A DNA stretch of 33,506 nt from Paracoccaceae bacterium (GTDB taxonomy: Bacteria > Pseudomonadota > Alphaproteobacteria > Rhodobacterales > Rhodobacteraceae). Under the pieces are notes generated by a model. It saw only the letters and a list, made by a program, of their open reading frames with translations. It searched no databases and was not told the DNA's origin. The DNA is taken from the NCBI GenBank assembly GCA_009920815.1, contig RFZH01000003.1, positions 1 through 33,506 on the forward strand, given 5' to 3'. Both the position numbers and the translations under genes were made by a program. Position 1 is the stretch's first letter. The number at the start of each line of letters is the position of its first letter. This document shows, piece after piece, positions 1-33,506 of the stretch.

Positions 1-1904
1 CCGAGGTGCCATTTTCAGCGCCACCAAACATGTCAGAAATAGAAATTAATTTCGATTTGCCTAATGAATTACGTGCACGTGTCACCAAGGTGGATGTGGT
101 CGGGCAATCACATATTGGGGCAAACTATGTTATTGCAGATCAATTACGACGTCCCAAGGTTGGGATTATCGCGACAACCAATAGCGATGAAACAATCAAT
201 GTGTTTGATCCAATGCATTTTGTCAAAACTGCCATTGAACCGTTTGCTGACCTTCAAATTGGGACAATCGAACAGCTTTTGCTTGCATCGCCTGATATTC
301 TGATTTCTGCCGATATTGTTTCGATACCGAATGCGTCCGCGGTTTTAGAGTGGGTGCGCGGCGGTGGTTTATTAATACGCTTTGCCGGTCCCCGTATTGC
401 AGCAGCCGCTGACACATTATTGCGCGACGATCCTTTAATGCCGGTTGTTCTGCGTAATGGTGGTCGCAATTTTGGCGGTGCGATGAGCTGGGATACACCA
501 AAGCGTTTGGCCGCTTTCGATGCGCAGGGCGTTTTTGGTGGATTGGCGATCCCTGAGGATATTCTGATAAACACACAGGTTTTAGCGCAGCCAGAGTTAG
601 AGCTGAACAGCAAGACCTTAGCCAAGCTAGAAGATCAGACACCACTGGTCACCGCACTGTCCATCGGTTCAGGGCGCAGCATTTTTTTCCATACCACAGC
701 GAATACGCAGTGGTCTAACCTACCGTTGTCAGGATTGTTTGTCGACATGCTTAGCCGTTTGATCAGGCCTGGTCTGCGACAGGAAAACGATTTCGATTTA
801 GCGGGTACTAAATGGACGCCCATCCGCACATTAGATGCATTTGGTAGTGCGCGTCTAAGTTCAACCGAAATAACCAAGGCGCTGCCGATTGGGGTTTATG
901 CGTCGCAGGACCACACGATTTCGCGTAACGTTGGCGATATTTTACCGAAAATTATCCGTGCCGATTGGCCCGACATAGTTCAGGTCAAACGTGATGTCGA
1001 ACCTCCCGATACGCAAGATTTGCGCGCTCCGATTTGGATTGTTGCGTTTGCGCTTTTGATCGCTGATCTTTTTGCAAGCGCTTGGGTTTCTGGTCGGTTG
1101 TTGGCATTCGTAGTGATTATGTTTGCTGTCTCGATTGCAACGCCACGTGCCCCACTGTTTGCAGAACAAATTGTTCCTGACGAAATAGCCTTGGCGCATG
1201 TAAAGACATCGGACCGAACGGTCGACGAAATTGCATTTGCAGGATTGCTAGGTTTAACCGAGACCTTATTTTTGCGCACGTCTATTGAACCAAGTCCTCC
1301 GGTTTCTGTCGATCTAGAAAAGGATGACATCGCGCTTTTTCCTTTATTGTATTGGCCTATTACCGATCAGCAACCCATTCCGTCTGACCAGTCCTACGCA
1401 AAACTAAATTCATACTTGGCGTCAGGTGGCGTTATTTTGTTTGACACGCGCGATGCCGGACAATCGCGTGCTATCTCGCCGGTAAATGGTACCCTGCGCC
1501 GGCTGTTGTCTGGGTTAAACATACCGCCGCTTGATATTGTTCCTGCGGATCATGTCTTAACCCGTGCATTTTATTTATTGCAAAGCTTTCCTGGGCGCTA
1601 TGCAGAGGGGTCTGTGTGGATCGAAGCCGCGCCCGAAAACACTGTGCAGGGACAAGATAGGCCTTTTCGTGCGCTTAATGATGGTGTGACACCTGTCTTG
1701 ATAGGTGGAAACGACTGGGCCGCTGCTTGGGCGATTGATGATCAAGGCCGAGCATTATTACCCGTTGGTCGCGGATTTTCCGGCGAACGGCAGCGCGAAA
1801 TGGCGCGGCGCTTTGGCGTAAATTTGGTGATGCACGTATTGATGGGGAACTACAAGTCAGACCAAGTTCACGTGCCTGCATTACTCGAAAGGCTTGGCCA
1901 ATGA
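1..1904 (+). CDS. DUF4159 domain membrane protein, 5' end outside window
   Basis: The reading frame is open to the left edge, and the GTG at base 6 in the ORF track is probably internal, so this is the C-terminal part of a longer protein. About 632 residues are visible. The first half resembles a glutamine-amidotransferase-like or BatA-type extracellular fold, with phrases such as VLEWVRGGGLLIRFAGPR. Two adjacent hydrophobic stretches follow near visible residues 340-380. The C-terminal part (from about 395) matches DUF4159, with an ALFPLLYWPI segment, YLASGGVILFDTRD and a final GVNLVMHVLMGNYKSDQVH. In Rhodobacterales, such proteins usually lie downstream of MoxR ATPase and DUF58 genes and are about 900 residues long; those genes would be left of the window. 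The stop overlaps the next start as ATGA, so the two are probably co-translated. Molecular function is unknown; a cell-envelope role is inferred. Confidence 0.85.
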   Translation, partial: EVPFSAPPNMSEIEINFDLPNELRARVTKVDVVGQSHIGANYVIADQLRRPKVGIIATTNSDETINVFDPMHFVKTAIEPFADLQIGTIEQLLLASPDILISADIVSIPNASAVLEWVRGGGLLIRFAGPRIAAAADTLLRDDPLMPVVLRNGGRNFGGAMSWDTPKRLAAFDAQGVFGGLAIPEDILINTQVLAQPELELNSKTLAKLEDQTPLVTALSIGSGRSIFFHTTANTQWSNLPLSGLFVDMLSRLIRPGLRQENDFDLAGTKWTPIRTLDAFGSARLSSTEITKALPIGVYASQDHTISRNVGDILPKIIRADWPDIVQVKRDVEPPDTQDLRAPIWIVAFALLIADLFASAWVSGRLLAFVVIMFAVSIATPRAPLFAEQIVPDEIALAHVKTSDRTVDEIAFAGLLGLTETLFLRTSIEPSPPVSVDLEKDDIALFPLLYWPITDQQPIPSDQSYAKLNSYLASGGVILFDTRDAGQSRAISPVNGTLRRLLSGLNIPPLDIVPADHVLTRAFYLLQSFPGRYAEGSVWIEAAPENTVQGQDRPFRALNDGVTPVLIGGNDWAAAWAIDDQGRALLPVGRGFSGERQREMARRFGVNLVMHVLMGNYKSDQVHVPALLERLGQ

Positions 1905-3958
1905 ACCACGATATTGTTTTTGCGCCCTTGGTTGATGTGTCCTTACTTTGGCTATCTCTCGCATTAACCGTCGCTACCTGTGGATACGCGGCATGGATCA
2001 GAGTGTCAGGCTGGGCTTTGCGCGCGGCTGCCATGATGTGTATTGTCATGGCCTTGGCCCAGCCATCTTTCCGGCAACGGGATACACAACCGTTGGATGA
2101 TGTTGTTTTGATTGTAGAAGATAGAACGGCTTCGCAAGCATTGGGATCTCGGGCAGAGCAAACAGATCGTGTTGGCCAATTATTGCGTGATCAGCTAACG
2201 CAGTTGCCAAATCTAACGGTGCAAACGATTTCTGTCTCTGACAGTCCTAGCAATCAAGGGACGCAGGTGTTTGAGGCGATTTCACAAGCACAGGCAGATA
2301 TTCCTGCGCGCCAACTATCATCGATCTTTATCCTATCAGATGGGCAGGTGCATGATGTCCCAAACGTGGTTGATTTCGGTATTCCCGTTCATCACATCGT
2401 AACGGGAACACGTAACGAATATGACCGCAAGATTACGATTACGAACGCGCCAGCTTATGCGATTTTGGGTGAACCTGTCAAAATGACAGTGCGCATTGAT
2501 GATGTGGGCAATCAAATGCGTGAGGCTGAGCCCGTGGTTGTCGAAGTAAATCTAGGGGGCGGGGCAAGGTATGAATTTCCAACCATAACTGGCCGAGAAA
2601 CCGAACTTGAGCTAAATCTAACCCATGCAGGGCAGACAATTTTTGAATTCCGAGTTGAACCCATAGCGGGTGAACTGACCACAGAAAACAATACGACTTT
2701 TTTGTCTGTGAATGCTATCCGTGATCGGCTGCGTGTGTTGTTGGTGTCTGGTTTGCCACATGCGGGTGCACGTGTTTGGCGCAATCTTCTGAAATCGGAC
2801 AGTTCAGTCGACTTGGTCCATTTTACCATCCTTCGGCCACCTGAAAAGCAAGACGGTGTTCCCGTGTCAGAGCTCTCGTTGATCGCGTTCCCAACTCGTG
2901 AATTATTTTTGGAAAAGATTGATGATTTTGATCTGATCATTTTTGATAGATACAAGCGCCGGGGTATTTTGCCGAACGCGTACCTTGATAATATTGCCAC
3001 TTATGTGGAACAAGGTGGGGCTGTCTTGATTGCAGCAGGGCCCGATTTTGCGTCAGCACAATCCCTAGCGCGAACGCCGCTTGATCGCATTTTGCCAGGG
3101 CGGGCGTCGGCCCTAGTGCGGCGTGATAGTTTTAAGCCGGTTGTAACAGATCTGGGACAACGCCATCCTGTGACGGCTGATTTGCCCGGGCAAGAAACCT
3201 GGGGTCCATGGGCACGGCAATTGGACTTGGAGCTGAACCGTGGACAGGTTTTGATGGAGGGGGCTGATGAACGCCCGTTATTGATTTTGGACCGCGTCGG
3301 GCAGGGGCGTGTTGCGTTATTGGCGTCAGATCATGTTTGGCTTTGGTATCGACAATTTCAAGGAGGGGGCCCACAGCAAGAACTCTTGCGGCGCATGGCG
3401 CATTGGTTGATGAAAGAGCCCGATCTTGAAGAAGAGACTTTGATCGCCACCCAGATTGAGGATGGATTACTAATCAAACGCCGAACGTTGGCAGAGATAG
3501 CATCACCAGTTTTGATTACAAAGCCCAACGGAGATCGTGTTACACAAAATTTGCTGCGCGATGAGGATGGTCAATTTTCGGCTACATTTCAAACAGACGA
3601 TCAGGGGATTTTTCAGTTGTCTGATGGAACACTATCCATTGCGGTTTCACGTGGCGTTGTTGCGCCAATCGAATTGAATGAGGCGTTGGCAACCCCTGCG
3701 CGATTGGCACCGATCGTTGCGACAACACGGGGCGGGCAAGTTTGGGCAGATGAAATGCCATTGCGCCTGCGTGAGGTAAAACAAGGCCGACCAGCTGCAG
3801 GACGTGGTTGGTTGGGTGTTTTGCGGCGGGACGCAAAAGACGTTGTGGATATCAAACTACGGCCGCTTTTGCCGGTTTGGGCAGGGCTTTTGTTGATACT
3901 TGGTTTGATCCTAGCCGCCTGGTTACGAGAGGGCCGCCGCGCGTCATCCGTTGATTAA
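1901..3958 (+). CDS. Large membrane protein with VWA-like and amidotransferase-like regions
   Basis: A 685-residue protein coupled to the DUF4159 gene by an ATGA overlap. It has one or two hydrophobic segments at the N-terminus (about residues 8-50), a long extracytoplasmic region and a C-terminal anchor (about 655-677, PVWAGLLLILGLILAAW). Residues 65-150 look like a von Willebrand A fold: VEDRTAS sits where a DxSxS metal site is expected, with Thr for the first Ser, and LSDGQ follows later. Around residue 365, YVEQGGAVLIAAGPDF resembles the class I glutamine-amidotransferase-like fold seen in this family, without an obvious catalytic Cys. Homologues accompany MoxR/DUF58/DUF4159 genes and recall the Bat proteins. 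The last 15 bases overlap the convergent DUF599 gene. The exact function is unknown. Confidence 0.8.
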   Translation: MNHDIVFAPLVDVSLLWLSLALTVATCGYAAWIRVSGWALRAAAMMCIVMALAQPSFRQRDTQPLDDVVLIVEDRTASQALGSRAEQTDRVGQLLRDQLTQLPNLTVQTISVSDSPSNQGTQVFEAISQAQADIPARQLSSIFILSDGQVHDVPNVVDFGIPVHHIVTGTRNEYDRKITITNAPAYAILGEPVKMTVRIDDVGNQMREAEPVVVEVNLGGGARYEFPTITGRETELELNLTHAGQTIFEFRVEPIAGELTTENNTTFLSVNAIRDRLRVLLVSGLPHAGARVWRNLLKSDSSVDLVHFTILRPPEKQDGVPVSELSLIAFPTRELFLEKIDDFDLIIFDRYKRRGILPNAYLDNIATYVEQGGAVLIAAGPDFASAQSLARTPLDRILPGRASALVRRDSFKPVVTDLGQRHPVTADLPGQETWGPWARQLDLELNRGQVLMEGADERPLLILDRVGQGRVALLASDHVWLWYRQFQGGGPQQELLRRMAHWLMKEPDLEEETLIATQIEDGLLIKRRTLAEIASPVLITKPNGDRVTQNLLRDEDGQFSATFQTDDQGIFQLSDGTLSIAVSRGVVAPIELNEALATPARLAPIVATTRGGQVWADEMPLRLREVKQGRPAAGRGWLGVLRRDAKDVVDIKLRPLLPVWAGLLLILGLILAAWLREGRRASSVD

Positions 3959-4636
3959 CAATTCACGTGATTGCGATAAAAACTCGCGTCTCCATAGCAC
4001 GGCCAATGTGACCACTGTCGCACCTATCAGCGCAACTGGGCCAACCAGCCAAGACAACGAACAAATTGAAAAATATACAGACCGCAATCCGCGATTGTAA
4101 CTGCGCGCAGCCGTTATGTTTAATGCGCCCGCTTGCGCTGCGCGTCCTGGTGTCAACGGGTCGTCTGGGTCATTGGGGACAGATGCCATAACGATGGCAC
4201 AATATCCAAAAAGCCGATGCGACCAAACGAATTTTAAAAAAGCGTTGGTGACAAAAAACAGAACGATAAACAGTTTTATTTCCCAGACCACTTGCGGGTC
4301 TTTGGATAAAGTTAATTCGTTCGCCAGACCGACAAAACGATCTGCGTTACCGATCATTGCAAAAAGACCCCCTATTGCGATCATGCTGGCCGACGCGAAA
4401 AATGATGTGCCTTGTCTTAGGCCATTCATGATTTGTGCATCAAATATTCTGTTGTCGCGAGCAGCCATATTTTGCATCCATTCACGCCGATAACGTGTCA
4501 TGACTTGGCTGGTTGACGGCCGTGAATTCGGGGCATTTTCAATGACTAAACCGATAAGAAACCATGTTAGGAAAAGCACGCAAAGCGCACCAACGTCCCA
4601 TGCTGAAAAAAGGTGTATGCGGTCGATCCAAGTCAT
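3944..4636 (-). CDS. DUF599 family inner-membrane protein
   Basis: A 230-residue polytopic membrane protein. Four hydrophobic regions are visible: about 13-32 (GALCVLFLTWFLIGLVI), 75-95, 115-148 and 185-213. The segment between the first two, with RYRREWMQNMAARDNRIFDAQ, is characteristic of DUF599, a family common in Alphaproteobacteria with no established function. Length fits the family. The gene converges on the upstream membrane protein gene with a 15-base overlap and diverges from glcD across an 81-base gap. No good ribosome binding site precedes the ATG. Family assignment is fairly secure; the role is unknown. Confidence 0.85.
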   Translation of the reverse strand: MTWIDRIHLFSAWDVGALCVLFLTWFLIGLVIENAPNSRPSTSQVMTRYRREWMQNMAARDNRIFDAQIMNGLRQGTSFFASASMIAIGGLFAMIGNADRFVGLANELTLSKDPQVVWEIKLFIVLFFVTNAFLKFVWSHRLFGYCAIVMASVPNDPDDPLTPGRAAQAGALNITAARSYNRGLRSVYFSICSLSWLVGPVALIGATVVTLAVLWRREFLSQSRELLING

Positions 4637-4659
4637 AACATAACGTGTAATAGGTCAAT

Positions 4660-4703
4660 TTGAACTTGCCAATCATAAAAATTGGTTATATTTATTTACC
4701 AAT
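4660..4703 (+). promoter_or_regulatory. Putative glcDEF promoter with dyad operator
   Basis: The gap before glcD holds a perfect inverted repeat, ATTGGT (4681-4686), 11 bases, then ACCAAT (4698-4703). This has the T-N11-A form expected for LysR-type regulators. A third half-site CCAAT (4669-4673) forms another dyad with the first arm (spacer 7). A possible -35 TTGCCA (4666-4671) and -10 TATTTA (4689-4694) with a 17-base spacer overlap the dyads, so a bound regulator could block or position polymerase. No regulator gene is in the window. GntR-type control, as for E. coli GlcC, is an alternative. The dyads are seen directly; the function is inferred. Confidence 0.5.
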
Positions 4704-4717
4704 ATGCGAGGTGAACC

Positions 4718-6157
4718 ATGGAAATGCCTATCCCAAGCGATTTTCGGATCGCACGTAAATCGGAACTTATGTCACGTCTTCGCGCGGTTTTGCCGCCCGA
4801 ATGTGTTATTGATGATCCCATGGAGACGCGCGCATACGAATGCGATGCGCTTTCGGCGTATCGCTGCGCGCCACTTGGCGTTGTGTTGCCCTACACAACC
4901 GAACAAGTTGCGACAGCGCTAAAGATTTGCTTCGAAATGGACATACCCGTTGTTCCGCGTGGCGCGGGAACATCGTTAGCGGGTGGTTCGTTGCCGACAG
5001 CCGATAGCATCATTTTGGGCGTCGCGCGCATGAATGACGTTCTTGAAACTGATTATGCCAATCGGTTTGTTCGTGTCCAAACGGGACGCACCAATTTATC
5101 GGTGACAGGCGCTGTTGAAGCGGACGGATATTTTTATGCACCTGATCCTTCGAGTCAGCTTGCCTGCGCCATTGCAGGGAATATTGCGATGAATTCAGGG
5201 GGCGCGCATTGCTTGAAATATGGTGTAACCTCTAACAATTTGCTAGGTGTGCGCCTTGTAACAATGCAGGGTGAGATTGTTGATATCGGCGGCGCACAGC
5301 TGGATGCCGCTGGCATGGATTTATTAGGGGTCATCTGTGGGTCCGAAGGCCAGTTAGGTGTCGTAACCGAAGCCACGTTGCGCATTTTGCACAAGCCAGA
5401 AGGTGCATTACCCGTTTTGATAGGCTTTGACAGTAACGAAGTCGCCGGGGCGTGTGTCTCAGATATTATTCGTGCGGGCGTGTTGCCTGTCGCCATCGAA
5501 TTCATGGACCGTCCATGTATCCGCGCGACCGAAGAATTTGCCAAAGCGGGGTATCCCGATTGCGAAGCTCTTTTAATCATCGAAGTTGAAGGCAGCCCAT
5601 TAGAAATTGAAGAGCAATTAGAAAAAATAATGTCCATCGCTGCGGCGCATGACCCTGTTGAAGTGCGGCGGGCAAATGACTCGGATGAAGCGGCCCGTAT
5701 TTGGTTGGGCCGCAAATCCGCTTTTGGCGCAATGGGCCAAATCAATGATTACATGTGCCTTGACGGGACCATACCTGTGTCCAAACTACCCTATGTTTTG
5801 CGGCGCATCGGTGAAATGAGCCAACAGTTTGGATTGGGTGTTGGAAACGTGTTTCACGCGGGTGATGGCAATATGCATCCGTTAATCTTATACAACGCAA
5901 ACGAACCAGGTCAGTTGGAATTGTGTGAACAATTCGGCGCAGAGATCCTCAAGCTTTGTGTCGAGGTCGGTGGTTGTTTAACTGGGGAACATGGTGTTGG
6001 TATCGAAAAACGCGACTTGATGGATCATCAATTTGCGCCCGATGATCTTGAGGCTCAGATGGCGATCAAGGATGTTTTCGATCCAAAATGGCTCTTGAAT
6101 CCGGCCAAGGTTTTTCCGTTGGCTGCGTCAGAACGCCGTCGCGATCAAGGTCTGTGA
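4718..6157 (+). CDS. glcD: Glycolate oxidase, FAD-binding subunit GlcD
   Basis: A 479-residue FAD-linked oxidase, the catalytic subunit that oxidises glycolate to glyoxylate at the inner membrane. The PCMH-type FAD domain includes PRGAGTSLAGG (about 80-90) and DPSSQLACAIAGNIAMNSGG (about 143-162). The C-terminal FAD-oxidase domain has HAGDGNMHP near residue 381 and GEHGVGIEK near 422, both typical of GlcD and D-lactate dehydrogenases. The length is normal for GlcD. GAGG lies six bases before the ATG and supports this start. glcE begins directly after the stop, and the glcDEF order makes glycolate the likeliest substrate, although D-lactate-type activity cannot be excluded from sequence alone. 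Confidence 0.95.
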   Translation: MEMPIPSDFRIARKSELMSRLRAVLPPECVIDDPMETRAYECDALSAYRCAPLGVVLPYTTEQVATALKICFEMDIPVVPRGAGTSLAGGSLPTADSIILGVARMNDVLETDYANRFVRVQTGRTNLSVTGAVEADGYFYAPDPSSQLACAIAGNIAMNSGGAHCLKYGVTSNNLLGVRLVTMQGEIVDIGGAQLDAAGMDLLGVICGSEGQLGVVTEATLRILHKPEGALPVLIGFDSNEVAGACVSDIIRAGVLPVAIEFMDRPCIRATEEFAKAGYPDCEALLIIEVEGSPLEIEEQLEKIMSIAAAHDPVEVRRANDSDEAARIWLGRKSAFGAMGQINDYMCLDGTIPVSKLPYVLRRIGEMSQQFGLGVGNVFHAGDGNMHPLILYNANEPGQLELCEQFGAEILKLCVEVGGCLTGEHGVGIEKRDLMDHQFAPDDLEAQMAIKDVFDPKWLLNPAKVFPLAASERRRDQGL

Positions 6158-6158
6158 G

Positions 6159-7256
6159 ATGGATTATCAACCAACGTCCGAAGCTGAATTGTCAGAGATT
6201 GTCAAAGCGACAACAAATCCGCTCGCCATTGTTGGTGGCGGTACGCGCCGTGCGCGCCCTGTCAAAGGTGATATGGTTTCAACTGCGGGGATTTCGGGTA
6301 TCGTAGATTATGAGCCAGGCGCCCTGACCATGGTTGCGCGTGCTGGAACGCCATTGTTCGAGATCGAAGCAACCTTGGCCAAAGAAAATCAGCAATTGGC
6401 GTTTGAACCATTAAGCTTGGCAGGCATTCTGGGATCGTCAGGACACAGTACAATAGGTGGCGTTTTTGCTGCAAACGCAAGCGGTTCGAGACGCATCCAA
6501 GCTGGTGCAGCGCGTGATTTTTTGTTGGGCGTTCGATTTGTTGATGGCGCTGGTAAGATTGTTAAGAATGGTGGTCGCGTGATGAAAAATGTTACCGGCT
6601 ACGACTTGGTAAAATTGCTTGCGGGCAGCTGGGGGACATTGGGAATCCTGAGTGAAGTATCGTTCAAAGTTTTGCCAATTTCTGATGTGTCAGCGACCTT
6701 GTCGATGAAAGCCGACGATCCAAAAACGGCGATCGACATTATGACCACCTGTATGAATACAGCATTTGATGTGACTGGTGCTGCTTATGATGCTGTTGCA
6801 GGATGTGTCTATATACGTATCGAGGGTTTTGAAAAATCAGTTGCCTATCGGTCAGGGGCTTTGCAGCAGATAGTATCAAAATTTGGGGCGGTCGATATAT
6901 TGGAAATGACCGCATCGCGTGCGGTATGGACGCAGATACAAAACCTATCCATGTTACAGAACCGAGACGGCGATCTATGGCGCGTGTCCGTTAAACCCAC
7001 AGATGGCGCAAATGTTGTGCATGCCATTTCACCCGATGCTTATGTTATGGACTGGTCTGGTGGTTCAATTTGGATGCGCGTGTCAAAGGGAATGGACGTG
7101 CGTGGTGCACTGGGTTCGATTGCTGGGCATGCAACCTGTTATGTCGGTGACGCAGCTATGTTTCATCCTGAACCCGAAAACGTGCGCGTGCTTACAGATG
7201 CAATCCGCAGAAAATATGATCCAAAGGCTATTTTGAACCAAGGATTGATGGGCTAA
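6159..7256 (+). CDS. glcE: Glycolate oxidase, FAD-binding subunit GlcE
   Basis: A 365-residue shorter FAD-binding protein homologous to the N-terminal half of GlcD. The PCMH fold is shown by LAIVGGGTRRARPVKG near residue 23, STIGGVFAANASGSRR (about 97-112) and RVMKNVTGYDLVKLLAGSWG (about 139-158), a GlcE signature. The C-terminus ends in the usual FHPEPENVRVLTDAIRRKYD...ILNQG, the short FAD-oxidase tail. It starts two bases after the glcD stop, and its last base is the first base of the glcF ATG (TAATG overlap), so translation is tightly coupled. It is needed for the GlcDEF complex; its separate catalytic role is not clear in the family. Confidence 0.94.
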   Translation: MDYQPTSEAELSEIVKATTNPLAIVGGGTRRARPVKGDMVSTAGISGIVDYEPGALTMVARAGTPLFEIEATLAKENQQLAFEPLSLAGILGSSGHSTIGGVFAANASGSRRIQAGAARDFLLGVRFVDGAGKIVKNGGRVMKNVTGYDLVKLLAGSWGTLGILSEVSFKVLPISDVSATLSMKADDPKTAIDIMTTCMNTAFDVTGAAYDAVAGCVYIRIEGFEKSVAYRSGALQQIVSKFGAVDILEMTASRAVWTQIQNLSMLQNRDGDLWRVSVKPTDGANVVHAISPDAYVMDWSGGSIWMRVSKGMDVRGALGSIAGHATCYVGDAAMFHPEPENVRVLTDAIRRKYDPKAILNQGLMG

Positions 7257-8578
7257 TGCAAACATTTTTCGAACCTGATCAATTGATTGATCCAGATTTC
7301 AAACGTTCTAATGAAATTTTGCGCGCCTGTGTCCATTGCGGTTTTTGTACGGCGACCTGTCCCACATATCAAGTGCTGGGCGATGAATTGGATAGCCCGC
7401 GTGGACGCATTTACTTGATCAAGGATATGTTGGAAAACAATCGTATCCCTGATGCCAAAACGGTGAAACATATTGATCGGTGTTTGTCCTGTTTGGCATG
7501 TATGACGACCTGTCCATCGGGTGTGCATTATATGCATTTGATTGACCACGCACGCGCATATGTGAACGAACATTATCAACGACCTTGGCATGATCGTGCT
7601 CTTCGATGGATCTTATCTCAGGTTATCCCTTATCCTACACGGTTTAGGGTTGCGATGCTGGCGGCTAAAATGGCGCGGCCCTTTGCGCGGCTCATACCTG
7701 ATGCGCGGTTGCGGGCCATGGTCTCAATGGCGCCAAAGCACATTCCGCCTGTAAGCCGGAATGACGATCCTCAAACGTTTCGCGCTGTTGGAAAAAAGAC
7801 AAAGCGCGTTGCATTAATGACGGGATGTGCCCAACGTGCGCTCAACACAGATATCAACGATGCGACCATCCGTGTCTTGCAACGGTTTGGTTGTGATGTT
7901 GTGATCCCCGAAGGACAGGGGTGCTGTGGCGCGTTAACGCATCACATGGGGCAGACGGAAAATTCGCATGCATCAGCAGCTGCAAATATTAAATCGTGGA
8001 TGACCGAGGTAAAGGGTGCTGGTTTGGATGCGATTGTTATTAATACCAGCGGGTGTGGCACGACGGTGAAAGACTATGGCCATATGTTTCGTGATACGCC
8101 ATTGGCGGCAGATGCGGCCATCATTTCAGGCTTGGCCAAAGATATATCCGAGGTGCTGATGGATCTTGATATTCCGCAAGTAGAACATAAAGATTTGGTT
8201 GTTGCCTATCACGCGGCCTGTTCATTGCAACATGGACAAAAAATTAAGGATCACCCCAAAACGCTATTGAAACGCACAGGCTTTCAGGTGGCGGAGCCGC
8301 GCGACCCTCATCTATGTTGTGGTTCCGCCGGTACGTATAATTTGTTGCAGCCTGAAATATCTGGTCAGTTGAAACTGCGAAAAGTTAAGACGCTTGAAGC
8401 GGTGCGTCCAGATATTATCTCTGCAGGTAATATTGGGTGCATGATGCAAATCGGATCAGGAACCGAGGTTCCTGTTGTCCATACTGTTGAACTGATTGAC
8501 TGGGCGACAGGCGGCCCAAAACCTGCTGCACTGGATCGTAAATTGACCAAAGGTCATCCTATCCCTAAATTGCGTTAA
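7256..8578 (+). CDS. glcF: Glycolate oxidase, iron-sulfur subunit GlcF
   Basis: A 440-residue iron-sulfur subunit that passes electrons from the flavin subunits to the membrane quinone pool. Two 4Fe-4S motifs are visible near the N-terminus: CVHCGFCTATCP (Cys25, 28, 31, 35) and CLSCLACMTTCP (Cys76, 79, 82, 86). The rest holds two CCG cysteine-rich domains, with GCCGALTHHMG in the first and CCGSAGTYNLLQ in the second, plus TGCAQ and HAACSLQHG. Length and layout match alphaproteobacterial GlcF. It closes the operon; no clear terminator follows before the protease gene 66 bases on. Confidence 0.95.
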   Translation: MQTFFEPDQLIDPDFKRSNEILRACVHCGFCTATCPTYQVLGDELDSPRGRIYLIKDMLENNRIPDAKTVKHIDRCLSCLACMTTCPSGVHYMHLIDHARAYVNEHYQRPWHDRALRWILSQVIPYPTRFRVAMLAAKMARPFARLIPDARLRAMVSMAPKHIPPVSRNDDPQTFRAVGKKTKRVALMTGCAQRALNTDINDATIRVLQRFGCDVVIPEGQGCCGALTHHMGQTENSHASAAANIKSWMTEVKGAGLDAIVINTSGCGTTVKDYGHMFRDTPLAADAAIISGLAKDISEVLMDLDIPQVEHKDLVVAYHAACSLQHGQKIKDHPKTLLKRTGFQVAEPRDPHLCCGSAGTYNLLQPEISGQLKLRKVKTLEAVRPDIISAGNIGCMMQIGSGTEVPVVHTVELIDWATGGPKPAALDRKLTKGHPIPKLR

Positions 8579-8644
8579 TCTTCGGTTGGCCATACTTTTG
8601 CCCAAACTACTTGATATAGAATCAGGAGTTTTGGAGGCCTGTTA

Positions 8645-9430
8645 GTGAAGAGTTTATTTGTTACCCTTTGGTTGTCTCTCACGGCAACTATGTCAAATGC
8701 ACAATCGACCCAATTGCACAGTCTGGATTCTATAAATCAAGCACGTCAATGGGCGTCGGTTGGCCGGTTATCTTTTGGCCAAGGAAGCGGGTTCTGTACC
8801 GCGACGTTGATTGACTTTGACTTGGTTTTGACTGCCGCACATTGTCTATATGACGCGAAAACGGGCAAACCTTTTCCAACGAACAGTTTTGAGTTTCAGG
8901 CAGGTTGGCGCAACGGACGTGCCGAAGCCTATCGTAATATTCGCGAGGCGCGGCCTGATCCAGATTACCGCTTTGACAATACGGTCAGTATTGAACGCAT
9001 CAAAAACGATATAGCTCTTGTGCGTCTTGATCATGCCATTAAAAATCCGCTTATCCAGCCCCTATCGATTTCGACGTTGCCCGAGGCCGGACAAACGGTT
9101 GGTGTTATTTCATATGCACGCGGCCGGATGAACGCGCCATCAATTCAAGACACCTGCGTTGTCACTGCGCGACAAGAGGGTGTTTTGATAATGACCTGCG
9201 ACGTTGATTACGGCGCCTCTGGATCACCGGTATTTATCGAGGGCGAGGACGGCGTTATGATCGTGTCGGTCGTTTCTGCGATGGCAGAAATGGGCGGTAA
9301 AAAGGTGTCTCTTGGCACATCTTTGTTAGATGCGATCACTCAGATCAACGCGCGCATGTCACCAACGGATGAACTAAATGATGAATCAATGCGCCGTCGC
9401 AACACCGGTGCTAAATTTGTGCGTCCTTAG
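8645..9430 (+). CDS. Secreted trypsin-like serine protease
   Basis: A 261-residue S1-family serine protease of the V8/glutamyl-endopeptidase kind. An N-terminal signal peptide (about 1-19, MKSLFVTLWLSLTATMSNAQ) directs export to the periplasm or outside. The catalytic triad is visible: His66 in TAAHC, Asp122 in NDIALVRLD and Ser192 in GASGSP. Four cysteines (51, 67, 171, 185) fit two disulfides. The start is GTG, supported by GGAGG seven bases upstream. Roseobacters often carry such proteases, but the target here is unknown. It lies alone between glcF and hsp20 on the same strand, with gaps on both sides. Confidence 0.88.
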   Translation: MKSLFVTLWLSLTATMSNAQSTQLHSLDSINQARQWASVGRLSFGQGSGFCTATLIDFDLVLTAAHCLYDAKTGKPFPTNSFEFQAGWRNGRAEAYRNIREARPDPDYRFDNTVSIERIKNDIALVRLDHAIKNPLIQPLSISTLPEAGQTVGVISYARGRMNAPSIQDTCVVTARQEGVLIMTCDVDYGASGSPVFIEGEDGVMIVSVVSAMAEMGGKKVSLGTSLLDAITQINARMSPTDELNDESMRRRNTGAKFVRP

Positions 9431-9432
9431 TG

Positions 9433-9459
9433 TTGAAAAAGTAAATTACAGTCCTAAAT
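9433..9459 (+). promoter_or_regulatory. Putative RpoH (sigma-32)-like promoter of hsp20
   Basis: TTGAAA (9433-9438) and CCTAAAT (9453-9459) are separated by 14 bases. This resembles the CTTGAAA / CCCATnT heat-shock promoter form known in Proteobacteria, though the -10 match is imperfect. A start point near 9465 would open the transcript exactly at the first hairpin of the proposed RNA thermometer. The boxes are visible; sigma-factor use is inferred. Confidence 0.45.
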
Positions 9460-9463
9460 GAAA

Positions 9464-9553
9464 TGTACGGATGCCACAAAGGGTCCGTAAATTTTAACCG
9501 TCTGCGCCAAACTGGGCAGGCATTTGGTATCGCTCAAAGGAGGATGACCCATG
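9464..9553 (+). promoter_or_regulatory. ROSE-like RNA thermometer in the hsp20 5' UTR
   Basis: Three consecutive hairpins fill the leader. Hairpin 1 pairs TACGGA (9466-9471) with TCCGTA (9484-9489). Hairpin 2 pairs CTGCGCC (9502-9508) with GGGCAG (9514-9519), leaving one G bulged. Hairpin 3 pairs GGTATCGCT (9526-9534) with AGGATGACC (9541-9549), with a bulged G on each side, and covers most of the AGGAGG ribosome binding site. TCGCT at 9530-9534 matches the U(U/C)GCU hallmark of ROSE elements, which melt on heat shock and release the binding site. ROSE elements are known before small heat-shock genes of Rhizobiales and enterobacteria. Pairing was worked out by hand, without energy calculation. 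Confidence 0.72.
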
Positions 9554-10009
9554 AGACATTTTGATTTTTCACCCCTATATCGTGCCACTGTTGGTTTTGA
9601 CCAAATCGCAGAAATGATGGATCGCGTACTTGCGTCCGACACTGCTGGGCCGAGCTATCCGCCATACAATATTGAAAAAACAGCTGATGATTCTTATCGC
9701 ATCTCTATCGCGGTTGCCGGATTTGCGGATCAAGAGCTAACTGTTGAAGTCAAAGAAAATGCTTTGGTTGTCTCGGCTAAAAAAGTCGCTGACGATGAAA
9801 AGAAAACTTACCTACATCGTGGAATCGCGACCCGGGCATTTGAACGTCGGTTTCAATTGGCAGATCACGTCCGTGTAACCGGTGCAAGCCATTTTGACGG
9901 TATGCTGCATATTGACCTCGTTCGCGAAATTCCAGAGGCCTACAAGCCCCGTCGTATTGAGATCACATCAAGCGCACAAACGCGTACAATTGAAAATGCA
10001 GTCAATTAA
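9551..10009 (+). CDS. Small heat-shock protein, Hsp20/IbpA family
   Basis: A 152-residue alpha-crystallin-type chaperone that binds unfolding proteins and holds them for refolding by DnaK and ClpB. The N-terminus FDFSPLYRATVGFD is typical of IbpA-like proteins. The alpha-crystallin domain spans about residues 38-135, starting PPYNIEKTADDSYRISIAVAG and ending with FDGMLHIDLVREIPE, the conserved A-x-x-x-G-x-L element. A short tail with RRIEI carries an I-x-I-like motif. AGGAGG lies before the ATG but inside a predicted hairpin (see the thermometer entry), so translation is likely temperature controlled. It appears to be a single-gene unit, closed by a hairpin after the stop. Confidence 0.95.
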   Translation: MRHFDFSPLYRATVGFDQIAEMMDRVLASDTAGPSYPPYNIEKTADDSYRISIAVAGFADQELTVEVKENALVVSAKKVADDEKKTYLHRGIATRAFERRFQLADHVRVTGASHFDGMLHIDLVREIPEAYKPRRIEITSSAQTRTIENAVN

Positions 10010-10028
10010 ACAAACCAAATGACCAAAC

Positions 10029-10054
10029 GTGGCAGATCACTTTAGATCTGCCAC
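10029..10054. terminator. Convergent hairpin between hsp20 and glycosidase gene
   Basis: A perfect 10-base inverted repeat, GTGGCAGATC and GATCTGCCAC, flanks a 6-base loop (ACTTTA). It lies 20 bases after the hsp20 stop and contains the last codons of the gene on the other strand. Its place between converging genes suggests a bidirectional terminator, but no clear T-run follows on either strand, so it may act only as a weak terminator or as an RNA 3'-end stabiliser. Confidence 0.55.
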
Positions 10055-10768
10055 AAGTCCAACGATTGGTCCAATTGGCCAGCCAAAATCCGAGCGACCA
10101 AGGTTTGGCGCGTAAAGTCGAGAGACCTTTCCATCCAAATAAAGTGCATTCTGGGCATTTAGGCGATCACGAAAAAAGGTCGCGAAACTATGCAAATTTA
10201 TCCGATCATTTGAAATGACAAAATAGACGTTGTCCCCATCAACCGAGACGCCGTTGCGAATATTCAAAGATGTGCTGTCTTTTATAAACCGCGGATGTAA
10301 ACGTCCATTAATGACCAGCATGGGGCCAGACTGCGTCGCATAATTACAGTTTTGCGCGCTCGATAGGTAATTGTTTGTCTCGAACACCTTCACTATTTGG
10401 TCGTTGATGCATAAAACGCCATTTGGCAGCATGCCAAAATTTCCTGGACCTTCGGATGTAATGACGCGCTGCTTTTCTACACCCTCTTCAATGTAATGGC
10501 CCACAGGCGACAAATCCGGGTGATACATTCCGCCATTCATAGCAAAAAGCAATTGTTTTGCGCGTGATTTTAATGTGTTGGACAGGGTGAAAAATTGACC
10601 ATACGGCACGCCTTCTGCATTTGTGTGGAATAAACGCAGGTCTTGGCCCATGTGCGCTTGGCAGATTGTAAAACTTTTATTTTCATGAACTTCATCGCGA
10701 CATTGCGCAGCTGTTGCACTGGCTGCCAAAACAGCAACCAATGTCACAAAAAATCGGATCAAAATCAT
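10037..10768 (-). CDS. Exported phosphodiester glycosidase family protein (DUF2233)
   Basis: A 243-residue protein with an N-terminal signal peptide (about 1-20, [19 protein letters not shown]). The mature part matches the NAGPA/DUF2233 family, related to the human enzyme that uncovers mannose-6-phosphate. Typical elements are [18 protein letters not shown] (about 72-89), [16 protein letters not shown], the [17 protein letters not shown] strand pair and the final [13 protein letters not shown] block. In bacteria the substrate is generally unknown; cell-wall or sugar phosphodiesters are guesses. The start overlaps the rbfA stop by four bases, so it is co-translated with rbfA, although no functional link is obvious. 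Confidence 0.85.
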
Positions 10769-11163
10769 TCTGGCTCTATGTCGCGCCGCACTGTGTCTTG
10801 TGCAAACAAGCGCCGTGTTTCGTCCATGCGATCAAATGTTTCGTCCAAGCGAAAACGCAAGTCAGGCGTATACTTTAGCCCTAGATTTTTACCAATGGCG
10901 CGGCGCAACTCTGATTTGTTTTTCGCCAGCAAAGCAATGACCTCGTCGCCACCTTGTCCGCCCAGTGGGCATACATAAGCCGTTGCTATTTTCAAATCGG
11001 GTGATGCCGATACTTCGCCGACCGTAATTGAAATACGGTTCAATTCTGGATCGTACGTTTCACCGCGCGCCAAAACTTCGGAAAGGGCGCGGCGAACCAA
11101 TTCGCCAACCCGTAACTGTCTTTGGGATGGCCCTGGACCATCATGGAATTTGTTTTTTGCCAT
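10765..11163 (-). CDS. rbfA: Ribosome-binding factor A
   Basis: A 132-residue protein, the usual RbfA length, with a single KH-like fold. RbfA binds the 30S precursor and helps 16S rRNA 5'-end maturation, particularly in the cold. Recognisable parts are [22 protein letters not shown] near the N-terminus, [24 protein letters not shown] in the middle and [26 protein letters not shown] toward the end. It diverges from dapB across an 83-base gap and is followed, with a four-base overlap, by the DUF2233 gene. Confidence 0.95.
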
Positions 11164-11246
11164 ATTTGCCTAATACGCTGTTCTTATGGCTTTGCCAAGG
11201 TCTGCAACACTGGTTAAGAAGGGACAAAGAATAGGAGCATCTGAAC

Positions 11247-12056
11247 ATGACCGATACCGTGGCAATCGCAATTCTTGGGGCCTCTGGGAAAATGGGGCAA
11301 ATGTTGGCGAAAACTGTTTTGGCCAGTGACAAGGCAACATTGGTTGCAATGGCAGATCGTCCAGATAGCCCGTGGATTGGGAAAGATGCAGGCGCCCTGT
11401 TGGGTCAGCTGGATTTGGGGATTATCATTTCATCAGACACGCGTGCCGTGTTTTCCGCCGCTGACGTGGTGATTGATTTCACATCACCGGCTGCAACGGT
11501 TGCACATGCACAATTGGCTGCAGAATTGGGTGTTTCGTTGGTCATCGGCACCACAGGTATGACGGATCAGGAATTGGCGTCTATTGCGCGGTCAGCCGAA
11601 AGAACTTCGATTGTGCGTGCAGGTAATATGTCTTTGGGTGTGAACCTGCTGACTGTTCTAGTGGAAAAGGTCGCTGCGGCGTTAGACGAAGATTTTGATA
11701 TCGAAGTCATAGAAGCACACCATAATCAAAAGGTGGATGCGCCGTCTGGAACTGCGTTGATGTTGGGCGAAGCGGCGGCAAAAGGCCGGGGCGTTAATAT
11801 CCATGATGTGCGCGATAGTGGACGTGATGGGATAACGGGTGCACGCAAGCGCGGTGATATCGGGTTCAGCGCTATTCGTGGTGGCGACATCGTCGGTGAA
11901 CATGATGTTCTTTTTGCAGGCGCTGGTGAACGTTTGGTTCTGCGCCACATTGCAACAGATCGGTCTTTATTTTCGCGGGGCGCATTAAAGGCGGCGCTGT
12001 GGGTCGTTGGTCAAACACCAGGTGAATATTCGATGATGGATGTTTTGGGCCTATAG
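11247..12056 (+). CDS. dapB: 4-hydroxy-tetrahydrodipicolinate reductase
   Basis: A 269-residue cytoplasmic enzyme of lysine and diaminopimelate synthesis that reduces the product of DapA with NAD(P)H. The nucleotide-binding motif is [13 protein letters not shown] (about 8-20). [11 protein letters not shown] (about 98-108) and the catalytic [16 protein letters not shown] (about 155-170) are diagnostic. Length is normal. AGGAG lies about nine bases before the ATG. It is transcribed away from rbfA and converges on the TRIC gene with a one-base gap; no strong terminator hairpin is visible in that junction. Confidence 0.96.
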
Positions 12057-12057
12057 G

Positions 12058-12678
12058 CTATTTCGTTTTAGGTGGGCGTGATCGATAAACTGGCAGGCGC
12101 CATCCGAATTGAATTGACCCTGATCGCATGATCCAAGTCAGTGCACCACAGACAATGAGGGATGCAGGCAGTGGCATCCCAAGTTGCATGGCGATAACTG
12201 CGGCTGTTGCACCGCCAAATGCGGCAGAAACATAAAGTTCGCCTTGTTTTAGAACCAGCGGAACTTCGTTACAAACAACATCGCGCATCAGTCCCCCCAT
12301 CGTGGCCGTTGTCATACCCATAATTATGACGATCGGTGCAGAGTGGTTTAGCGATGTTGCAATTGCCACACCCGCAGGGACGGCAATAGCCAATGCAAAG
12401 CTATCCAACCACAATAACCATTTATAGCGGCTTTCCATAAGGGGTGCGGTCAGGAAAACCATGAATGCGGCTGACAAACAGATTGCCAAGACATGCGGAT
12501 TTTCAATCCAAAAAACCGGTCGATCTAGCAAAATATCACGCAAGGTACCGCCGCCTAATGCCGTTAAGCACGCGATAAAAGCAAATCCGATCGCATCTAG
12601 CTGTGCGCGACTTGCGGCCAATGCGCCCGTAAGTGCAAAGATCAAAACAGACCCGTAGTCTAGCAAGATGACGGTCAT
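12058..12678 (-). CDS. TRIC-family (UPF0126) cation channel protein
   Basis: A 206-residue polytopic membrane protein with about seven hydrophobic segments arranged as an internal duplication. Each half contains a glycine-rich helix end: [16 protein letters not shown] (about 42-57) and [16 protein letters not shown] (about 128-143). These are hallmarks of bacterial TRIC channels (formerly UPF0126, YicG-like), homotrimeric potassium-permeable channels by structural work on prokaryotic members. The start overlaps the rnhA stop as ATGA, so it is the third gene of an ispH-rnhA-TRIC operon. Its physiological role is not known. Confidence 0.9.
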
Positions 12679-13136
12679 TGTGTCGCCTTTTTAAAAGGTT
12701 CCATTCCTTTGCGCGCCAATTCGTCCGCGCGTTCGTTTTCGGGATGGCCTGCGTGACCTTTAACCCATTCCCATGTTACGGTATGCCGTGCCGCGGCTTT
12801 ATCCAGTCGTTGCCATAGCTCAACATTTTTAACGGGCTTTTTATTGGATGTTCTCCAGCCATTTCTTTTCCAACCGAAAATCCAACCTGTAACCCCGTTT
12901 TTCACATAAGCGCTGTCGGTGACCACGGTGATTTTGCTTGGTTTTTCTAACGCCTCAAGCGCCGATATCGCAGCCAATAGTTCCATTTGATTGTTGGTGG
13001 TTTCGGCAGCGCCACCGCTTAAGGTGCGTTCTTTGACAATGTCTGCGCCTTTGATGGCACGCAATAAAACACCCCATCCCCCCGGACCGGGGTTTCCAGA
13101 GCATGCGCCATCGGTGTAAGCAAAAAGTTCTAACAT
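12675..13136 (-). CDS. rnhA: Ribonuclease HI
   Basis: A 153-residue RNase HI, which cuts the RNA strand of RNA-DNA hybrids during replication and R-loop removal. The four acidic active-site residues are visible: Asp9 in [11 protein letters not shown], Glu52 in NNQMELLAA, Asp74 in VVTDSAY and Asp138 in ENERADELA; His128 lies in VKGHAGH. Length matches E. coli RNase HI (155). It follows ispH by about 20 bases and overlaps the TRIC gene start by four bases. Confidence 0.97.
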
Positions 13137-13155
13137 GTATTCTTGCTTAATCTGT

Positions 13156-14106
13156 TTACGCAGGTTCGCGTAAGATGCGCGGCACCTTGAAATTTACGTT
13201 TTCTTGCGCTGTTTCAACGTATTCGATCGTGACATTGTAACGGTTTTTGAATGCGTCAATAACTTCGTTTACTAACACCTCTGGAGCAGAAGCCCCAGCC
13301 GTAATCCCGATGGAGCGTATGCTTTCCAGTGCGCGCCAGTCTATCTCAGATGCCCGCTGGACCAGCTGCGCATAGGTGCAGCCCTCTTTCGCGGCGACTT
13401 CTACCAAGCGTTTTGAGTTCGAGGAATTGGGAGCACCGACCACCAAAAGGGCATCAACCTTTGGCGCGATCGCTTTTACAGCCATTTGACGATTTGTTGT
13501 GGCGTAACAAATGTCTTCCTTGTGTGGACCAACAATTTTAGGAAACCTATGATAAAGGGCCGCAATTATGTCTTTTGTATCATCAATGGACAGGGTGGTT
13601 TGCGTGACGAATGCTAGATTGTTTTCATCGCTTACATCAAGGGTCGCAACGTCTTGAGGCGTTTCAACCAAAAGGACCTCGCCGTCTGGTAACTGTCCCA
13701 TAGTGCCAATCGTTTCGGGGTGCCCTTTGTGGCCAATCATAATGATCTGAAGACCGTTTGAATTGTGACGCTCTGCTTCGATGTGGACTTTGCTCACCAA
13801 TGGACAGGTCGCATCCACATAGACCATGTCACGCGCTTGCGCTGTCGCGGGTACTGACTTTGGCACGCCATGCGCGGAAAAAATCACGGGCCGATCATTC
13901 GGGCATTCGTCTAGGTCTTCTACAAATACGGCACCCTTTGCGCGCAAGCCGTCCACAACGAATTTGTTATGCACAATTTCATGCCGCACATAAACGGGGC
14001 TCCCCCATTTTTCTAACGCCATTTCGACGATTTTAATCGCCCGATCTACGCCCGCACAAAACCCACGTGGGGCCGCCAGAAACAGGGTTAAGTCCGATTT
14101 TGTCAT
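13156..14106 (-). CDS. ispH: 4-hydroxy-3-methylbut-2-enyl diphosphate reductase
   Basis: IspH catalyses the last step of the MEP isoprenoid pathway, giving IPP and DMAPP with a 4Fe-4S cluster. I start it at the internal ATG at 14106 (316 residues, [20 protein letters not shown]) because the 20 residues before it in the ORF track do not look like the family. Cluster cysteines are at about 17 (PRGFCAG), 101 (DATCPLV) and 200 (DICYATT); the catalytic Glu is in GHKGHPE (about 131), and [11 protein letters not shown] is the substrate loop. It heads the ispH-rnhA-TRIC operon and diverges from the hybrid kinase gene. Confidence 0.95.
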
Positions 14107-14174
14107 GTTCTTGCCTTTTCTCGTATCCCTAAATTTTAGAGCAGCGGGCCATAAGGGTAAACACAATTTTGCTT

Positions 14175-14202
14175 TTGAAAGTTTTTATTATTTAGCTTTA
14201 AT
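14175..14202 (+). promoter_or_regulatory. Putative promoter of the hybrid kinase gene
   Basis: TTGAAA (14175-14180) and TTTAAT (14197-14202) are spaced by 16 bases, within an AT-rich 149-base gap between ispH and the kinase gene. The match to the sigma-70 consensus is reasonable, and the start point would lie about 45 bases before the ATG. This is based on pattern only. Confidence 0.4.
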
Positions 14203-14255
14203 TTTCAACCAGCTGCTTTATGGTTAAGGGATACGATCAGTATTGTTGAGTAGGC

Positions 14256-16388
14256 ATGTCAAAAGCGCCCAGTGATCAAAAAATAATTGAGGCTATCGAC
14301 AGGATTTCCCATCGGCGGCGTATGGACACCGTCCGTATTACGTCATGGTTTGTTATTTTCGTGGGCGTCGTTTGGGCATTTTTAGGCTTTGTTCTGGGCT
14401 ATCAAGCACTGATCTATATTGCATCGATTGCTGTTTTTGGATCGCTTGCTGCGACATTTCTGGTACAGACAAAATATAACCTGCTGGGCCGTTGCATTTG
14501 GATGCTGTCGGGCATGTTGGCGGTGTTTTTAGGCTGTTTTATCATACACCCTGCGGGTCAAGTGGATTACATGTTTTCGGCCATGGTTGGCGGGGCCTTC
14601 CTGATCTTTTCTTTAATAAAGGAAAGGCGCTATATCGTTATATTCGCACTTTTGGATATCGTGCTTTGGCTGGTGCAGTGGACCTTTCGTGATGACTTTA
14701 GTCAATTTAGGGTGATCGGCGAAGACGTAGCCAGACAGTACATTGTGGCAAGCTCGATGATGACGACATTTACGGTTATTATGATTGAGTTCGGCTATTT
14801 TGCCATGGTCGCCAATGAATATGCGTTAAATATTTTTCGTTCAAATTTACAGGCTGAGGCAGCTCTGAAAACAAAGTCTGCGTTTTTGGCAAATATGAGT
14901 CATGAAATCCGTACACCGATGAATGGCGTCGTTGGCATGATAGATATTTTTGAAACGAGTCCCTTGAACCAAGACCAACAGCGCACATTAAAAACGATGC
15001 GTGAAAGCGCCTATTCTTTGCTGGGCATTATCGATGATATTTTGGATACATCGAAAATAGAAGCAGGTCAGCTTAGTCTAACCGAGCGGCGTACAGAAAT
15101 GCTTTCGTCTATTGAAAGTGCGGTCGAAAGCATGGTGCCTTTTGCTGATAATAAGGGCGTTGTTTTGGCATTTGAATTTGATCCCGCTCTACCACGTTGG
15201 ATTTTGTGCGATAGCGGGCGCTTGCGCCAAATCATGTTAAACCTTGTTTCAAACGCCATAAAGTTTTCATCTCATGATGATCCTCAAAAGCTGGGCGAAG
15301 TGCGCATTTCTGTATTGCGGGTTTCTGAAACATCGTTCGAAATTCGTGTTGCAGACAATGGCATCGGTATCGAAGAAAAATCACGTGCGGGGATTTTTCA
15401 ACCGTTTGTGCAGTCCGAAGATCAAGAACAAGCAAGATATGGCGGAACTGGCTTGGGATTGACGATTGTAAAGCAGTTGGTTGAGTTAATGGGAGGCAAT
15501 ATTTCGTTTGAGAGTTACGTTGGTATTGGGACCACTTTCAATGTTATTTTACCCCTCAAAGACGCCGATGGCACAACACTTGTACCCGACCTAAGTGGTG
15601 TAAAAGTCTACGGCTTTGTCTTGCGTGCCAAAACCGCAGCAAATATCGCCAGATATATTCAAGCGTCTGGGGCAGAGTATATTCAGATTAATGCCGAAGA
15701 TAAGTTGAGCGACGTCATTAACGATCCAACCGGCAACAATATATTGCTAATTGGCTTGTCGGGCGATGATACAGCGGTGATGAATGAATTTGCCCGACAG
15801 GCGCAACTGCAATTTCCTGATTTGAAAATTTTAAGCTTTAGTGCGCATCGCAGCGATTTGATGACACAGGCAGTTGGTCAGCATAAGATCGTACAGTGGA
15901 AGCCTTTATTGCCCACAGATCTTTGGCGCGCGATCCAAGAAATTACGGGCCGCCTTGCGATAGAAATATTGAATTCGTCACAACATTCTTCAAGTGGTGG
16001 CGAGTTTCTGAAACCAAAAGCGACCCGAATTTTGGTCGCGGAAGACAACGAAATAAATAAAATCGTAATTGAAAAGCAGCTTACACAGCTTGGTTACCAG
16101 CCCAAAATCGTATCGGATGGTTTAGCAGCACTAGAAGAATGGACAACCGGCGAATACGACCTGCTTCTTTCGGATTGTCATATGCCGCGTTTAGACGGGT
16201 TTGGATTGTCTGAGAAAATACGCGCAATCGAATTCAAGGAAAACCGACATCGTTTGCCCATAATTGCCATTACTGCCAATGCTTTAATAGGCGAGGCCGA
16301 GCGGTGTTATGCAGCGGGTATGGATGATTATTTGTCAAAACCCGTAAAAATGTCCGAGCTCAAAGAAATGATTGAACGTTGGGAATAA
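14256..16388 (+). CDS. Hybrid sensor histidine kinase with two receiver-like domains
   Basis: A 710-residue membrane-bound hybrid kinase. About six hydrophobic segments fill residues 28-190 with no large periplasmic loop, so the signal is probably sensed in or near the membrane. The HisKA domain has the phosphoacceptor His216 in NMSHEIRTPMNG. The ATPase domain carries DNGIGIE and GTGLGLTIV. Residues about 450-585 resemble a receiver domain that has lost its phosphoacceptor (ILLIGLSGDD) but keeps a KP pair (QWKPLLP). A complete receiver follows from about 594 (RILVAEDNEINK) with Asp640 in SDCHMPRLDGF and Lys in DYLSKPVKM. No Hpt or DNA-binding domain is present, so a separate phosphotransfer partner is expected. 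The start has only a weak GAG binding site. Confidence 0.92.
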   Translation: MSKAPSDQKIIEAIDRISHRRRMDTVRITSWFVIFVGVVWAFLGFVLGYQALIYIASIAVFGSLAATFLVQTKYNLLGRCIWMLSGMLAVFLGCFIIHPAGQVDYMFSAMVGGAFLIFSLIKERRYIVIFALLDIVLWLVQWTFRDDFSQFRVIGEDVARQYIVASSMMTTFTVIMIEFGYFAMVANEYALNIFRSNLQAEAALKTKSAFLANMSHEIRTPMNGVVGMIDIFETSPLNQDQQRTLKTMRESAYSLLGIIDDILDTSKIEAGQLSLTERRTEMLSSIESAVESMVPFADNKGVVLAFEFDPALPRWILCDSGRLRQIMLNLVSNAIKFSSHDDPQKLGEVRISVLRVSETSFEIRVADNGIGIEEKSRAGIFQPFVQSEDQEQARYGGTGLGLTIVKQLVELMGGNISFESYVGIGTTFNVILPLKDADGTTLVPDLSGVKVYGFVLRAKTAANIARYIQASGAEYIQINAEDKLSDVINDPTGNNILLIGLSGDDTAVMNEFARQAQLQFPDLKILSFSAHRSDLMTQAVGQHKIVQWKPLLPTDLWRAIQEITGRLAIEILNSSQHSSSGGEFLKPKATRILVAEDNEINKIVIEKQLTQLGYQPKIVSDGLAALEEWTTGEYDLLLSDCHMPRLDGFGLSEKIRAIEFKENRHRLPIIAITANALIGEAERCYAAGMDDYLSKPVKMSELKEMIERWE

Positions 16389-16399
16389 GCGAACGAACA

Positions 16400-17386
16400 T
16401 CACACCATTGATGGGATCACAAGGTCTGGTGGTCGGTGGCCGTCTTCGAATGTTTTAATGTTAATGATGACCTTTTCGCCCATTTCTAGCCGACCCTCTA
16501 TCGTCGCAGATCCCATATGCGGTAATAGTACAACGTTTTCCAATTTGCGTAATCTTGGGTTAATCTCGGTCCCATGTTCGTAAACATCAAGACCCGCACC
16601 AGACAATTCACCCGCGCGCAACATCCTTGTCAGCGCGTTTTCGTCGATAACTTCGCCACGCGATGTGTTCACAATCACAGCGCTTGGTTTCATCAATTTT
16701 AGGCGTCTTGCGTTCATGAGGTGAAAGGTTGATGGGGTATGGGGACAATTGATTGAAACAATATCCATGCGTGCAACCATTTGGTCCAAGCTGTCCCAAT
16801 AGGTCGCGCCCAAAGCGTCCTCTATTTCCGGGCGTAGCCGTTTTCTGTTGTGATAATGAATTTGCATGCCAAACGCAGCAGCGCGCCGCGCGACCGCTTG
16901 GCCAATGCGCCCCATCCCTAGAATGCCCAATCTGCGCCCTCCTAGTCGCCCGCCAAGGTTTGCGGTTGGCGACCAACCTTGCCAAGTACCCGATTGCATA
17001 ACCGACAGGCCTTGTGGGATTTTGCGGGTAACAGCCATCATCAATGCCATCGTCATATCTGCAGTATCATCCGTCACAACATCAGGCGTATTTGACACCA
17101 AAATACCGCGTTGGCGTGCTGTATTGACATCGACGTGATCGATGCCTGCACCAAAATTAGCAATAAGTTTCAATCGCTCGCCCGCTTGCCCAATCAGACC
17201 AGCATCTATCTTATCTGTAATGCACGGAATTAATACATCAGCGGAGCGGACCGCATCGACCAATTCTTGACGTGTCATAGGTGTGTCATCATCGCGCAAT
17301 GTAACGTTGAACAATTCTTTCAATCGGGTTTCGACGGCCGCAGGCAGACGTCGCGTGACCACAACATTCAAACGCTCTTTTGGCAT
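16400..17386 (-). CDS. D-2-hydroxyacid dehydrogenase, glyoxylate reductase type
   Basis: A 328-residue NAD(P)-dependent dehydrogenase. The Rossmann motif is GILGMGRIGQAVARRA (about 154-169). The catalytic Arg is in NTSRGEVIDENAL, the Glu in the DVYEHGTEINPRL region and the His in LLPHMGSAT. ANFGAGIDHVDVNTARQRGI is typical of the glyoxylate/hydroxypyruvate reductase (GyaR) branch, and that is the best guess for substrate; other 2-ketoacids are possible. It converges on the hybrid kinase gene, 11 bases after that stop, and is probably a single-gene unit. With glcDEF in the same window it could take part in glycolate-glyoxylate turnover, but the genes are about 8 kb apart and not co-transcribed. 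Confidence 0.88.
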   Translation of the reverse strand: MPKERLNVVVTRRLPAAVETRLKELFNVTLRDDDTPMTRQELVDAVRSADVLIPCITDKIDAGLIGQAGERLKLIANFGAGIDHVDVNTARQRGILVSNTPDVVTDDTADMTMALMMAVTRKIPQGLSVMQSGTWQGWSPTANLGGRLGGRRLGILGMGRIGQAVARRAAAFGMQIHYHNRKRLRPEIEDALGATYWDSLDQMVARMDIVSINCPHTPSTFHLMNARRLKLMKPSAVIVNTSRGEVIDENALTRMLRAGELSGAGLDVYEHGTEINPRLRKLENVVLLPHMGSATIEGRLEMGEKVIINIKTFEDGHRPPDLVIPSMV

Positions 17387-17492
17387 TCTATGCTCCTAAC
17401 ACTTTTCATTGGTCTTTATTAATGGCAGAGTGTGACAAAAATAAAATGGGTACAAGAACCCTTTCAAATAAACTGGCAGTAATGGGCAAAAA

Positions 17493-17990
17493 ATGAAACG
17501 GGCACTATTTCTTTTGATCTGCTTTGCTTGGGTTTCCTCTGCGGCCATGGCCGACACGAAAACAAAAGGGGATGTGACCAATTTACCGATCCCGCGATTT
17601 GTATCCCTTAAATCTGCAGAAGCGAATGCGCGGCGTGGCCCTTCGTTGTCACATCGAATTGATTGGGTATACAAACGCAAACACATGCCATTGGAAATCT
17701 TTGGCGAATATGAAAATTGGCGCAGGGTGCGCGATGCCGAAGGTATGGGGGGATGGATCCATTATTCCTTGTTATCAGGCGTGCGCACAGTTTTGGTGCG
17801 CACTGATCTACAGGCGGTTCACGCAAAACCTCACGACACATCACATGTTGTTGCGAAATTTGAACGTAACGTGGTCGCCGACCTAGAGGCCTGTACAGTA
17901 GATTGGTGCCAGATTATTGCGGATGGATACGAAGGCTGGGTTCCAAAAACGGCGTTGTGGGGTGTGTATCCCGATGAAATCCGTAAATAA
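17493..17990 (+). CDS. Exported protein with two bacterial SH3 domains
   Basis: A 165-residue protein with a signal peptide (about 1-20, KRALFLLICFAWVSSAAMA) and then two SH3b-like repeats. The first (about 35-92) has NARRGPSLSHRIDWVYKRK and a WRRVRDAEGMGGWIHYSLL ending; the second (about 97-158) has VHAKPHDTSHVVAKFERN and GYEGWVPKTALWGV. Both follow the variable-start, GWV-end pattern of periplasmic SH3 domains thought to bind peptidoglycan or peptides. This arrangement is widespread in Rhodobacterales. The partner and role are unknown. It diverges from the dehydrogenase gene and abuts the phosphomannomutase gene tail to tail with one base between stops. Confidence 0.85.
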   Translation: MKRALFLLICFAWVSSAAMADTKTKGDVTNLPIPRFVSLKSAEANARRGPSLSHRIDWVYKRKHMPLEIFGEYENWRRVRDAEGMGGWIHYSLLSGVRTVLVRTDLQAVHAKPHDTSHVVAKFERNVVADLEACTVDWCQIIADGYEGWVPKTALWGVYPDEIRK

Positions 17991-17991
17991 C

Positions 17992-19369
17992 CTAAACATC
18001 ACTGATCAGGTCGCGTAATTCGTTTAGCTTTGAATTGACCAATTCGCGATCACCTCTGCTCTCGATGTTTAGGCGCACAACGGGTTCTGTATTTGAGGAC
18101 CTAAGGTTGAACCGCCAAGTGTCCAGCGATAAACTGATCCCATCCATGTCGTCACGATGGGTTGCCTTTGGTCCATAAGTCTCAATGATTTTCGCGATTG
18201 TTTTTTTCGGATCTTGTAATCGAAAATTCACCTCGCCCGACGACGGGAATGCTGCGATGCGCTCTTCAATCAATTGCGACATTGGCTTAGCTGATCGGCC
18301 GATCAGTTCGCAAATAACAAGCCAAGGGATCATTCCGCTATCGCAAAAGACAAAATCGCGAAAATAATGATGCGCTGACATTTCACCGCCATAAATTGCG
18401 CTATGTTCACGCATCATTGCTTTGATAAACGCGTGACCTTTTTTCGATTGGATTGCGATGCCACCTTTCGCACTCACGATGTCTTGGGTGTTCCAGATAA
18501 TGCGTGGGTCATGCACACACAATAGCGGCCCCATGTTCCTTTTCCAGGAAAACGTCAGCCAAAAGGCCAACTATATATTCACCTGCCACAAACGCGCCCG
18601 TTTCATCAAAGAAAAAGCACCGGTCAAAATCACCGTCAAAGGCAATACCCAGGTCTGCATTTTGGGCAATGACTTCATCACGCGTCGGTGGTTGGTTCTC
18701 ATCCAGTAAAGGGTTGGGGATCCCATTTGGAAAACTATGATCTGGGGTATGATGCTTTCGAATGAATTTAAGGGGCGCGCCGCGTCTTTCCAATTCCTCT
18801 GCGATTGCGTCAAAGGTTGGACCGGCTGCGCCATTTCCCGAATTCACGACGATGCGTATCGGGCGTAAGTTCGAAATATCGACAAAGGATATTATTTTTT
18901 CAACATAGGCGCGCCGCGCAGCGAGGGCGATGTCTTTTTGCACACCCGTTGAGTGTCGTGGCCCAAAGTCAGCACCTTCTGCAATTTTACGGACTTGCAA
19001 TAGCTCGGTATCCGGATCCAAGGGACGTGACCCTGATTTGACCATTTTCATGCCGTTGTAATTGATTGGGTTGTGCGACGCTGTTACGGAAATTCCGCCA
19101 TCACATTCAAAATGCGATGTCGCAAAATACATTTCTTCTGTGCCAGACAAACCAAGCGTCAGGACTTCAACCCCTTGATCCATCAGACCGCGAGACACAG
19201 CATCGCACAGGGCAGGCGATGTTTCTCGGGCATCAAATCCCACCACAACGCGTTTTGCATTTAATGATATGGCAAAGGCACGACCAATGTCGTAACAAAT
19301 TTCTGGATCAATATTTACACCCAATTCGCCACGAATATCATAAGCTTTGAAACATGAAAAATCTTTCAT
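17992..19369 (-). pseudogene. manB: Phosphomannomutase/phosphoglucomutase gene with frameshift
   Basis: Two ORFs on the minus strand together make one phosphohexomutase, the enzyme that converts mannose-6-phosphate to mannose-1-phosphate for GDP-mannose and surface polysaccharide. The N-terminal piece starts at ATG 19369 (MKDFSCFKAYDIRGELG, GGAG upstream), has the phosphoserine loop GISVTASHNPINYNGMK and the metal loop FDGDFDRCFFF, then stops after GAAIV with two stray codons. The C-terminal piece continues at HDPRIIWNTQDIV, with GGEMSAHHYFRDF and the phosphate-binding RSSNTEPVVRLN. Homologues read through as GAxIVHDPR or GAKIIHDPR. Removing a TGTG unit from the GTGTGTG tract (18514-18520) restores frame and gives 457 residues, the family length. 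Everything else is intact, so this is a recent mutation, a variable tract or a sequence error. The symbol refers to the E. coli CpsG/ManB-like family. Confidence 0.85.
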
Positions 19370-19532
19370 AACAAACTCCAACCCAAACCGTTGATGTGTT
19401 TGTGCCTGAAATCGGACCTGCGGAAAAGGGTTTAGTGGATTTTTGCGCAAACTTTGTAAAACTGTTGCTTTGGTCTTTTCTGTTTTTGGGTTTCCTGCTT
19501 TAAGAGTGGCAAAGTTTTAAAAGGATTTTTAC

Positions 19533-20561
19533 ATGAAAATCGGAAATCGGGAAATCTCGGCGAACCATGCACCGCTGGTTATTGCGGAAATCGGTATTAA
19601 TCATGGCGGCGACCTAGAAGTTGCAAAGAATATGGTGCGCTTGGCCGCCGCGGCAGGTTGTGAATGTGTCAAACATCAAACACATATCGTCGAAGACGAA
19701 ATGACCAACGAAGCCAAATCAATTTTTCCGCCAAATGCAGATGTTTCAATTTGGGATGTTATGGCGCAATGCGCGTTGTCCTTGGACGATGAAGCAGAAT
19801 TAAAACGGTATACCGAAGAATTGGGTATGATTTGGATATCAACCCCGTTTTCAAGAGCAGCAGCAGATTTTCTAGAAGAGCTTGATGTGCCCGCCTACAA
19901 GATTGGTTCGGGTGAGGCCGACAATCTGCCATTAATCCGTCATATTGCCAAAAAAGGTAAGCCGGTGATTATGTCCACGGGCATGCAAAGCATCGATACG
20001 ATCCGTGCGAGCGTTCAGATATTAGAGGACGCAGGCACCGAATATGCCTTACTCGAATGTACAAATCTGTATCCTTCACCGCCCGAGATAGTCAGCCTGC
20101 AAGGTGTCACAGATTTGAAAAACGCGTTTCCAAATGCTGTCGTTGGATTTTCAGATCATTCCATCGGGCCCGAAATGGCCTTGGCGTCTGTTGCGCTTGG
20201 CGCATCTATTTTGGAACGGCACTACACAGATACGCGCTATCGTAAAGGACCAGACATATCATGTTCGATGGATCCTGCAGAGTTGCGATTTTTGATTGAT
20301 CGGTCGCGCGAAATTCACACTGCGTTGATGAACCCCAAACAACGGACCGGTCCCGAAGAAGATGTCTATCGGTTTGCACGTGCATCGGTCGTGGCGGATA
20401 AGGATCTTTCCGCCGGGAGTATCCTCACCGAGGCCGATATCTGGGCGCGCCGTCCCGGATCGGGCGAAATTGCTGGGTATGACTTTGATAAGGTTGTCGG
20501 AAAAACACTAAAAGTTTCAGTGCAACGCAATCAACAACTCAAATGGTCTGATTTCGAATAA
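19533..20561 (+). CDS. neuB: N-acetylneuraminate synthase family protein (NeuB-like)
   Basis: A 342-residue enzyme that condenses phosphoenolpyruvate with an N-acetylated hexose to form a nonulosonic acid. The NeuB TIM-barrel domain covers about 15-255, with AEIGINHGGDLEVAKNM, VKHQTHIVEDEMT, STPFSRAAADFLEEL, YKIGSGEADNLPLI, FSDHS and LERHYTDTRYRKGPDISCSM. A C-terminal SAF (antifreeze-like) domain spans about 280-340. From memory, several of these motifs are very close to Campylobacter NeuB1, which makes Neu5Ac, more than to legionaminic or pseudaminic acid synthases; this is suggestive only. AAGGA precedes the ATG. No neuA, neuC or epimerase gene is nearby; the neighbour is a broken phosphomannomutase gene, which also suggests a surface-sugar context. 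Confidence 0.85.
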   Translation: MKIGNREISANHAPLVIAEIGINHGGDLEVAKNMVRLAAAAGCECVKHQTHIVEDEMTNEAKSIFPPNADVSIWDVMAQCALSLDDEAELKRYTEELGMIWISTPFSRAAADFLEELDVPAYKIGSGEADNLPLIRHIAKKGKPVIMSTGMQSIDTIRASVQILEDAGTEYALLECTNLYPSPPEIVSLQGVTDLKNAFPNAVVGFSDHSIGPEMALASVALGASILERHYTDTRYRKGPDISCSMDPAELRFLIDRSREIHTALMNPKQRTGPEEDVYRFARASVVADKDLSAGSILTEADIWARRPGSGEIAGYDFDKVVGKTLKVSVQRNQQLKWSDFE

Positions 20562-20563
20562 TT

Positions 20564-21199
20564 TCAGGCGCCGACAAACGCGCGCATGTGAAAGCGTGCT
20601 TGGCTTGGGTGGCGCTTTAACGTGTAAGGGCATGCCCTGCGCGCAAGGCAACCTGACATCAGGTTGTCTTTCCCGTCTGGCGAAAGAACGTGCGATTTGC
20701 ATCTTTCGGCAGCATAACCTTCACCATCAAATGCCTGTACTGGACACGTCCTGAGGCAAGGTGCGTCACAGCCGTCACATGGCGATCCTGTTGTGGGTGG
20801 CAGGTCATTTATCACATGATTAAAGCCCAACGCCCCGCGAAAAGCCACAAACAATCCCGCGTGGCGATCCACCAACAAGCGGATGGGCGATTGATGTACC
20901 TGTCCGGTTGCTAAGGCCCATTGAAAAAATGGTTGGAACGGCGGTCCGCCAAAAGGAAAATATGCTGTCGCTGTTAACTCATCTGCAAGCTGACCGATCA
21001 CCCGCGTTGACCAGCGATCCATAGGGTGGGGCTTTTCATCGTGGTATTCATCGGACCGCGCAAAAATATCCCAAAATGCGGGTTCATCTGGGGCGATCAG
21101 GACGATTGTTTTTGCAGGTTTGCCATCTTGTGGGCAAAATCCCCCTGCGGCCCGCAAGCCTAGATCCCCCAATATTATCTGCAGATCGTCCCAGTTCAT
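20564..21199 (-). CDS. Ferredoxin-like 4Fe-4S protein
   Basis: A roughly 211-residue protein, conserved in Rhodobacterales as a ferredoxin-like protein. The cysteine cluster GSPCDGCDAPCLRTCPVQAF, a later Cys in AERCKSH and CLARRACPY near the C-terminus suggest one or two 4Fe-4S clusters; the pattern recalls the C-terminal domain of epoxyqueuosine reductase QueG, but the cobalamin-domain signatures of that enzyme are not seen. The track starts it at a GTG (21220); I prefer the ATG at 21199, which overlaps the upstream hydroxylase stop as ATGA. It is the last gene of the minus-strand block. Function is unknown; electron transfer to the neighbouring di-iron hydroxylase is a possibility only. Confidence 0.75.
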   Translation of the reverse strand: MNWDDLQIILGDLGLRAAGGFCPQDGKPAKTIVLIAPDEPAFWDIFARSDEYHDEKPHPMDRWSTRVIGQLADELTATAYFPFGGPPFQPFFQWALATGQVHQSPIRLLVDRHAGLFVAFRGALGFNHVINDLPPTTGSPCDGCDAPCLRTCPVQAFDGEGYAAERCKSHVLSPDGKDNLMSGCLARRACPYTLKRHPSQARFHMRAFVGA

Positions 21200-21990
21200 C
21201 TGCGTCGAAACGGCAACCACAGCGCCCAGCTCAATTTATTGGGGGCATCGTCTTGCCACTGCAGCCCGATCTGCATGTCTTGGTGACCCTGTGCAGGTTG
21301 GGCCGTATACGTTCTGAATATGCGATCCCAAATGGACAAGGCAAAGCCGTAATTGCTATCATGTTCATGACGATGGACCGAATGATGGACGCGATGCATG
21401 TCGGGCGTTACAAAAATCAACCGTACAATCCGATCCAGCCAAAGGGGAAGGCGAATGTTTGCATGGTTGAACATCGCCGATCCATTTAACAGAACCTCGA
21501 ACAAAATGATTGCGATTGCTGATGGCCCAATGACATAGACCAAGCCAATTTTTATTCCCATGGACAGAGCGATTTCCAAGGGGTGAAAGCGAATGGCCGT
21601 TGTGACATCCAAATCGCGATCGGAATGATGTACGCGATGCAGTCGCCATAACAATGGAACTTTGTGCGTCACAAGATGCTGTAGCCAGATGGCAAAGTCA
21701 AAAATCGCAACGGCCACTAAAACTTCGATCCAAGGCGATAAGGAGACGGTATTCAAGATGCCAAAACCCTGCCGTCCCGCATCTATGGCCGCACCTACTG
21801 CCAAGAGGGGCACTGCAAAATTAAGCGCGCGCGTGGCCAAAGTATTCACAATCGAAAGACCCCAATTTGTGATCCATCGACGGCCACGAGACGTTGTCAA
21901 CGGACGGCGCGGCGCATAGGTTTCGATGACGGCAAAAACCACAAAAAGGCCAAAAAAAACACCAAGCCGTATGAGGTTTTCATGGATCAT
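21196..21990 (-). CDS. Sterol desaturase/fatty acid hydroxylase family membrane protein
   Basis: A di-iron membrane oxygenase of about 264 residues from the ATG at 21990 (MIHENLIRLG), five bases after the argB stop; the longer ORF start at 22053 would overlap argB and adds 21 residues unlike the family. Several membrane segments are visible. The metal-binding histidine boxes are HLVTH, HRVHHSD and HRVHHSVHRHEHD, the last followed by SNYGFALSIWDRIFRTY, a strong family signature. Such enzymes hydroxylate or desaturate lipids, sterols or carotenoids; the substrate cannot be told here. Its place after argB and its ATGA coupling to the Fe-S protein suggest that those two are expressed together. 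Confidence 0.87.
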   Translation of the reverse strand: MIHENLIRLGVFFGLFVVFAVIETYAPRRPLTTSRGRRWITNWGLSIVNTLATRALNFAVPLLAVGAAIDAGRQGFGILNTVSLSPWIEVLVAVAIFDFAIWLQHLVTHKVPLLWRLHRVHHSDRDLDVTTAIRFHPLEIALSMGIKIGLVYVIGPSAIAIILFEVLLNGSAMFNHANIRLPLWLDRIVRLIFVTPDMHRVHHSVHRHEHDSNYGFALSIWDRIFRTYTAQPAQGHQDMQIGLQWQDDAPNKLSWALWLPFRRR

Positions 21991-21995
21991 TGCGG

Positions 21996-22859
21996 TTATC
22001 CCAAGCGGATGATTGAACCCGCGCCATGTTCTGTGAACAATTCCAGCAAACATGCATTTGGCGCGCGACCATCCAAAATTACGACAGCCCGTGTCCCGCC
22101 TTCGAGCGCGTCAAGTGCTGTTTCGGTTTTAGGAATCATGCCTCCAGCAATCGTGCCATCTGCGGTCATGTCGCGAATTTGTTTCGCGTTCAATTCGGTC
22201 AAGACTTCGCCTTCACCGTTTTTAACGCCGCTGACATCTGTTAATAACAACAAACGATCTGCCTTCAACGACGCTGCGATTGCGCCGGCGGCTGTATCGC
22301 CATTGATGTTAAATGTCTCACCATTTTCACCCGCACCTAAGGGCGCGATGACTGGGATCAATCCATTTTCAAACAGTGTGCGAATGACCTGCGGATTGAC
22401 TTCTGATGGTGTGCCCACCAGCCCCAGTTCAGGGTTGGTTTGGGTGCAAGTAATCAGATTTGCGTCTTTGCCTGACAGCCCGACGGCACGACCGCCCTGG
22501 CGATTAATAGCTTGAACAATGCGCTTGTTCACGGTTCCTGATAGAACCATTTCCACAACTTCCATGGTCTTTTCGTCGGTCACACGCTTGCCGTTCACAA
22601 ATTCAGATTTGATTTCTAACTTGTCTAATAGCGCATTGATCATTGGCCCACCGCCATGAACGATCACCGGGTTTATACCAACTTGGCGCATCAAGACGAC
22701 ATCGCGCGCAAAGCTTTCCATGCCTTCGTCACTGCCCATTGCGTGCCCGCCAAGTTTGATAACGATGATGGCATTTGTGTAACGTTGTAAATATGGCAGA
22801 GCCTGTGAGAGGGTCCGTGCCGTAGCAATCCAATCGCGATTCATGTCTTGTTTCTTCAT
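21996..22859 (-). CDS. argB: Acetylglutamate kinase
   Basis: A 287-residue kinase, second enzyme of arginine synthesis, phosphorylating N-acetylglutamate. Amino-acid-kinase motifs are all present: VIKLGGHAM (about 34-42), [14 protein letters not shown] (about 68-81), [31 protein letters not shown] and [16 protein letters not shown], ending with [27 protein letters not shown] at the N-terminus is typical of Rhodobacterales ArgB. A GAGA element lies about seven bases before the ATG. A 19-codon mini-ORF fills the gap to engB. Confidence 0.96.
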
Positions 22860-22861
22860 GT

Positions 22862-22921
22862 TTAAATCTCGGGTTTACGCAATAGTTCTGCGCGATTTAT
22901 GACCTGTTCGCAAGTCATCAT
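22862..22921 (-). CDS. Possible 19-residue mini-ORF between engB and argB
   Basis: On the minus strand, an ATG overlaps the engB stop (GTATGATG), and the frame runs 19 codons ([19 protein letters not shown]) to a TAA two bases before the argB ATG. It therefore spans the whole gap and would let ribosomes pass from engB to argB without release. No separate ribosome binding site is obvious, and no known peptide family is recognised. It could be a coupling peptide, a small gene or chance. Confidence 0.3.
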
Positions 22922-23568
22922 ACCAAAGTTGCTATTGTCGATCGCAAGGTGTCAATGCCCCATCCTTTTTCTGACGATGTCACGATTATTTCTGGATAGG
23001 CGGCAGGATGTTTGGACAATGCTTCGCGGATCTGTCGCAAGATTGGGTCGCGTTCTTTATCTTTGACTTTGTCTGCTTTGGTGACAACGCATTGAAACGT
23101 GACGGCTGAGGTATCAAGCAGTTTCAATATGTCTTCGTCGACTTTTTTGATGCCATGGCGGTGATCGATCAAGACAAAAGCGCGACGCAGAGATTGGCGA
23201 CCAGAAAGATATTGTTTCAACAACGCTTGCCATTTCTCTACGATCGCTAATGGTGCATTCGCATAACCATAGCCTGGAAGGTCAACCAAATAATGGCTTT
23301 CGGCTGCGGTGAAAAAGTTTATCTCTTGTGTTCGTCCGGGTGTGTTTGATGCGCGCGCGAGATTTTTGCGACCCGTCAGAGCATTGATCAAACTAGATTT
23401 CCCAACGTTAGATCGACCTGCGAAACAAACCTCCATTCGGTCAGCCGGCGGCAGACCTGACATTGCAACCACACCTTTCAAAAATTCGGTTTCTCCCGCA
23501 AACAAAAGGCGTCCTTGTTCACGGATGATGTCATCTGGCTCGTCGGCAATTGGAAACGGAAGGTTCAT
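22918..23568 (-). CDS. engB: Ribosome biogenesis GTPase EngB (YihA/YsxC)
   Basis: A 216-residue TRAFAC-class GTPase needed for assembly of the large ribosomal subunit. GTPase motifs are G1 GRSNVGKSSL (about 51-60), G3 DLPGYGYANA, G4 TKADK and G5 SSEKGWG. The segment NTPGRTQEINFF contains the switch I Thr. Length matches the family. Its start overlaps the MOSC gene stop by four bases and its stop overlaps the mini-ORF before argB, so translation of this block is tightly chained. Confidence 0.96.
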   Translation of the reverse strand: MNLPFPIADEPDDIIREQGRLLFAGETEFLKGVVAMSGLPPADRMEVCFAGRSNVGKSSLINALTGRKNLARASNTPGRTQEINFFTAAESHYLVDLPGYGYANAPLAIVEKWQALLKQYLSGRQSLRRAFVLIDHRHGIKKVDEDILKLLDTSAVTFQCVVTKADKVKDKERDPILRQIREALSKHPAAYPEIIVTSSEKGWGIDTLRSTIATLV

Positions 23569-24308
23569 AGGTCTACCTCAACTGGATCAGTCGGGCGCAA
23601 AGTCCCTGATGTTTTTGCAATAGCATATACAGTAAAGTCTTGATGCCCAAGGGCATTCAATGCGGCCAATGTATCTGCGTCACGTTGTCCTGTGTCAGGA
23701 TTTGACGTCGTCGCCAAGCAGCGCCGAACAGGTTCTTTAATTTCAAACTCAATTGAACCGATGCGGATTGTTTTTCCGATCCAGCCAAATTCGGCCCATG
23801 GCTCTGCTCCGTCGATCCATAGATTACAACGCCATCTCAGATGCGATAGATCAAATCCCATACGTTTAGCGAGGTCTCGATTGGACGCGAGATTGCCGAT
23901 TGAAATGGACGGATAGTCTGTATCGGTCATGGCCCGTTCTTGTGCACGCACCAGACGAAAGGATTGCGCCCGGTTTGATGGGACCATCCCGCGCGTCCAA
24001 TCTATGAATGGTTGGCTATCCACGTCAGGACAAAAAGTTAGAGCTTTGCGTTCGGGGTGACTAAGCGTAACAGTCGCTCCATCAGCGCTAAATTCTGAGT
24101 TTATTGCCATCAACTGCGGCGCTTTGGCCCCAATCGTAAAGTTGTTGCAGCTGACCCAACGTGATCCATCGGCATCTGACGCATCATGCACAACCGCCCA
24201 ATGACGATCGCGGGGCAAAGATTGCCCCGCGGTCACGGAAATTTCCGAAAGCTGTTCCCGAGAATGTGATTTAATCGGGTACCGCCATATTTCGGACAGC
24301 GTTATCAT
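23565..24308 (-). CDS. MOSC domain protein, YcbX-like
   Basis: A 247-residue protein with an N-terminal MOSC beta-barrel region (ITLSEIWRYPIKSHSREQLSE) and a C-terminal MOSC domain. The domain's conserved Cys is in RRCLATTSNPDTGQRD (about 197-212), the expected molybdenum cofactor sulfur-transfer position. The family includes YcbX and mARC-type N-hydroxylamine reductases, which carry Moco. The reaction here is unproven. It overlaps yidC and engB by four bases on either side, a gene order I associate with Rhodobacterales, though no functional link to membrane insertion is evident. Confidence 0.88.
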   Translation of the reverse strand: MITLSEIWRYPIKSHSREQLSEISVTAGQSLPRDRHWAVVHDASDADGSRWVSCNNFTIGAKAPQLMAINSEFSADGATVTLSHPERKALTFCPDVDSQPFIDWTRGMVPSNRAQSFRLVRAQERAMTDTDYPSISIGNLASNRDLAKRMGFDLSHLRWRCNLWIDGAEPWAEFGWIGKTIRIGSIEFEIKEPVRRCLATTSNPDTGQRDADTLAALNALGHQDFTVYAIAKTSGTLRPTDPVEVDL

Positions 24309-26098
24309 TTTGCGGGTTTTTTCCGCTTTAGCCCTGATTTTATATTTCCAAATACATCAGGTTTGATGCCTTGGGCCCGCATGATCAAATATTGTTGGGT
24401 AAATGTGATCATGTTGTTGGCGATCCAGTAGATGACCAAGCCGCTGGCAAAGGTGCCGAGCATGAACATAAAGACCCATGGCATCCATGCAAAGATCATA
24501 GCTTGCGTTGGATCAGTGGGGGCTGGGTTCAGTTTTTGCTGTAGCCACATCGAAATGCCCAACAAGATTGGTAGCACGCCTAGTGAAATAATCGACAACA
24601 GGCTATCAGGCGACGGTGCAGCGAATGGCAATAGGCCAAACAGGTTCAAGATTGACGACGGATCTGGCGCTGACAAGTCTTTGATCCAGCCAACCCAAGG
24701 TGCATGGCGCAATTCAAGTGTTACGAAAATCACCTTGTAGAGCGAGAAAAAGATAGGGATCTGTAAAAGGATCGGCAAACAGCCAGAGGCAGGGTTTACC
24801 TTTTCTTTTTTGTACAGGGCCATCATCTCTTGTTGCAATTTGGCACGATCATCACCTGTGCGTTCTTTGATCTTTTCCATTTCTGGCTGAAGGGCTTTCA
24901 TTTTTGCCATGGAAACGCTGGATTTATATGCCAACGGGAACAACAAAGCCTTGATTATGATGGTCAGGCCGATGATCGCCCAGCCCATATTGCCGATTAG
25001 CGAATTTAACCAATGCAAGACTGCAAACATAGGTTTGGTGATGAAAAAGAACCATCCCCAATCGATGCTGTCCAAGAAACCTGCGATTCCTGCATTTTCG
25101 TAGTTGCGGATGGTTTCCCATTCTTTTGCACCTGCAAAGAATTTTGTCGTGGTGGATACCTGCATTCCGTCCGCAACAGTCTGAGGGGCCATCACCGCCT
25201 CGGCCTGAAAAATGTTAGAGGATGGATAATATTTACCTGTCGAACGGAACCCAATTCCAGACTCCGGAATAAGCGTCGTCATCCAAAAATGGTCGGTAAA
25301 TCCAATCCAGCCTTGATCGGCCACCTCGATACGAACAGCGTTTGTACCTTCTCGGTCATCAATGCTGTAGCCTTCCATTGTGCCGTAGTCATCTTCGGCC
25401 AATTCGCCGTCCGACATTCGAACAAGACCTTCGTGCAATATGAAAAAGTTTTTGACGTCAGCCGGAATACCATGACGGCGGATTAAACCATAAGGACGCA
25501 AAGAAACCTCTTGGCCTGATGTGTTTTTCACCCGCTGTTCTACGGAAAACATATAGTTTTCATCGACAGAGATCACGCGTTCAAAATTCAGGCCTTTGCC
25601 ATTCGACCAAACCAGCGTGACAGGTGTTTGGGTTGTCAGCGTGTCGTTGCCCGATACTGTCCAAACCGTCTCTGGGTTTGGAACGTCTGGCGCGCCCGCG
25701 CCCGACAACGCAGCCCAGCCAAAGGCTGAGTAATAGGCTTCGTCTTGCCCGACAGGTTTTAGCAAAGTCACCTCTGGGGTCGTGGGATCAACTTCGACAT
25801 GATAGTCCAGTAACTTTAGGTCATCGATCCGGCCACCGGTGGTAGAGATTGAACCGATGACGCGATCTGTTTTGATTGGCAGGCGGATTGTTTGGGCGGC
25901 CTGAACTGTTTCTGGTTGAACCGACAGCTCGCTAGACGTAACAGGCGTTGTAGATGCCGTATTGTTTTGCGTCGAAATAGTTGTCTCTTGTTCGGTCTGT
26001 GGTGTTGGTTCTGGCGGTGGGAACATAATGAACCACACCACGATGACAACAAAGCTCAGTACAGAAGCTAAGATGAGATTTTTATTCTGATCGTCCAT
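24305..26098 (-). CDS. yidC: Membrane protein insertase YidC
   Basis: A 597-residue Oxa1-family insertase that places proteins into the inner membrane alone or with SecYEG. It has an N-terminal anchor (about 8-26, LILASVLSFVVIVVWFIMF), a low-complexity Thr/Gln/Pro linker, the large periplasmic P1 domain (about 70-345) and the conserved C-terminal core with FPLAYKSSVSMAKMKALQPE and NPASGCLPILLQIPIFFSLYKVI, ending in a basic GLKRKKPAK tail. Size is normal for Gram-negative YidC. It follows an EAL-domain gene after a 124-base gap in which I see no convincing promoter, and overlaps the MOSC gene by four bases. Confidence 0.97.
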   Translation of the reverse strand: MDDQNKNLILASVLSFVVIVVWFIMFPPPEPTPQTEQETTISTQNNTASTTPVTSSELSVQPETVQAAQTIRLPIKTDRVIGSISTTGGRIDDLKLLDYHVEVDPTTPEVTLLKPVGQDEAYYSAFGWAALSGAGAPDVPNPETVWTVSGNDTLTTQTPVTLVWSNGKGLNFERVISVDENYMFSVEQRVKNTSGQEVSLRPYGLIRRHGIPADVKNFFILHEGLVRMSDGELAEDDYGTMEGYSIDDREGTNAVRIEVADQGWIGFTDHFWMTTLIPESGIGFRSTGKYYPSSNIFQAEAVMAPQTVADGMQVSTTTKFFAGAKEWETIRNYENAGIAGFLDSIDWGWFFFITKPMFAVLHWLNSLIGNMGWAIIGLTIIIKALLFPLAYKSSVSMAKMKALQPEMEKIKERTGDDRAKLQQEMMALYKKEKVNPASGCLPILLQIPIFFSLYKVIFVTLELRHAPWVGWIKDLSAPDPSSILNLFGLLPFAAPSPDSLLSIISLGVLPILLGISMWLQQKLNPAPTDPTQAMIFAWMPWVFMFMLGTFASGLVIYWIANNMITFTQQYLIMRAQGIKPDVFGNIKSGLKRKKPAK

Positions 26099-26222
26099 AG
26101 GGGAATGCCGCCTGTCCGTTGATATTTGGTCTAGGGTTCAACAGAGTCAGGTAGCAAAGGTCAAGTGCAATTCAAGTAGTTTTTGCCCTATCGCAGCTAT
26201 TCGCCGAATTATTCCATCAATT

Positions 26223-27728
26223 TTAGGCGATTTTTGATGTCGTGCGACGTGCGTTTGAATAATTTTTGATCCATGTCGGGACTGACTGCGCTGGCATTGC
26301 TTTTGCAATTGCAAAGCCTTGAATTGCATCAACGCCTTGTCGCACCGCTTCGACCTGTTCTGCAATCGTTTCGATTCCCTCGGCAACGACCTGTAAATCC
26401 ATTTGATGTGCCATCGCGATCATAGCCGCCAAAAGTCGTTGCTGGCGTTCGTCTTGATCACAATTGGTCAGGAAGCTTCGGTCTATTTTAATCCGATGAA
26501 GCGTAAGATGGCGCAACGATGGGATCGAGGCATTTCCCGTTCCAAAATCATCTAGATCAATGCTGCAACCGATTTTTGCAAGCGACAAAATATTTTTGGC
26601 AATGATCGTGTCGGGGGATGAGACAATAACATTTTCAACGACCTCAAGGATCAGGTGTTTTGGATCAATACCTGCATTCACAAGATGCCACTTGATGCGC
26701 TTTGCCAAATTGGGGTCGTTTAGGTCGTCAACGCTTAGGTTAACGCTGACTGTCTCAACCGCCAGCCCTGCGTTGTTCCAGGTTTTCAAGGCGCATAGCG
26801 ACTGGGAAATCATATGATCTGTGAGCGCTGTCATCTGTCCCGAAGATTTCAAAACGTCCAGAAACTTCATCGGCGGTATGATCTTACCGGCAGATGTTGT
26901 CCAACGTGCAAGCGCTTCGAACCCTTTCACTTGGCCGGTAAAACCGCATATCTGGGGTTGGAAATGCGCTACGATTTCGCCACGATCAAGTGCCTTTTTC
27001 AGCTCGGGCGCAGTTGGTCTTTGGTCGAAGGATTTAACAGAACCCCCGCCTTGAGAGAAAAATCGTACTTGTCCAGCGCCTTGGTCTTGGGCGACTTTAT
27101 TGGCAACAATCGCCGCACGACACAGATCTTTTGACGAATTGACCACATCCATCTGTGTGTCGGCGATGCCAATTGTAATGCTGAAATAGTGTGGGCGTTC
27201 GCCGATTAATACGGCCGGATCCACCGCGCGCTGCAAACGTTCAGAAATCGAAAGAGTGGTGTTTATATCAAAAATTCCACGCATTGAAACGGCTATAAAG
27301 AAACGGTCATCTGCTGTGTACACCACTAAATCATCATGGCGCACGGCACTGGCCAGTCTGTCATAAATGGAAATGATTGCGGCTGTTTTAGTGGCTTTTG
27401 AATGTTTTTGCGCCCAAGCAGAGAACCCGTCAATTTCGATTGCGAATAAAATACATGGCGTATGAGCACCTATCGCAACCAGTGGGTCGAGATTTGTTAA
27501 CAGATAGGGTGTTGTGCGATATAGCTGACGACCCATGGTTGGCTGAGGTGGGCGCGGCTCGGACGCAATTAAAACGATTAGCGAGCCAATCGTTCCAAAA
27601 GCAAGTGCAAAGACTATTTCTGTGTTGATGGCCACAACCGAACACAACAGCGGTATTGTGACAATCGCCGTCCGTTTTGTATGATTTCGGACTTGCCCCC
27701 AAAGACGGTCCCGTAAAATATATGTCAT
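26223..27728 (-). CDS. EAL-domain protein with degenerate GGDEF, likely c-di-GMP phosphodiesterase
   Basis: A 501-residue protein with one or two N-terminal membrane segments (about 20-56). The GGDEF-like domain (about 90-225) carries TADDRF instead of GG(D/E)EF and is unlikely to make c-di-GMP. The EAL domain (about 245-490) keeps EAL at 271-273 (FEALARW), SVNLS, LEVVEN, DLDDFGTGNAS, KIDRSF, VVAEGIET and QGFAIA, so phosphodiesterase activity is likely. It would lower c-di-GMP and so favour motility over attachment. It sits between ttcA and yidC inside a housekeeping block, on the same strand, where I would not normally expect a signalling gene. The ATG is preceded by GGGG inside a hairpin. 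Confidence 0.9.
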   Translation of the reverse strand: MTYILRDRLWGQVRNHTKRTAIVTIPLLCSVVAINTEIVFALAFGTIGSLIVLIASEPRPPQPTMGRQLYRTTPYLLTNLDPLVAIGAHTPCILFAIEIDGFSAWAQKHSKATKTAAIISIYDRLASAVRHDDLVVYTADDRFFIAVSMRGIFDINTTLSISERLQRAVDPAVLIGERPHYFSITIGIADTQMDVVNSSKDLCRAAIVANKVAQDQGAGQVRFFSQGGGSVKSFDQRPTAPELKKALDRGEIVAHFQPQICGFTGQVKGFEALARWTTSAGKIIPPMKFLDVLKSSGQMTALTDHMISQSLCALKTWNNAGLAVETVSVNLSVDDLNDPNLAKRIKWHLVNAGIDPKHLILEVVENVIVSSPDTIIAKNILSLAKIGCSIDLDDFGTGNASIPSLRHLTLHRIKIDRSFLTNCDQDERQQRLLAAMIAMAHQMDLQVVAEGIETIAEQVEAVRQGVDAIQGFAIAKAMPAQSVPTWIKNYSNARRTTSKIA

Positions 27729-27731
27729 AAC

Positions 27732-27755
27732 TTTACCCCATTTAACGTGGGTAAA
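27732..27755 (-). promoter_or_regulatory. Hairpin covering the likely ribosome binding site of the EAL gene
   Basis: A perfect 7-base inverted repeat TTTACCC and GGGTAAA with a 10-base spacer lies three bases before the EAL gene ATG. Read on the minus strand, the right arm includes the only purine-rich stretch (GGGGTAAAG) near the start codon, so folding would hide it. The same dyad could instead be a protein-binding operator, or a weak terminator after ttcA; no T-run follows. The repeat is seen; the role is inferred. Confidence 0.45.
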
Positions 27756-27782
27756 TTATGCGAGACTTTATTAAGCTCTGCG

Positions 27783-28655
27783 TTAACGCAGTTTGGGAAT
27801 ATCTATCGAATTTTCATCAAATTCGGCTGACCCAAGCTCTAGTCCCTTGAAATCGAAAATGCGATCATCCAACATGTGGGATGGACGAATATTCATCAGA
27901 GACCGAAACATGACTTGTCTGCGCCCAGGACGATTTTTTTCCCAACCATCCAAGATTTGTTTTACCTGTTGACGTTGCAGACCATCTTGAGATCCGCACA
28001 AATCACAGGGGATGATGGGATAGTTCATCGAACGCGCAAATTTTTCGCAGTCTTCTTCTGCTACAAAGGCCAGCGGTCGATAAACGAACAAATCACCTTC
28101 TTCGTTCACCAATTTGGGCGGCATTGTTGCCAACCGACCACCATGAAAGAGGTTCATGAAAAACGTCTCTAACATGTCGTCGCGGTGATGGCCCAAAACG
28201 ATCGCCGAACAGCCTTCTTCGCGTGCAATGCGGTATAAATGACCACGCCGTAACCGCGAACACAGCGAACAATAGGTACGCCCTTGGGGGATTTTGTCGA
28301 CAACGACAGAGTAGGTATCTTGATATTCGATGCGATGGGGAACGCCCATATCCTCAAGGAATTTGGGCAAAACAGTCGATGGGAATCCGGGTTGTCCTTG
28401 ATCCAAATTACAGGCCAATAGATCCACGGGCAAAAGCCCGCGCCACTTTAATTCGTATAAAACCGCCAACAGCGTATAACTGTCCTTTCCACCAGAAAGG
28501 CAGACCAACCAACGTGCATCCCGCTCGATCATACCGTATTGTTCAATCGCGTCGCGCACATAGCGGACAATCCGCTTGCGCAGCTTTTTGAACTCGGTCG
28601 TCGATGGTGCGCCGTGAAACAAGGGGTGAATGTCGTCTAGATCAGGCGTGTCCAT
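27783..28655 (-). CDS. ttcA: tRNA 2-thiocytidine(32) synthetase TtcA
   Basis: A 290-residue PP-loop ATPase that thiolates cytidine 32 in certain tRNAs using an Fe-S cluster. The PP-loop is [12 protein letters not shown] (about 48-59). [10 protein letters not shown] (about 132-141) and [11 protein letters not shown] (about 214-224) supply the conserved cysteines. [20 protein letters not shown] is a family signature. Length fits TtcA. It starts 13 bases inside the end of yidD, so the two overlap and are co-transcribed from the rpmH side. Confidence 0.94.
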
Positions 28656-28893
28656 GTGGGTCCTCTTTATTCACTTTCGGGACTGGGTCATATCCACACC
28701 CACCCAACGGATTACAGCGCGCAATGCGTTTTGCCGCCATCCAGCCCCCTTTTAGTGCGCCATGTTCTTGCAGCGCGTCCAGGGCATATTGGCTGCATGT
28801 CGGTTGATATCGACAGTTGTACCCAATCCATGGCGAGAAAACCAGTCGATAGGCTCGGACGGGCAGAGCCATTATGCGCGCCATGAGTTTCAT
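28642..28893 (-). CDS. yidD: Membrane protein insertion efficiency factor YidD
   Basis: An 83-residue small, membrane-associated protein that aids YidC-dependent insertion. The family core is complete: [20 protein letters not shown] with the cysteine pair, then [17 protein letters not shown] and [17 protein letters not shown]. Length is typical. Its start overlaps the rnpA stop by four bases, and its end overlaps ttcA by 14, consistent with one transcript from rpmH. Confidence 0.96.
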
Positions 28894-29297
28894 GGGCGCT
28901 GAATTGAATGTAGTTTTTGAAGTGCCAAGGTTGCGTCTTGGATCAGGCTATCGAAGTCTGCTTGTTCTGTGACCGTGTTACGTCCGACAAAGACGTAATC
29001 AAAACCAGCCTTTCCATGGCGCGTGACTACGGCTCTTGCTACTTCACGTAACCGGCGTTTTGCGCGATTACGGATCACTGCATTGCCAACCTTTTTGGAA
29101 CAGGTAAACCCAACACGCATTGTCGCATCATCATCGTTCCGCATGCGGGCCTGTACGAGCATACTGCGCATTGACTGGCGCAATGCCTTCGACGCAGCAA
29201 TAAAATCCGATCGTTTTTTTAGCACTTGGATATCAGACACAGAAAAAGACACCGCTTGCGAGGTATGAATTTCGTTCAGGATTTCCTGTGAAACCAT
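28890..29297 (-). CDS. rnpA: Ribonuclease P protein component
   Basis: The protein subunit of RNase P, which matures tRNA 5' ends with the RnpB RNA. The core [17 protein letters not shown] leads to [27 protein letters not shown], the RNR RNA-binding signature, and FDYVFVGRN. The start is uncertain: the track uses a TTG at 29333 with no binding site, eight bases after rpmH; I prefer the ATG at 29297 (135 residues), though its binding site is also weak, so coupling to rpmH translation is likely. Either way, the N-terminus is a little long for the family. Confidence 0.93.
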
Positions 29298-29341
29298 GCT
29301 CTCGTTAGCGGCGTCTTTTTTAATCTTCGCCAAAGCGGGCG

Positions 29342-29476
29342 TTACGCGCTAAGCGCTTTCCGGCCACGTGCACGACGTGCGTTAAGGATTTTGCGGCCTG
29401 CTTTAGTTGCCATACGCGCACGAAAACCGTGGCGACGTTTGCGAACGAGGTTCGATGGTTGATAGGTGCGTTTCAT
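29342..29476 (-). CDS. rpmH: 50S ribosomal protein L34 (absent from ORF track)
   Basis: Too short for the ORF track but clear on the minus strand: ATG at 29476, TAA at 29342-29344, 44 residues, reading [20 protein letters not shown] and ending GRKALSA. This is the complete, highly basic L34 of the large ribosomal subunit. Two GGAG elements lie within 16 bases upstream of the ATG. It is the first gene of the rpmH-rnpA-yidD-ttcA block, the classical order. Confidence 0.98.
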
Positions 29477-29746
29477 CGCTCCGACTCCGTAACTTTAAGG
29501 CGCAAAGAGATTCGCACCACATGTAAATCTAAGATGCCGCATCTAAGCGACAATTAGGCATAAGTCAAACCCGACAAGTGGGTTTCGCAACATTTTTGCC
29601 AGATTGAGGGCGGATTATTTCATCCTGTGTAAAAATACCAGCGTAAAATTCACAAACTTTGTATTTTCGATCACCCTGTCGTGAGCCTACTGTAAAAACA
29701 TCCGCTCGCAGTGCATTGTGTGCCTGCTTACATGTTTGGGAATGCT
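29477..29746. other. Divergent intergenic region between rpmH and TVP38 gene
   Basis: This 270-base gap, the largest in the window, carries the control regions of two divergent units. On the minus strand, a possible rpmH promoter is TTGACT (29563-29568) and TAGATG (29540-29545) with 17 bases between. Two dyads overlap it: AGATGC-C-GCATCT (29532-29544) at the -10 and AAACCC-N7-GGGTTT (29567-29585) at the -35. A third, ACAAA-C-TTTGT (29652-29662), lies nearer the TVP38 gene. No DnaA boxes, RNA gene or convincing small ORF was seen. Confidence 0.5.
29540..29568 (-). promoter_or_regulatory. Putative rpmH promoter
   Basis: On the minus strand, -35 TTGACT (29563-29568) and -10 TAGATG (29540-29545) are spaced by 17 bases, about 65 bases before the rpmH ATG. 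The -35 is close to consensus and the -10 is weak. It would drive the rpmH-rnpA-yidD-ttcA transcript. This is pattern evidence only. Confidence 0.45.
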
Positions 29747-30433
29747 ATGAAATATATACCACTTTTGATTATTGCAGTCGTTGCGATTGTTGGCGGCTTC
29801 TATTTTGCCGATTATCTTTCATTTGAAACGCTTGCGCAGCACCGCTACAGTTTGTTGGCCTTCAAAGAAACCTATTTCGGCGTGGCGGCATTGCTTTTTG
29901 TGTTTGTTTATTTTGTGATCGTTGCGTTTTCGTTGCCGGGTGCTGGCGTGGCGTCGATCACAGGTGGGTTTTTGTTTGGACTCGGGTTTGGCACAGTTTT
30001 GAATGTGGTCGCGGCGACGCTTGGGGCCTGTGCTATTTTCTTGGCGGTACGTACAGGGGTAGGGCGGTCTTTGGCAGCTAAGGTCGATACTTCCCAGGGG
30101 AAACTGGCAAATATGATGGCACGGATGCGCGACAATGAAATAAGCGTTTTGTTTTTGCTGCGTTTGGTTCCTGTTGTGCCGTTTTTCGTGGCGAATGTCC
30201 TTCCGGCATTGGTTGGTGTCGGTTTGCGTAACTTTGCATTTACTACGTTTTTGGGAATTATACCTGGTGGCTTGGTGTATACATGGATTGGCGTTGGGTT
30301 GGGCGATGTATTCGACCGTGGAGCATCCCCAGATCTTGGCCTCATTTGGTCGCCCCACATATTGGGTCCAATTCTAGGGCTCGCAATATTGGCGGCGGTG
30401 CCGATGCTTATCGGCAAGAAAGGACAATCATGA
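29747..30433 (+). CDS. TVP38/TMEM64 family membrane protein
   Basis: A 228-residue polytopic membrane protein of the SNARE-associated/DedA-like superfamily. Hydrophobic segments fill residues 3-23, 44-65 and 70-100, and the C-terminal third. Family marks are FSLPGAGVASITGGFLFG, the amphipathic FLLRLVPVVPFFVANVLPAL re-entrant segment and FLGIIPGGLVYTWIGVGLG. DedA-type proteins are linked to lipid flipping and membrane homeostasis; the role here is unknown. I start it at ATG 29747, with GGGA seven bases upstream, not at the GTG at 29711. Its stop overlaps the next start as ATGA, which joins it to the flavoprotein. Confidence 0.9.
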   Translation: MKYIPLLIIAVVAIVGGFYFADYLSFETLAQHRYSLLAFKETYFGVAALLFVFVYFVIVAFSLPGAGVASITGGFLFGLGFGTVLNVVAATLGACAIFLAVRTGVGRSLAAKVDTSQGKLANMMARMRDNEISVLFLLRLVPVVPFFVANVLPALVGVGLRNFAFTTFLGIIPGGLVYTWIGVGLGDVFDRGASPDLGLIWSPHILGPILGLAILAAVPMLIGKKGQS

Positions 30434-31848
30434 AAAAGATTACAACAGATCTGTTGGTCATCGGCGCAGGTTCTGGCGGGTTATCTGTGGCAGCGGGTGC
30501 CGTTCAGATGGGCGCGGATGTTACCTTGATCGAAGCCAACGAAATGGGCGGAGATTGTTTGAATTTCGGGTGTGTTCCATCCAAGGCACTGTTGTCGGCG
30601 GCAAAGCGCGCTTACATCGTTCAAAATTCTATCGCCTTTGGGGTAACTGCGGGGCATGTTAAAATTGATTACAGTAAAGCACAAAGCCATGTTCGCGATA
30701 CAATAGCGACAATATCCCCTCATGATAGCCAAGAACGGTTTGAAGGACTGGGCGTGCGGGTCATCCGCGCATTTGCACGATTTTCAGGCCGCCGAGAGGT
30801 TATTGCCGGTGATTACGCAATCACCGCGCGTCGCATTGTGATCGCGACCGGTGCGCATGCCGCTGTGCCACCTGTGCCCGGTTTGAAAGATGTGCCCTAT
30901 CTTACAAACGAAACTTTGTTTTCTATTGCCGTCGAACCAAGCCACTTGGTCATTCTTGGCGCAGGACCAATTGGTATGGAAATGGCACAAGCCCATGCGC
31001 GGCTGGGCGTGCGTGTCAGCATGATTGAAATGGCAAAATTTGGGGCAATGCTTGATCCAGATGCAGCGAGTATATTGCGTACCTCGCTTGAACGCGATTG
31101 GGTCGAGATTCATGACGAAATAGGCTTGACGTCGATCGAGAAGGTCGAAAATGGAATTTTGTGCCATTTGTCAGACGGCCGTTCAATTGAAGGGTCGCAC
31201 ATTCTTGTCGCAGCAGGGCGCAAGCCTAATCTAGAAGGGCTGGATTTAGAACGGGCGGGTATTCAATATGATGTTAAGGGTATAAAGGTCGACGCCGGTC
31301 TTAGGACATCTAATAAATCGGTCTATGCAATCGGCGATGTTGCTGGCGGCGCACAATTTACGCATGTGGCAGGTTATCATGCAGGCATCGTTATACGCTC
31401 CGCACTTCTTGGCTTGCCTGCCAAAGCGCGTACGGATGCGATCCCCTCCGTGGTTTACACAGACCCAGAAGTGGCGCAGGTCGGGTTGACCCTTGCACAA
31501 GCACGCGGCGAATATGGTGCACGTGCCGAAGAGGCAAGATTTGATTATGCGGGCAACGATCGCGCTATTGCAGAACGGAAAACCGAAGGTTTTGCCAAAG
31601 CGATTATCGCAGGCGGGCGCGTTGTGGGGGCAACCGTAGTTGGGCACCAAGCCGGCGAAATGATTAATTTTTGGACCTATATGGTGACCCACAAAGAAAA
31701 AATTAGCAAAGTCTCGGCGATGATTGCACCTTATCCGAGTTTGCATGAAATCAACAAAAGGGTGGCGGGGGCCTATTTTTCGCCACGTCTGTTTGATAGC
31801 GTTTGGGTAAAGCGCGTCGTTCGTTTTGTTCAAAAAAGGATTCCATAG
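30430..31848 (+). CDS. MerA-like FAD-dependent disulfide oxidoreductase
   Basis: A 472-residue class I pyridine nucleotide-disulfide reductase. The start at 30430 gives MKKITTDLLVIGAGSGGLSV; the ORF track extends it needlessly upstream inside the TVP38 gene. The FAD motif is GAGSGG (about 12-17), the redox pair Cys43/Cys48 is in GGDCLNFGCVPSK, the NAD(P)H motif is LGAGPIGMEMAQ and a second FAD motif is YAIGDVAGG. Near the end, PYPSLHEINKR has Tyr where lipoamide dehydrogenase has its catalytic His, so it is not Lpd. The mercury-binding C-terminal Cys pair and N-terminal HMA domain of true MerA are missing. The substrate is therefore unknown. It is coupled to the TVP38 gene by ATGA overlap. 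Confidence 0.9.
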   Translation: MKKITTDLLVIGAGSGGLSVAAGAVQMGADVTLIEANEMGGDCLNFGCVPSKALLSAAKRAYIVQNSIAFGVTAGHVKIDYSKAQSHVRDTIATISPHDSQERFEGLGVRVIRAFARFSGRREVIAGDYAITARRIVIATGAHAAVPPVPGLKDVPYLTNETLFSIAVEPSHLVILGAGPIGMEMAQAHARLGVRVSMIEMAKFGAMLDPDAASILRTSLERDWVEIHDEIGLTSIEKVENGILCHLSDGRSIEGSHILVAAGRKPNLEGLDLERAGIQYDVKGIKVDAGLRTSNKSVYAIGDVAGGAQFTHVAGYHAGIVIRSALLGLPAKARTDAIPSVVYTDPEVAQVGLTLAQARGEYGARAEEARFDYAGNDRAIAERKTEGFAKAIIAGGRVVGATVVGHQAGEMINFWTYMVTHKEKISKVSAMIAPYPSLHEINKRVAGAYFSPRLFDSVWVKRVVRFVQKRIP

Positions 31849-31851
31849 GTC

Positions 31852-33231
31852 ATGTTCAAAACCCTCTCAGGTCGGTTTTTGATTTTGACAATTGTCTTTG
31901 TCATGCTGGCTGAGGTGCTGATTTTCGTGCCGTCAATTGCGCGCTTTCGCTTGGATTACTTGAACGCGCGGATCGAAAGGGCACAGCTGGCTTCGCTTGC
32001 GCTGCTGGCAGATGACATGCTTTCACCCGAATTAGAGGCCGAGCTTTTGAACACAGCGGACGTCTACAACGTGGTTTTGATCCGCGATTCGGCGCGCCAA
32101 CTGGTGTTATCCTCTGATTTGCCGCAACCTGTCGCGCGCAGTTTTGACCTAAGAGACCCACAGCCGCTTGTTTTGTTGCGCGATACATTTGCACGCATTT
32201 TATCCCCGAATTTTGAGGTGATACGTGTCATTGGTATCCCCGCACAAGGGGCAGGTCAATTGATCGAAGTTACGCTGGGCACGCTTACATTGCGCGAGGC
32301 GATGTTGGACTATGGTTTGCGTATCTTGTGGCTTTCGGCTGTGATTTCGGTGATCACTGCTGCCCTTTTATTCGTGGCTGTTCGGATGATGATCGTACGC
32401 CCAATCAAGAGGGTAGCGCAGTCCATGGCAGATTATGCGCGCGCGCCTGATGATATCCGCCGTATCATCACGCCGAGCTCGTCTATTGTTGATATCTACC
32501 AAGCCGAAGCTGCCTTGGCTCAGATGCAAGGCGACCTACGTACATCACTTAAACAAAAACAAAGGCTTGCGACGTTGGGCGAAGGTGTCGCCAAGATTAG
32601 CCATGATTTGCGCAATATTTTATCCAGTGTGCAGCTTTTGTCAGATCGCCTAGAAGATAGCCAAGATCCAATGGTCAAACGCATGGCACCGCGATTGATT
32701 AAATCTGTATCACGCGCTGTATCCTTGACGGAAAATACACTTGCATTTGGACGGGTACAGGAACCGACCCCCCATCTAGAGCGGGTGGCCCTGAAAGCTA
32801 TTGTTGAAGATGTATTTTCCCAAGAAGAATTAGCGCTATCTGAGGGCGATAACATTCGTTTTGTCTGCGATGTGGGTTCATTGATCCTGCGCGTTGATCC
32901 TGAACATCTTTCAAGGATCTTGCAAAACATTGTTCGCAATGCGCGGCAGGCCATGCAGATCTCTGGGTGTGTCGGAACGATTTCTATCCGCGGAACCGAG
33001 GATGAGAACCAGTGGTCAATCACAGTCGTTGATGACGGTCCTGGTCTTTCTGATAAAGCCAAAGCAAACCTATTTCAGGCGTTTTCTGGCGGCACTAAAA
33101 AAGATGGTACTGGATTGGGGCTTGTGATCGCACAAGAGCTTGTTTCAGGGCATGGGGGTCAGCTGGAATTGGTGTCGTCAAATGTTGATGGAACCACGTT
33201 TAAGATATCCTTGCCCAAAACACTCGCATAA
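31852..33231 (+). CDS. Sensor histidine kinase, orphan
   Basis: A 459-residue membrane kinase. One membrane segment at about 8-30 and another at about 160-186 frame a periplasmic sensor region; a HAMP-like linker (RPIKRVAQSMADYARAP) follows. The phosphoacceptor His is in KISHDLRNILSSVQLL (near residue 251), the N box in NIVRNARQAM and the G boxes in DDGPGLSD and GTGLGLVIAQEL. The HisKA region is of the type with HDLRN rather than HELRT. Only three bases separate it from the flavoprotein gene, so the three genes form one operon. No response regulator is in the window; its partner may lie elsewhere. No clear terminator follows before the tRNA. Confidence 0.92.
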   Translation: MFKTLSGRFLILTIVFVMLAEVLIFVPSIARFRLDYLNARIERAQLASLALLADDMLSPELEAELLNTADVYNVVLIRDSARQLVLSSDLPQPVARSFDLRDPQPLVLLRDTFARILSPNFEVIRVIGIPAQGAGQLIEVTLGTLTLREAMLDYGLRILWLSAVISVITAALLFVAVRMMIVRPIKRVAQSMADYARAPDDIRRIITPSSSIVDIYQAEAALAQMQGDLRTSLKQKQRLATLGEGVAKISHDLRNILSSVQLLSDRLEDSQDPMVKRMAPRLIKSVSRAVSLTENTLAFGRVQEPTPHLERVALKAIVEDVFSQEELALSEGDNIRFVCDVGSLILRVDPEHLSRILQNIVRNARQAMQISGCVGTISIRGTEDENQWSITVVDDGPGLSDKAKANLFQAFSGGTKKDGTGLGLVIAQELVSGHGGQLELVSSNVDGTTFKISLPKTLA

Positions 33232-33270
33232 TGTTCCAGAATATTTTTTAGAAAAACGAGTATTTAGCCC

Positions 33271-33298
33271 TTGCAAAGCGTCGCTATAGGTTTTAGAT
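33271..33298 (+). promoter_or_regulatory. Putative tRNA-Arg promoter
   Basis: TTGCAA (33271-33276) and TTAGAT (33293-33298) are spaced by 16 bases, ending 10 bases before the tRNA. The bases after the -10 (CGGCCC) form a GC-rich discriminator as in stable RNA promoters under stringent control. This is pattern evidence only. Confidence 0.5.
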
Positions 33299-33308
33299 CG
33301 GCCCTCGT

Positions 33309-33385
33309 GGACCGATAGCTCAGCTGGATAGAGTACTTGACTACGAATCAAGGGGTCGGGGGTTCGAATCCTCCTCGGTCCGCCA
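33309..33385 (+). tRNA. tRNA-Arg(ACG)
   Basis: A 77-base tRNA with encoded CCA. The acceptor stem pairs GGACCGA (33309-33315) with TCGGTCC (33375-33381), followed by discriminator G and CCA. The anticodon arm is CTTGA-CTACGAA-TCAAG with anticodon ACG at 33343-33345, and the T arm has GGTTCGAATC. ACG is read as ICG after deamination by TadA and decodes CGU, CGC and CGA. It stands alone, with sensor kinase upstream and AT-rich DNA downstream. Confidence 0.97.
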
Positions 33386-33506
33386 TTATTCTGAAAATTA
33401 TGATTTTTTAACAGCATGTTAGGGTGCAAGTGTTTATTTCGCCACCACATTTTTATGATGCTCTAATTTTTACAAATGCATATCTAAGTATGAATAATGT
33501 TCGCTA

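Follow-up and report, generated by a model that had tools for sequence, protein, structure and literature searches.

Introduction

CenK-CenR (RSP_1056/RSP_0847 in R. sphaeroides and CCNA_00564/CCNA_03859 in Caulobacter) is an envelope regulator that is essential or near-essential in many Alphaproteobacteria, and its signal is called unknown in papers through 2024. In R. sphaeroides, RSP_1056 has been renamed CenK and phosphorylates CenR (RSP_0847) in vitro (PMC9275681). CenR is an unlinked regulator that controls Tol-Pal, division and envelope genes, and disruption of cenK alters cell shape and results in more phospholipid. The TVP38 and reductase genes that lie upstream of cenK are not discussed in the CenK-CenR publications.

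The COG0398 DedA proteins (TVP38/TMEM64, relatives of the TMEM41B/VMP1 scramblases) are defined by a VTT domain in which the first re-entrant helix lacks its acidic residues and the second has at most one of its two arginines. From this residue pattern it has been argued that flipping of undecaprenyl phosphate is ruled out and that phospholipid scrambling is the more likely activity; scrambling is proposed for the bacterial subfamily and shown only for the eukaryotic homologues (PMC10127716). The same paper reports PF07992/PF02852 as the commonest fusion partners of COG0398 DedA proteins and does not describe a linkage to a sensor kinase. Among openly available full texts, no paper was found that treats CenK and DedA together, and the terms TVP38, TMEM64 and CenR in combination returned only papers in which the topics are treated separately.

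Herein, we describe a locus in which genes of these two kinds stand together. The window analysed is a stretch of 33,506 nucleotides from a Paracoccaceae bacterium (contig RFZH01000003.1), and the locus was compared with those of other alphaproteobacterial genomes.

Results

Layout of the locus

The features of the locus are as follows.

28642..29480, minus strand: rpmH-rnpA-yidD block, divergent, lying across the operon promoter region, with conserved gene order (genomic context of the operon)
29747..30433, plus strand: TVP38/COG0398-type DedA (VTT) inner-membrane protein, 228 aa (PF09335 and alignment A2)
30430..30433, plus strand: ATGA, 4-nt overlap of the TVP38 stop and the reductase start (sequence)
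30430..31848, plus strand: MerA/lipoamide-dehydrogenase-like FAD disulfide reductase (P0002), 472 aa (Pfam, NCBIfam, 97 homologues, PDB alignments)
31849..31851, plus strand: 3-nt gap (GTC) from the reductase stop to the kinase ATG (sequence)
31852..33231, plus strand: CenK orthologue (P0003), sensor histidine kinase, 459 aa (Pfam, orthology, conservation, AlphaFold2)
33309..33385, plus strand: tRNA-Arg(ACG), directly 3' of the kinase gene (ARAGORN)
Residues of P0003: TM1 ~8-27, periplasmic part ~28-152, TM2 ~153-178, HisKA with His251, HATPase_c

A preliminary description of this DNA had tied the three genes together by a four-base overlap and a three-base gap, and the sequence bears out both junctions. 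The TVP38 and reductase genes are likely to be translationally coupled at the ATGA overlap. Since a tRNA-Arg gene follows the kinase gene, cenK would be the final gene of the operon. The three proteins gave Pfam matches above cut-off to PF09335, Pyr_redox_2/Pyr_redox_dim and HisKA/HATPase_c, respectively. Neither a response regulator gene adjoining the kinase gene nor merR, merT or merP genes were found in the window locus. Beyond rpmH-rnpA-yidD, the window holds ttcA in the divergent block, then a GGDEF-EAL gene and yidC.

The kinase is an orthologue of CenK

A genome for comparison was located with a query for the reaction-centre L protein, PufL. A protein 100% identical to the query is encoded in genome G069, which we take to be R. 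sphaeroides. P0003 had a sole close match in this genome (E 5e-147, 55-56% identity), the next match being at 2e-17. This orthologue, at C4:2814046-2815404, spans Chr1:2814885, the site of the Tn5 insertion HLM04 in RSP1056 (PMC5442454). P0003 further shares with CenK two TM helices, HisKA and HATPase_c, the lack of a recognised sensor domain and the lack of a linked regulator. On this comparison the window kinase is almost certainly a CenK orthologue, and a true orphan kinase or a new system was ruled out. Given that the orthologue of P0003 is RSP_1056 (CenK), the regulator of the window kinase would be CenR, encoded elsewhere; the kinase had been described as one without regulator, which holds for the adjoining genes only.

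The upstream neighbours of cenK in R. sphaeroides are the same as in the window, with the reductase (2815477-2816889) directly upstream and TVP38 (2816890-2817618) next. Judging from gene order and coordinates rather than from annotation, these would be RSP_1057 and RSP_1058.

The G069 ORF located at the coordinates published for RSP_0847 has D11-D13, D51 and D56, matching the description in PMC9275681. CenR was not found in the genome bin of the window (84.5% complete; best match, 32% identity), and the search was also negative in G021 (91% complete). CenR is present in both congeners (G001 and G002; 76% identity), and its absence from the bin is likely due to incompleteness. Autoregulation by CenR through TGA-N8-TGA was considered and rejected: the window contains 23 such motifs vs 21 expected, and the upstream intergenic region contains none.

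The operon is conserved across alphaproteobacterial families

The occurrence of the genes was assessed in a sample of 289 genomes of the class Alphaproteobacteria, with thresholds of E<=1e-45 for CenK and E<=1e-90 for the reductase. CenK was present in 132 genomes, the reductase in 144 and both in 113 (odds ratio of 24, phylogeny uncorrected), and 31 genomes had the reductase without CenK. The genes were not commonly separated, nor was the kinase commonly missing from the locus, either of which would have spoken against the operon of the preliminary description; the reductase lay just upstream of CenK on the same strand in 85 of the 113 genomes with both, with a median of 105 nt between the aligned ends.

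We next read 108 CenK loci with their flanks, 26 from the same family as the window and 82 from other families. TVP38 and the reductase both stood beside cenK in 22/26 own-family loci and in 48/82 other-family loci; 13 of the latter had one neighbour, some of them cut by contig ends, and 21 had neither. Counted by family, 42 of the 66 other families had both neighbours, 10 had one and 14 had neither. TVP38 was kept with no reductase beside the kinase in 7/82 other-family loci. The full triad was found in Ruegeria denitrificans, Roseibacterium persicicum, Salipiger marinus, Maliponia aquimaris, Hyphomicrobium, a Hyphomicrobiaceae MAG and Acuticoccus kalidii, and TVP38 with cenK only in Pelagibius marinus and Brevundimonas poindexterae. 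A lone cenK was found in two Bradyrhizobium genomes and an Afipia MAG, with the Afipia MAG and one of the Bradyrhizobium loci on short contigs. In 70 loci, no gap from the TVP38 stop to the start of the reductase profile exceeded 129 nt (median, 16.5 nt); the gaps between reductase and kinase were looser (median, 77.5 nt). The tight spacing of TVP38 and reductase and the recurrence in 42 of 66 other families go beyond chance. Collectively, it is highly probable that TVP38, reductase and CenK form a conserved operon across many alphaproteobacterial families.

As a yardstick for this synteny, the other window neighbours were scored near cenK in the same 82 other-family loci. ttcA was found near cenK in 0/82 and the GGDEF-EAL gene in 1/82, and yidD and rnpA in 48/82 and 51/82, respectively, indicating that the rpmH block belongs to the same ancient neighbourhood. 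Part of the synteny may thus be plain gene order, and synteny alone is not proof of function. Of the 23 loci that lie away from the rpmH block, 8 retained the triad and 5 a single partner (13/23).

TVP38 belongs to the COG0398 DedA proteins

The first protein, which had been called DedA-like, matched PF09335 with 68.9 bits against a cut-off of 33.9. In alignment A2 (51 homologues), R139, P145, N150, G170 and P173 were invariant, and there was no conserved acidic residue (no acidic column at >=85%). The protein thus has the VTT domain, a first re-entrant helix without the acidic residues and one invariant arginine, R139, which places it in COG0398; the VTT domain, the lack of conserved acidic residues and the single arginine at the putative substrate site are common to it and the described members. 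The preliminary description had proposed a search for fused TVP38-reductase proteins, and two single-frame fusions of 715 aa (L180) and 832 aa (L181) were found, each of which retains the redox cysteines and the Tyr of the reductase.

The reductase forms a subfamily of its own

P0002 has the domains PF07992 and PF02852 and the cysteines C43/C48 and is thereby a member of the class I pyridine nucleotide-disulfide oxidoreductase superfamily. Of the 97 homologues, 93-94 keep the redox pair C43-x4-C48, which had been noticed earlier, and 96 keep Tyr435. Tyr435 aligns with the His before Pro in lipoamide dehydrogenase (1ebd/2eq6) and with Tyr in MerA (5x1y). The replacement of the lipoamide dehydrogenase His was therefore correctly noted, but it is not unique to this enzyme. 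Among NCBIfam profiles, NF004991 (FAD-containing oxidoreductase, PRK06370 group) gave 416 bits vs a cut-off of 620, TIGR02053 (MerA), the second-best match, 333.2 bits vs 454, and TIGR01350 (lipoamide dehydrogenase, whose catalytic His is Tyr here) 322.2 bits vs 408.8. Since all three cut-offs are missed, even though NF004991 and TIGR01350 are among the top full-length profile matches, the reductase represents its own subfamily without a curated name. It resembles MerA in its FAD, its C-x4-C redox pair and its Tyr, and differs in that it has Pyr_redox domains only and no mer genes nearby; the C-terminal vicinal Cys pair of MerA is absent from P0002, which ends in ...RFVQKRIP, as expected from the earlier remark that mercury-specific cysteines are lacking. 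With the MerA cut-off missed and the Cys pair absent, mercury detoxification was rejected. The C-terminal tail is basic and partly hydrophobic and is kept among the 97 homologues; at a guess, it could bind the membrane.

The first transmembrane helix is the most conserved region of CenK

No Pfam match other than HisKA and HATPase_c was obtained for the kinase, and PMC9275681 likewise found no recognisable domain in the CenK periplasmic region. TM1 was the most conserved region: its mean majority fraction was 0.77, against 0.69 in DHp and 0.49 in the greater part of the periplasmic region. In the 63-row alignment, E21 was conserved in 98% and T13, P27 and S28 in 100% of the rows. No conserved Cys was found in the sensor in this alignment, and Cys-based redox sensing by the kinase was rejected on this ground; the sole common Cys, at column 293 in DHp (54/63), is Thr in the window kinase. 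The TM1 motif was equally conserved in lone-cenK loci, indicating that it marks CenK generally, and TM1 conservation as a mark of partnership with TVP38 was accordingly dismissed. AlphaFold2 models were built from alignments A3 and A4, and the periplasmic domain was modelled with confidence as a small alpha/beta fold (pLDDT 87.7, pTM 0.82). A PDB search with the sensor domain gave no significant fold match, the best being the extracellular domain of a sensor kinase (E 0.079).

Discussion

Considering the locus as a whole, we judge it somewhat better than an even bet that the cenK operon joins a DedA/reductase module to CenK, which would respond either to TVP38 directly or to the condition of the membrane and its lipids that TVP38 brings about. 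TVP38 would move or equilibrate phospholipids between the leaflets of the inner membrane, and the reductase, with NAD(P)H and FAD, would keep a thiol/disulfide or quinone-like membrane partner reduced as a redox companion of TVP38. CenK would sense this input through the highly conserved TM1 (Glu21, Thr13, Pro27-Ser28) and the small periplasmic domain and would tune CenR. The outline would be that of a transporter-coupled kinase. BceAB-BceS and Pst-PhoU-PhoR are transporter-coupled kinases, and the logic proposed here, in which a membrane transporter module may inform the adjacent kinase, is like theirs, although their transporter modules are unrelated in sequence to TVP38 and the reductase. 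The parts of this reading differ in strength. That the neighbours are functionally coupled to CenK falls slightly short of an even chance, and an input from TVP38 or lipid in particular is put forward more tentatively. It appears rather doubtful that the CenK signal comes from the ancestral operon partners, with the scramblase and a dedicated flavin reductase as a membrane module read via TM1, so that the three proteins would together form a sensor of lipid homeostasis confined to the Alphaproteobacteria. In favour of the best explanation are the orthology with CenK, the conserved linkage, the TVP38-reductase fusions, the COG0398 residue pattern, the strong conservation of TM1 in a sensor without conserved Cys, and the place of RSP_1057, RSP_1058 and cenR in the RpoHI/RpoHII stress regulons (PMC3441632). 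Against it stand the 21/82 other-family loci with neither neighbour, whose equally conserved TM1 indicates that TM1 conservation is independent of the neighbours, the linkage of the rpmH block, the 31 genomes with the reductase and no CenK, the absence of cenK from the RpoH lists, the lack of a CenR motif excess upstream and the negative search for CenR in the bin.

A considerable though lesser probability goes to the explanation that the genes only share a stress-responsive promoter and an ancestral block beside rpmH. CenK would then respond to something unrelated, such as glucans in the periplasm, the width of the periplasm or peptidoglycan, and TVP38 and the reductase would be parallel envelope-stress effectors. 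The linkage of rnpA and yidD, about as widespread as that of TVP38 and the reductase, and the normal TM1 in lone cenK loci are in line with it. For Caulobacter, activation of CenKR upon depletion of OpgH has been proposed, with periplasmic volume suggested as the signal (PMC11389396). The R. sphaeroides RpoH regulons also fit, as RSP_1058 is listed under RpoHI and RSP_1057 under RpoHII (PMC3441632). In the same regulons, cenR (RSP_0847) appears under both and cenK under neither. However, the tight same-strand spacing and the ATGA overlap exceed what bystander order would give, at least for TVP38 and the reductase, fusions of these two proteins exist, and the triad or a pair survives in 13/23 loci away from the rpmH block.

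The preliminary description had suggested that the kinase reports on a redox process (quinone or thiol state) that TVP38 and the reductase perform at the membrane. Such a signal is supported by the redox cysteines kept in nearly all reductase homologues and by the link of the RpoH regulons that hold the R. sphaeroides genes to singlet oxygen (PMC3441632). In addition, CenKR of S. meliloti controls the thioredoxin-fold protein SrlA, which is required to tolerate peroxide (PMC9561847). The suggestion is weakened by a sensor without conserved Cys, by HisKA and HATPase_c as the sole Pfam matches of the kinase, and by the 7/82 other-family loci, as well as the named loci of Pelagibius and Brevundimonas, in which TVP38 and cenK occur without an adjacent reductase, and we regard it as improbable. 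A membrane or lipid signal appears to fit the data better, and in our view CenK is more likely to monitor the inner membrane, or the DedA/reductase module within it, than a redox reaction. It is very improbable that the operon serves metal detoxification, in which the reductase would act on mercuric or other metal ions, TVP38 would help in their uptake or efflux and the kinase would sense metal: MerA is the second-best NCBIfam match, Tyr435 aligns with the MerA Tyr and both R. sphaeroides genes are labelled 'Detoxification' (PMC3441632), but the score of 333 bits lies below the 454 required, the C-terminal Cys pair and merR/T/P are absent, and the kinase is CenK, an envelope regulator.

DedA proteins of the COG0398 type, whose function is unassigned, have been reported to be essential for Caulobacter and Dinoroseobacter. 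The ancient shared operon ties the question of the CenK signal to that of COG0398 DedA function, and it makes the two conserved neighbours, one a membrane protein resembling lipid scramblases and the other an enzyme resembling mercuric reductase, obvious first candidates for what CenK senses.

Genes surrounding the operon

In addition to the operon, the window carries the following genes:

4718-8578, + strand: tandem of two FAD_binding_4 proteins and one CCG/Fer4 protein
14256-16388, + strand: 710-aa hybrid histidine kinase that includes a receiver domain and is not related to CenK
19533-20561, + strand: NeuB/SAF sialic-acid-synthase-like protein, 342 aa
26223-27728, - strand: GGDEF-EAL protein, flanked by ttcA and yidC

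The tandem resembles the glycolate oxidase operon glcDEF, and the presence of the NeuB/SAF protein suggests nonulosonic acid synthesis nearby. The GGDEF-EAL gene was found close to the operon at 15 of the 26 own-family CenK loci, whereas it was so placed at only 1 of 82 loci from other families.

Conservation of CenK and occurrence of CenR

In the segment of residues 8-33 of CenK (window 31852-33231), the first transmembrane helix is conserved more strongly than the kinase core, an unusual pattern among sensor kinases; within this helix, the intramembrane Glu21 is near-invariant. The lone cenK copies of Bradyrhizobium (loci L207 and L209) have Ala at positions 21 and 28 and Trp at position 33. 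The response regulator CenR has been reported to be essential in R. sphaeroides and Caulobacter. CenR was not detected in searches of the window's own bin (84.5% complete) and genome G021 (91% complete), and it is carried by both congeners (76% identity).

The TVP38-reductase pair outside the CenK context

Two single-frame TVP38-reductase fusions were found:

L180, 4028-6172, + strand: fusion of 715 aa
L181, 4362-6857, - strand: fusion of 832 aa

Both fusions retain the C-x4-C motif and the Tyr, and the genome with the 715-aa protein (G584) encodes cenK at a separate locus (L086) without these neighbours. Furthermore, TVP38 and the reductase are adjacent in the absence of CenK at three loci (L191, L192 and L193) of family f171, which belongs to another class of the phylum and whose pair-bearing genomes are 2.3-2.5 Mb in size. 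The TVP38-reductase pair therefore either predates its association with the kinase or has greater mobility than that association.
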